Part shown: one piece after another, positions 1 to 64,000 of the stretch
How positions within the stretch are numbered: position 1 is the stretch's first letter
How the letters are laid out: each line of letters begins with the position of its first letter
Position numbers and translations under genes: made by a program
Origin: Polytrichum commune
Lineage: Eukaryota; Streptophyta; Polytrichopsida; Polytrichales; Polytrichaceae
Direction of reading: 5' to 3'
DNA length: 64,000 nucleotides
Assembly (NCBI GenBank): GCA_950295325.1
Contig: OX485808.1
Coordinates: 12,092,501 to 12,156,500, forward strand
The notes under the pieces: generated by a model
The model's input: only the letters and a program-made list of their open reading frames with translations
Told to the model about the DNA's origin: nothing
Database searches by the model: none

Positions 1-280
1 TTTAGCAAACTAGCATCTATTTGGTGCCTCTGGAGTTAGTACCCTTACCTGCTGAAACTACAAAATTTCATGGAGGAAGGTATAGATATCGAGTTTGGGA
101 CGAGCCAAATTTGTGTGAGTTGGATGTAGAGTGTGCTACACTGTCATAGGCACACTGTGAAACATCTCTCGGTGACACTAAACAATGAGTTTGCTCCTTG
201 CAGAACTCAATCATGATTCAAATTGGCCAACTACCAATTTAGCTCTGGAGTTGAAGGGTTTAGGGCACATATTGTAGTAC

Positions 281-1869
281 CTCAGTGTTGAGAAGTTTGC
301 GCTCTGTGAGAATGCGGGCGAGTACGGGGAAGGCAGTGATGGAGAGCGCTACGCCCATAAACAATGTGAAGGCTCCAAAACTGACATGGGGCTCCACAAG
401 AAGAAATTTGAGGATGACAGAAGACACGATGGCGCTAAACCCAAACGGGAGAATGATGCCTGCTGCTGCCAACCATAAAGCCATCGACCCCATTCTGCAA
501 TTTTGATGCAGAAATCAGTACAGTGTTCCACAGCAAGTCTAACAATCTAGGAACGACTTGCGCAATTTTGATGTTTTAAACGTCACAAACCTGGTGTACA
601 AACTTGACTTGAAGTCTTATACAATGCTAAGGTGAATATGCAGTGAGCACTGGTGGGGAATCAGAGCAGAGGAGGGAATTTACTTGCTAATTTTGTGAAT
701 GTCCAGTTCCAGGCCCACAAGGAAAAGGAAGAAGATGAGTCCCAGGTCGGCCAATGTCTCCAGCACAGCCACGGAGCTTTGAGGGAAAATGGTTGCAGTG
801 AAGCCTGGGATGTATCCGAGAGCCGTCGGCCCCAACAAGATGCCTCCCAAAATCTCTGCAAAGTTGTTGCCATGTCCATTGATGGCATTTGTCAAGGCTT
901 TTACAAAAACAATCCATTGGCAGGCTACCCTATCCTGGCTAAGTATTGATTCACCACATCACTTCAACAAAACGATTCCTCGAAACCTCGTGGTTTTGTG
1001 CCACCCTGAACAGCTCTCTTCGGCAGCTATTCCAGATAACCACGAGTCCGAAATGAGGACGACAGAAAACTGTCATGAGTCCAGCAGGTAATCATGGAGT
1101 CAGTTGGCCATAGCCCCTCCACGAAGAAATTCTGCAAGCGATTTTCTTCTATGGGTGACAAAGGCACATTGGAATATTTTCCAAACGTAGCTCTAACAAC
1201 GTTGTTCTGGTTCCTCGAACGCGGTGAAATATAGGACTGAGGACAACAATGATGTTTACTCAATGTAAAAAATAAAAAATCTCCAGGTTGAGTATTACTG
1301 GCCCAGTAACCCAGATTGGGTTGGAGACACTCCACATTAGCATTTGGTCACCTTGACTGTCCTCAATTGCGAAGCAGTACGAGAGGATGGCCAGGGAGTT
1401 GGGGATTTTACCATTACCCCCGTCAACAAGAAATTCTGTGAGCCATTCTCTCCTATCAGTGACAAAGGCACGTTAGAATATCCTCCAAAGTAGCACCGAC
1501 GTCATCTCAACTGGTAATTCCTCGAACATGGTGAAACATACGTGTCTACGACTGGGCAAGAATACATAGAATTCAGAAATCCTCAAGGTCGGGTAATATT
1601 AATTAATGGCCCAGTAGATTGGTTCGAGACAGTTCAAATTATCATTTGGTCATGTGGACATGTCCTTAACAGGAGTTGGGTCATGTGAGGTTACCTGCCA
1701 CAACGCGTGGTTGTCTGAGGGGGCGAAGGAGAAACGCCACTAATCGCGAGAGGGAGATGATGACTGCAATTTGGACAATGAGGAGCAGAAGCGAATGGTG
1801 GATGGGATTGTCCCCCGTCACCACCCCACTCGACGTCACTGACTCACTTGTGCTGCTGCTCGGCGCCAT
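281..1869 (-). CDS. CHX-type monovalent cation/H+ exchanger, first three exons (partial)
   Basis: Plant CHX proteins (CPA2 family) exchange K+ or Na+ for H+ across endomembranes or the plasma membrane. I join exon 1 (1869-1695), exon 2 (855-684) and exon 3 (494-281). Splices are GT-AG and the frame is kept, giving 187 residues. The start is the ATG at 1869. Residues about 27-46 form the first membrane helix, followed by the family motif RPLRQPRVVAEILGGILLGP across the exon 1/2 junction. Exon 2 carries FFLFLVGLELD at about 101-111. Exon 3 holds a further hydrophobic helix and a conserved SITAFPVLARILTE segment. Intron 1 is 839 nt and contains a tandem repeat; intron 2 is 189 nt. A GT donor follows exon 3 at 280, and no continuation is readable in 1-280, so the rest (the family is usually near 800 residues) lies left of the window. 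Family call is firm; ion and membrane are not decidable. Confidence 0.88.
1090..1672. repeat. diverged two-copy tandem repeat in CHX intron 1
   Basis: Two direct copies about 304 bp apart: AAGAAATTCTG begins at 1124 and again at 1428. Each is followed by matching blocks, including GTGACAAAGGCAC, a CTCCTCGAAC-like block, GGCCCAGTA and CATTTGGTCA. The copies differ by many substitutions and small indels, so this is an old duplication. It accounts for most of the length of intron 1. Confidence 0.7.
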
Positions 1870-4800
1870 CTCTGCAATTGCGATGTCTCCTTCACCACAA
1901 CGTGATCACCACAACCGCTTACGAAAGTCGAATGTTAGCGAGCCACGTCAAAACCTTTTCGGGCATTCTTGGTCCTCACTGGATGTAGAAAGATGTCATC
2001 AGGATAGGTATACATGTACGCATTTCTAATATCCTGTTTCCTAAGCCAAGGATGTCGACGTTGTGAAGCAGCTAACGCCATCTGTTATTCCCTGAGGAAT
2101 TGATGGGATCAGCTACCGTTGAGGAGCTCGATCTATTATACATCTGAGCCATTGTGGCACGCATTCCAAGAATATACCACATAATTAATCACCATTGAAA
2201 TGCAGAGCAAATCTGCAGAGAAGTGATCTTCCACTCAAGATACACAGTATTGCTTCGTCACAAAAAGGCCTTGCAGTAAGTGCGAGCCTTACGTATTGCC
2301 CCAGAATCAGCCAAACTTTTATGAGCAGCACCAGTAGTACCGGGCATTCATCATTCTATCCCGCTCAATGGTACGGTCCCTGAAGCTAACTCAAAATGTC
2401 GGAATCTGATGCTGGGAGAGACATCAACGAGATGAGTATACATTCAACACATCAACACTCCATGCCCTACTGTTTTTAAAACAAGTCTCCATCATCGTAT
2501 TGAAGCTCATTCAGCCTAGGTGACTCTCTGTCTCTCTCTGTCTCTCTCTCTCTGTGGGACGTTGTTGTACCTTTCGAAGTCAAGTGGTCAGAGGAAGCTG
2601 CAACTGGAAGTTCAAGAAGTACATCGATGATGGCCTGCAGTAAGTATGACCTGCATATGCATTATAACAACTTAGCCTTCACAAACCCCAAACTGATTAC
2701 TACCAGACTCTCTCTCTCCTCTCTCCCTCTGCAATGTGACTACACTGACAACAATATCCTCGATTATGGGTCGCTTCTGAAGCTGCATTTGACGAAGTAG
2801 TAACATGGGCCTGCAACAATTGTTTGACACTTGCGCGCGTACTACCTCCAGCTAACGTTGTCCTTTCAGCCTTGCTCACGACAACGTGCAGTGAACCAAT
2901 GCAAGTAACGCCGTCGCTGCTGGACTAGCGATGCCAATAATGATAATGCGGAGACTGCAATGCTGTGCTGTTAGGGAGGGTCACGCGGCTTTTTAAGGAG
3001 CTCGAAGTCGGAGGAGCTAGCTGCACGTAAGTGTACTCTCTCAACTCTCAAGTGCTTTCAATCAAGTTTGTGCAGGGAAGTTGGCTCATTGCACAGTAGC
3101 TTGACTTTAACCATTGAACGTAAAGATTTACTGGCTTGATTCTCTCTCTGGCTCTTCGGAAACCTACTGTGGCTTGTAGCCTTGTAGGTGAGACGATGAG
3201 GTTAATGTGCCTTCAGGTATGTGGGTGTTATGCGGGTTACTTTTCTTCATCGGACGCCTATAAATTTGATTGGTATCATGGTATGCGGGGGTCAATGAGG
3301 ATCAAAGAGCAAAAATCATAAATACATGTGTTTAAAAGAGATTGGATCATGTCTTCAAAACTTCTCTACACTCAATAGTGACCACAACTGGAAGGACTTA
3401 TGTATCCGTTTACGAAATCAACAAACACACCACTCAATTGTAGACGACCAAGTAAAGTGCATGAAGGTCAAAAGTAGATGGTTCTATTCTTTGTCCCAAG
3501 TCCATACCAACCACATCTGTCAATTTGTAGATCAAAGAAAGTTTGATTTACATTGAGTTCAAAATGCTCGATATCACGTGTCGTATTCAAAGAGGTAGGA
3601 CTGTACCGGTTCAAAATCAAAACTTCAAGATATTAACTGAGCCTTATCCTAGTAAATTTACTATTCAAAGTAAATGTAGAAGAAAATAACCGATTGATAA
3701 TCAAGAAGTAAGGACGTTGACCCAGTTGGCTCGAATTTCTTCCCGTTCACTGCTGCAAAAGTTCCCTCATTTGCCATGTGGAAATCCCTGGATCCCCAAA
3801 AACCACATCGTATTGTTTAGACCGAGCCTTGAATCTTGGTGTTAGTAATATATTGCCCAAATGTGATCTAGAACTCTTCCTCAGGAGGTGCATCATGCCT
3901 CCCGAGCCTTCCATGTGGAAGTCTGAACAGCACCAGTCTCCGACTCAATAATAGAACCGTTGAACGGTTTTATTATTGATGTCATGTGTATCACACTTTG
4001 AAGCACAAATTGCTATTTCCCGCGAATGCCTGGATTGTCGAAGTCTCATGCATATATAACAATGTACGAGTCACTTCTAAACGACTCGCCTCCCACTGAC
4101 CTTCCAGTTTGGCTAGTGTAATCTTATATCAACATATATATGTAGGTGCAGATGCATAATTTGCAACCAAATTTTCATAATCTGCATCCATGATTTCAAG
4201 TATTAAATTTGCTTGCGAGCAGTGGAAAGGACTTGCAACAGACTTGCATCGTATTGCCTGCCTACTTGTTACGGTTTGTTGGATAATCTCTAGTACTAAA
4301 GTTGGTTGTTTTGTTAGCACTTGTACAGTGCGCCCTCTTTCCATCCCGAAACGAAGGTTGGCCTCTTATTTGTGTGCACACAACTGCCTTCCATTTCCCA
4401 AGCATATAATTGTACTGGTTCACTAACCTATTTGGTGGCGGCCAATTCCCAAACATCTAAAAGTGTTTTAATGACTAACTCCCTCGTACACATTGTAATA
4501 GGCAATTATTAGGCTATATGCTTTTTGTTTAATAAAGTCCCTTGTCATAACTTGATTCATTAGCACAAGACTTCCCTCTCTTCCTTGTCAAAAACATGTA
4601 GGAAATGGAATAAACAATATAAAACGGATCCATGTCATGACAAAAGTGTTCTAAGGATCCTCCATCCACTGTATGGTTCAAGTGCAATTTTATGATTGCA
4701 CACGTGCAAAGGAGAAGTCTTCCTTAAGAACGTTGCTCTTTTATGTGTGTACAGTAGCACCTTTCTCAAGTATCTTAGCGTTGCAGTGACTAATGTAATT

Positions 4801-4887
4801 GGGAGTCTAATTTTAATACTTGCTACATGCAACAATATGTTGATTCAAGTTCACCAACAAGTGGCTTAAACCCAAGGCCTTAATACA
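1870..4887. other. intergenic DNA upstream of the CHX gene
   Basis: No open frame here resembles a known family. The segment includes the presumed promoter and 5' UTR of the minus-strand CHX gene. A TC-rich simple repeat lies at about 2522-2554, with shorter CT tracts near 2707-2730. Most of the rest is AT-rich and unique within the window. Confidence 0.5.
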
Positions 4888-4980
4888 GATCCAACGGGAA
4901 CTATGAGGTTTAGCTCCTTAAGGCTGGAATAGTTTTTGAGATGGGTGACCTTCCTAGGACTTGATTTTCAGTGCACCCTA
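4888..4980 (+). repeat. degenerate 5S rRNA-like sequence (pseudogene or 5S-derived SINE head)
   Basis: The segment follows the order of the 3' three quarters of plant 5S rRNA. It has GATCC, then GGGAACT.TGAGGTTTAGC, a GGCTGGAATAGT block, the box C-like GAGATGGGTGACCT, CCTAGGA and finally GTGCACCCT. The intact plant gene has GATCCCATCAGAACTCCGAAG at the first block and GATGGGTGACCTCCTGGGA at the second, so the match is partial with many changes. A G13-type run follows near 5007. It is too degraded to be a working 5S gene. It could be a relic of a 5S unit or a SINE3-type element. Confidence 0.5.
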
Positions 4981-6156
4981 CCACCTATGATACACCCAAT
5001 CATTGGGGGGGGGGGGGTATCCAGGTGAATTGGATATTTTCAACCAACCATGTGAGAACCTAGGGGCTTGCTCTTAGGGGAAATAGGTGTTGGCCAGCTT
5101 GTCCGTGCTCATTCAAGGTGATCACCTTCGAAAGGAGGCAACAGTCGTCGAGGCCCCTCTAATTCTTTTATTGCCCGTTTTGGGATTACATATAAATTCA
5201 TACCAACTCAAAAATGAAGCAACACCATAATTCACGCCAGTGGCAACATCGGATTTGTTTATATATATATTTTTTGTAATTCGTTGCCAAGGTTCATATG
5301 ATCAAATGAACTACCCATTGATCACTAAGAGGGTTTTTCTTCTTCTTCTCACACACTTCTAATGCCCCAATTAAAAAGAGGAAGATCATATCTCATGATT
5401 GGGGGCCCCTATTAAGTGCATAATTTGTTTGATTCACATAATTTTCCCCACATCTAGAGTTACCTTTGCCATGATTAGCCAGAGTTTTACATATCAGTGC
5501 ACTGATTATCCCAATTAGTGCATGTGGTACCAATTCTTGAAACACACTTTATTTTGCCAAATCTCAAACTTAGTGAGTTCTGAAATTTTTATTGAGTGAT
5601 ACCAAATTCATGAATACATGCTCATTTATCATATATTTCAAAAACATTAGTGCGCGCTCTACAGTATGTGTAGAGTGTATAATTGTTTTAGTGAGCCAAA
5701 ATAGGTTTCTTCCTTTCCCAAGGGGTGGACTCTTCATACCACGTACTATGAACTAACGTAAGTGTAAGAAGGGTTATTATTTGAGGCATTAGTGTACATG
5801 GGTAGATCATTTCATTTCTTTTTTTCCTGCTTGATGCAATCTCTGAGTTTCATGTTATGGGTGAAAGAATGTTCAATGACTTTATTATTGGAAAGTGAAA
5901 GTGGATTTTATATGTAATAAAATTTTATTTAAATCAAGATTTATAGCATGTATATGTAGTGGAGGCATTTATTACATTACATTGGAAAGCTTGGTATAAA
6001 TACACAATTCCATTTTCTAGCCTGCCATTAGTACGTATACATTTATTTTTCTCTCTAAAGGTCTCGTACACTAAATTCCCACATGCACTATTAGCCAACC
6101 TACATTACATGGGATAATCATTGCAGTCAACATTGCATGCTTCCAACTTATAGCCC
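4981..6156. other. AT-rich intergenic DNA, no gene seen
   Basis: There is a poly-G run at about 5007-5019 and scattered AT-rich sequence. No open frame is worth calling. The motif GATTATCCCAATTAG near 5504 recurs at 9336 and, inverted, at 9535, so it marks a dispersed repeat. Confidence 0.4.
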
Positions 6157-6293
6157 ACCCACACTTACTGGTGCGGGCCACCAGTGAACGGTTCCTACCA
6201 ACTTTTAAAGTTGGTTTAGCCAGTGAGAGCCACTGGATGTAACAAGTGCTGGTAACAGCCGTTCACTGGTGGCCCACACCAGTAAATGTGGGT
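6157..6293. repeat. inverted-repeat (fold-back) element, about 137 bp
   Basis: The left arm 6157-6192 and right arm 6259-6293 are near-perfect reverse complements of about 35 bp, sharing CCGTTCACTGGTGGCCC on one strand. Two smaller palindromes sit between them: ACCAACTTTTAAAGTTGGT near 6197 and CAGTGAGAGCCACTG near 6220. The nested symmetry suits a short fold-back MITE. A transcript would form a strong hairpin. Confidence 0.75.
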
Positions 6294-6789
6294 TTACTAT
6301 TAGCGCATCTCCTCTAGTTTCAGTGACATCTCTGACCCACTATTTGTCATTGTCATGAACGTGTGGATGAATGCTTTTGGTATAATCAATCATATGTGGC
6401 TCCGTCCACTCCAATCGGTTGTTGCCAACGCTCCTCTCTTCAAAACTTGAAATAAAAATCACTGGTTGGAGGGGGGAGGGGGGGGGGGGGGGTTGAGCCT
6501 TTATTGGATTTTTTGATTTTTTTTTAATAAGATAGGGGTTGACAACCAAAGTCCTTTCAAGCCTAGTTTCAACAGCTAGCTTGAAAGTCGAGCAAAGTCC
6601 ACATGGCATGCCACGTGTCATGCTTCGAGCGATTGCCATCTGACTGTATCATCTCGTGTGGTGCAGGAACCACTGAATTAAAAAGCGAGACTTCTTTTAG
6701 CATATCAATGACATTCATGGGGACCCACGCGGGGAATGATTTACAACAAATGGTTTTAAAAAAGTGGGCATTGTACCACCCCCTTCCCT

Positions 6790-7790
6790 CACATTCCCCA
6801 AATCTCTTGCTGGGCTTGCACTTTAAAGGATATTAGGTGGGTGTTATTCGCTTGCCTTTTTTGCATGTTTCTCCAACTTCTACCAACTAGATTCCCGAAG
6901 CGGAACTCGTGTTGCATTTACAGCGAGTCTACAACGAAGCATCGGCAACAATCGGATTGAAGATCGGGTCTCCTCTTGTTTAGTTACGAATGTTGTCAAA
7001 AGTGCACACTCAATAACTACACTAAATGTGATATTTAGTGTTTGATTATATTTAGTGTTGTTACCACCCTATCCTGCTCAACACTCATTTTTAATTCTTT
7101 GGCAACACATTCCTCAAATTTCTTGCCGGGCTTGCACTTTAAAGGATATTATGTGGGTGTTATTCGCTTTCCTTTTTTGCATGTTTCTCCAACTTCTACC
7201 AACTAGATTCCCAAAGCGGAACTCGTGTTGCATTTACAGCGAGTCTACAACGAAGCATTGGCAACAATCGGATTAAAGATCGGGTCTCCTCTTGTTTACT
7301 TACGAGTGTTATCAAACGTGCACACTCAATAACTACACTAAATGTGATATTTAGTGTTTGATTATATTTAGTGTTGTTACCACCCTATCATGCTCAACAC
7401 TCATTTTTAATTCTTTGGCAATTAGTGTTAGACATGAATGTCTAACACATTCCTCAAATTTCTTGTTGGGCTTGTACTTTAAAGGATATTATGTGGGTGT
7501 TATTTGCTTTCCTTTTTTGCATGTTTCTCCAACTTCTACCACCTAGATTCCCACAACGGAACTCGTGTTGCATTTACAGCGAGTCTACAACGAAGCATCA
7601 ACAACAATCGGATTGAAGATCGGGTCTCCTCTTGTTTAGTTACGAGTGTTATAAAAAATGCACACTCAATAACTACACAAAATATGATATTTAGTGTTTG
7701 ATTATATTTAGTGTTGTTACCACCCTATCCTGCTCAACACTAATTTTTAATTCTTTGGCAATTAGTGTTAGACATAAATGTGTTGCTACC
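6790..7790. repeat. three-copy tandem repeat, period 316-340 bp
   Basis: The anchor CTTTAAAGGATATTA occurs at 6821, 7137 and 7477, so the periods are 316 and 340 bp. Each copy runs on through TTTTTTGCATGTTTCTCCAAC, GTGTTGCATTTACAGCGAGTC and TATTTAGTGTTTGATTATA. The third copy's longer period comes from an extra block containing TTAGTGTTAGACATGAATG. Short open frames inside are shared by the copies because of the duplication and show no family resemblance. Related, more diverged sequence occurs at about 16940-17360. Confidence 0.85.
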
Positions 7791-9332
7791 TTTCCTACTG
7801 CCACCTCCCTTATTATATCCTTTTTTTCATATCTTTACTAACACTAAATTCAAACATGTAACTTCCACATATTACCATAGTTGATATCTAGTGTTTGAGT
7901 TTACATTTAATGTTACTTACTTTCATAGGGTTATTGATATTTAGTGTATGCGTTCGTATTTAGTGTATCAAACACTAAATATCATATTTTGTGTAGTTAG
8001 GTTTTGTGTGTCGATTCTCTTAATTGGATACACAAGTCTCTCCCAATTGTGTTCACCACTGAGTGTGGAGTAGTCAATAGAATTTGAAGCCGTAGTCCAA
8101 TTCTTTCATACATGTATGTTTATGGTGTTTGTTTTTTTGATCCTCATTGAACCACATGCCTATCAAATATAGGTGCCCAATTAAGAAAAGTAATTGAATA
8201 ACATCCGCACACCTTACATTGGGACTATTTGGAGTCAAAGGTATGACTTGGTGTTTAATGATTTGTTGTGGCATTGAACACCCTCCTAGATTATGGTAGG
8301 ATTGATATGCAAAAAATGAAGGACAAACTTGAAATGGCTCCTTGTAGTAACTAGGATTTAAGTAAATATGGATAGAAATACTTTTCCAAAATTAATAGTA
8401 CATTTTAGAGTATTCTTTGCACATTTGAAACATGCACATTGCAATTATTTATTTATTTATTTACTTTTCTTCTCTTTTTTAGGGGGGGGGGGGAGAGAGA
8501 GAAACTAGAAGAATATGATGAAAACCCCAAATGTACATACTTTGAGAAGCAATATGGTCAATCAATTCCTTTATATATGTTTTCCTCACAAATAACATAG
8601 TGCGCATGCAACTAACACATGCTACAACAATTTGCTTCTAAAATTAGTTGCAATCATTTCCACCAATAGAAGTGCACATATAGAATTTCATTATGTTCAT
8701 GCATATGTCTAGATTTACTTACAATATAGTGTAGTGCTCATCCTAGCATTCTTAGTGCTTTTGACACGAATTGGTGTGTGAAAGAGTTGCTTGTTCATAG
8801 GAGCAATCTTGTTGGCACTTGGAATTTGAAAGGCATACTTTATGGATATCTCACTTGACCTTTCTTGGGAGCTTTTCTCATAGCAATCGAATGCGTTAAA
8901 TTCAATGCAAATCAATAGAAGCAAGAGTGCTATGCCCTATTATTCTCCTACACACGTGGCTAATTCAGGTCAGTTGTCCAACCAAGGCCAAACGTTGGCA
9001 CCTTTTAGAGACCACTTTAGATCAACACTCACTTACCTTACAATCGGAATCCACTTAAAGCTCGAGTTACTAACACCATAGAATCACAACACATATGTGA
9101 CTAGTTTTTATTGGTTGCCAAACTTCAACTCATTTCAGAGACCACCCCTAGGTCCCTTCTCTTATTGCAAAGCCAATAAAATTATGTTGAGTTGGGTGCT
9201 ACCTCTATTGAGAGAAACCAAATTTGAAACTGTAGTCTAGTAAGTGAGTGCAATTTCCTTCAAATTTTGTCTTCAACTTTGGTTTGTTCTCACACCTTCA
9301 AACCTTCACCAAAATATGCTTGTAACTTGCTA
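7791..9332. other. intergenic DNA with parts of a dispersed repeat
   Basis: Repeated TTTAGTGT(T/A)TG motifs continue to about 8000. The block at about 8000-8230, ending CCGCACACCTTAC, matches 17130-17350 in the same order, and an inverted copy lies at 41990-42075. A G-rich run is at about 8482-8493. No coding region is recognised. Confidence 0.45.
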
Positions 9333-9556
9333 CACCGATTATCCCAATTAGGATGTGTTACTATTCGTAGTTTCACAATGTTATAACTATTTGTTGAAAA
9401 TGTAACATTTTGCCAAGAAAAATCATTTACATTCTAGTAAAATGTTCGAACAACCTATGAAACTTTCGTTAGTAAAATTTGAACTCTTGAGTAAGCCGAT
9501 ACTGTACTGTGTAACTTTGATTAGTAGCACACACTAATTGGGATAATCGGTGTAGT
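9333..9556. repeat. inverted-repeat element, about 224 bp
   Basis: The left arm 9333-9365 (TACACCGATTATCCCAATTA at its start) is the reverse complement of 9523-9556, with a few mismatches over about 33 bp. The interior is AT-rich with no open frame. It is probably a fold-back element or MITE. Confidence 0.65.
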
Positions 9557-9596
9557 TTTGGGGGTGAAGTGGGTAAGTTATATGCTACCTTTATGC

Positions 9597-9737
9597 AATA
9601 CATAACATTACTCAGTTGATGAGCTATGTTCAGCTGCCCTGCCTTCACATTTTGTCCAAAGCATCCGGAGGCTTTATTCTCAAATCTATTGCGAGGCCCA
9701 TGAGCACAGCTCATCAGCTAAGTAATGTTATGTAATG
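9597..9737. repeat. inverted-repeat element, about 141 bp
   Basis: The arms 9597-9631 and 9702-9737 are reverse complements over about 35 bp (the left contains ACATAACATTACTCAG, the right CTAAGTAATGTTATGT), with about four mismatches. It lies 40 bp from the previous element, so the two may be nested or have inserted together. Confidence 0.65.
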
Positions 9738-10727
9738 ACATAGACTTGAATCATCACACAACTTTCGTTTGAGCTTTCTATCACTTTCGGCTATGAGTGC
9801 ACACCTTTGTTGATCTAAAACTTTGAAAAGAGATGTAAAGGGAAGTACTGCTTGTTTTCAGCTGGCAAACACAAATTTCTTGACCTTTGTGGTTGTTTTT
9901 TTCTTTAAAGAAATGAACACTAGAGATAAATTCATACTCATTGAGTCAGTTTGGTATTGTGAATGTATCCCCATGTGAAATTTTATTTGTTTATTTTTCA
10001 TTTTTCATTTGTAAAAATAGGGGCACTAAGGGGTTGTTTAAATCATGGACCATAAAGTTGTCCCATGTCAAAGGGTGTATTTCCATGGTCACACTTGGTC
10101 CCACTTTCATAATACAATTTCTAAAATATGCATTTTTAACGTTTTTGGGCTCATGACTAGGTGTAAACTGAACGTGGACCAAGAGAAGTGACTATGCACC
10201 AAAAAGTGGATGTGTTGATTTATTAAATATTTGTCCAAAAAGGGTAGGTTTGGGAATTTCTTCATGTATGACCTTCTTCCCTCCTTCCCTCATAACTATG
10301 AAAATGTGTGGCAAAAAAAAAAACGGCAATTCTCTACCTTGGTCCCCTGACAATTGTAGCGAGGAAACCTCTTCTACCTCTCCCACTGCAAAACTCATTA
10401 TACCATTATAATGGATAATGTAGGCTTGAAAATAGGCCTTTTGGGGACCTCAAGTTCTATGGTCACTCTTATAAATTTTTCTTGATGTAAATTGAAGTGT
10501 TCTTGGGACGAGTTCAACAACAAATCACATATTTTAGAGCAACAAGGGACGACTTCATGGTCCGCGATGTAAAGATCCCCTAAGAGTGGGAAAAGAATCC
10601 CCACTTCCTAGTCGTTGTTGGTTACTTAAAACCAAGTGAACCACAAAGAGGAAGCACCACTTGCAGGTGAATTTGAACTGACATGTGGATATTCGTTTGT
10701 GGTGTGTATTAAAAAAAGAAGATTTTC
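9738..10727. other. intergenic DNA, no gene seen
   Basis: I see no family-like open frame, RNA gene or clear repeat in this stretch. Short poly-A and poly-T runs are present near 10313. Confidence 0.4.
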
Positions 10728-11365
10728 AAGTAGGTTAGTCACCACAACATTGAGATGCTTACAAAATGGAAGGCGGCTACCAAGTAGGTTACTCACCTTG
10801 ACACTTAGATGCAACTTGAGAAACGGTCGGGCGACTGCCAAGTAGGTTTATCACCGAAACACTTACATACGTGAAATTGGATGATTGTGTGCACACATAT
10901 GAGAGGTTGGTGTTCTTCAAAAGGACTTCTCCTTGACACTAGTGCAATCAAGTGTTTGCACTTGAGAGTCATGCACCCATGTTTCATGACATCCAATTTC
11001 ACGTATGTAAGTGTTTCATGTCATGACATGGATTCAATTTTTAACTTTTAACTTTTAGCTCTCATTTTTCCCCCTTTTGGTAAATGACTCTTGCATGGGT
11101 GAATGATACTACTACGTAAGAATCAAATTTTTGATGGGGAACACAAGAACCAACATGTGAATGGTTGCCCTTAGTTACCTCAAGGAAAATTACACCAAGT
11201 ACTCGTAGTCATTGGCAATTGCAACACTCACATTCAATGTTTGACATTGAAAGGTGACCTCCAAGTAGGTTAGTCATCATAACACGCACATGCTTGACAA
11301 CAAAAAGTGACTTCAAGGAGGTTAAGTAGCCGCAACATTTACTTGCTTGAGAAATGGAAGGTACA
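10728..11365. repeat. 53-58 bp minisatellite split by a 162 bp perfect fold-back
   Basis: The unit begins CAAGTAGGTTAGTCACC and recurs at 10728, 10781 and 10839, then again in weaker form at 11261 and about 11315. Between these groups lies an inverted repeat with two perfect 28 bp arms (10856-10883 and 10990-11017; ACACTTACATACGTGAAATT in the left arm), spaced by 106 bp. The right arm repeats in reverse the end of the third unit, which suggests a snap-back rearrangement inside the array. Confidence 0.75.
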
Positions 11366-11395
11366 CTAAATAGTCCTATTACTGTGGGCCACAAT

Positions 11396-11760
11396 AATTT
11401 TCTAGAGCCTGCACTAATTCTCGAAGAGGATTAACGTGGCCACCATTAATTCTCATAACGAGGATTAACATGGGCCACATGAATTTTCAACCCACACTAA
11501 ATTTCTAGTAGAAATTTAGCGTGGGCTACATTATTTAATTTTCTAGAAAATTAATGTGGATGAATATGATTATTGTGTGCTACTTTTGTCCTAAAACTAA
11601 TATTCGATGTGTTGGTCAGAAGTGATCATGAAGAACTTAGGGGAAGAGTCGGGTCTTGGACCCACATTAATTCCACCTTGTCTAGAGAATTAGTGTGGGC
11701 CACGCTAATTATTTCCACATTAGTTTTGCACCCACACTAATTGGACATGGACCCTAAATC
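11396..11760. repeat. cluster of short palindromes built on CCCACACTAAT/ATTAGTGTGGG
   Basis: The words GTGGGCCAC, CCCACACTAA and TTAGTGTGGGC recur in both orientations. They surround perfect short palindromes such as ATTAATTTTCTAGAAAATTAAT (around 11552) and AAATTTCTAGTAGAAATTT (around 11500). There is no open frame. This could be a degenerate fold-back element. Confidence 0.5.
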
Positions 11761-13321
11761 AAACCCACCCTTTAATTCTCGTACATACATAAGGTAGACG
11801 AGGCTAATATTGCCACCTCCAGCCCCATGGAGTCATCTAACCGATGGATTCAAGCATTAGAAGCTTGAGCAAGTTGGCAACTACAAAAGACCAAAGAATT
11901 TGAAATCGTGGAGATCAAAATTGAGGATTGTGTTGATGTAGGCTTTGAAATAAAAAATTCTTTGCTTCCCAATATGGTGTATTCTTCCATCGCTTAATGT
12001 TGTGTAAGTGGACAACATCACTAGCACAATCTTCATGGGTCATTTGCCAATGAAAACCAAGTGGAATGTCAACATCGACTGCGTCATGTCTCTACAGTAG
12101 TCACCTGTAAGATAAAATATTGCCAAACCGGCTTTTCATTATAGAATACCCACCATACAAGTTGCTTAGCGCCTCACAACCACATGCTCACCCACAAAAA
12201 TCAAGTTGTGTACAACTCAGTGGGTAGCACTCTTATTTATTATGGATGGTGGGTGTAGTTTGAGTATTGCGAAGACGACTCACCCAAATATCATCAAAGT
12301 GGTAGCTAAATCAACTACACCCTAAACTCCGTAATATCAACCCCCATAATGTCACTCACTCTTTAATATCCCAAAACACGAGGGAACGGATGTTCGTAGT
12401 TCAACTCTCACTCCTTATTGTCACATTTCTCTCCCTTATATCACGAATTTTTGTCACCAATTCAAACCACCAAAGAAGTCAACCCACACCCTCGCATTGC
12501 GCCATGTGTCAATATGTGGAGTGTCACCTTCTTCTTCTTCTGCCACTTGTTGAATGTTGGTGCATGCATATGCCACACATCGCCCGGGAAGGCCAAGTGG
12601 AGTGGACCACACACCACACCATTAAAATGTTGCACTTTGTGTTATTCCATAGTGTCACATGCTACACTAATTCCATAGTATCACGCATCCATGTTAACAC
12701 TACCAAACTCCATAACATCACGTGCGCTTTGGTTGCCGCAGGTGTGGTCGGACGGGAATGGAAACCCAAACTATGGTCGAGAGGCCGTCGATTTTTTTTT
12801 CATTAAAAAATCAATCATCAACAAAATCTTGGCCGTTAGATTGGAGGGGTTGTTTTGGGCAAGGAATAAAGTGGGATGCTCCTTTGAGTTTGGACTTTGG
12901 GCTTGGCCTTTGGAGGCTTCACATTGTGCCCAGCCCAAGGCTCCAATTCCTATATTTTTATTGGCTATGTATGTTCAGCCCATTTCTTTGAACTCTCAAC
13001 AAAGTTTGGCCACTCAATCCCACGGCCTCTCTACTTGGACGGCCATGGTGTGAAGCGGCCCTTAGTTGATAACTGTATCTCCCCCACTTGGCAACCCCTT
13101 GTCCATCCCTGCAGCCAAATCCCGGAGCTTGTAGGTCCCCAATTTCCGGGCCCCTCTTCTCCCATTGGTGGAGAAAGTGCACCCCCTTATTGCATGTACT
13201 CACATGTATTACGGACCCTCCCAACTCCCGGGATTCACATGCACCTTATACACCTATCCAATGTCGAACTCCTTAACTTGCTACCCTCTCTAGTATGACA
13301 CGTTTGGGAAACACCCAAAAA
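11761..13321. other. intergenic DNA with non-coding open frames
   Basis: Plus-strand frames at 12390-12806 and 12691-13298 lie open for 120-138 codons. Their translations show no domain, low-complexity domain or family motif, and several frames overlap. I read them as chance open frames in a locally GC-richer stretch rather than genes. Confidence 0.4.
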
Positions 13322-13990
13322 AATCGTGTTATCGAGGTCTCGTCTTCTCATTACTATGACAAATGGCGTAAAGTTGTCGCATTATCGAGGGAATACGACA
13401 ACGTAAATAATATGAGCTTAAATATATATACACACACAACGAGTTTAAGCAATATAGATGGTGTGGAATAATTCCTCATAACTCCAAACAAATACAAACA
13501 TTCTCAGGAATTCTTGAAATAGGAGTCCGAAGATCTCTAGTGTTGCCTACTTATCGTATCTGAATTCCCTACTAACTTTTGAGCACTAATGATTTCATCA
13601 ACACCAACATATAGAGAGTTTTCTAATAAGAAAGTTAGACAACCAATGATGCATGACGCTTAGCAACATACTAGGCAGGAGGCCACTCTAACCCTAACCA
13701 CGTCCATTTTACACGAGTAACCCTAATTCTCATTAAGTTCCCAGTGGTAAGTGAAGTTCCCAAGTAGTTCCCAAGTGAAAATGGATGTGTTTTAGATGCA
13801 CATGACATAGATGAAAGGAGTTTTAGCATTACCTACCTCTTTAATATGACAAAACGGAGATTTCTAAATGTCGAATTATCGAGTGTCGTGGTTGTATAAA
13901 AGAGGGAGTTTTGGACTGAAAAGTTTGGTCGCACAAAAATGTGCCGTAATATCGAGGGTGTCGTATAAACGAGTGTCGTATTAACGAGGT
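13322..13990. repeat. scattered short motif GTCGTATTATCGAGG
   Basis: Variants of the word occur at about 13325, 13376, 13870 and 13944-13990; the last group has three in a row (TAATATCGAGGGTGTCGTATAAACGAGTG and on). They are not regularly spaced. They may be the remains of a degraded short-unit array or of transposon subterminal repeats. Confidence 0.4.
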
Positions 13991-14204
13991 TAAGACTGTA
14001 CCAAGTGTTTGTGAAGATTTATGGGCATAAATTGATCAAGTTCCTAGTGTTTCCAAGTCCAACCGGTTTTATATGTTGTGATCCTTACGGATTTCTCTTT
14101 ATTAATTTGAGGTATATTCCATAGATTCCTCTAGAATGATCGGTTACTTTACCTGGTTCGTCTATGAGTAACGGTTGGTTTTCCCTGTTCGTTGCCTATT
14201 ACTA

Positions 14205-14610
14205 CACTAAAATATTGTGTTTAATTAGTGTCACATGGTATTTTTATGTCACTGTGGTCACTTTGCTAACGAAACTTCTCATGAACAGGTCCACAAGTAC
14301 TGTCATACCAACTTAGTTTTAGTTCATCTACATGCCAATTCTCGAAACAAAAGCTTGGTATATTGTACATGTTAGCATCTCTGTAAATGAGTTATTGTCA
14401 TAGATGATTGAAACTCAGATGCAAAATCACTCTCAAAGTGACAAATTCTGCAACCGTTGTAAATGTATAATGCCCAGCAAAGGTTTACAAGAAAGGGCGA
14501 GTAATGTGAGGTTTTACAATTAGTGCTGGTGACGCTCCACGGGCAGGTTACAATCCGTAAATTGGTGAGCAACACAAATAGAATATTAAACTTGTGACAC
14601 TCCATAACAA
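14205..14610. repeat. dispersed repeat, copy A
   Basis: This segment matches the two halves of 42795-42927 and 43699-43990 in order. Shared blocks include ATATTGTGTTTA.TTAGTGTCA, GGTATTTTTATGTCACT, CTTGGTATATTG and the later GTGTTGGTGACAC-like block. The second copy is interrupted by a 771 bp insertion, and this copy shows the uninterrupted state. Confidence 0.6.
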
Positions 14611-16019
14611 TAACTTGGTGAAGCTTCGGCTTCTTTTCTTCGAGGCAATTGACAAACAGTGTCCAGGGAGATTGAAATTTTGGGCACAATCGATCTAAAT
14701 CCTAGTTTGATTTCCAAGTCCAACCGGTTACACGGTGTGATCATCTTTCTGTTTTTCCTTGATCAATTTTGAGGCACATTCCTTAGATTCCTCTGAAACG
14801 ATCGCTGATTTTCCCGAAATCTCGAACTTCAACCAGTTAAATTCTCAAACTCAACCGGTTCATCTGCAACTAGCCGTTCGCTCATTGTTGACCAGATCGA
14901 TCTTTTGAAGGTGGTAGAAGAAGAAGAAGTAGTAGTAGCAGCAGTAGTAGTAGTCTCTCAGGCTTGATGATGGATTCAAACTACCAAACACTTCAAACAT
15001 CAAAGGGCAGGGCTGGCGGAGGATCCTCTGATGCTGCAGTTGCTTGCGAGTACTCCCGACGTACTTTGTAAGCTACTAAAGGTGTGTGGCCTTGTTGTGG
15101 GCACTTCCAACTCCCACGGACGATTTTGGCCGTTGGATTCAATCATAGGAAAGAATTGTCCAATCGGATCATCAATTGTGACTGACGAAGATTTGTCATT
15201 TCAAGTTTCAAGACCAAAGCTGAAACGCAAAAGTTGTAAAAACGTCATACGTGGTTTTTGGATGGGCAGATTCTTGACCTAAACTACAATAGTGTTTAGG
15301 TAATTCCAGATCTTTTGGTCAATTCTAGACAAAATCGGTGGTTGGTGTCATCCTCTAAATCCCTTCTATATATGTGACTTCGTCCCACGACTTTGTAATT
15401 GTGTGCATCATATGTGGCTTGGTATTGGTCTTTTATCATACATTTATGACCATGTAGTTGACATGTGTTTGCACTATGTTTTTATTTATTTTTATCACAC
15501 TATGTGTGCAAGGTTCTGGACTATCCAAAAGTTTGGAATTACATGAATACCAACCATTTGCTAACTTAGCTCTTTAATTTTTTAATTTTAATTTTATGAT
15601 AAATTTTGTAAAAATATTATTATAATATAGTTTTTAAAATAAAATTATTTAAAATTTTCAAAAACGGTAAGAAACCCAAAATCAACAACAACTATGGGGG
15701 TGTTGCTTTAAGGCCTACTTACCTTAGTAAAGACTCTCTTTCTCTTTAAATGACAACAAAGACCCTCTCAATTGTTGTGTGGGAGACCCTCTCGATTGTG
15801 TTGACAATTGACCTTAGAATGGGGTCGATATTTTGAGCACATAGTCCAATCTCATTGTAAAACATGTATTTTGGTGTCCATTCTTAACTACAAGGCATGC
15901 TATATTCAACTCAAATATGAGTGTCCAATCCAACCCTTAAAAGTCCGAGCTCCGCCAAAATGGACCTCAAAATGTGATCGAGACTCAAGGATACTTTGTG
16001 ATAAATTGAGCTAGAAGTG
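14611..16019. other. intergenic DNA with a trinucleotide repeat
   Basis: A GAA/GTA/GCA trinucleotide tract lies at about 14918-14953. It is followed by a short ATG frame at about 14967-15070 that ends at a possible GTAAGC donor. The frame is too short to assign. The rest is AT-rich, with A/T runs near 15577-15660. Confidence 0.35.
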
Positions 16020-16230
16020 TCATAAATGTCCATATTCAAAACTTGCACAATTATCATTATATACATTGTTCCCATATAAGGATACATGTATGTAAATTGG
16101 AGTAGAGGGAGAAAATTGAGTTCATATAAATGACCTAGGCTCAAATACACAATGCCACATCTATTTAATCAACGTTTCCACTATATTTCCACTTCCCTTT
16201 TTCAGAAGATTGTGCTAAAATATGAGTTAT
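16020..16230. repeat. dispersed repeat, copy of the element at 33330-33560
   Basis: The blocks TATGTAAATTGGAG, GAGTTCATATAAATGACCTAG, CTCAAATACA, a CCACATCTATTTAATCA-like block and GATTGTGCTAAA.ATG occur in the same order and orientation in intron 7 of the TPR gene. No open frame, TIR or target duplication is evident. Confidence 0.6.
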
Positions 16231-16939
16231 ATCATGAGGCTAAAACATTCATGTCTCAATATACTTGTTGAGGGTTTGTACAAATCATCACGTACGTCAT
16301 TGCTCCAACATGCCTCGATTCTCTAAGGATTAAAAGAACGACCACATAAACCCCTAAACCCTAACCTCTAAACCCTACTTGGCCCACATTCCTTTAGCTA
16401 TGCATATGAAGTGCTCCAATTAATTTTGTTTGATTGCAAAAGCAAATTATTTCTAACCTTGCATAAGTAGCTTCTTGACCAACTTTCTTCAAACGTTGTA
16501 TTGCTCCAAGGTGCCGGTCGGTAGGCCATTCATTGACCTCGTGGAACTTCATAGATGAAGATAATATTAAGGTAAGGAGGAGGCGGAATTTGAACAATTA
16601 TTCGCCGGGAGCTTTCGAAGGCGTACATGTAGACTTTGTTCCCATCGAATGTTGTTGTTGTTGTAGTAGTCGTACGCATACATTCCAATGGCGCATCGGA
16701 TACACGTGTCAACTTGTGGTCCTATCCATGAAATGAGTGCGTCGTTTTAATGGACCGACATGTTGCTTGCTTTGGGCATGTACCCTAACCTCTTAGCAAA
16801 TGTACTTAGGATAATTATGTCCTTGATCTCTCTTTCTCTCGCCTTTTGGAATACCTTAATGCCTACGATAACGTATATGGTCCACATGCACCTTGACACT
16901 CCATATTTTATGAAGATATATTTGCACCATTCAGTTGTT
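16231..16939. other. intergenic DNA with telomere-like repeats
   Basis: A short run of plant telomere-type units (CCCTAAA) occurs at about 16350-16377 as imperfect CCTAAACCCTAACC-type repeats. A TTG/TAG trinucleotide tract is near 16650-16672. No gene is recognised. Confidence 0.45.
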
Positions 16940-17360
16940 TTTTGACAAGGTAAGTATATGGGTGCTAAGTGGCTTGGTTCTCTTTTGTTCTCCACCTTTG
17001 ATCGATCGGATTTCTACGTCTTCTAATTTGTGTTACATTAGCAAATCTATGATGCAGCATCATCAAAAACCGGATCGAAAATCGGACATCCCTTTATTTT
17101 TAGTTTACGGTTATTGAAAGTACATGTCTGTTGATTCTTTAATTCAATACACCTGTTCAGCCTCCCAAACGGCGGTGTTCACTATTGAGTATGGAGTACT
17201 TCGTTAATTAAAAGTTGGAAACTTGGTCCGATTTCGTACAGAACAGTGTCTTTAAAGTATATGTCTTTTGATACTCACCGAACCACTAACTAATCAAATA
17301 TAGGTGTTTGATTAAGAAAGATAATCGAATAGCACCCACACACCTTAATAGGTGATACAT
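16940..17360. repeat. diverged dispersed repeat related to 6850-8230
   Basis: The order of blocks (a GGATCGAAAATCGG-like block, GTGTTCACTATTGAGTATGGAGTA, ACTAATCAAATATAGGTG, GATTAAGAAAGATAATCGAATA, CACACACCTTA) matches 6960 and 8040-8220. Divergence is high, so it is an old member of the same family. Confidence 0.55.
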
Positions 17361-17490
17361 GTGAGGCCATTGAACTTGAGTTAACGATGTATGTTATAAT
17401 CATGTGAAATACGTATATTGCAGTCCTTGTAGCGTCAACTCCTAAATGTCTAAAAGGCCTTGTACGGACCTTGACATGCATGAAACTGTG

Positions 17491-17656
17491 CATACCATTA
17501 TTCAGATCCATAACAATGTTCTTTGGGATTGACATCATTCCATAGAATATTCCCAGATATTTCCCACATCTACACTGAATGTGGGAAATATCTAGAAATA
17601 TTCCATGGAATGATGTCAGTCCTACATAACACAGTTATGAATCTGAATAATGTTAT
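17491..17656. repeat. long near-perfect hairpin, about 166 bp
   Basis: The left arm 17491-17569 pairs with 17579-17656. The inner 36 bp of the stem have only three mismatches and close on a 9 nt loop (CTACACTGA). Outer pairing continues with CATTATTCAGATCCATAAC against GTTATGAATCTGAATAATG. Stem length and loop size suit either a fold-back MITE or a plant microRNA precursor. No known plant microRNA is recognised in it. Confidence 0.75.
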
Positions 17657-20600
17657 GTGTGTTTGAGCTACATATTTTTGTGTTTGATTCACTTCTATGA
17701 AAACGGACTTATCTTAAATTTAACTCATATTAAATCAACTGCACAATTGACATTGACTGCCAAAACAACTAAAGTTAATTGACATTGACATCCAAATACA
17801 TGACATGTGTTCCTTTGGATGCAAACACATACTTAATATATACATGACTATGTTTATTTTTAAATAAAAATTATTTATTAAATTTTCCCTCTCTCTACCA
17901 TAAGATAATACGCTCAATAAAGTTTTCAAATCCATAAATATGCAAAATATGTTTTCAAGACTTGGTGAGGACTCATCGTTCTGTACGATCCAACCCCAAA
18001 AATCCATCTCCATGATAAGGTCGATGATCGGTCCGAGATGACCCTAAACTAATGGATGATGGTGGAGAGATATCCAAATCTCAAGGAAGAGGTTGGTGGT
18101 TCGATTTCCGGCTGTGAAATCTCCTCTCTACTTGATAAAAAAAACTTACTAGGTGGTCAACTACCTCATGTGCTTTGGTATTGGCCTGTCAGCCTTCTAT
18201 CTCAAAAGAAAGAAAAAGAAAAAAAACAAGTTCCCTGTCCACAACAAGTGTTGTGTACTTCAATTTGCAAACTAAGGTAGATGGGTCTTAAAATGATTAC
18301 TTTTTTCTAACTGACCCAATTCTCCTAGAAGGGATATGATGAAACATGTGATTAGTACAAGATGGTTAGCAAATCTAAAGTGAGGATGTAGACACTTTCC
18401 TCATAATTTTTTAAGCTCACACAAGTATCTTATTCATCAAGAAAGTGAAGATTCTTCAGTTCCTTAAATGATCATACATGTCCCACTAATTATGATGACT
18501 ATTGAGCTTATCATGGTTATCAATTGTTTCCCCACAAATTAGAGAATCCAAACATTGAGCACATGAGGCAAGGCAAACAAGCCACCTCTGCGTCCCCCAT
18601 GCCCATGTGGATATGGGTAAGGTCAAGGCATATGTAACAGATAAATTAAGAGAGTTTTCTGTTTAGAAGGAGGAATATCATAATATTATTTTTCTTACAA
18701 TGAGAAACAAGTTCTAAAGAGAATGCAATTTTTTTTTCATGAATATGGAAATTGCTATAAACTTTGAAGTGGTAAAGTTTATTGGAACACACAGTCAATC
18801 TATAGGTTAACGCATAACCATTCATCAAAATGTTAATTCTTGGCTATGACATTGTCAAAACTCTTATGAGGGTATAGTAGAGGCATCTATCATGACCCCA
18901 TCGTCAATCTATAGGGTACTAGAATTTCAATCAGGTTGGGACTGGATTTCAATTAGGTTGGAACCAATAGTGCCATGACACGTCCTAGTTTTGAGTGCTA
19001 AAATGAGAAGGAATGAGCGGTTATGGCAGCCTCTAGACACTAATAATATGTTCAGGCCAACTTTTGGCTTCAAAAATTCACAATATTGTCAATTCATTTC
19101 AACTTAAGGAATAGAATTACCAATTTTGTTGCAATCCTCCTTATTTCTATCTTCCTAGACGAGAAAATAGAAAGAATTTCAATGATCAAGGTCTCACGAG
19201 CATATTTAGTCTCAAACTAAAGGTAGATGGGTCTTAAAATATGTTGCACTGCCCTATACTTCTCAAGATTTTGCGCGAAATCTCTTAAGTGATTGGTTAT
19301 GGTCACCTCTATTCTAATCAATCGCAAGCCATCACTGTTCGCCTTAAAAATACAAATCTCATCCATGTCTGCATTACAAATACCCTAGTGAGTGGTTAAA
19401 TGGACCTAGTCGACTATGGATGCCTCGACCTTAGGAGTTGGTGAATGGACATTGCACATCAGTATAAAACACCAATGTTCCTTTTTCTTTTTCTTAAGTA
19501 ACATGTGGGAACTCGCTCTTTTGGCACAACATTCATGTATTATTCTTTGGACAGGAAATTCTATAGGTTGAAATGGGTTGATGTGAATACAGGAACCTAT
19601 TTAAAGAACAGAAGGATATAATAAGTAGCACTGCAAGCTCTTGATGAATGTCTCGAGTGGCCAGTCATGGTCCCCAGCAACTTTGGTGACCATAACTTTT
19701 CCCAATGGACCCACAACTATGACAACAAGCCACTCCCTGCTTTGAGATTTTTTCAGCTCTTGTTAACAATGGGTCCTCACAAAAACACATGTAGTGTCCA
19801 TGGACTTTGCTTGGTCCTGAAATCATTCTCATGCAAACGTACAAGTACCCTTACTTTCTTGCAGATTACACCAAGTCTCGAGAAGATCCCACAAAAGCTC
19901 ATATCCATAATCTATTCAGCGTTTGTGGTCTTCGAGACTAAGGTTGGATCCTCCCTTGGTCATTTGCAGTGCACAAAAGCTGTGCTTGATTTATGTACCT
20001 GCAATGTCAACAGAGGATTCTTGAGGACCTGTACTTGACATTCTCTTTTAATTTTAGCTTCAAATAAAAGGAATTTCAATGATCAAGGTCTCATGAGCAT
20101 ATTTAGTCAACATCTCATTGTAGCATATCTTCAGACACAAAGCCTTTTTCCATCCACCAAGATTCAAATGAAGAGGTGTGTCCAAAATGGAGTCATTCTT
20201 AGGCTATTCGGATTACCTAAGAATTTTTCCATTTGCACAGGAACCTAAATAGGCTACGTAAGAATGTTATACCACCTTCTACATCATGTGGTAATTACCT
20301 TACCCAATTCTTGATAAAACCATTCTTCATGCGAGGACCTAGCATTCAATCTGAACCAGGTTGAAAATTCTGGCATGAACTTTTAACTGGTCAATATCAT
20401 CTAAGGGTTTGTTCAAGAGTGACTAAGGTGTATCTTTAAACAGTGGGGGTCATAGTAATTTAATCTACAAGGATTTAAGAGAATATATGTCCTGCAAGCC
20501 ACCTGCTGTCACCTTTCACTTGTATCTTTCCATTGTCAAGACAGCGTGTTGGTCTGTAGTAATAATCTGATTCTTTAGCTAAAAAGAGAGATGTGTTGTC

Positions 20601-21862
20601 ACATTTGATACATCAAAAGCCACTATAATTCATCCCTCAAATCCTTCTCACTTGTACTTTGGCATTTCTGCAATGTGATTTTATCTCCCAATGACCAAAG
20701 CACATGGTTACAATTTCGCTTCATCAAATGCCTACGAATTCTTTAGATTTTTCAAGGCTTCAAAAGACCAAGCCAAAGCTAAACAAGTATGGTAAGCTAT
20801 TGGAAGGAAGCAAAATTTCACAGATCTTCTGCACCAATACATCTCTCAATTTGTAAATGATTTCTTTGGACTGCGAGAGGGTCTTTACAAGAAAGGAAGA
20901 CTCTGTAGCTAGATGAAAAATTAGAGACCCAACAATGGTCCCACACGTCTCCCTTGGAAGGCAAGTATGAGAAATGGTAATTGTTTATGAAACCTTACAT
21001 ATTAAGAGGATAAATAACCAACATCTGAGGTCTCCCATCCACTCCATTGGATATAATACTTGTGATATAATTTTCAGTATGATTTCCAGTGGTAGATTGA
21101 AGTCAGTCCTCACACGACTGGCTTATTTGCAAGTCTAGAATCTGCAAACACTTTTCCCTGAATTGTAGTAATTTAGACCAAGAGAGAATGTGAAACTGAC
21201 CACATGAAAATAAAGATTTCAACAGCATTGTCATGGATTCAGGCTGATTTCCAGGCGCATTCCTCCCTCCCTTCAGTACTCATTGACTTATTTCCTGTAC
21301 CCGTTTTCAACCCCATTTCAGTTTGTTAATGTGCATGTCCCACAACATAACAAATAAGCTTTTTGAGAAGAAAACATTCTCTGATGTTGATGACTACGAT
21401 CATGCAATCTGTCTAATATGCTATCTCATCATAGTCATAGTCATTGTTCCATCTGTCAATAGTCCCACTAACTCAGGATTGCTTTAGGTCATTTTTTCAT
21501 GCTATCAAGTATAACAAATTTATAGCTTAGTAGATACAACAAGCTAAAGACGATGCATCATGCATTTTGTGAATAAGTCCAATGTGTACTTGTCAAAAAC
21601 AACTTAATCTGTTCTACTTTCTTGATATGACTCATTCATTAACTGTGAAAATCGTATGTAAAGAACATAGCCTGCCTATAAAGGCTTTGGCTATTTACTT
21701 TTGAGTATAATAAGCCTCCTACTCTATCCAAGTACAAACAGCCAAACCAATACGATGCTTGTAGAGGGGATTCAAAGTAGCAGATTTATGCAATTTGTTG
21801 ATTATTCATTTAGTGGATACTCTGTGACTCTGACTAGAGAGGGGTCAAACCTGTATGTATTT
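17657..21862. other. 4.2 kb intergenic DNA, no gene seen
   Basis: Several open frames of 60-120 codons occur, the longest at 19667-20038 on the plus strand. None has a domain or compositional sign of coding. The phrase GGAATTTCAATGATCAAGGTCTCA.GAGCATATTTAGTC occurs at both 19173 and 20069, so part is duplicated. The right end is the 3' flank of the polygalacturonase. Confidence 0.4.
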
Positions 21863-24800
21863 CTAGCCATTGCTTTGTGATCTATCATCAAGATAGGAAT
21901 CAGCTCTTGAACTTTTGCCATACATTTGGACGAACTCCACTAACTTCATATTATAAACAGTTGAAGGAGTAAAGTCGAACGGTAAGCCCCAATCTGACAA
22001 ATGGGCTTCCTCCTTCCAATGTAAATCCAAGTTCTGCAATAACACATCCTCAATATACTCCATGAATACTCCAGACATGCGGTGCAAAACAAGACCCTGG
22101 CATCCGGGTCTATAGTCGTGATATCCACCAGAAAAAGTCGTGGACTTCACCAGTTTCAAGGTGAAATTGGTGAACTGTATGCCATTCAAAAGACTGTCTT
22201 TGGAGCCTGACAGAAAAATGCCATTTTCTGAGGTCGCCGTAATGTTGACAAAGTGGACTCCATTGACAGAGCCCACCTTGATAGAATTATTTCGAGGACA
22301 TGCGGATATGTAAATAGGTTCAGCAAGACCCCACCATGAGGGGTCATAGTAGCGAGTACTCATCTGAATGTTGGTGAATGTGACGTTGTACACGCTACCT
22401 GCTCAAGAAAAATAAATAATAATGAAGAAACCATACAATTCCATAGCTGGTGGTGTCTACGTTGCTTGCATATGTGAGGGAGCAATCAACTAAGCCCCCC
22501 CCTTTACACTAGAGTTCGAGTTGAGAGATTGATTTTACAATTCTCAGTAGTTTGATATTTGGAGTTGACAAGTTTTCATGCAAAGTTCAAACTATTGAGA
22601 GCCTGATCAATCTTCGAGCCCTCAATAGTTTGAGGAAGTGTAAAGTGGTCATGATCAAAGTAAGACATCAACCGGGGAATGATACTAAAAAATGAAGCAT
22701 GCATGACAAACCAAAGAATCATTAAGAGCCCATTGGCTTCGGGCCTCTGATGGAAAGCAAAGAATCTAAGCAGAAAGCGTGTGTGGTTAAGTTGAGGAAC
22801 TTGCATTAGCAAACCATTGCCACTTTTGCAATACCCAAAAATATGATTGTTTTTCATTGGGACATTTAACCTTCATCTGGAGTTCCACAAAACTGCAAGA
22901 CTCCCATTGTATTGTGAGTTATGATATATCTGCAAGAATATTGAATGTAAGTATGGATGTGGTACCTTCATCACGAAGTTGTATTCCTAATCCTCTATGG
23001 GACTCCACAATGGTTAGGTGCTCAAAATGTAAGTTGCGAAAATCCCAGCTCGACTTACTCCCGAGTTTCACTGCAGATGACTTTGTTCGTATCCAACAAT
23101 TTGTGACGGTCAGGTTGTAGAGAGGACCCTCATCTGTTTTAGGACATATGGCATCATCACCCGTGTCAATGTGACAGTTTTGGATCACTGTGTTGTTGGA
23201 AGACTGGATGTCGATGCCATCATTGTTTGGGCTGTTGAAGTCCCCATATATCGACACATTGTCTATGAAAACTAGTTCCGACATAACAATGTGCAAGCTG
23301 CAATTCCACGGCATGCCTCAATACATCAGATCAAAGCAACCCAAAGTTACAGTTTGAGGGCGAACATGGAGGCTAACATATGAGGGCCTCTCTAACTTAG
23401 ATCCCAAATGAGAGGGCCTATATGATCTTTAATAAGTAAGAGATTCTTTACTTTGTTAGCGAATAAGATATACATGTGAGCTCCGATAACTATGAGTAAA
23501 ATGGCTGCAGCCTCAATTTGGATTTGCTAATCATCTCACATTGATCGCATGTTTCATATCCTAGGAGAAGCGGGTGCGGAGCTAAAAGTGCCAATTTTAG
23601 GCCTGCTAACTTTAAACCCTAAAACGTAAATTCTAGCCCTTCCATAACAACAATAGCAGCACAAATTCCACAACCTCTTAGCACCACGAGCTTTTGCAAC
23701 CTCGCCAAACAACAACAACAAGACGAACACATGAATTACCACCAATATGCCGGCTCTTGAAGAGAAACTAGGTCTCTCATAATAATGTGCAAGCTGCCAT
23801 GCTCAAGCTGTCAAGGAATGCCTCAACCCAGATGCACTGTTCGAGGGATAACATGGAGGTCAGACAGGCTAAACCCTAGCCCTTCCATAACAACAACAGC
23901 AGCAGAAATTCCACAACCTCTTAGCACCACAACCTTACATTTGCAGAACCTCGTCACAGAAACAATAAAAAGACGACCACATGCAATAATTCCATGACAA
24001 CAACATCACAAATTCTACGACCTCTTAGCATCACAACCTTTTGCAAAACCTCATCACAGTACAGCAAAAGACGACCACATGAAATCCACCAATACGCTAG
24101 CTCTTCAAGAGAAATATTCCAGATCTGACATATGAATGTGCAAGGAATGCAATCCAAGGAATTCTTCAACCACATCGGATCAAAAAGCAACCGCAGTTGG
24201 TGCGATCGAGGAAAAATATGGAGCCTATACAGGCTAAACCTTAAACCCTAAACCCTAGCTCTTCAATTACAACAACATCTCGAATTCCACAACCTCTTAG
24301 CACCACAAGCTTAAATTTGCAGAACCACGTCACAGAACCACCCAAAAAAAGGCGACCACATGAATTGCTAAACTTACCACCAATACGCCGGCTGTTGAAA
24401 AGAAACATTCCAGACTGCCACATTCTTGCAGTTGATGAATCCCACCAACCGCGGCCTACACTCATCCCCCACACAATCCCCAGTAACGTTCCAACTCACC
24501 ATGATGTTCTTCTCCTCCTTAAACTCCGTCACAAACTTCAACCCCTGCCCATTCACAGCTCCCCCTCCGGTTATAACTACATTCTCAGCGTCCTCTGCAA
24601 GAATGGTGTACCATCTTGAACTTCTATTTGGGAAATCTCTTTGATGCTGGCTGCCTAAGATTGTCGCCCCTTTCGCAATCCATAAGGTGATGTTGGTCCT
24701 CAAAAACAAAGTTGCGGTCAGGTAAGTGCCTGGGGAAATGTAAACCACTCCGCCCCCCATGGTGGCACATGCATCAATGCTTGATTGTATGGCATTTGTG

Positions 24801-25018
24801 TCGTACCCTTTACCCGTGCCGGTGGCTCCGAAGGCCGAAGCTCGACAAATAGGGCGATCATCTTCCGAGTTTGGGTTCTCTTCGACTGCGAGCGAATTTG
24901 AATGAATCTGGAGCGGGGAGATTAAACCAGCAAGAGCCAATAGCAGAATTCCTATAAAGAAGTTGCGGCAAATGTTGTAGGGGTGTGAATGGAGTAATTC
25001 AAACTTGAGGATAGCCAT
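21863..25018 (-). CDS. GH28 polygalacturonase-like pectin hydrolase
   Basis: GH28 enzymes hydrolyse pectic polysaccharides in the cell wall. Three exons (25018-24378, 23297-22966, 22398-21863) join in frame at GT-AG sites to give 502 residues, from an ATG at 25018 to a TGA after SQSNG. A hydrophobic stretch at residues 18-36 is a signal peptide or anchor. The right-handed beta-helix core carries NNDGID at 238-243, DTGDDAIC at 258-265 (catalytic Asp pair 261/262), ESHRGLGIQLRD at 312-323 and STRYYDPSWW in exon 3. The usual G-H-G is S-H-R-G here and the usual R-I-K is Q-L-R. This pattern is typical, as I recall, of the divergent Arabidopsis At3g57790-like clade rather than classical endo-polygalacturonases, so true polygalacturonase activity is unproven. 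Introns are 1080 and 567 nt; intron 1 and the 5' flank are built from duplications of this gene's own sequence. Confidence 0.9.
23281..24470. repeat. tandem duplications of exon-junction modules in polygalacturonase intron 1
   Basis: The block around the exon 2 acceptor (AATGTGCAAGCTGCAATTCC at 23288) recurs diverged at about 23782 and 24127. The block around the exon 1 donor (ACCACCAATACGCCGGCT near 24376) recurs at about 23737 and 24087. The joining block (AACAACAACA, then CCACAACCTCTTAGCACCAC) occurs at about 23645, 23890, 24010 and 24270. Intron 1 therefore looks like tandem copies of a module running from exon 1 end to exon 2 start. CCCTAAACCCTA telomere-like words at about 24243 sit in the unit. 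Confidence 0.75.
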
Positions 25019-26060
25019 TTTTGAGAACTCTCAAGCTCGGAGTGGCAGGGCATGCACTCAATTCTTGTAAATTTTGAATTGGCTTCCCAGAGCAAAATTC
25101 CTACAAAGAAAGGAGCTACAACTGTTACAGAGGGCGCCAATGCGGTAACCCAATTTTGAGAATGCCCATTTTTCTGAACTCTCAAGTTTGGAGTGATGGG
25201 AAATACACCCAGTTCTCCTAAACTCCGAATTCCGTGAATCGGATTACCCACACCAGAAGCCCTAAAAGAAGCTGCTGGAAATGTTACAGGGGCGGCAATT
25301 AGAACAGCCTATTTTCAAATCCCCTCTCAAGCCTTGGAGTGACAAGGGATGCACCAAATTCTTCTAGTTTCCGAATTCTGTGAATCGAACTTCGCAGACA
25401 AGCAAGGTTATGCACACAAGTGAGAGCTCGCGGAAGCAGAGAATGTGATATTGGGCTTCAATATGGGCAATTATTTGACAGGTCGCAAATGCGGCAACCC
25501 AAATTTGACAACGCCCATTTTCAGAATCTCTCAATCAGGGAATACAACCAGTTCTTCTAAATTCCGAATTTCGCGAATCGAGCTTCCCAGACCAGAATCA
25601 CTAACAGAAGCTCCTGCAACTGATCCAAAGGCGCCAATGGGGTAACCCAAAATTTGACAACACCCAATTTCGAAACCTCTCAAACTTGAAGTGACAGAGG
25701 ATACAATCAATTTTTCTAATTTCCGAATTCCGTGAATCGAACTTTCCAGACAAGAAAGCTGTTGTAAAGTAAAGAATCCTCCAAAGCAGAAGAGAATATG
25801 ACGTTGGGCTTCAATGTGGGCAATCAAGGACAGGTCGCAAATGCGGCAACCCAGCTTTGGCAACTCCTATTGGTCAGAATCTCTCAAGTTTGGAGTGACA
25901 GGGGATAAACCCAGTCCTACATTCCGAAGTCCGTGAGTCGAACTTCTCAGACGAGCAAGTTGTTGTAACTCACTCAAGTAAGAAACTCTACAAAACCGAG
26001 GACTCATGTAAGTAACGGCCTCTCCAAAACAGAACTCTCCGAAGCAGAAACAGGAAGTTA
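25019..26060. repeat. tandem copies of the polygalacturonase start region in its 5' flank
   Basis: A 145-205 bp unit is repeated upstream of the ATG. Its anchor is the reverse complement of the start region (CCCATTTT- or GCCATTTT-like), followed by CTCTCAAG.TTGGAGTGACAGGG and TTCCGAATTCCGTGAATCGA. Anchor points are about 25018 (the true start), 25169, 25312, 25518, 25667 and 25869. Steps of about 150 and 205 bp mostly alternate, giving a higher-order period near 350 bp between 25169, 25518 and 25869. At 25086-25170 the copy also resembles the signal-peptide codons (a frame reading FFVGILL against FFIGILL in the gene). Confidence 0.8.
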
Positions 26061-26306
26061 GGCTTCAATGTGGGCAATCAAGGACAAGGGTTCTTGGCGT
26101 CGATGTGAAGACAATCGACAAGGACAATTATGGTCGAGCATTTGTTGCTTGGAGTGTCGCAGAAGAAATGGCGTTGTTGTCCGGAGGAAGGAGACGAGAA
26201 GAACGCCAGGACTTCATTCGTTTTATCTTCATCCATATGTCCACCACTTTCATCCAGCGTTAATATTGGTGGGGCAACTTTGTCTTTATTGGTTGAGGTT
26301 ATCAGT

Positions 26307-26357
26307 ATGCTGGATGAAAGATGGTGTTCAGTATTAAATCCATCTTTCATCCAGCAT
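26307..26357. repeat. perfect 18 bp hairpin
   Basis: ATGCTGGATGAAAGATGG at 26307-26324 is the exact reverse complement of 26340-26357, with a 15 nt loop. It is a short, perfect stem; whether it functions in RNA or marks an insertion is unknown. Confidence 0.75.
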
Positions 26358-26519
26358 TCTTACCTTGGAATTGTAAATCAAATGATTTGGTGGAGATTAA
26401 TGACAATGGCCTTCCTTCTAATCAGATGGATGTGGAGAGAGGAAATTATTGCAAATGAGCATACTTCTCATCCATTCAACATAAAAACACGACCCCTTAC
26501 AAAGTTGTTGTTGATTTAT

Positions 26520-26690
26520 CTCAAATGATCTTCAATAGACTAATTCAGGATATTTAAAACTAATTTCCTTGTCAAATCAACTAAACAAAGTAACCTCAAG
26601 GTTGTGTATTATTTCACAATATTTTATGTTGGGTGAATGAGAGGTATGCTCATTTACATCGATTTCCTCTCTCCTATAGATGTAGTCTAA
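26520..26690. repeat. dispersed repeat shared with 48930-49080
   Basis: The blocks TGTCAAATCAACT, A.AGTAACCTCAAGG, a TATTATTTCACAATATTTTATGT-like block, GG.TGAATGAG.GGTA and TTCCTCTCTC occur in the same order at 48950-49075. Each copy lies upstream of a minus-strand gene or candidate gene. Ends are not defined. Confidence 0.55.
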
Positions 26691-27869
26691 AATTCATATG
26701 GTTTGTACTGTAACTCTATTGTAAATGTGAACTCTAAATAAGGTTTTTAATTCAAATTTTATGACTTATTTTTTGAGGTGGCATCCTCCTCCCCCTTGGG
26801 CCCTACACACACACAATACACATTTAAGAGTTGACGGGACTAAGAAATCATAAGAGTCACATTGGCAAAGTGCCCAACTCCCAACACCAAATTCTTAATG
26901 CTACATTAACGGGTTTAAACCCTGATCACCCTTGATTGTATCTAGAAATCTGCCATTCTAAATGTGTTTGTGTGTAATATCATGCATGCACTAGGGATCG
27001 TTGTTGTTCCTTGATAGAAGGAGAAGTCCCTCTTGATAAGGAAAACTCATCTCTTTCCAAAATTTATCATTACTAGTCAGGACTTTTCATTTTACTCACA
27101 ATACCTCACTAGATGTCATGTTCTTTAGTGTTGCGCAATGCATACAAGACAAGAACTCCTATCAAGATGGAACCTCTCCCACTAGTGTGGACTAGTTGCT
27201 GGTCCTAGTGTGGGCATGGTATAAGCTTATTTCAAACTTTAATGACGAGTCACTATAATGTGCTTTATCCATTCATAAATATGCTCATGATTAGTAGGGA
27301 AGTGATTCTGGAAAGGATAACCTTTACAGTATCTTTTTCCTTGTCACACCCCCAGCCTCAGGGTGGGTTAACAAAGGCCCATTTCCAGCCGTCCGATCTT
27401 CTCATCTCGAAACCTCAACCGTCAGATCCACCCTCACAACTCCTCACCACAACCGCAACCGCGCGGCCAACCCCGTCCACCACAACAACCGCCCGATTCC
27501 GCCAATTCCTAATGTCAGCCGTAGATTAACGATGGCGAGCACAAGCGCGCGCGGAGCCAAGCAGACTTGAAGGAGATCATCCTCTCTTCGTAGCTTTAGC
27601 ACCGTGGAGCTCTCTCCTCGAGAATCTATCGTCGCTTAAACCCTGATTCTCAATTTCATCACAAAAATTTCGAGGTTTAGACCCCATTTTGAAGGTTTTT
27701 GAGCCGAAGCCAGGAAGATTGGCAGGATAGGTTGAATGTGCTAAAGTCTCTCGGTGAGGAATATGTTGAGGATTGAGGGTTTGCTGAAACTCAAGAGAAT
27801 TGGTATGGATTCGGTTCGGTTTTAGAGTTTTTGGCATGAAGGAGGGACTCTTTTAACTTTGCCGTATCG

Positions 27870-30800
27870 ATGGCCAAGGCACTTGCAGTCTCGTTCTGCT
27901 TTAGCTACCGGTAACGTCTTTTTTTCTGTTCCTTTTGCTATAGGGAGCAGGACATGATAAACACAAGTACATCCTTATTTTGTAAGATTGAATTTGGTAG
28001 GTCCATATCCTTTTGCAATTTCAACCCCGCAGCTCAATGTTGTACCAGGAAACATATTACACCACTACACACAGCATTTGTCATATGTCCAGGGTGAAGC
28101 TTTTATAAAACGAAATGTTTGTTATGATGATATGCTATGGGGAATTGTTGGATTCTACCATCTGCATTTGGAAATAATAGCTGAAATGGGATTTTTCTTA
28201 TTCAACGCCTTTCCTTACTCTTAAGACTATGCTCCTGAATTTCGTAGATCAGTTGCCAACATTTAGGCGCTACAAGGTATCTTGGAAGGTTGGGCATAGC
28301 TGCAGCATAGGGGTTTCTCAAAACAGCCTTTAATTTATAGTTTCACATTGCTTGGTGCTTCCTCTGCGTATGTGAGTCACAATGTAGTAGAATCACGTTT
28401 GGGGGTTTAAGACTGCTGCAATGTGTATGAGGGAACCCTAAGGGTTTAGGGTTTATGAATGGAGGGTTTTGGGAGTCTATGTGGAAAGAATTTTATTGCT
28501 TCTCTGGTGGGATAGTACCAAAGTAGGAAGTTGAGGGATGCTTTGGCCAAATGAAGAGGGTTAATTAATGTAAATGCCACTGGGATGAGAACCTAGGTTT
28601 TGTGTGGTGATAAAATTAGGATAGTATCCTAACGCTAATATATATATGTATATATCTATTTTTGTGGTCCGCAGAGAGTTTACTCTTGCTCGGCAGTGCC
28701 GTCAGGCAGCAGTTGAGATTGGAGTGAAGGATTTCTTGCCCTCCCGCTTGATACTTGTTCGAAGTGCGCACGAACGTGAAGATAGACCAGGATTGGGAAA
28801 ATGTAGTTTTTCTCGCACACCTCAAGGATGTCAGACATCCTCAAGTTTCTTCACAGGCTGTCTAGATAACCTCAGTGCAAGGAGCAGCAGGTTTGTTCTT
28901 GGACTTCTTGAAGTTTTGTCCTCAGGGAGTGCACTATTCATTAAAACCAAGCATCATGTGCGTGCATGCCCCTTATTAAAATACCCCTGTATACATTTTA
29001 TTTTTGCTAAAATCAAGCAATATACTTACAAATCTCATTGCTTCAAAATACATTTCCATACGTACACAAGGGTCCAAAAACAAATACAGAAATTGTATAT
29101 AACATGTGTACAAATGTTTGGAAATGCAAAAATATGGCCCTATTATATGTATAATATCAAATCATGGATTTTTAGTTATAAAGTCGTTACTTAGTGGATG
29201 AAAAAACACATGATTCTTGGTCCAGGTCTGACTTGAACACGTAAACGCGTAAATGCGTACTTTACATATATTTTTCTATAGCCTCATGTATATCTACTTC
29301 TTGCTTAATAGCAATATGTCTCTTGTACGTACATTTTGTACATGCTTGTTTTAAATAATACCCCTTTTGTGCACCCACGTGTATAAATACAGTACTTGAA
29401 CAGTGCACTCCCTGGGGTTTTGTCTTGCAAATTGTAGCTCAATCCATAATAGAGCCTTCTACCTTGAGATGACAGAGAAGTTTTCTTGGGAACGGTAGCA
29501 GGTTGTGGGATAATGAATGTTGGATGTCATCACATTCTACAGTTAAGATTTTGTGTCATTTTCATGCAGCCATTTACAACGTCTTAAGCAAAGGAAAGCA
29601 AGGAATGAGGAAGGTCCACTTCTGGACTGGCAGTGGTCACCTTCGGCTAAAATGTAAGGCGCAACAGTCGTTAATTGCTGATCACCTGTACACTGCACAC
29701 TATAAATGTGAATGTGATTGTTCCTGTATGAACGTCCCTCAATTTAGCACAAAATCTATACTTGTCGATGTCCATCAGTTCAAGTAAACACAGAGCTGCT
29801 TCTCATTTTTCCCCAGGGTATGTATGTTGAGCTGAATCTTTCTTGTATTTGCAGAGGTTCACAAGGTAAATCTGAGATTGAGGGTAATAGCAAGGTGGAT
29901 ATTATGGATGATTATGATTATGATGATGATGATGATGAAAGTCGCGACCGGGTGCTAGAGGAACAGTTTAATCGATTTGCCATAGCTATGGCTCTGCAGG
30001 ACAATCAGATGGCTGAGCGAGTCATGAAGGAAATGGGGTAAGTTACTATCTTAGGGCTGCAAATCATTAAATTCCTTGACATGTGGACTGCCAACTGTGT
30101 GGATTAAGATTGACAGTGTGCATCAATCTCAAGAGAGTTACATGAAAGAGTTGGACCTCCCTGCATGACAATGTAGGGTCATCTTTAGCTTTGAACTTGG
30201 ATAATCTTTAACTACTTCACGTGGCTTTGTTATCAAAGTCCAGGTTTTAAGGTTCATAGACTTTTGTATTGATGTTGAAGCTGCATACTTGTTGTACTGA
30301 TTCTATACATGTCATTTTATTTTACTGTGGAGTATAGGAATCCTGTGAAGATGGTGGACATGAAGAATCTGGTGAATGAAGTAAATGAAATGCAAGCACA
30401 GCTTGAAGAGATGTACAGGTATGTAACCGAGCTAATAGAGGAAGGAGACAAAGATACTGCACGTGAGATGATAGAAGCCAACCACGAGGTTATTGTGGAG
30501 CAGCTTGAATCTGGGTATCAAGGCATGGAGCAAGTTGCTATGCTGGACATTTTGGCCCAGCTGCGCATGAGCTTACGTGATTTTGAGGAAGCAGAATTCC
30601 TGCTGGACCAGGTTTCTAGTCATAGACCCATACGTCGAACTGTTTTCTAGTATTTTAACTTATATGTTTGATCAATGCTCTTTGCAACAAGGCATCTGTA
30701 TCTCCACAAGCAGATGCATATGTTTTGTCTTACGGAAGTGTGTTATTTCCATAGTGAATGCGTTCTTAACTGTGAGAGTTGAGCCTGAAGGGAGGATATT

Positions 30801-33800
30801 ATTGCATAAATTGTCTCATGTTGGGTGTCAGTCATGATTAACAAATTTGTTTATTTCCTAGTCCCCATTTGACGTTAGCTCCTGTAATGCCAATGTTTTG
30901 TGAGTCTGTTTCCATCTCTCTATAAATCCTCATGGTAATTTTCCTTCTGCCATTAGTGTCTCAAATCTTGTGTTCCAAGTCACCATGTGCAAGCTGCAAA
31001 GGACTGTAGAGTATGTGGGTTGGAAGTGTACTGAAACTGTACAGCTTGTCCGCAGACCAAAGATTTGATGGAGGTTGTTGGGGTTGACTCAACAACGCCT
31101 CTTGCTGACAGCATATTAGAACATGTGGGAAGCATGTACACTGCACTAGGCAAACCTGCTGAAGGACTTCCATTCTTTGTCAGGAGTGTTGATATTCAGG
31201 AAGAATTACTTGGTAAGGTCATAGTTCCCCCTTTTTTTGAGTTAATATGTAGTTGTTCACTTACTCTTTTTCCAGATGTTCAAGAGTTCATATTCTGCAC
31301 ATGCTAAAGGAAATATACAGTTTAAAACCATAATTTCTGAAATATCAGTATATCATTGTTAATAAAATGGAACATCTTGAATTTTGACTTGGAAATGCAG
31401 ACCAAATTTGATAATACATATGAACACCTCTGCTGGAGCATTAGAGATACTTATTAACTTATTTTCATTTGTGACTTTTCTTGTACTGCTGCAGGCAAAG
31501 AGAGCCCATTGATATTGAAGACACTATTGGGTCTGGCGACCACATATTGTGACATGGATGATACTCTTAGTGCTATTGAGGTGTACAAAAAAGTGCTTTC
31601 AATATTAGAGAAGATGAGAGGGCCCACTGATGAGTCTCTCGCGCTTCCTCTTTCTCATCTAGGGCATTGTCTTCTGGAAGAGGGGAGGGTGGATGAGGCT
31701 GAATTTGCTTTGATCAGGTAAAAATTTCTGTTGACTTTTAGGTATTTAAACGCTTACATGGTTCACATGCACTCAACTTCCTACTTTGAAAACCTAAGCA
31801 AAATACCAGTGAGGACTCTTGGATCATCATCATCAGCTTCCCCTGCAGATTTACTTTGAATGTTCCAGGATCCTCTTGAGAAATTTGGCAGCAACATAAG
31901 GGTTTTAGTCCCTTCGTTCCATTCTTAGAGGTGCTTCAAAAGAGCCATGCCAGAATTGCAAACAATCTGAAATGGAGGTTTGCCTCTATATTTCTGCTGT
32001 TATCTCCTTTGGCTGTACTAATTGTGCAAGTAGTACTTTCTGTCATATTACTGGTGTAGATGTTTATGAAATTATATGTTTATGGTGTTGTTGATTGTTT
32101 TGTGGTGTAGAGCATTGAAGCTAGTAGAGAAAACATTTGGAGCAAATGATGGCCGAGTAGGGATTGCAACATGTGCACTTGCACGTGCAAAAGCTGCCAG
32201 AGGTGAGTAATTAGTCTTTACTATGCTGCAACTCCAGGGCTAGGTTTGCTTTGGTGTATGCTGCCTCATATATTGCTGAAGCTGGCTAACCATATATACA
32301 AAATGGTGTAGTATGGATACTATGGGAAAACGTAGTGGCTACCTAGGGGCTGTATGATCAGGGAATAAGTCTTTCAAGGTCTCATGCAGAAGGGTTTAAC
32401 CCATAAATGCTCAAGCCTTCACATTCCATTTTCAGGCATTGCCAGCACCAGTGCTGAATTTGTTTTTGTTATGTAGCAAAATAGAGTCTGTTTTCTTGAA
32501 ATCTAACTGTACGAATGTGAACTAGACTACTCTATATTCTTGCTATGAATATTTGAAGTCAATCGGACCACATTTGTTAGGTCAGATTGACATATGAACA
32601 TGGCCTTCATCCGGGAGGTAGCTATAGAAAGCTAGCAATATATATATATAGAAAGCTAGAAATATATGTTATGTGGATGACAAATGAGCTACTCCCAAAA
32701 ATTTGGGTTTTTTTGAGCAAATTTAGATGAAGTCGGTCACCCTCAAATTGGAGGACCACATAAAGTCATTTCTAGGAGATTTCCCTTTTTCATGGAACAA
32801 GCAACATGTGCACTAATTTATTTCCAAATCCATTTGGTTAAGTTCTGCAAAACCTTCACCTTGTCCTAAGGGAAAAAACCCACCCACATTGGGCATCTTA
32901 TGTGAAAGATATTGGCTCCTAAATCTGGCTCCTACATTTGGGTAGCTCATGGGACCGCCTCCCAAAACAAGCAATGCTTACCTAACAAAAATCCTACGTG
33001 CTTGGAGTAAGATGTTTTTATATGTTATTTTGGCCCACATGGTAGTGGGCACCACCCTAAACCAGTAGATACCTTCCATAGATTGCAACCTAGTGGGTCA
33101 AAAACCCCATCGGAATATTAGGTGGCAACCTGTTTTGGGTTGCATGAACGCTTAAGGGTCAAGCGTACTGTAGAGGGCTCCGTATTTCATCTTTACATGT
33201 GCCGGAATGTAGTTTCCATGTGGGATACAAGTGGGTTGTGGCGAATGTGAGCATGACACGTGGTGGATTTTGAGGGGAAAATATTTTGTGTCAGAATAGG
33301 AGCCCTGTACAGTACTTTCTGGTATTTAAGCCAAAAGTGTCAAAAACGATCCTATGTAAACAATCCCATTCATCATATGTATCAATCCAATCGGAACATA
33401 CTTATATGTAAATTGAAGTTAGGAAGATTTGAGCTCATATAAATGACCTAGACTCAACTACATCCCACATATAACTAATCACCATTGTTATGTATGACTT
33501 TATTTTCACTTCCTCTTTTTTATAGGTTGTGCTAAATATGGATTGAATACCATAGAGCAAATGAAATTTGATTTATATACTTGCTGGTGTTCAACCTGAG
33601 TCAATGAAATTACAGGTCAATGGACTTGTAAGAGCTGTCTACTCACATTCTGTCATTGTATTTGACAGGTGCGGTCGATGAATCTGTATCCTTGTATCAA
33701 AAGGGATTGCAAATTATGGAAGGATGTAGCAAGTTTACTTCTGATGATCCAGCAATTGAGACAGTCCGTACTGATCTTGCTGAGCTGCTCAACCTTGTGG

Positions 33801-35158
33801 AGAGGTGAGTACCTTATGGGAAATTTCATTTATGTGATTATAAAGCATATCTGGTTCAAACCAGTGTTGGTCTGTGAGTTGTGAAAATCACGGAGAAGTC
33901 AATACGTTTAGGTTTCAATTTTGTTAGAGTAACTTTTATTTCATAAATGTGGTTATGAATAGATTGTAAGACCAACATTTGGTGGTTCCTCATCTTGGTC
34001 TTGAATCTCTATATATTCTTTTCATTTTTATCATATTCAATTTGAGTCATTCAATTAAATAGCATTTTCTAATATTAATATTTCAATAGAAGCTAATGAT
34101 GATATTATATTATACACTATTTAGGTGGTACTAGTGACAATTGTATGTTATCATATTTCGATGGCCTTGGGTCCGCAGGCTTTAGTGTAAAGTACCTGAG
34201 ATGTGTTTTTGATTGTGAACAGAAATGATGAAGCTGAGAAGCTTTGGGAGGAGAGTTTGGTTATAAAAGAGAAAGCAGTGGGCCCTAATGACCCCTCCTT
34301 GGTGGTGCACCTGCAAAACCTGGCCACATCATACGCGGTGTCTGGAAAGTATGAGAAGTGTGAACCACTGCTACGGCGCAGCTTGAAGCTAACGACGGCT
34401 AATCTAGGTCCTCATGCTCCCCAAGTTTCTGTGCCTTTGGAGTGTTTGGCAACAGCCTTGCACCATATGGACCGGCAATATGAGGCTGAACCTCTTGCTC
34501 GACAAGCACTGCACATCCGAGAAGCCGCATATGGCCCAGAGAGTCCAATTGTTGGTAAGGATCTACTATTTTATGTCTTTGCAGTCCTAAGGTATAGGGA
34601 TCAATATATGTAATGGGAAGATCTTCCCAGTTTGTATTACCTAAGCCTGTTACACAGATTAGGATTTGTGCCACTCAAGAGGGTTTAGTGGCAACCAATG
34701 TTGGCAGGTTAACCAGATTAACAGTATAATTAGAAGGTTAATGGAGGGATAAAGGATAACCTTATCCTCCATTAACCGCCAATATCACAATGGCTATAGT
34801 ATGTCTATGGAGCTTCACTGTTAGACACTTTCAGGTATTCAGCAGTGAATACTTCAAATTGCTCATGTGGAAAACTTGTATTTTTTCAGGGGAAGCGTGC
34901 AACTGCTTAGCCTCCATCTTACACTCGATTGGAAGGTTTGAGGAGGCACTTGGATTAATGAAGCGCGTGCTGGCCATTCAAGAGAGGGTTATTGGCCCTG
35001 ATAGTCAAGAAATTGTACTCACTTTAGAATTGATAATCATGCTTTTAGATAAATTAGGTTGGATTGATGACATTGAACCTCATTATCTGAGGTTAGCAAC
35101 CTTAAGTACTGCATTCAGAGAAGATGACATGCTAGACATGTCCGATAGCTCCCCTTGA
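27870..35158 (+). CDS. plastid-type tetratricopeptide repeat (TPR) protein, kinesin light chain/NPHP3-like repeats
   Basis: Ten exons join in frame: 27870-27910, 28675-28890, 29855-30037, 30338-30611, 31056-31212, 31495-31717, 32111-32202, 33669-33804, 34223-34554 and 34890-35158. All splices are GT-AG and all phases agree, giving 640 residues. The N-terminus is short of acidic residues and rich in Ser, Arg and Cys (MAKALAVSFCFSYR and on), as in a chloroplast transit peptide. An acidic tract (DDYDYDDDDDE) follows at about 104-114. From about residue 190 onward come 42-residue TPRs of the light-chain type, with signatures such as LGLATTYCDMDD, LSHLGHCLLEEGRVDEAE, LQNLATSYAVSGKYEKCEPLLRRSL and LASILHSIGRFEEALGLMKRVL. 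TPRs bind protein partners; no catalytic domain is present. Similar plant proteins are described as kinesin light chain-related. The partner is unknown. The start ATG at 27870 is chosen because it splices in phase to exon 2. Confidence 0.9.
28436..28454. promoter_or_regulatory. telo-box-like element in TPR intron 1
   Basis: CCCTAAGGGTTTAGGGTTT contains two inverted plant telomere-type words. Telo-boxes near the 5' end of plant genes are known binding sites for TRB-type proteins and are common in housekeeping genes. A regulatory role here is inferred only from position. Confidence 0.4.
29376..29389 (+). promoter_or_regulatory. possible internal promoter: CACGTG next to TATAAATA
   Basis: A G-box core CACGTG (29376-29381) directly abuts TATAAATA (29382-29389) within intron 2 of the TPR gene, about 465 bp upstream of exon 3. 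Transcription from here would skip exons 1 and 2, which encode the presumed transit peptide, and could start translation at Met103. Inference from motif and position only; the normal spacing between G-box and TATA box is larger. Confidence 0.3.
33330..33560. repeat. dispersed repeat in TPR intron 7, copy of 16020-16230
   Basis: Shares TATGTAAATTGAAG, GAGCTCATATAAATGACCTAG, CTCAACTACA, ATAACTAATCACCATTGTTATGTA and GGTTGTGCTAAATATG with the copy near 16 kb. It sits in the 1466 nt intron 32203-33668, the largest in the gene, and partly explains that size. Confidence 0.6.
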
Positions 35159-36683
35159 TAGAAATATAGTGATCCTGAAAAGGAAAATATTTAATACTAG
35201 GAATGGATGCAAAGATAGAGATGGCGAGTACTCATGATACTTGCATCATCACTGAAGCAATTAGAGTGATGATTTCATACTTGTTTCAATGTAGCATATT
35301 GAACAAAAATCAGGGAGGACGTTGAGTCTTGCTCCTCTCCTGTTGTATGACATGGAGGATAATCTTGAATGCTTGTTGTGTTTTCTGCTGCTCGAATGGA
35401 AATGAACAGCACATCAAAAGTTGTTGCATGGTGGTGGTCATTGCAGGCTGAGGATTAAAGTCCTGCATTGCAAGTGGTGGAAGTCTGTACTCATAAGATG
35501 GTATCATACTCAGACGGATCACTTGTGCAAGCATTTAAAAAAAAAATGTAATAATTTCAATCCACGACACAAATAGCTCTCTGATACTAGGGAATTATCT
35601 ACTGGCATGAAGAGATACCTAATGAGATTGTCCAGTGAGATTGACTTGCAAAGCATTGGGTTCTTATAGTGATATTGAGGATTCCATGTTTTCTGTGGTT
35701 GGATGTGAGTAACTAACTATGAGTGCAGAGTTCCAATAACAATGCCTGGCTTTAGATTTCAAAATCTTGACTCACTACCAGTATTGTGGAGACTCCAATG
35801 TTGCCCACCTACCCAGATATGTTTTTAGAATATAGAATAAAAGAGTAATAATTAAATAAATGATCTAACCAGATATATGAATAGTGCCTCGTCTATGCCA
35901 GTAGTCTAATCATAGAACTCTTAGTGGTTTCTCGTAGCCACCATCCGTTCTAGCAGCTTCGCCCGAGGATTTCAGCCACCACCGAAACCTAGGTTAAGGT
36001 CCAAATTAGAGAGTGATAAGCCAGTGGTAACCCACTGGCAACTCAGTGAACTGGATAACATATGTGGTGATAATACCTAGGTTTGCGATTGTAGAACAGT
36101 AACTTAATAAAGATCACTCTGAAGGGAACTTTAGTCTTTGGGGTGCAACAAGGTCAGGAGGAGGAATTCGCATCGGCGAATTAGGCCTTCTACAGGCCGA
36201 GCAGCGAGGGAGGCAGGTAGAGTGACCATTGTAGGTTTTCCCATTGTTTACACATAGAGAATAAGAAATTTTTTTCTACTAAAACCCAGCGAGTAGATCG
36301 ATTGTTGAGCAGCTTGAAAGTATCTAACAGTTAATTTATGTGTGTGAAGCATTGGGGCAACAGGTGACATTGGCAGCTCTGGCAAGTTCCAGGTATTTCT
36401 ATTCAGTCATTCTTTGACATTTTATTTTCTTCAGTTTGTGAGTCTAACATGGCAAGAATTAAATTCATGTAAGTTCATTCGTTACTGAAGAATTAAATTC
36501 TAATGCTAATCCGGACTGAAACACACCCCACAACAGAAATGTCCTCAAGATGTCAAACTTTTAAGAGATTCAACATCCATGACTAGTTGTGGAAAACGAA
36601 TTCTAGAGTTTGGGGTTGTGTGTTCTACTTATCTTCAATAACATATTATACTCAATTCCACTTTCTGTGTTGCAGTTAAACAC
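35159..36683. other. intergenic DNA between TPR gene and subtilase
   Basis: Contains the TPR 3' UTR and the subtilase promoter. A TTGCAG at 36670-36675, 8 nt before the subtilase ATG, follows a pyrimidine-rich tract and could be the acceptor of a 5' UTR intron. No other gene is seen. Confidence 0.45.
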
Positions 36684-39600
36684 ATGGACTCGATGGCAAG
36701 TCAACTCAAATTCCTGCTTTTCATGTTAATGTATCTGCTCATCAAGGGCTCTCCCGCATCAGCTGCAATGCCCCACAATGGATTATCGCCTTATCCACCA
36801 GCTGAAATGGAACTCCTCAGTGGATTGCCTACAGCTGAAATGCTCCTCAAAAGGGGAACCCTGTCTCCACCGGCATCAGTTTCGCTGGTAAAGCAGAGTT
36901 ACATAGTCCACATGGAGAAGCCGACGGCCATATTAACCCTCACCGAAATCACCACCAGGTACTCACAATTGGTGCAATCCGCGACACGGCAGACATCAGG
37001 GCGGGAACTTGATGCTGGCGAACTTGCCGACAAGGTGCATTACGTGTACACCAATGCGATGAACGGGTTTGCGGCGCACCTCACACCCGACGAGGTTTCG
37101 CACTTGAGCGAATTGCCGGAAGTTTTGGCGATTAGCCCCGACCAAACCTACAAGACGCAAACTACGTACACCTCGGAGTTTTTGGGTCTCGGCCAGCCGC
37201 ACGGGCTGTGGCATGAATCCAAGTTTGGCGACGACGCGATTGTGGGACTCATCGACACGGGCGTGTGGCCGGAGAGCCATAGCTTCAACGACGTGAACTT
37301 GGGGCCGATCCCCGAGCGGTGGAAAGGAACATGTGTCGACGCGGGTGACGATTTCAACGCGGCAACGAATTGCAACAAGAAGTTGATCGGCGCACGGTTT
37401 TACGCAAAGGGGTACCAGGCTGCGTGGGGGCCCGTTGACCCGACGGTCGAGTCGTTGTCTCCTCGGGACACACTTGGGCATGGCACGCACACGGCGTCCA
37501 CCTCTGTCGGGAGGCCGTCTGCGGGCGCGAGCTTCTACGGCCTGGCCAACGGGGTCGCGCGCGGGATGGCGCCCAACGCGCGCCTTGCGGTGTACAAGGC
37601 CTGCTGGATCTGGGGGTGCTTCAAGTCGGACCTGTTGGCAGCGTTTGACGATGCAATCGCGGACGGCGTCGACGTGATTTCACTGTCAATCTCGTTTGTA
37701 TGGGCACTCCAGTACTACTACGAACCGATTGCGATTGGGGCATACGCGGCGATGAAGAAGGGCATTTTCGTCGCGGCAGCGGCGGGGAACAATGGGCCGC
37801 ACCAATTTACAGTCGCAAATGTCGCGCCATGGTTGACGTCGGTGGGCGCGGGGACCGTTGGCCGGGCGTTCATGAACAACGTGAAGCTCGGGGACGGAAC
37901 CGTGGTCGAGGGCATGTCCCTGTCCGGGAGTGACGTTCGGGCAGGGTTCCTCCCCCTTGTGTACGCGGGCGACGCAGCCTTGGCGAACGCCACCGCCGAG
38001 GGCGCGGCAATGTGCCACCAAGACGCCTTGGACCCTGCGCTCGTGAAGGGGAAGATGGTGTTGTGTGACTGCACCACGTATGGCATCTACGGCTTGCTCA
38101 TGCAAAGCTACAGCGTCGTACGTGCTGGTGCGGTGGGGATGATTGTCGCCAACAATGCGAACTCGACAATCACACAGATCTCACCGCACGAGTTCCTCCT
38201 GCCTGCGACGCTCGTCGACACGCCCGGTGGCGAAGCCATCAAGGCGTACCTCCGGAGGTCGGCCGCGGCCACTGTGCCTAGTAGCGGCGGGGACAACAAC
38301 CCCCACCCTCACCCTGTGGCGGAGCTAGTGCCGGAGACGCGGCTCGGAGCAATGCCGGCGCCCAAGGTCGCGGCCTTCTCGGCGCAGGGACCCAACTTAA
38401 TCTCGTTGCAGATCCACAAACCGGACGTCATCGCACCGGGTGTGAACATCCTCGCGTCGTGGTCAGACCGCATCTCGCCCTCCGAGTATGGCTTCGACAG
38501 CCGCCGCACCAAGTACAACATCATCTCGGGTACCTCGATGGCAACCCCACATGTGGCCGGGATCGCCGCGTTGCTGAAATCTGCACACCCGACATGGAGC
38601 CCCTCCGCGATCCGGTCCGCACTCATGACCACGGCGACCACCGTCGACGACACCAACCAGGTCAGAGCTTTGATCACATGTTGTACCCCAAACACTCATG
38701 CAAAGGGGTGCTAAATCGAGTAACATTATTAGAGAGGGGAAGTAGTTCAGCTATATGTCCCACACCCGACTCACTTTATATAATGCCCCTTTCCCACTTG
38801 ACTCTAGCTAAGCCTAAAAGTTGTTTCTAAGAACACAGCCTTTACACCATCGACACTATCACCATTGACACTATTTAGGCATGAGCCTAGTTGCTAAATA
38901 ATGTGGGATGGTTTAAAGTGGAGGTTTTAAGCCTCAAGCAGTGAACCTCCCATTGGTACCTAGACATGAGGCAAGAATGTAGGACCTTTAAAAGTGTCCC
39001 CTCCCGCCCTTGTGATTGGTTTCTTATAGTCTTAGCTATGAGGGCACGAGGAGCTTCATTAACAAAAACCGATGGTAAGATAGGTGAGTAATAAGGCATT
39101 TGGGGATGGGACAAAAACTATCCAACATTCATTGCTTGGTAGACAAAACAATGAACAAGTGTGAAAACTACTTAATTAAAACCTACTCGACAATCTCCGG
39201 AGCAAGTTCTTGTAGGTGCATTGGGATAGTTGGATGCGTCTGCTATAACCAAGAGAGCTTTACCCGGTTTTAAGGAAAAACTTTGGTTATTTGGTAAAGT
39301 CAGGTGAGAAAGGGGCATGAACTCTATAAATTGTGGGCCCCATGATCAAAACTAGTATCTTGCAATACACAACTTGACTTGATTACATGGAACTAGTTGG
39401 AGCTTCGGGAATAAAAAGAACAGTGGGTCCCATGCGCAAACCCTATTTTAAATCCTAGTAAACGTCCCTCAAATTTTGAGAGGTGAAAAGAGGAGATCCC
39501 CAAAATTTTCACCCAACTTTCAAAATAGGCTCTAATACACAAACGAGCTCACGACCTCTTCATAGAAAGTTTTCTCAAAGAAAGATCAAACCCACGGTTT

Positions 39601-40527
39601 CGTCCCTCTTTGAGAGACTCCACAAATAACTCTTTCAGAGAAATTGAAACTCGCCCCTCTAAAAGTTGCATGTTTGAAAGGGCGAAAGGCTTTAGGAGAG
39701 GGGAGAGAGCACCTCAGCTGTACTGGTGAGAATGAGAACGCGTACGTGGGAGCCTGTTCTTGTTGATTCAATTCGCCTTTTAAGTTGGCAGTGTGGGTTT
39801 AACTTAGAGGTGTTTGTATTGATAAACATCACCATAATGTATGAACATGCTCTCATGCGCGATCATGGCTCCACCAACAACACCAACCTGCATGCAGGTC
39901 ATGCGCGATGGCTCCACCAACTACACCGCGTCGCCATACGCGTATGGCTCGGGGCACGTGCATCCGCAGCGGGTGACCGACCCCGGCCTCATCTACGATA
40001 TCGCTCCAGACGACTACTTGCAGTTCCTGTGTGCAATGCCCTACAACCAGACCCAAAAGCTCATCGTCACCGACGACGCCGCGAGTTGCCCAGCAACTGC
40101 CGTAGAAGAACCGGCCCGGCCCGAGGATCTCAACTACCCGTCGTTCTCGGCTGTGTTCACCAAGCTAGATGCAGATGCCGCGGGGGGCAGCGGCAGCTGG
40201 ATGACAACGTACTTCACACGGACGTTGACGAATGCCGGCCCCCCCAACAGCACGTACAGGGCCGTCCTCGAGGACATGTCGGCCACAACAGCAGCCGTCG
40301 TCACGGTCACCCCAGACATCCTTGTGTTCCCCGAGCGCGGCTCCACTCAAAGTTTCACGCTCAAGGTGCACGTGCCAGTCGATCCGATGCCGCGCGTGAA
40401 CTCGACCTCGCACAGCTGGGGGTTCATGTCGTGGACTGACGACACCCACGTCGTGCGAAGCCCGATTGGCATTGTGAAGCTGAATTTCGATCCCAGGGAT
40501 TTTGATGATTTCGGAGGAATCGCTTAG
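36684..40527 (+). CDS. subtilisin-like serine protease (S8A subtilase), secreted
   Basis: Two exons, 36684-38660 and 39898-40527, join in frame at GT-AG sites to give 868 residues. The order is signal peptide (about 1-28), inhibitor I9 prodomain (about 72-157, SYIVHMEK to YTSEFLGL), peptidase S8 domain, a protease-associated insert (about 410-520) and a C-terminal Fn3-like domain. The catalytic triad is visible: Asp191 in GLIDTGVWPES, His266 in GHGTHTAS and Ser618 in SGTSMATPHVAG; the oxyanion Asn369 is in AAAGNNGP. Exon 2 opens with VMRDGS and then GSGHVHPQRVTDPGLIYDI, conserved in the family. Plant subtilases process or degrade proteins in the apoplast. Length (868) is a little above the usual 750-800, owing to an extended N-terminus. 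The FSSRGP motif reads FSAQGP. Base composition is GC-rich, unlike its neighbours. Substrate is unknown. Confidence 0.93.
38661..39897 (+). other. subtilase intron (1237 nt)
   Basis: Bounded by CAG|GTCAGA and ATGCAG|GTC, in phase 0. It is AT-richer than both exons. A 22-25 bp direct duplication (CATGCGCGAT, then GGCTCCACCAAC) lies at 39854-39878 and 39900-39921, spanning the acceptor. Confidence 0.7.
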
Positions 40528-40751
40528 TTCACATTGTTCCATGTGGTTAGTGGGGGATGCCCTTACTAACTCTGCATCATGTCAAATATCATATGTACAT
40601 GTTGTAAATGCACTGGTGTAGGAGAGATTCCATTTTTTATGTCATTTATTCTAAGTACCAGGTGCGGGTCTCTTACCAAGTGACCCCAGAGGCATACATA
40701 TATTTGAAAGTAGTTGTTTGTACTTGGAGTTGTTGCAATGCATTGCATTGC

Positions 40752-40757
40752 AATAAA
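40752..40757 (+). terminator. candidate polyadenylation signal of the subtilase
   Basis: AATAAA lies 224 nt past the subtilase stop codon, in an AT- and GT-rich stretch. Plant poly(A) signals are loose, so this is only a candidate. Confidence 0.35.
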
Positions 40758-42794
40758 TTATAGGATTGTTTCAGTTGTTGTAGTAGAACTGTAGAATTGG
40801 ACGAAGAAATGTATTGTTTTGTGAGGAAGGGTAATATATATATGTATATTTTTCTGGTTGTTTGAACGCTATTTGGCTATTTTTTTCAACATCTGGATGC
40901 TCCGCACCTTCAGGCATTTGTGTCCAAATAAATGGACGGTCCAGTCAATGGGGAGAAATTTGCGAACAACTTGTATCATTGATTTTAGCTCAAGAGCCCT
41001 TTTGGTTGTAGGTTTTTTTGTAGAAAATAATTGAAATGCTTGAAAATCCACCCCTTGAAGAACCAAACTTGGGTGAAACAAAAATGCAGATTATTAGCCA
41101 GAAAATTAAAATCTATAACGTGGTATAAAATGTAACAAACTATCATGCTTAAAAGAAAATCCTCTAATCATTCACCCAATAAACTCTAATAAGAAATTAA
41201 TAGTGTGCACAGTTTTCAGTGGGTATATCACAAACTACCGGAGGTACAAATATCATGTAAAATTATTATATCATAAAATTTCATCATAATTTCTTATTGA
41301 TTTGCGATCATTGCTGTAGTTTCACATTTCATTAACGTTATATCACATTAAAACTATTAATTTGTTTTAAGATGGATACAATACAAACCACTATACATAA
41401 TTAAACATCATAAGCACAATATACACTACTTCTTAGAAATATAGGATGTACTTGACTCCTCTACACTTAAATGTTGAACTCTAAGTGCCAGCCTATGGAT
41501 ATAAAAACAATAGTGTGGATGGAATTAATTACATACCAACGTTAAATCTTTCTCCAAATTGTGAAAATTTGAGTGGATGAACAGTGAAAACCATGACATA
41601 TGTCCACTACCGTAACATTACATGTACAAAATTGACCTTCCTACTAGAACTTGGATGCCTGCAACTGCTAATAACAATTTACTAGTAGATATAAACTTAA
41701 TATAAAGTAAAGGGCTAATGAGTGCTTTATGCAGGAACAATCATTCTACCCATGAAACTCAAGTCTTCTAAAAAAAGGTGGACTTCCAATTGGTGCCAAC
41801 TTGGGGGTTGCTTGAGGAATGATGTGGCAACCACAATGTGGTCTATAGGGATACTAAGGGTCAAAGCTATGACATAGTGCATCAAAAGTTGATGTGCCTC
41901 GCTTCTCCTTGCCAGGTGCAAGAACTTTACACCCAACCTACCTTCGGCTCCTATTATTCATAGTTGTTACTCAAAGGTAAATGTGCTTAATTCAATTACT
42001 TATCTTAATAGGCACCTATATCGGGTGGCATTTGGGTAGGTGTGGATCTATAAACGAACACCAAAAAGACATGTGTTTAATAAAAGCCTAGACTACATGC
42101 ATGACATTTGTTGACTATCATAGGCTCAATTGGGGGGCGTTCACTAGGTCGTTTATGGCTTTGGCACTTTTGATGTTGAAATATTAGATCAACAACATGA
42201 GAGATCGTAATATCTCATAGATTGTTGCTAGAATCTCATAGCACATAGAGGATCTAAGAAAATCTAAGTTAAGGATCATGACATAATGTGTTATGCAATA
42301 TGCAAACTTTGAAATATCTCTCTCTCTTTATATATATATATATATACTCAACATGCAGCCCACATTAAACCTTCACAAATCAATTTATTAGATTGAGGTA
42401 AAGCATTCAATATGGTCCACATCATCTTTAAAGTTGGTTCAAGTGGTAGCAACTGTAGATTTTTTGAACTTAATCAATTTGTCCAATCCCTAAGTGTAAG
42501 GGCGGTTTATACTAGGATCAAAGACCAAAGATATTTCAAAATTGATCAATCCTATTGGTCAAGAGCAAAGATTTGGCCCCAAGGGTTCCAGTCCACTCTA
42601 GGGTCCAAGTTTTAGTTCCAGGGTATGAAATGATGTGACACCATTGTGGCATCACTATTCCTCTAGATTTCAGCAACCTCACTAAAGAAAATACTCATAG
42701 TTTGAGAAACCAATCTGAAAATTGAAAGTAAGGTTCACTTAAGAGGTGTTTTTGAACCTCAAGTTTCTTGATCCCATAGTGTGATATAAACCAC
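40758..42794. other. intergenic DNA, no gene seen
   Basis: AT-rich sequence with a short TA microsatellite at about 42331-42346. An inverted copy of the dispersed repeat of 8110-8200 is at 41990-42075 (AGGCACCTATAT, TTAATAGG and AACGAACACC in reverse order). Nothing coding is recognised. Confidence 0.4.
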
Positions 42795-42927
42795 CCTAAC
42801 TATATCAAATATTGTGTTTAGTGTCATATGGTATTTTATGTCACTCAAGTAACTTTTCTAATGATACTTATTATGAATACAAGTATTGTCAAGATTCCCA
42901 ACTTACATTTTTGTATTGAAATACTTC

Positions 42928-43442
42928 AGACCTTAGACAGCTAACTAAGTGGGCAACTATTTAGCTGGCTAAAAGCTTTGACTAGCTAAAGCTATATAGG
43001 AATTCAATGCCTCAAAAGAATAGCTAGCTAAAACTAGGTGCCATAATCCGGGCAAGGAAAGTTAGCTTGCTGAAGTTAGCTGATAACTAGCTGGAATTTG
43101 AATGGGATCTCCTTGGAATGAATGATGTCATTGCACCCAAACGGTCATCTCTCAAACCCGGACTCGTTGAAGCGGTGATGTTTTTGAACTTGAACATGAG
43201 CTTGATTCTTAACAATCCAGCAAATGTTGCGGAATCTCTTAATATTTGAAACACCTTGATTCCATCTCATCCTGAATTGCCAGATGACATTGATGATTCT
43301 GATGGTAATCAAAATGAAGAAGATGATGATAATAATGACGATGAGTCGAAAGTGAGGAAGCCAACAATACATGCAAATTTTAAGCCATTCAATTTCCTTG
43401 TGCAACAACATGAAAATATGGAGCCAACCAAGAGCAATACAA

Positions 43443-43477
<35 letters not shown>

Positions 43478-43698
43478 GTTTCGTTTGAATGGATTTCTCT
43501 CTCGTTAGAATGAATACACATGTCACATAATTTTTTAGCTAAGTGAAGCTGAGTGAAAATGAGAGTTCCGGAAAAGTTAGCTAGCTAAAGCTAAGTAAGA
43601 ATTCTAGGTTCGATGAACCTAGCTAGCTAAAGCTAAGTGACAAATAAAGGCCCGGACAATTTAGCTAGGTGATGCTAGTTGGCCATCTATCCAAGGTA
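42928..43698. mobile_element. non-autonomous DNA transposon, likely MULE-type (771 bp)
   Basis: The direct repeat TGAAATACTT occurs at 42918-42927 and 43699-43708 and fits a 9-10 bp target duplication. The ends are imperfect inverted repeats: ACCTTAGACAG at the left and, in reverse complement, ACCTTGGATAG at the right. Many copies of AGCTAGCTAAAGCTA are inverted toward both ends (about 42960-43060 and 43575-43680). The centre carries a short acidic frame (DDIDDSDGNQNEEDDDNN at about 43275-43340) that does not resemble a transposase. A TA microsatellite lies at 43443-43473. Confidence 0.6.
43443..43473. repeat. TA microsatellite
   Basis: About 15 uninterrupted TA units inside the candidate transposon. 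Confidence 0.9.
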
Positions 43699-44164
43699 TG
43701 AAATACTTACAAAACTTGGTATATTGCGTATCCTAACATTTCTGTACTAAAACATTGTCAAAAAATTATTGAAATTTGGATAAAAAATAACATAGTAAGT
43801 GACAATAGTTGCAACATTGTCATCTACAATAACCAAAAAAATTACAAGGCGGAATGACAAATAATGTTAGGTTTACAGGTAGTGTTGGTGACACTAGAGG
43901 ATGGCTTACAATGAGTGTTGAGCAAGACAAATAGAAGACGTGGTGACACCAAGTTCACTATGTAGTGTACACATTATCATGACGTAGTTCCTTAAGACTT
44001 AAGTTAACTTACCGCCAGACTCAATTGGAGCGCAGACACAGCTGCAGACTGGTAAATTATACAGACTCACCAAAGTCAATGGTGGCCTTTGTCTGCACAA
44101 TCTAAGTTACAGTAAAGTACAGACTCACCCACCTCACTTATGTGCAGACGAATATACTGATAAT

Positions 44165-46125
44165 GTCTCCCACCACTTTGACGACCACAGCAGCAGGTTA
44201 TAAGACCTTGGGATTCAGTTGCTCATTCCATTTCAATTCCAACCCCATCTCTCACCTCGTCTTCAGCTTTGAAGTTCACGTAGTTCGTCCTAGAGTAGCT
44301 GCGCTGTAGCCAGCCTGATGAACTCTTCAAGGGGGTCTACACTTTGAGAGCATGTCAGGCTCATGACCTTGTCGTTGCTGCTGCAGGTCTCCTCTTAGAA
44401 TGACTTTGGCTTCTGCGCTACTTTGTGAGAAACAGCAGGAAAACTAGTCATGTGGCCTTTCCAATTTAGTTCGATGGTCTTTTAGTCCAGTTAACACATC
44501 ACAAGTAGTACAAGACGTGTGTGTTGATGCATGTGGTACATGAAGACCCTGTGCACACATAAGATCGATCGTGTCTCCCTCCACTCTGACCACAGCAAGT
44601 TATGACGCCTTGGGATGGAGTACTTGTCCGTTCCATTTCATTTCCACCCCATCCCTCACCTCATCTTAAGCTTAGAAGTTCGTGTAGTTCCTTGCAGCTG
44701 GGTAGCTGTTATCCTGCTGATTTCTTTAAGAGGGTACTAGTCAACATTGAGAGCTGCACAGGCTCAGCTTGTTGTTTCTGCATGTCTCTTCTAGTATACG
44801 CTTGATTTATTGCTTTGTGAGAAACAGGAGAAAAATTTCATGTGACCTTTTCTAGCTGGTTAGATGTTCTTTGGTCCAGTTAACGCATCAGGATTCAGAA
44901 GTACTACAAGGTGCTTTTGTTGATGCGGTACATGACGACCCTGTCCAAACATAAGAGTATGTCTCCCTCCACTCTGACCACAGCAAGTTATAAGGCCTTG
45001 GAATCGAGTTGTTGTTCCATTTTATTCCAACCCCATACCTCATCAACTGCCCTCACCTCATCCTAAACTTTAAAAAGTTTGTGTAGTTCCTTGCAGGGTA
45101 GTTGCTAGACTGATGATTTGTTTAAGGGGTACTAGTCAACATCGAGAGTACAGGCTCAGCTTGTTGCTGCAGGTCTCCTCTAGTATAAGCTTGACTTAAT
45201 TACTTCCTGAGAAACAGCAGAAAGTCATACAGTGGCCTTTTCTAGCTATTTCGATGTTTCTTTAGTCCAGTTAATGGATCAGAAGTAGTTTAAGACGTTT
45301 TCGTTGATGCGGTACATGAAGACCCTGTGCTGTCAAATGATCATGTCTCCCACTACTCTGACCACAGCAAGTTATAAGGCCTAGGGATCGAGTTGTCCAT
45401 TTCATTTCGTTTCATTTCGTTTCCAAGCCCATCGCTCAGCTCATCTTAAGGTTAGAAGTTCATGTAGTTCCTTGAAAAATAGTTGCTAGCCTGAGACATT
45501 GTGAGCACAGGCCCAGCTTGTATCCTGCGTGTGTGTTTGTGTTTCTGTGTCTGTGTGTTTTGTTTTTCTTTTTTCTTTCCTTCCGAGACATATGACACAC
45601 ATTTATTCCAGCACAGGCTCAGTTATTGTTGCTGCAGGGCTCGACTCTTTTCTTATATTAGCTTGTCTTACGTATAATCATGTTTCCCTCCACTCTGACC
45701 ACAGCGAGTTATAAGGCCTTCGGATCGAGTTGTCCATTCCATTTCATTTCCAACCCCATCCCTCACATCATCTTAAGCTTAGAAGTTCGTGTAGTTCCTT
45801 GCAGGGTTATAGCTGCTAGTCTGATCATTTTTTCAAGGGGGTAATAGACATTGAGAGCAAACTTAAGGCTCAGCTTGTTTGTGTATGTGTGTGTGTGTGT
45901 GTGTGGCTTTTTTTCCCTTTTAAAAAAAATTATTTTCAAAATTTTCCAGCACAGGCTCAGCTTGTTGCTGCTGCAGGTCTCAACTCTCTTCTTATATAAG
46001 CTTGACTTATTTACTTTGTGAGAAACAGCAGAGAAAATAGTCATGTGGTATTTTCTAGCTAGTTCGATGTGGATCTTTAGTGCAGTTAACACATAAGGAA
46101 TAGACCTGCAAGACCCGTGTGTTAA
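44165..46125. repeat. five-copy tandem array, unit about 340-408 bp
   Basis: Each copy opens with GTCTCCCTCCACTCTGACCA followed by CAGCAAGTTATAAGGCCTTG. Anchors are at 44165, 44573, 44961, 45345 and 45682, so the periods are 408, 388, 384 and 337 bp. Every copy continues through AGTTCGTGTAGTTCCTTGCAG, CAGGCTCAGCTTGTTGCTGC and TGTGAGAAACAGCAG. Copies 4 and 5 have GT-rich microsatellite insertions at about 45523-45560 and 45882-45904. Divergence is moderate. No copy has a conserved long open frame, so it looks like local non-coding satellite. Confidence 0.85.
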
Positions 46126-47881
46126 CAGTTGCGAGTTCCTTTTCCCAGGTTGAACCAGGATTGACTGGATCAGTTTCTGTATACCAGCCTCCTCCTGGTT
46201 GAACATTGTGGCGTGCTCATTAAAGGCCGCTCAAATGTACGTGAACCCATCACAGGTTTACGGAGCTAAGATCAACATGGACCTGCAGTGTAGATGGCAA
46301 GGTTGCAGACCCTGGGTGGCAACTATCCCCAAGTTTAGAACAGTTGCTTCTAAATTACTTGTAATGATTTTCTGATGATTTGTAAATTTCACCAGGCCGA
46401 GGATGGAGCATGGTTGGAAAGAGCGCATTCAGAGGAAGACAATAATACCATTTGTGCCTGATATAGAAAAGGTTCGCGATTTCAAATGTTATTCTTAGAA
46501 TTAATTAATTAGAAGCGATTACTATTTTTCCTAAAGCAGGGTCACCATCCAGAACCCCTAGTATTTGGTTTCGCTTCTAAAAAAATTTTCAATTAAAAAA
46601 AAGTCTTAGCAGCTCCAGGGTCATGTTGTGCAGACGCTCATGATCCCTGCATCGTCCTCATTTTCAATCCTTGACAGGTTATGAAGATATCATGTGTCCA
46701 GAATCTCGTTCCCATTAATCTCATCCTCTAACATGCAGCAGCTTGTTTTACATATCCCCTTTGAGCGCATACTAAAAATTTAGATTCTTTTGACCTACTG
46801 GAGCTTGACATGTTGTGATCGAAGCTGCATGCTGGAGTTGACTAGAAGTTGCTTATAATTGGTTCTGTTGTAATGTGTAAAGGCTCCATTGGAATGGGAC
46901 TGGCTTCTGTAACTTTGTTATATTGTTGCCTTCTTAGTCCCATTCACATGGAGCCTCTACACTTTACATCTGTTCTGAATCGTGCCAAGCCATCATGTGC
47001 GCCTCTATAATTTAATCCACATTCCAGACAAGGCGATCTCGGGTGGCCTCGAAACCTACTGCAACTTTAATATATCCTACTCTTGGATATATCTTCAGAG
47101 AAAGACTTAACCTGAGTCCCTTGGGCAGGGATTATTGAATGGAGTTACTTGCGGGAGTTAATTGCGCATTGCAGGTGCATCGGATTACAACTGGGTCCGA
47201 AATCTTGCTCTGTCCGGATCCCTCCTTATAAGCCTGATCTCCTTCCTAGTGTTCCCTGACTTGCCCAAAGCACCACGAGGTAGTCCTCTTATATGAAGCA
47301 AGTGGGATATCAATGTATGTGCCAGGCTGTATTTGAAACGATACAAGTCACTTTATAAAGTGCAGAGTGGAAATCGAGGGAACAGAAGTAGGTAACAAAA
47401 TTGATACATACATTGAATTTTGCAATTATACAAATTTGAACATTTTATACATGTGTCACAATACTCAGAGGAAAAGCACTTTAAATCCATAAAGTATATG
47501 CAAGTTTTACTTCGTGCGGACCATGATCTTTACACTTCAGTACTAATATTCTATAGCATTCGGTTGCGAGGCATGATTACTTGACTTGCGCACACCATAG
47601 AAAAACGCTATGCGCCCAGGCTGCACTGGAGGATCAATAAGACCTGATCCACAAGCGCAAATCATGCCGGATCGATGCCTGCATGTATGCTTGCAGATAC
47701 TGAAATTATTACTTAATGTACCTCATCCACTTCCCATTGCAGAGATACACGAAACGGCCGAAATTCCTTGAATTATATATCTGCGCGCGGATCTCCACTG
47801 CCCAAGTTATTCCATATTGAGCGCAACTCGTTTGATTTTCTGTCACCCACCCAGTGATATCATGGGTCAGCCCTGCGTGCG
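46126..47881. other. intergenic DNA with a hairpin and an unassigned minus-strand frame
   Basis: A hairpin lies at 46868-46972. The minus-strand frame 47709-47996 reads WVTENQTSCAQYGITW and YLCNGKWMRYIK near its end, which looks less random than other frames here, but I cannot assign it. It enters the tandem repeat on its upstream side. Confidence 0.35.
46868..46972. ncRNA. microRNA-precursor-like hairpin (unproven)
   Basis: TGTAAAGGCTCCATTGGAAT and on (46876-46901) pairs with 46936-46961 (AGTCCCATTCACATGGAGCC in the right arm), with three mismatches over 26 bp. Weaker pairing extends about 10 bp further out, and the loop is 34 nt. Size and pairing fit a plant pre-miRNA, but no known microRNA is recognised and a short fold-back element explains it equally well. 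Confidence 0.35.
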
Positions 47882-48418
47882 TCGAAACCTCAACCAGATT
47901 AACTGTTTCCAAAAGAACCACCGAGGACACAAATCCAAAGATCTTTGTGTGAATACAATGATGACTCCATTCATCGACGATTCGAAACCTCAACAAAATC
48001 TTCCCAAAGAGGACCTAAAGTGCCCACGATGGATTAAAACTCAAAGACTTTTGTGTGAATGATCCAATGATGGCCCCATCGAAACCCAACGTAATCTTCG
48101 CAAAGAACCCATGACGAAAACCTAGAAAAGTAATTGTGAATCATGCAATGATATTGATCCATCGAAACCTGAACAGAATCTTCTCAGAAATCCCATGACG
48201 ACTTCAGCCCAGTGAATGAATTGTGTGCGAGTGCAACGATGCGTGACCGGATGGAGACCTGAACGAAATCCTCCCAAAGAGCCCATGACGAATTAACTCC
48301 GCATATTTTGTGTGAATGCAACTCTAACCTTATCGAAACGTAAACAGAATCATCCCAGAAAACCCACGACAACATGAAGCCCACAGAATTTTGTGTAAAT
48401 CCAATGATGATAACCCTA
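47882..48418. repeat. six-copy tandem repeat, unit 81-100 bp
   Basis: The anchor TCGAAACCT (or a close variant) is at 47882, 47982, 48079, 48162, 48252 and 48333. Each unit carries AATCTTCCCAAAGA, CCCATGACGA and TTTTGTGTGAATGCAATGATG variants. On the minus strand most units can be read as a diverged peptide like LWEDFVQVS, although no single frame runs through all units. The array lies just 3' of the small acidic-protein gene. Confidence 0.8.
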
Positions 48419-48435
48419 CCCTCCGGCGTCGGATT

Positions 48436-48753
48436 TCAATTGCGTGCTGCATGTGCGACATCGTCAGCTTCTTCCTGGAAACGAAGATCATCATCATCAT
48501 CATCATCATCAGCTGCGATGCGATCTGCGGCCGCTTCTTCTTCATCATCATCTTCTTCATCATCAAGAAGTGCCAAATTCAGGTAATCCACCTCTTCGAG
48601 CGTAAACTTGAACTGCGGCAGAATGGTGAGGTCATCCTGAGTAGGGTTACGGTGACCGTGGTCTTCTCCCGGAGCAGCAGTTTCGGAGGAGGCCGCATCG
48701 GAGGCCGGCGAGGCATGGGGCATGTCGCCGATGGGCGGGGATGCGGACGCCAT
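48436..48753 (-). CDS. small acidic protein, candidate gene of unknown function
   Basis: An ATG at 48753 opens a 105-residue frame. It starts MASASPPIGDMPHASPASDA, is rich in Ala, Ser and Pro to about residue 37, then has a plausible ordered stretch (DLTILPQFKFTLEEVDYLNLAL, about 41-62). It ends in two acidic runs (DDEEDDDEEE and eight Asp in a row). The codons are GC-rich compared with the flanks, and the acidic runs come from GAT/GAA trinucleotide repeats. No family is recognised. It could be the first exon of a longer gene or an intact small gene. Acidic tails of this kind occur in nuclear and chaperone proteins, but that is not enough to assign a role. Confidence 0.4.
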   Translation of the reverse strand: MASASPPIGDMPHASPASDAASSETAAPGEDHGHRNPTQDDLTILPQFKFTLEEVDYLNLALLDDEEDDDEEEAAADRIAADDDDDDDDLRFQEEADDVAHAARN

Positions 48754-49975
48754 TGCGCCGCTTATTGAATCCAATCCTTACCAGCGACTCAAACCTCAGA
48801 TCAATCCTCAACAAAAATGCCTCCGATTGAAGGCTCCTGGATAGAGAAGGAAGTATTGCATACGAATGTATAGGGAAGTATTATATAGGTTTGAGAGCGT
48901 TTCTTCTCAAATTGACATCGAGTAGACTCATTCAAAATCTTTAAAGTTGACTCCAATGTCAAATCAACTTGAAAACATAACCTCCATGATGCATTATAAT
49001 ATTACAAGGTTTTTATGTCGGATGAATGAGGGGTACGCTTCTACACATTAATTCTCTCTCTTCAAAGGCTCCTCATGTGTATAGCCTTAATGGCCTTTTT
49101 CACTAAATTCGATGGTTGGGAAGTTTGGTGCAAGTTTTTATAAATAATTTGGTAGGTTCCGATCAATTGACCGACTACAACCTTCCATGTATTTTAGCGC
49201 AATACACAAGCCTGGATATAGAGTGTACAAGCACCTAGGTAGCTGCCCTTGGCTAGAGGGCACTCCGCTCAAGGAAAAATGACAACAAAGACCAGCCTTT
49301 TAGGGAAAATGGCGGCTTGATGCTAATTTTAGGAGTCTATGTTTACCTAGGAATCCCACACTTCCACATTGGATGCTTTGGTGATAGGGCTTTGGTAAAT
49401 GATGTTTGCTTCCAAGATGTTTTCGAAAAATTCCCATTGGCATAAATGGTGGACCATGTTGTAGGATTTTGGTTTTATTTTGTAATTAAGGGTTGGAGGG
49501 CGACATTTAAGGAGTTGGTTGGGTGTGAGTAGGGTGAAATTTTTAGGGTGAGTTGGTCATATTAGTAAAAATGAGTTTACGGTGCACATATGAACCCTAG
49601 GCTCACTAACCACACACCTTGAGGTAGAAATACCATAACCGGCTAACTTCCCTCTACCCGTGCAGTAGACTTTTGTCAGAATAGTGAAGTGCCATTTCTA
49701 AAACCGATCATTGTGAAGCTAGCAACTTCAATGCGTGTACACTTAGTTTAGCCAAATTTAGTCATGTTTAATGTACTCATGAGTTAATTGGTTTAGGTGA
49801 TGTTCTGTATGGAAATGAGGATTATTGTGTTCGGTGTAAAGAGAATCTAGTGAATGAGTAGGGGGTTGACAACTTTCCACTTTGAGATAGTGTAGAATTT
49901 TTGTACAGGGAATAAAAACATGAAACATGAGGTGTTTGTTACTACCCTAAACAAGAAGCATTTCAACATAATATT
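48754..49975. other. upstream region with a dispersed repeat
   Basis: The second copy of the dispersed repeat of 26520-26690 lies at 48930-49080 (TGTCAAATCAACTTGAAAAC, ATGTCGGATGAATGAGGGGTA, ATTCTCTCTCTTC). The remainder to 49975 has no recognisable gene. Confidence 0.5.
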
Positions 49976-50227
49976 GGCCTTATCAACTAAAATGAGCCAA
50001 TTGGTCCACTCAATTTAATGTAGGGAACATGATGGGAACATAATGATTGCTAGTTAGTACGAGAGAATACCCATTGAAGGTTCCTAAAATATAACTCAAC
50101 CATTCCAATACACCCACACATGTTTATAAAACCATGCAAATAATCAATTGTAATGTGACAGATCTCATCAATTGTGACAAAAGGCTTGACATAATGGCCC
50201 AATTGGCTCATTTTAGTTGATAAGGCC
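49976..50227. repeat. fold-back element with perfect 29 bp arms
   Basis: The arm 49976-50004 (GGCCTTATCAACTAAAATGA at its start) is the exact reverse complement of 50199-50227, spaced by 194 bp. The interior is AT-rich and non-coding. It is probably a MITE; clear target duplications were not found. Confidence 0.75.
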
Positions 50228-50684
50228 ATTAATACTAGTACATATGTTTTAAGTTGTATGTAGATAAGTGTGGATCTAAGAATGAACACTGCTAAAACAT
50301 GTGTGCAAAAGCGATCGTACTCCGTACTCTAATTAATAATGACTATGTGTTCAAAATAGGCTCAATATTCAACATGATTGGGGGGACCTATAACTATGAT
50401 TTCAAATATATATGGAGTTATGCATGAATTTTGGACAATTCCAACCGCGAATATCACGTACGCTAGATCGCAAAACTACACAAATATGGTGGTCGGCAAA
50501 CATGGAATACAAACAATTAAAGTAGCAATTGTTGTGTTATTTCTTTTTATGTTGTCATTTGATGTTTTTGTCCCAAAAACACACACATCCCTCATTACGT
50601 TTTGGACAAGAGATATTTTTAAATGTCAATTCTATATTACCACTTAATGAGAATGATAAATGTTGAATAAGATATTCAAACGAG

Positions 50685-51689
50685 TTGCAAAAGTCTTATA
50701 TCAAATGGCTATGGGCACCGTTTGGATTTGCGAACCACCAACTAGAGTTTAAACATGGTATTTGTGAAAATGTCACATGGCATGCAAAAATGTCACAAAT
50801 GCCATTATCTTGAATACAATAATGGCTTGCTTGAATTGGTCTTTGGAGGCAGCTTTTGCCAACTACATCTACGAAAGTCTTATATTTGCAAAAGTCTTAT
50901 ATCAAATGGCTATGGGCACCGTTTGGATTTGCGAACCACCAACTAGAGTTTAAACATGGTATTTGTGAAAATGTCACATGGCATGCAAAAATGTCACAAA
51001 TGTCATTATCTTGAATACAATAATGGCTTGCTTGAATTGGTCTTTGGAGGCAGCTTTTGCCAACTACATCTACGAAAGTCTTATATTTGCAAAAGTCTTA
51101 TATCAAATGGCTATGGGCACCGTTTGGATTTGCGAACCACCAACTAGAGTTTAAACATGGTATTCGTGAAAATGTCACATGGCACGCAAACACGGGGCGA
51201 TCACACCCCCTTACATTTCATAGCCGCGTGCGATAATAGTTTGCTACCCTATATTACATGCCATAGATAATTTTTAAAATTATGATATTTTTTCTACATA
51301 CATATAACCATTGATAATATCTTTTGTATATTTTTTTGAAATTTTTAGTCATCTTCATTTTTTGTAGTAATTTGTTTAGTTCAATGTTGCGTCATTCTAG
51401 TTAGAAACGGTATGTTTTATTAAAAAAAAAAATCATCAAATTTGGTTACCTATTTTTACTATGTAATAGATACTATTTATATCTACTCATGAAAAAAAAT
51501 CTTAAACTTTTGAACCATTTTGGTGATGCTTTATGTAAAAAGTAGATTTTGTTTTATCGCACGTGGTGTTCAACTTGACAATGAAGTGCACCCCCCGGGC
51601 ACGCAAAAATGTCACAAATGTCATTATCTTGAATACAAGAATGGCTTGCTTGAATTGGTCTTTGGAGGCAACTTTTGCCAACTACATCT
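50685..51689. repeat. 201 bp tandem repeat, three copies, the third split by an insertion
   Basis: Copies 50685-50885 and 50886-51086 are almost identical (one visible difference, near 50800/51001). The third copy runs 51087-51190 and resumes at 51608-51689 after a 407 bp insertion. A 63-codon frame appears in both intact copies at 50755 and 50956 and, partly, in the third. This reflects the duplication; nothing suggests it is coding. Confidence 0.92.
51191..51597. mobile_element. 407 bp MITE, likely MULE-type, inserted in the 201 bp repeat
   Basis: The 10 bp GGCACGCAAA flanks the element on both sides (51181-51190 and 51598-51607). The uninterrupted copies of the 201 bp repeat show the empty site (GGCATGCAAA once). 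The ends form imperfect inverted repeats of about 50 bp: CGGGGCGATCAC then CGTGCGATAA on the left, and CGGGGGGTGCAC then CGTGCGATAA on the reverse-complemented right. The interior is AT-rich with no coding potential. Confidence 0.8.
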
Positions 51690-51735
51690 GAATGTATTTA
51701 CAAAATGCTAGTAGCATGTGCAAGTAATAATGAGG

Positions 51736-51838
51736 GAAGAAGTCTACTTATATCATGAATATTAGGTTCTTCATTGTTACTTCAAACACTCTTGATAGCA
51801 ATCTGAACATAACATTCATGATATAAAAAGACTTCTTC
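51736..51838. repeat. hairpin, 25 bp arms
   Basis: GAAGAAGTCTACTTATATCA and on (51736-51760) pairs with 51814-51838 (the right arm contains GATATAAAAAGACTTCTTC), with two or three mismatches and a loop near 50 nt that itself pairs weakly. Confidence 0.6.
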
Positions 51839-52655
51839 TTTGCTTTATGAACTTGTATCATAGGTGTCCAAACAACATTAGTTTCAAAATGCAATTTTTT
51901 TCAAAGTTGAAGTGCACTCCACAAGACTAGAAATTGAGTGGACCGGAACAACAAAAAAATTAAAATTAAAAATTAAACCCCCGCCACATGTTAATGTGAT
52001 GTTTTCACAAATACTATGTTAAATTTTAAGTATATTTGGATTTTTGTTTTATAGGGCATTGAACATCTATCAAAATCGGATAAATTGATAGTGACATAAT
52101 TCGTCATGGACAAGCACTTCAAGACGGAGGTTTATTGAGATTTAGAAAAATGATAGCAAGTTAAAATGCATTAGCTAGAAAGAAAACCAGTGTTGTCATC
52201 TTCAAAGGTCATAAAGATTTGAACAAAAAAGAACTATTGACCATGATTATGAAAGATGCATTAGAAAATAGAGTAAAAATAATGAATTTCCCAGGAGATT
52301 GGACCTCACAAGGTTTGTGTATGCACAATTTATGTGCTATGTGATTATGATAGGTTGAAATATGACCATCACTTCTTACGGTATGTGTGTGTTAATCGAC
52401 TTCAATCTTAATTGGACCTCTGTCTTTGATTGGTGTGATTACGTCTTCAATTTTTGCAGTCGACAATCAACAAAATTAGATATTGGATATTGCAAGTTTG
52501 ATATTGAAACTTTTTTTTTTGTTTATGCTTCATCGTACATCTGCTAATGGGACACAATAATCCGCTTATATATCTAATTAGTCTTAATCTACACGATCTA
52601 ATCATCTCTCTGTTGAAACACAGTTTAGACACAGTTTGGTGATAATGATAACTAT
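51839..52655. other. AT-rich intergenic DNA, no gene seen
   Basis: No domain-bearing frame, RNA gene or clear repeat was recognised. Confidence 0.4.
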
Positions 52656-52935
52656 TTGTTCAGTATGATCAGCTATATGTTCAGCATTAGCAATACGAGC
52701 AGAATTCAACACTTAGCTCATATTGTCTCAAATTTAGATATATATAAGTGGATTACTGAGTCCCATAAGCAGATCCATGATGATCCCACTAAATATATTG
52801 GAACTCATTAGCTATCTACAAACAAAGTTCAGTATTAGCTCGTACTGCTCATGCTGAACATGATAGCTAATATTGAACATGATAGCCAATGTTGAACTTT
52901 GTTTGGAGATAGTGATCATAGCTAATGCTGAACAA
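52656..52935. repeat. nested fold-back region
   Basis: The arms 52811-52839 and 52885-52912 (ACAAACAAAGTTCAGTATTAGC against GCCAATGTTGAACTTTGTTTG) are inverted. Around them GTTCAGCATTAGC near 52680 is matched in reverse by GCTAATGCTGAAC at 52921-52933. Several more TTCAG.ATTAGC words occur in both orientations. Confidence 0.55.
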
Positions 52936-55423
52936 GTGCAAAGTTAGAATTCCAGTAGTAATCATCTCACTTGAGCCAACAAGGATGTAGCAGATTGTCA
53001 TCCCCATGACAACAAGGTTTTGTCTTGTTTGTCAAAATTGGGTAATCTAAGGGCCACTTTATACATGGGGCCGAATTGAGGGCCGGTCAAAACTCTCAAA
53101 ATTTGGGCCAATAGGATTGCTCGATTTCATCAAATTGGGCCCAAGGGCTTTATACTAGGGATTGACCCGAACACTCACTCATCCCATGTGGCGTCCTAGG
53201 TGGTATAATTTTGGCGCCAAATGGGGCCCTAGTGAAGAAATCAGGACGAGCTTTTCCTCGGCTCGAACTCTCATCTGGGGCTGGATTGAGCTCATCCGTT
53301 GGATTAAGCTCATCTTGTTGATAAATCTTTAGGGAGTTTATTCTTTTCCCCTCCCTGGTGAAGATAGAGTCAAGTGTGGAGGGGCCATCAAGTTTTTAAA
53401 TAAAATTATTGTATTCCTATTATTGAAAAGTTGACATTGTACCTTTGATTGAGAGGGACGATTGTGAGATGAAACAAATTCTCATATTTGATGCATCTCA
53501 CTTTGGTTTGTCCCATGATGATTCTCCTTTATCATGGGACATACAAACTTCCCATCTATAACATTATGACCCATGGGATTTTAGGGGTATGTCCTTCTTC
53601 CCATGGGACATGGTTGGAAGTTGCTTGTGGTTGTAGTCGGTGCACAATATTATCTTTTTTACCCCTTCGATCATAATTTTTTTTTGTTTTTTGAATTAAT
53701 GATACCGTGTAGTTAATTAGAAAAGAATTGTGCACTGAATTTATTGTGGGATATGTTTTTTTTTTTAAATCCCCCCCCCCCTGAAAGCCCCATTCAAAAT
53801 CACCGGAAAAACACATAGTGGCGAGCGCCATAGGAAAGAGAATGATAAACTACACAAACAAAGAGACCACAAGGGCACAAATGCAGGCACAAACCCTAGG
53901 GATGACAAAGACAAAACATCTCTTACAAAATTATTCATCATAGTGGATGAAAATGAACCATTTTTCATTTGTCTACGCCTTCATATGGGAATCAACTATC
54001 ACATGTAGGTATGGTTTCCTCCCTTTCTTTTTTCATGTCCTTTGTTATTTTTGAAGTTGAAAAAACCATGAGCAATAACTAAACCCCCTATATTTTTTAT
54101 ACACATGACTCTCATATTATATTTGTGGTTTATTGTCCCTAAAAATGTTCAAATATTTATCTTATATGAATAAAAGGTGCCCTATGTTGCATCACACGTG
54201 GGTTTATAGCTTTTCTAAGTGACCCACCTAGGCCTCAAGTGCACATCCCTTATTACTATTGGACAAGTGGTTAGTTTAAATATACTTAAATGTCAATTCA
54301 CCTTGTATTAATTCCATGTTTCATATCCTATGAGAAGTGGGTAAGCTAAAAAAATAAACTAAAAAAACCTTAAAAGACCACCCAACTTGAATGAAGTGGA
54401 TGAGTCAAAAATACTAACCATTTAAAACCATCTAAGGTATGCCAAATAGTAGTAGTAAGGGAAATAGTCAAGACTTTAGAAAAATTACTAATATCTTAAG
54501 ATGAATCTTTAGATTATACCTCAAATTAGTACAGAAAACCTGGAAGATCACAACATGTAACTAGTTGGACTTGGAAACACTAAAATTTTGATAGATTATG
54601 CTTAAAAATTGTTGTTGCGACTAATTTTGTTTTGAAAAATAGTAAGAGTATATAAAGCCGTCAATTAAAAAACTTAAGTGTCAAAAGACATGTTGAAAAT
54701 TGAGTAGCCCGTCAAAAAGTTGATGATCTAAAAATCGACCGTTGCATGAAAGATGAAACCCTTTGTCAAAAATTTACACTAAGAAGGAGGCTGGAAACCA
54801 AGACAAGACACAAAATAAGGACATGAACTTTGCCACCTCTTTATTGCAGACTTCCTTCACTTTTGTAAAACACCATCATCGATGACAATTGGGTGTCAAT
54901 AGTATGGACCCAACTTCTTCGTCATAAGGTGTTATCTAAGTAAGATGTTATCTTGGAACTATAGTTACCAACGAAGCATGTTACCTCGGAAGAATCAAAC
55001 CTTCCATAGTAGCCGACTAAGCCGAGTGGAAAGTTTTAATGAAAAAGAAGCGACCTGTCGGTCTCGTGCTCTCTCGCTCATAGAGTTTCACCCATCATTA
55101 CTCTCTATCATCTTCTCATATTTTTTTGGTAACAACTTAAAGTTTCCCAAAATGATGTTTTGTGAGGAGTGGAGAAGCTCTCCTGGAGACGCGTAAGTTC
55201 ACAGTCGGCCAATCGGAAATTTGAGCCCAATAATGTGTGCACGGTCACTGCAACGAAGAACAAAATGGACTCATCAGACCGACAATGTCTGCCATCAGAC
55301 CTCAGACATTTACTCCTTACATCTCTTCAGGTTCTGTAAGCTCCGAAATCCTGTGGAGGGGTTTCAATCTTCTGCACCAGCTTTAAGTTATACATCATCT
55401 GCAATGCTCCCTCACTCTTTAAG
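52936..55423. other. intergenic DNA, no gene seen
   Basis: A short palindromic cluster of ATCATGGGAC and CCCATGGGAT words lies at about 53510-53615. A poly-C run is at about 53771-53780. Open frames at 53556-53968 (minus) and 54945-55541 (plus) have no family resemblance. Confidence 0.4.
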
Positions 55424-56100
55424 GTGGCCATTGCCATTTAAACAAACATGCGCTGAAAGTCGACAAAAGCCTCCTGTAGAGCACTTAGGGTCCGTTATTT
55501 ATTGCCTTTCTTTATTTCCGGCCTTCTTTTTTTTTGAATGATTGAGAGGCTCTTCACGGTGCAGTAGCACCTCTATTCAACTCAAGAATTATCCCTGAAG
55601 CTTGTAAGTAATTTCGACCAAAATTAGGTTCATGTGGTTGTTGTGACGTTACAGAAAGATTTCTTACTTATGGCAGGTTACAGATTCCCAAGTGTTTGGC
55701 ATCAAATGCCTCGTGTGTGGAGATTATAATTTTTTGTAACGGCTTTAATTTCTGTACTCCCTTAGTGTTGTGGCCATTGTCATTCTCTGGAGAAAAACGC
55801 TCTGGATGTTGACAAAGCCTCGCATATGAGCACTTAGGGTCGATTGTTTTTTTCTCTTTCGTTATTTCCGGCCTTCTTTTCTTCAAGGAACGCGAGTATT
55901 TCGCAAACCAAGAGGCTCTTCACAGTATATCAGGATGCGCACCTCTACTTAAACTCAAGAACCGTCCGTGAAGCTTGTAAATAAGTTCGACCAAACTGTA
56001 GACTCATGTGCGTTACAGAGATTTCTTAGTTGGGGCAGTTTACAGCCTCCCAAGTGTTGGACATTGAATGCCTCTTTAAAGGCAACTAGAATTTTTTTTG
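55424..56100. repeat. two-copy tandem repeat upstream of the copine gene, period about 346 bp
   Basis: GTGGCCATTG at 55424 recurs at 55770. Both copies continue through GAGCACTTAGGGTC, TTATTTCCGGCCTTCTTTT, GAGGCTCTTCAC, AAGCTTGTAA.TAA.TTCGACC, AGATTTCTTA and CCCAAGTGTT. The copies are diverged by perhaps a fifth. It probably lies in the promoter or 5' transcribed region of the copine gene. Confidence 0.75.
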
Positions 56101-56806
56101 TCACATTTGAAACACGTCGCGGCCGACATCAGAGCGCCTCATCAGGACCAGGTATCCTTCACCCTTGTCAATTTACTGCTCACAAAGTATTCCCAAACTC
56201 CTGCAGCAGTTCCTATGATCAATTTCACCCTATTTTATGCACCAAAACTGCATTTTAAGTTTCTGAAAGACCATTTACACTCGCTCGAACTTGTGGTTGT
56301 GGATTTTTTTAAGGCCTGCCTGTAACCCTAACTCTGTTATTTCGCATTGAAATTCTTTAGTGTTCCCACATAACACTATAATGTCTAGCACTAGTACCGA
56401 GAGGCGTGAGCAAGTTTTGTATTTGTAGTCAATATGTATTATGCTTTTTCTACCAATATAGATCACAATGACAACACAACCACGTTTTTGCAATTGTAAA
56501 CATTCCTTCCCTTATGTAAGCTTTCTGGAAGACCTGGGCTCGCAATGGAAGCATGGCCACAACGAATTAAGTGTTATGCTTGGCCCTTCCCAGGTCAAAA
56601 TTGGGTGGACCAACTACAGTCTGGAATTTTACAGAATTTGTGTCTGGTCCAGTTGCATATATCATGTCATTGGAACAGCCCACCTCCATACATTGAAGTG
56701 ATCTCCCTACTTTTTGTTTAGGAGCATTGTCATAGATGTCAGGGTAATTATTGAAAGAGTGGCCTTTAGGTACAGAGCTAGGAGTTGCATTGCAGCAATT
56801 AACAAA
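56101..56806. other. 5' flank of the copine gene
   Basis: The copine frame stays open upstream to about 56714. CTACTTTTTGTTTAG at about 56708-56720 is a good splice acceptor, so an upstream exon, coding or not, may join here. I could not find an upstream MGNC-type start. Confidence 0.4.
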
Positions 56807-58570
56807 ATGTCTACATGTTCTCAGGAGCAAGGGCTTCGAAAGGAGGCAGTGTTTAGCTGTAACAACTCAAGTAGAACTTCCACAAGCACAATGGATAATC
56901 TCTCTTTCTTTCCAGCCTTTAGCCAAAACCCACGACATGGAGGATCAGGGGGCCTTTCTACAAAATGGGGGTTATCGTTTGCAGCAAACGGCTTGCGGAA
57001 TAGGGACATAATGTCAAAAAGTGATCCCATGTTGGTGGTATACTGCACCACAGTAGAAGCCCAAGTTGTTGAGCTTGGAAGCACGGAAGTGATTGCAAAC
57101 ACATTGGACCCAAAGTGGGTGAAGGAATTCATCATTGATTACCACTTTGAGGAGGTTCAGCCGCTGCAGTTTGTAATTTATGATGTGGACACAAATTACA
57201 AAAATACACCTGTAGAAAAGTTGAATCTGAAAAATCAGGAGTTTCTCGGCGAAATGAAGTGCATGCTTGCAGAGATTGCAACTTCACCACAGCAGGTGCT
57301 AACCAGGCCACTTCAGGGTGCTAGTGGTCGTGTAAGTGGTCTAGGTTCACTTACAGTTCGAGTTGAAAAGATGGCGTCTGGCGCACAAGCTGAGGAGTTG
57401 GTGATGCATTTGCACTGCTCTGATTTGGAAAATCAAGAAATGTTTTCAAAAAGTGATCCCTTCCTGAAGATTTCAAGAGCTCAGCAAGATGGCCTCAGCA
57501 CACCTGTTTACGAGACAGAGCACGTCAACAACAACTTGAATCCTCGATGGAATCCAATCAAGATGAGCATGCAACAACTATGCAACGGAGACAGAGATCG
57601 ACCATTGGTGATTGAATGTTTTGACTACAATGGCAGTGGGAGACATAAACTTATAGGTTTAGTTAGGGTTTCAGCCAATCAACTGTTCGAGCTGAATGAA
57701 AAGCGAGCTCCAGCGATCCTCACTCGACCAGGAAAACATGCTACTAAGTGCCGAGGTAAACTCTTTGTGGATCAGTACAGCGTTTCTCCTATGTACAGCT
57801 TTGTGGATTACCTATTTGGTGGGTGTGAAATCTGCTTTCTGGTAGCTATCGATTTCACTCAATCAAATGGGGATCCCCGGGATCCCAAGTCACTCCATTA
57901 TATCGATCCACTGGGACGCCCCAATGCTTATCAAACGGCCATCCAGGTGGTGGGTGGGGTCCTACAATATTATGACACCGATAAGCAATTTCCATGTTGG
58001 GGTTTTGGTGGTAAGCCCGACCGTCGAACTTTGTCACATTGCTTTCCCCTCAACAACAATGCATATAATCCCGAGGTTAATGGCATTGAAGGCATCATGG
58101 CTATCTATTCTCAGGCCGTGTGTACTGTGGAACTCTATGGGCCCACCTACTTCGCACCCGTGGTGAACATGGCAGCTACCATCGCCTCGCAACAATGTGC
58201 ACATCAGAAGTATTTTGTGCTGCTTATAATCACAGATGGTGCCATTCTAGATTTGCAGGACACAGTGAAAGCAGTTGTGGCTGCATCACATCTACCACTA
58301 TCTTTACTCATTGTTGGAGTCGGTAATGCAGACTTTGCGGCAATGGATTTTCTGGACTCTGACAAGCAAAAATTGACAACCCAAGATGGTCGGGTGGCAG
58401 TGCGGGATATTGTCCAGTTTGTGCCAATTCAAAGTGTGCATAACTTAGATTGTGCTGCCAAAAAACTGTTGAAAGAACTTCCAGATCAACTGGTGTCATA
58501 CATGAAGGTCAACCAAATCTACCCTGGTCAACCAATTGGGCAACCCACTGGACAATTGACGGTTCTTTGA
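56807..58570 (+). CDS. copine (BONZAI-like Ca2+-dependent membrane-binding protein), single-exon coding region
   Basis: Copines bind phospholipid membranes through two C2 domains when Ca2+ rises. The plant BON proteins act at the plasma membrane and restrain immune receptor signalling. From ATG 56807 the frame gives 587 residues: a Ser-rich unconserved N-terminus, C2A (about 50-165; SKSDPMLVVY with Asp73), C2B (about 186-320; MFSKSDPFLK) and a copine VWA domain (about 334-570). The VWA MIDAS motif is DFTQSNGD (Asp349, Thr351, Ser353), followed by LHYIDPLGRPNAYQ, WGFGGKP and LLIITDGAILDLQ. Ca2+-binding and MIDAS residues look intact. The end (GQPIGQPTGQ) is unlike BON proteins. An alternative start is Met at 56891, and an acceptor at 56720 allows an upstream exon. 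BON genes in Arabidopsis have many introns; here the whole conserved region has none, which suggests a retrocopy. The N-terminal MG for myristoylation is not seen. Confidence 0.9.
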   Translation: MSTCSQEQGLRKEAVFSCNNSSRTSTSTMDNLSFFPAFSQNPRHGGSGGLSTKWGLSFAANGLRNRDIMSKSDPMLVVYCTTVEAQVVELGSTEVIANTLDPKWVKEFIIDYHFEEVQPLQFVIYDVDTNYKNTPVEKLNLKNQEFLGEMKCMLAEIATSPQQVLTRPLQGASGRVSGLGSLTVRVEKMASGAQAEELVMHLHCSDLENQEMFSKSDPFLKISRAQQDGLSTPVYETEHVNNNLNPRWNPIKMSMQQLCNGDRDRPLVIECFDYNGSGRHKLIGLVRVSANQLFELNEKRAPAILTRPGKHATKCRGKLFVDQYSVSPMYSFVDYLFGGCEICFLVAIDFTQSNGDPRDPKSLHYIDPLGRPNAYQTAIQVVGGVLQYYDTDKQFPCWGFGGKPDRRTLSHCFPLNNNAYNPEVNGIEGIMAIYSQAVCTVELYGPTYFAPVVNMAATIASQQCAHQKYFVLLIITDGAILDLQDTVKAVVAASHLPLSLLIVGVGNADFAAMDFLDSDKQKLTTQDGRVAVRDIVQFVPIQSVHNLDCAAKKLLKELPDQLVSYMKVNQIYPGQPIGQPTGQLTVL

Positions 58571-59743
58571 AAGGCAAGCCAAATTCTAGCAGAGAGGACC
58601 CCAACCCCCTCCGCCTGCCATTTCTTGGAATAGCCGTGCCTGTGACCTACCACAAAAATCTCAGAGGCTTGGTCGTGTAGGCAATCCAAATTGGGTTTGC
58701 TGACGTTATCAGGTTTGCTATTACATCTTTGAGGACTGTGTAGCATAACAAAGTATGTCACAGGTAGGTATTGTGAAATGGAGAGGTCTCAGGGATGACA
58801 ATCCCACAGGCATATGGGATTTGGGTATGCTTTGCTGCATTTGTGTGGAATAGCATTGTACAATAAACTCACTTCGAATTAGAGAGATGGGGAACAGACA
58901 GAGTGAGAGATTGACCTCTCCATTTACATAGACAATACACCACAAGAGCTTGCCAAACAGAATACAAGGATGAAGATATGGAGGTGAGAGATTGACCACT
59001 CAATTCTTTGAAGCAAATCTTAACATTCTGTGTACATATTAAAATCAAGTACTTTTTTGTACTGGTGTTTCACTTATACCACATCCTGTGTAGAGCTTGA
59101 ATGTGTTGGTTCCTGATGTTTTTAATCAGTTGTCAAATTTTGTTAAGGTATGTTGTAGTGCTTGCAATTGCAAAGTTTGTGCACATGATAACCTTGAGGG
59201 AAAATGTAGAACATCCAAGGAAGACAAGGAAGAGCAACAATATAATAGATTGCGTTTTCACCTTGGGTAATAGTGGTGCCCCCCCTGCCCTGCTCGAAGA
59301 GGTCCTTGGCTCCATTTTAAGTGCAATAGTTAATACATTTAAGAGGGCCTTGGTGATCACATAAATATAAACATAACTTTCATTTTGACCATCAATAACT
59401 TTTGAACCTCAACTGCAATTCTATAACTAGACAAAAACTTGATAGTGGCAATCTCTGGGTTTTGCAGTTGCTAACCAGGTGAGACGATTATCAATATGAG
59501 ACTTGAGAGCCTATTTGATTGAACAATGGAGCCATCCCCTTGAAGTGTGCATGTACTTCTTCAATGTAGTGAGACATCATATTATTTTCATATTCAATAC
59601 AAAACGGCCAATATCAAGTTTATTTTTGTGAAGTGTTGCAAAAAAAATTGAAAGTTTGAGTGAGGTGCGATTCTTTTGAAGCCCTTCACATTGAAATGCA
59701 TGTGCACACTGGTCGGAGATTTTAGAAGAGTTCGTTAGCCCTT
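58571..59743. other. 3' flank of the copine gene and intergenic DNA
   Basis: AATAAA at 58862-58867, 292 nt past the copine stop, is a candidate poly(A) signal. No further gene is recognised; the open frames at 59101-59364 lack family features. Confidence 0.4.
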
Positions 59744-61085
59744 CATGACCTCAGATTACTTCTAGATAGTTGGGTCTATCGAATTCTGGCTTGCCAAGAC
59801 TTAACCCCTTCTCATCATGGGTAAAAGTGGGCAAGTGGTCGATGCGCAACCTTATAAATGTCAGAATTAGGTGTCATAAAATGCTGGAACGAAAGAATGT
59901 ATACACAACAAAATTAAACACCTCTAGTAAGCTTAATCCAATTACAATCTCACCAAACCACGTGTGTTTTTTTTTGTTTTGTTTTTTTTAAATGTCGGTC
60001 TTTTTTAACAGGCCTTGCCATACTACTCCCTCAAATATATGTGTCTGATTAAGATGACCACATAAGCCCCACATACTACCTTACAGTGATGTTGAAAATG
60101 CAGAATGTCCGTAGGACATTAAGGGTTTTAATATAAAATAAAACTAGGGCATGGGAATAAAGCCATGCCTTTTTAGCGGCAGGAATCAGGAGTCGTGGAG
60201 CTAGAGTTCTACCTGCAGAGGAGCTGGCCCTGTCTCCATCAGTCGACGGTGGGGCCTGGGGACGGCGGGCCCGCCGACTGTCCGACTCTTATGGGATTCC
60301 GACTGAAATCGGGAAAGCCAAGAAGCAATCAGGCTTCAGCTTCTTTGTTGCTGCGGGGGACCTGGAGAGAACTCGATAACTTATCTTAGACTCAATCAAC
60401 AAGGCCGTCTGATTGAGTACACTCCTCGTGCCGCCGGAGTAGGCAGTTGCAAAAGATTTGACGCTGTTGTAGGTCGCTCTGGACATTCTTCTTATTCTTG
60501 CGCGTCCATCAGTAGTTATATATATTATGCGCATTTTTTCTGGTTTCAAGGACAATTCTGTGAGGAGGTTTCGATTTCTGCTTTTTGACGTGTTCGTGTG
60601 CTCCCGTTACAGTGTAGTACGTCGCATATAACTGCGGATACTAAAATACGTTTTAAGTGAAAGAGTAAATTCTATGAATTTCCTCGCTCAATCCAAAAGA
60701 CTCTGCCGAAACTAGCTTCGTGCTTATCAACTTCTTGCCGTGGGAAGGGAGAAATTAAATCGACAGGCTCTCTCAGACCTCTCTTGCCGCCGGAGTCGGC
60801 AGTCGGAAAATATTGGCGCCGTTGTAGGTTGCTCTTAACATTCTTTCTATTCTTGCGCGGCCATTACTTATGTACTGCTCATTTTGAATCTGGTTTCTGA
60901 GGACGCTCGTGTGTGGAGGTTCCGGTCCCTGGTTTTATCGTCGTGTGCTTCAGATATAACTGCGGCAATTCCTGTTCCAAGGGAAAGAATGAAACTTCAC
61001 GTCCCTCACATAGACCTCAGATTACTTCCAGATAGTTGAGTCTATCTAATTCTGGCTTGCCAATATTTAGCCCCTTCTCACCTGC
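59744..61085. repeat. region bounded by a 75-80 bp direct repeat and containing a 356 bp tandem repeat
   Basis: GACCTCAGATTACTT, AGATAGTTG.GTCTATC and AATTCTGGCTTGCCAA occur at 59744-59823 and again at 61010-61085. Between them CCGCCGGAGT at 60431 and 60787 marks two tandem copies of about 200 aligned bases (GTTGTAGGT.GCTCT, TATTCTTGCGCG.CCAT, GTGTGCT, ATATAACTGCGG). A 14 bp palindrome CGGCGGGCCCGCCG lies near 60263 in a GC-rich patch. No coding region is recognised. Confidence 0.65.
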
Positions 61086-63207
61086 TAGCTCCTTGCTCCG
61101 CTTCTTGTGAACTTCTTTTTCGATTAAGAAAATCGATTCTCTCAGGCAGGTCAAACTAAATGAGTAAGTGTATTATTAGTCCAAGGAGATCAGCGCCGCG
61201 CCTAATCTCCTTCCCACAGGCTGTCCCCGTCCCCGTTCCGTCCTTCAGCTTCGTTGTCTCCACGAGGGTAGCCTGAGCTCCAGTGTTTGGAAGAGAAGTC
61301 GCTGCAAAACTTGGTTAGTACGCAGATTATGCATTGTCGTGCACAGATGACGAAGAAGTGTGTTGTTGATGTGCGGAGTTAGGTAGGGTTGGGAAGTGTA
61401 CGTGATGCCCGTTGGCGCCATGGAGATCTTGAAGGAATCTGGTGATGGCTGTTAGCTCCAGTACGAATCGATCGGCACAGAGGTACGTATTTGATGCCTT
61501 CACTTTGGAACAGATCTTTGGCGGCAAGCTAGATGTAAGATTTCTCTTGTTAATCGGTGTCTGCACCTCCTTGTTAGATCTCGTCGTGGGACATTGGGGG
61601 TTTAGGAGACCTTGGGAGAAGAACCTAACATTTCACAGGGTGGTTAACGTCCCCTCCGTTTCTTAGCAAGAGTCCAGCTCTTTTGGCATGTAGTTTTTTC
61701 CAAGTATTTTTCCTATGTTTTATACTTCAAATGTGAGCATTTTCCACTTCAAACAGGGCGGACAATCAGAGTGACGTGAAAACTAGATACTGCTAGTAAA
61801 GATAGCCCATTATTTGAGTTTTGAGATGTATTTCTTTGGCAAAAGAAATGTTAACTTGAAACTTGTCAAAAGCGGTGGACTCTTATTATAAAATGGAGGG
61901 AGAAGTCGTTTCTAGTGTGGCTCAAGGGGTAATGGTGGTGTGAGAGTGTGGACCTTGGGACCCCAAATCCCTTATCTACCGAGTTGCACTACTAGAAAAA
62001 AGACCCAATAGCATCACCTAGGACATTGTTGTGAACATTGGGAAGGCACTTTGAGGAGGGTTTGCAAACGTTGCATTAGCTAGGCCAAAGACATTGTTAT
62101 TGTACAACGTTTTGGTGCAAGCTTTTGCAACGTTTATTATATGAGCAAGAACAGGTTATACATGTGTTTCCAATATGTTCTTGTGGTAAAGTATTGTGGG
62201 AACCCACTCGGAGAATCCACTATGCAAATTTACTATGGGTAATTTACTGTGGCAATGTATTGTAGGTAATCTATAGTATATGGTATATTGTACAATATAT
62301 GGTGTAGCAATGGCCGGCTTCACAATAAGTATCCTCAACCTCACTCACCCTTTACAAACCTTATGGGATAAATAGCTTGGCTTGTGAACATCGTGAAACG
62401 TCATTGGGAACACAAAATGTTGCTCTCACCTCCAAAATGTTGCCCAAAGACAAACGTGCTCTAAAACATTGTTTATTTTCTCAAATATTGTTAAGTTATA
62501 CAAATGTTGCTTACAATCGTTGCAAAGCCCCCCACATTTTGGTAGTGTTGTTTTCCAATTTAGCCTTGCACAGAGATTGTGTTGTACCGGACAAATACAA
62601 TGAGCATGGAAGGCTATAGTTGACGTGGGATTGTGTGGAAGGATGCAACTTATGCAAAACTTGGTGCTCAAGCCTAGATATCCTTTTGCGAAGGTTGTAG
62701 TGCGTGTTATTTTCGGCGATTTGAGTAGTTTGCGTCGTAGATTCCCTCCCTAGGAATGCTTTGGAGGTTGTTGAGGAGTGTGGGAATGGAAGCGTTTGGC
62801 TTGCTAGCGCTACTGTGGAGATTTTGAAAGAATTTGTCTCTTATTATATTTTATCAGGAGTGTGTTGAATCACTGGGAGTAGAGGTATTTGATTCTATTT
62901 CGTAGGAATCTTGTTGTTGCATATGGATATTAAAGATTTTTGAATATTCAAATAATGGCAACAAATTAATCTATCGGTAGTGTTTTTGCAAGTGACCAAC
63001 ATTAGCTTGTTAAACTTTCCAAGCGGATACTAGCAAATGTTTAGGGATTTGTTAATCCTATTGTATTCACATACTCTGCATGAAAATTTCATGCCACTTT
63101 CATTAAACTTGAGGTGATACAAAGAGAGAACACTACCCTAATTTGTTATTGGTCTAATTCCAAGTTGAGTATCTAAGATAATGTAATTGGCAGTGTCACA
63201 GGTTGTA
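61086..63207. other. 5' flank of the NLR gene
   Basis: A short ATG frame at 61447 reads MAVSSSTNRSAQR and meets a GTACGT donor at about 61484, so a non-conserved upstream exon is possible. A CACTA-like element occupies 61987-62547. TGTCACAG just before the NLR ATG (63193-63200) could be the acceptor of a 5' UTR intron. Confidence 0.4.
61987..62547. mobile_element. 561 bp non-autonomous CACTA-like element
   Basis: The left end is CACTACTAGAAAAAAG, the typical terminus of plant CACTA (En/Spm) elements. The right end TTTTGGTAGTG is its imperfect inverse (reverse complement CACTACCAAAA). The 3 bp TTG flanks both ends (61984-61986 and 62548-62550), matching the CACTA target duplication length. 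Short subterminal words GCAACGTT, AACGTTGC and AAATGTTGC recur inside. There is no transposase frame. Confidence 0.6.
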
Positions 63208-64000
63208 ATGGCGGATCCAATATCTCCTGCAATAATAGGATATTTGGTGACTGAATTGTTCACGGTGGTATTTGATGCTACTGGTTGTGCAATCCAGTGT
63301 AAGGAAGAATGCAAGACTCTCCAGGCCAGTTTGAAGATAATTGAACCACTAATTACGCATGCGTGTGAACACGAAAAGAATGGGAACACTACGTGTACTT
63401 CATGGTTGACAGAATTCAAGTCCCTTTTGGAAGATGCAAAGGCAATAACAAATCAATGTCTAACAGAATCTAAAGGTGAGAAGTTGAAGAGGACATTGCA
63501 ATTTTGGCATTGGAAGAAGTTGCCAAATCGTGTGAAGATTATTGATCAACGAATTAAAGAGCAAATTGCAAATACAAATTTGGTCACGCTTGGGATTCTT
63601 CTGGATAGGAATAGTCCCACAGCAAGAGAGCCGTTAGATTTTGAACCGCAACAACTTCCATCAAATGTCGTGGGGCATGAGGAACACTTCAACAAACTCA
63701 AAGCATCTATACTTCAGAGTCGTGCAAAATCTGCGCGTAGCTACCTTGGTGTGCATGGAAGAGGAGGAGCGGGAAAAACTGTGCTTGCAAAGAGGTTGCA
63801 CAATGATGAAGAGATCAAAGCAGCTTATGGAGAGCATTCTATTGTGTGGGTAACTGTTGGATGTGATGCAAGAATATCTCAACTCTATGAGAGAATGGCA
63901 TCTCTTTTGAATGATGATGTATACAAGGATAAGTATGCCACTCAATGCTTGGAAGATCAACGTACTCACTTGTGGAATGTACTTGCCAAGAAAGAGGTTT
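63208..64000 (+). CDS. RPW8-type NB-ARC immune receptor (NLR), N-terminal part
   Basis: NLRs detect pathogen effectors or relay their detection. The ATG at 63208 opens a frame that reaches the window edge uninterrupted, giving 264 residues. Residues about 1-140 resemble the RPW8 four-helix domain of ADR1/NRG1-like proteins: a hydrophobic start (ISPAIIGYLVTELFTVVFDA), then an amphipathic helix (CKTLQASLKIIEPLI). The NB-ARC domain begins near VVGHEEHFNKL (about 153) and has the P-loop GRGGAGKT at 184-191, then VLAKRLHND and a HSIVWVTVG strand. RNBS, GLPL, MHD and LRR regions lie beyond the edge. Both the RPW8 fold and the subclass (helper or sensor) are inferred from this limited part. The start is supported by conservation of the N-terminal pattern and by a possible 5' UTR acceptor seven bases upstream. 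Confidence 0.88.
   Translation, partial: MADPISPAIIGYLVTELFTVVFDATGCAIQCKEECKTLQASLKIIEPLITHACEHEKNGNTTCTSWLTEFKSLLEDAKAITNQCLTESKGEKLKRTLQFWHWKKLPNRVKIIDQRIKEQIANTNLVTLGILLDRNSPTAREPLDFEPQQLPSNVVGHEEHFNKLKASILQSRAKSARSYLGVHGRGGAGKTVLAKRLHNDEEIKAAYGEHSIVWVTVGCDARISQLYERMASLLNDDVYKDKYATQCLEDQRTHLWNVLAKKEV

Follow-up and report, generated by a model that had tools for sequence, protein, structure and literature searches.

Results

Gene model and family

In the window, a 64 kb stretch of DNA from Polytrichum commune, a gene of the polygalacturonase (PG) type lies on the minus strand. Its three exons (Table 1), with borders that are a reading of the sequence, are joined at GT-AG borders into an open frame of 502 amino acids. 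From 25018 onward exon 1 reads as a single open frame; an in-frame stop lies close upstream, the frame opening at 25030. The 502-aa product matches the Pfam family Glyco_hydro_28 (PF00295) with an E-value of 2.5e-20 and 73.3 bits against a gathering cut-off of 22.9. Among sequences of solved structures, 13 distinct ones match it at E up to 0.001, the best being 5olp (E 2.4e-23), which is deposited under the name “Pectate lyase”, followed by 3jur. The first-pass annotation had named the gene a polygalacturonase with a signal peptide, and both parts agree with our results: the Pfam match supports a GH28 (polygalacturonase-type) gene, and the N-terminus MAILKFELLHSHPYNICRNFFIGILLLALAGLISPLQ looks like a signal peptide, as judged by eye from its hydrophobic core. 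The likeness to GH28 polygalacturonase-like proteins (PF00295; 5olp, 3jur and the plant ADPG2 7b8b) is a family match above the curated cut-off, whereas the duplication described below is a feature of the present locus and not of the family. In a viral contig collection, seven stretches fitted a pattern used to look for relatives of the PG protein, and none was confirmed by tblastn.

Table 1 Features of the PG locus (positions of the window)
Feature	Position	Strand	Remarks
PG exon 1	25018-24378 (641 nt)	minus	open spliced frame; borders read from sequence
PG exon 2	23297-22966 (332 nt)	minus	open spliced frame; borders read from sequence
PG exon 3	22398-21863 (536 nt, including stop)	minus	open spliced frame; borders read from sequence
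Innermost unit, coding part	24937..25018	minus	codons 1-27 and first base of codon 28, MAILKFELLHSHPYNICRNFFIGILLL; self-BLAST; shuffle test
Innermost unit, leader part	25019..25093	minus	72-81% identical to the five upstream leaders
Whole 5' array	24937..25983 (outer end approximate)	minus	six ATG-centred copies
Outermost fragment of long-unit motif	26046..26086	minus	41 bp, 88% to 25793-25832
Upstream ORF in A1, relic of coding start	25125..25169	minus	MGILKIGLPHWRPL; 14 codons, then TAA
Upstream ORF in A3, relic of coding start	25471..25518	minus	MGVVKFGLPHLRPVK; 15 codons, then stop
Second tandem array	23613..24423	minus	most of intron 1 and 3' end of exon 1
Composite pseudo-exon b	23740..23793	minus	54 nt, keeps the frame; preceded by AG and followed by GT
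Composite pseudo-exon a	24087..24144	minus	58 nt, breaks the frame; neither AG nor GT retained

Tandem array at the start codon

The proposal of the first-pass annotation that the PG coding start is itself the innermost unit of an upstream tandem array was confirmed by a self-BLAST of 24900-26100, in which off-diagonals at offsets of ~149, ~349, ~499 and ~649 bp link the coding start with the upstream units (71% over 507 bp, E 7e-75; 61% over 924 bp, E 4e-46). The off-diagonals run into the CDS as far as 24937, the first base of codon 28. Codons 1-27 reach a local score of 32 against 25019-26090; 200 dinucleotide shuffles averaged 11.3 and peaked at 18, none of them reaching 32. The remaining exon 1 scored 17 against the upstream DNA, which was equalled in 22 of 200 shuffles and is no match beyond chance. 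The repeat therefore ends inside the presumed signal peptide.

The copies lie head to tail and are named here by their homologue of the ATG: A0 at 25018 (coding), A1 at 25169, A2 at 25312, A3 at 25518, A4 at 25667 and A5 at 25870. The count of six upstream copies given earlier holds for the array in all, but only five lie upstream, the sixth being the coding copy, and a fragment is found farther out (Table 1). The earlier span of 25018-26060 was right in setting the units head to tail upstream of the gene but misses that the array begins inside the CDS. Pairwise identity among the six copies, aligned by their ATG, is 0.51-0.80. The steps between ATG homologues are 151, 143, 206, 149 and 203 bp, and this alternation of ~150 and ~200 bp gives the higher-order period near 350 bp that had already been noted; an extra motif of ~50 bp, containing TTGCCCAYATTGAAGCCCAA, is held by the two long steps. 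The closest pairs are A5-A3 (0.80) and then A4-A2 (0.75), the pattern expected under duplication of dimers.

Tandem Repeats Finder, run on 22000-29000, missed the 5' array and reported only a 1.9-copy stretch in intron 1. No further copies of the 5' array were found elsewhere in the 64 kb window at E 1e-2. Just upstream of the array lie two inverted repeats with what we would guess to be a MITE-like look, one at 26434-26674 (53-nt arms, 85%) and one at 26304-26360 (21-nt arms, 95%).

Decay of the upstream copies

Some copies were said to keep an ATG-like triplet, and the start codon is indeed kept in two of the five upstream copies: A1 and A3 have ATG, A2 and A5 have ATA and A4 has TTG. By drift, 1.2 of 5 would be expected to retain it at an identity of 0.62, a value chosen from the BLAST figures, and about 1.3-2.3 of 5 at the measured coding-part identity of 0.63-0.77. 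The 75-nt leader is 0.72-0.81 identical between copies. Compared with A0, 19 of 25 indels are not multiples of three, and differences at codon positions 1, 2 and 3 number 29, 48 and 44, with no excess at the third position; both sets of counts are rough, the alignments of A2, A3 and A5 holding five to eight gaps each. The decay of the copies thus fits drift, given the two ATGs kept, the frame-breaking indels and the lack of a third-position excess.

The peptide FFVGILL reported for one copy is present in A1 (25169), but in a frame other than that of A1's own ATG. In A4 the own frame has no stop in the 90 nt that were translated, with a +1 and a -1 indel offsetting each other; we take this open frame as chance, though it counts against reading the copies as relics. 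All in all, the upstream copies look like decaying relics of the coding start that would act at most as upstream ORFs and not as working alternative starts.

Signals for transcription and splicing

Between 25019 and 26250 the minus strand carries nine ATGs, of which the one at 25053 begins a frame of 33 codons that overlaps the main start and the one at 25922 stands directly before a stop. A search of the same strand from 25019 to 27000 found no TATAWA motif. A scan of 27000-24990 for donors at most one mismatch from GTAAGT gave five sites (26657, 26500, 26363, 25973 and 25605), all of them 5' to the ATGs of A1 and A3. In 26300-24930 there are 16 acceptor-like AG sites, each with 12 or more pyrimidines among 17 positions, including 25102, 25263 and 24953; several of them stand at equivalent places of the array units. 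A leader intron across the array, e.g. from 26363, is possible, and the PG gene may conceivably have variable transcription starts.

The array in intron 1

Intron 1 (24377-23298, 1080 nt) is itself largely a tandem array (71% over 381 bp at an offset of 350). Its units span the end of exon 1 (CCGGCGTATTGGTG), the intron and the start of exon 2 (CTTGCACATT), so a duplication crossed from exon 1 through the intron into exon 2. Since the units include both exon edges, there are two internal sites at which the start of exon 2 is fused to the end of exon 1 (pseudo-exons a and b, Table 1). If pseudo-exon b were spliced in, the frame would be kept and a product of 520 residues would result, with CLHIIMRDLVSLQEPAYW added. 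Duplicated units that cross an exon-intron boundary, as found here, are expected where introns are gained or grow by tandem genomic duplication. The 5' array and the intron array resemble one another no more than chance allows (score 18, equalled in 91 of 200 shuffles). A stretch in the last copy in intron 1, 23407-23612, is 70% identical to 18491-18274 in inverse orientation and is perhaps a dispersed element inserted in the array.

Local duplications across the window

A scan for same-strand self-matches of at least 80 bp with starts within 1.5 kb of each other (E 1e-8) gave 11 local direct-repeat loci in the 64 kb window and none in each of five Markov controls. Seven of the 11 are head to tail (6790, 23613, 24937, 44141, 47907, 50685 and 55349), one is nearly so (1111, gap 48 bp), and the other three are spaced pairs (14012, 42971 and 60425). 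The longest local tandem array of the window is 44141-46103, with a period of ~400 bp and 66-82% identity. A recent tandem duplication lies at 50685-51190 (offset 201 bp, 98-99% identical), and the array at 6790-7781 (offset ~316 bp, 92-94% identical) is young next to the PG arrays. At 55349-56097 a diverged duplication (offset 362 bp, 68%) stands ~600 bp upstream of the copine open frame at 56702. Compared by coordinates, with open frames standing for the genes, only the two PG arrays touch open frames named by Pfam (PG, subtilase, TPR and copine frames); the open frame 30279-30650 has no Pfam match. We infer that local tandem duplications form readily in this genome and are retained, seemingly as a habit, and that two of them overran the edges of the PG gene.

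Discussion

We propose, with a probability of roughly 0.8, that an old local tandem duplication copied the PG start region outward, that the upstream copies drifted as relics and that a like process took place in intron 1. A segment of ~150 bp that began in the 5' leader and ended near codon 27 would have been duplicated head to tail, by slippage or unequal exchange, and later rounds would have duplicated dimers of ~350 bp. Coding would have been kept only in the copy that was still joined to the gene body, while the others drifted into the 5' flank, two of them still carrying short ORFs descended from the start. In intron 1, the segment from the end of exon 1 through the intron to the start of exon 2 would have been duplicated likewise, by which the intron grew and the two composite pseudo-exons arose. 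In favour of this explanation, the evidence is that the homology stops inside the CDS at 24937 with the rest of exon 1 unrepeated upstream, that in intron 1 a like event caught exon edges in its units, and that the window holds 11 local direct-repeat loci against none in each of the five controls.

The upstream units may nevertheless act, with transcription beginning inside the array or farther out and the upstream ATGs serving as upstream ORFs that lower PG translation, a possibility that we regard as real but unlikely. The two ORFs of 14 and 15 codons have A at -3 and G at +4 and encode peptides resembling the gene's own N-terminus, and the nine ATGs upstream include the one with the frame overlapping the main start. 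However, shared descent explains the likeness of the peptides, the number of retained start-derived ATGs is near the drift expectation, and no TATAWA motif was seen between 25019 and 27000 on the minus strand. Self-similar upstream ORFs setting translation, together with a 54-nt exon that is sometimes spliced in as an in-frame duplication of 18 residues, would make one duplication habit tune both amount and form of the enzyme; we consider this a long shot.

The direction of copying could also be the reverse. A pre-existing tandem array would then have supplied the start codon and the first ~27 codons of PG in place of an earlier signal peptide. Between copies, the leader is no less similar than the coding part, and the 29/48/44 distribution of differences lacks a coding signature, which would fit a repeat recruited as gene start too and counts against outward duplication. 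Secretion is expected to be ancestral for the GH28 family, in which case a signal peptide was already present, and the intron 1 array shows outward copying from real exon edges. We regard recruitment of a repeat as improbable.

The first-pass annotation had suggested alternative first exons, in which several units would be interchangeable starts of transcription and translation. Every unit does have a leader and DNA resembling the start, and stretches of acceptor type are found repeatedly among the units. Against this, the frames opened by the ATGs of A1 and A3 run for only 14 and 15 codons with no GTAAGT-like site (at most one mismatch) after them down to 24990, so that neither is seen to join the gene body, and exon 1 itself is open without a break from 25018, a stop in its frame lying close upstream. 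The suggestion is not supported, and such exons are very improbable. Chance similarity was rejected, with 0 of 200 shuffles reaching the score of the 5' array, and an assembly artefact is at odds with copies that differ by 20-49%, unlike collapsed or repeated reads, so that the odds of either are negligible.

Both arrays can be set beside known systems. Minisatellite-like or higher-order local tandem arrays occur in promoters and 5' leaders. The PG array resembles these in its head-to-tail copies upstream of a gene and in its dimeric higher-order period; it differs in that its units take in the start codon and the beginning of the signal peptide. Among the open-access titles and beginnings of abstracts examined, none describes an upstream array containing the start codon. 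The nearest described case found there is the potato RdRp gene, in which a new intron arose from a tandem genomic duplication that crossed an intron-exon boundary (PMC4974935). Common to both is a local tandem duplication in a plant gene with a unit that crosses an exon-intron boundary together with its splice signals. In potato a new intron was detected, whereas in PG the copies seem to have enlarged an intron 1 that already existed; the PG start-codon array, by contrast, has no splice junction.

In conclusion, the locus is best read as two old local tandem duplications, each at a different edge of a PG gene, ordinary in mechanism and neat in outcome. It is a clear case of a gene in which two functional edges, one at the start codon and one in an exon-intron-exon stretch, were overrun by local tandem duplications that left decoys behind, namely surplus start codons and a surplus exon. 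The locus shows how local duplication can give rise to upstream ORFs and cryptic exons as by-products.
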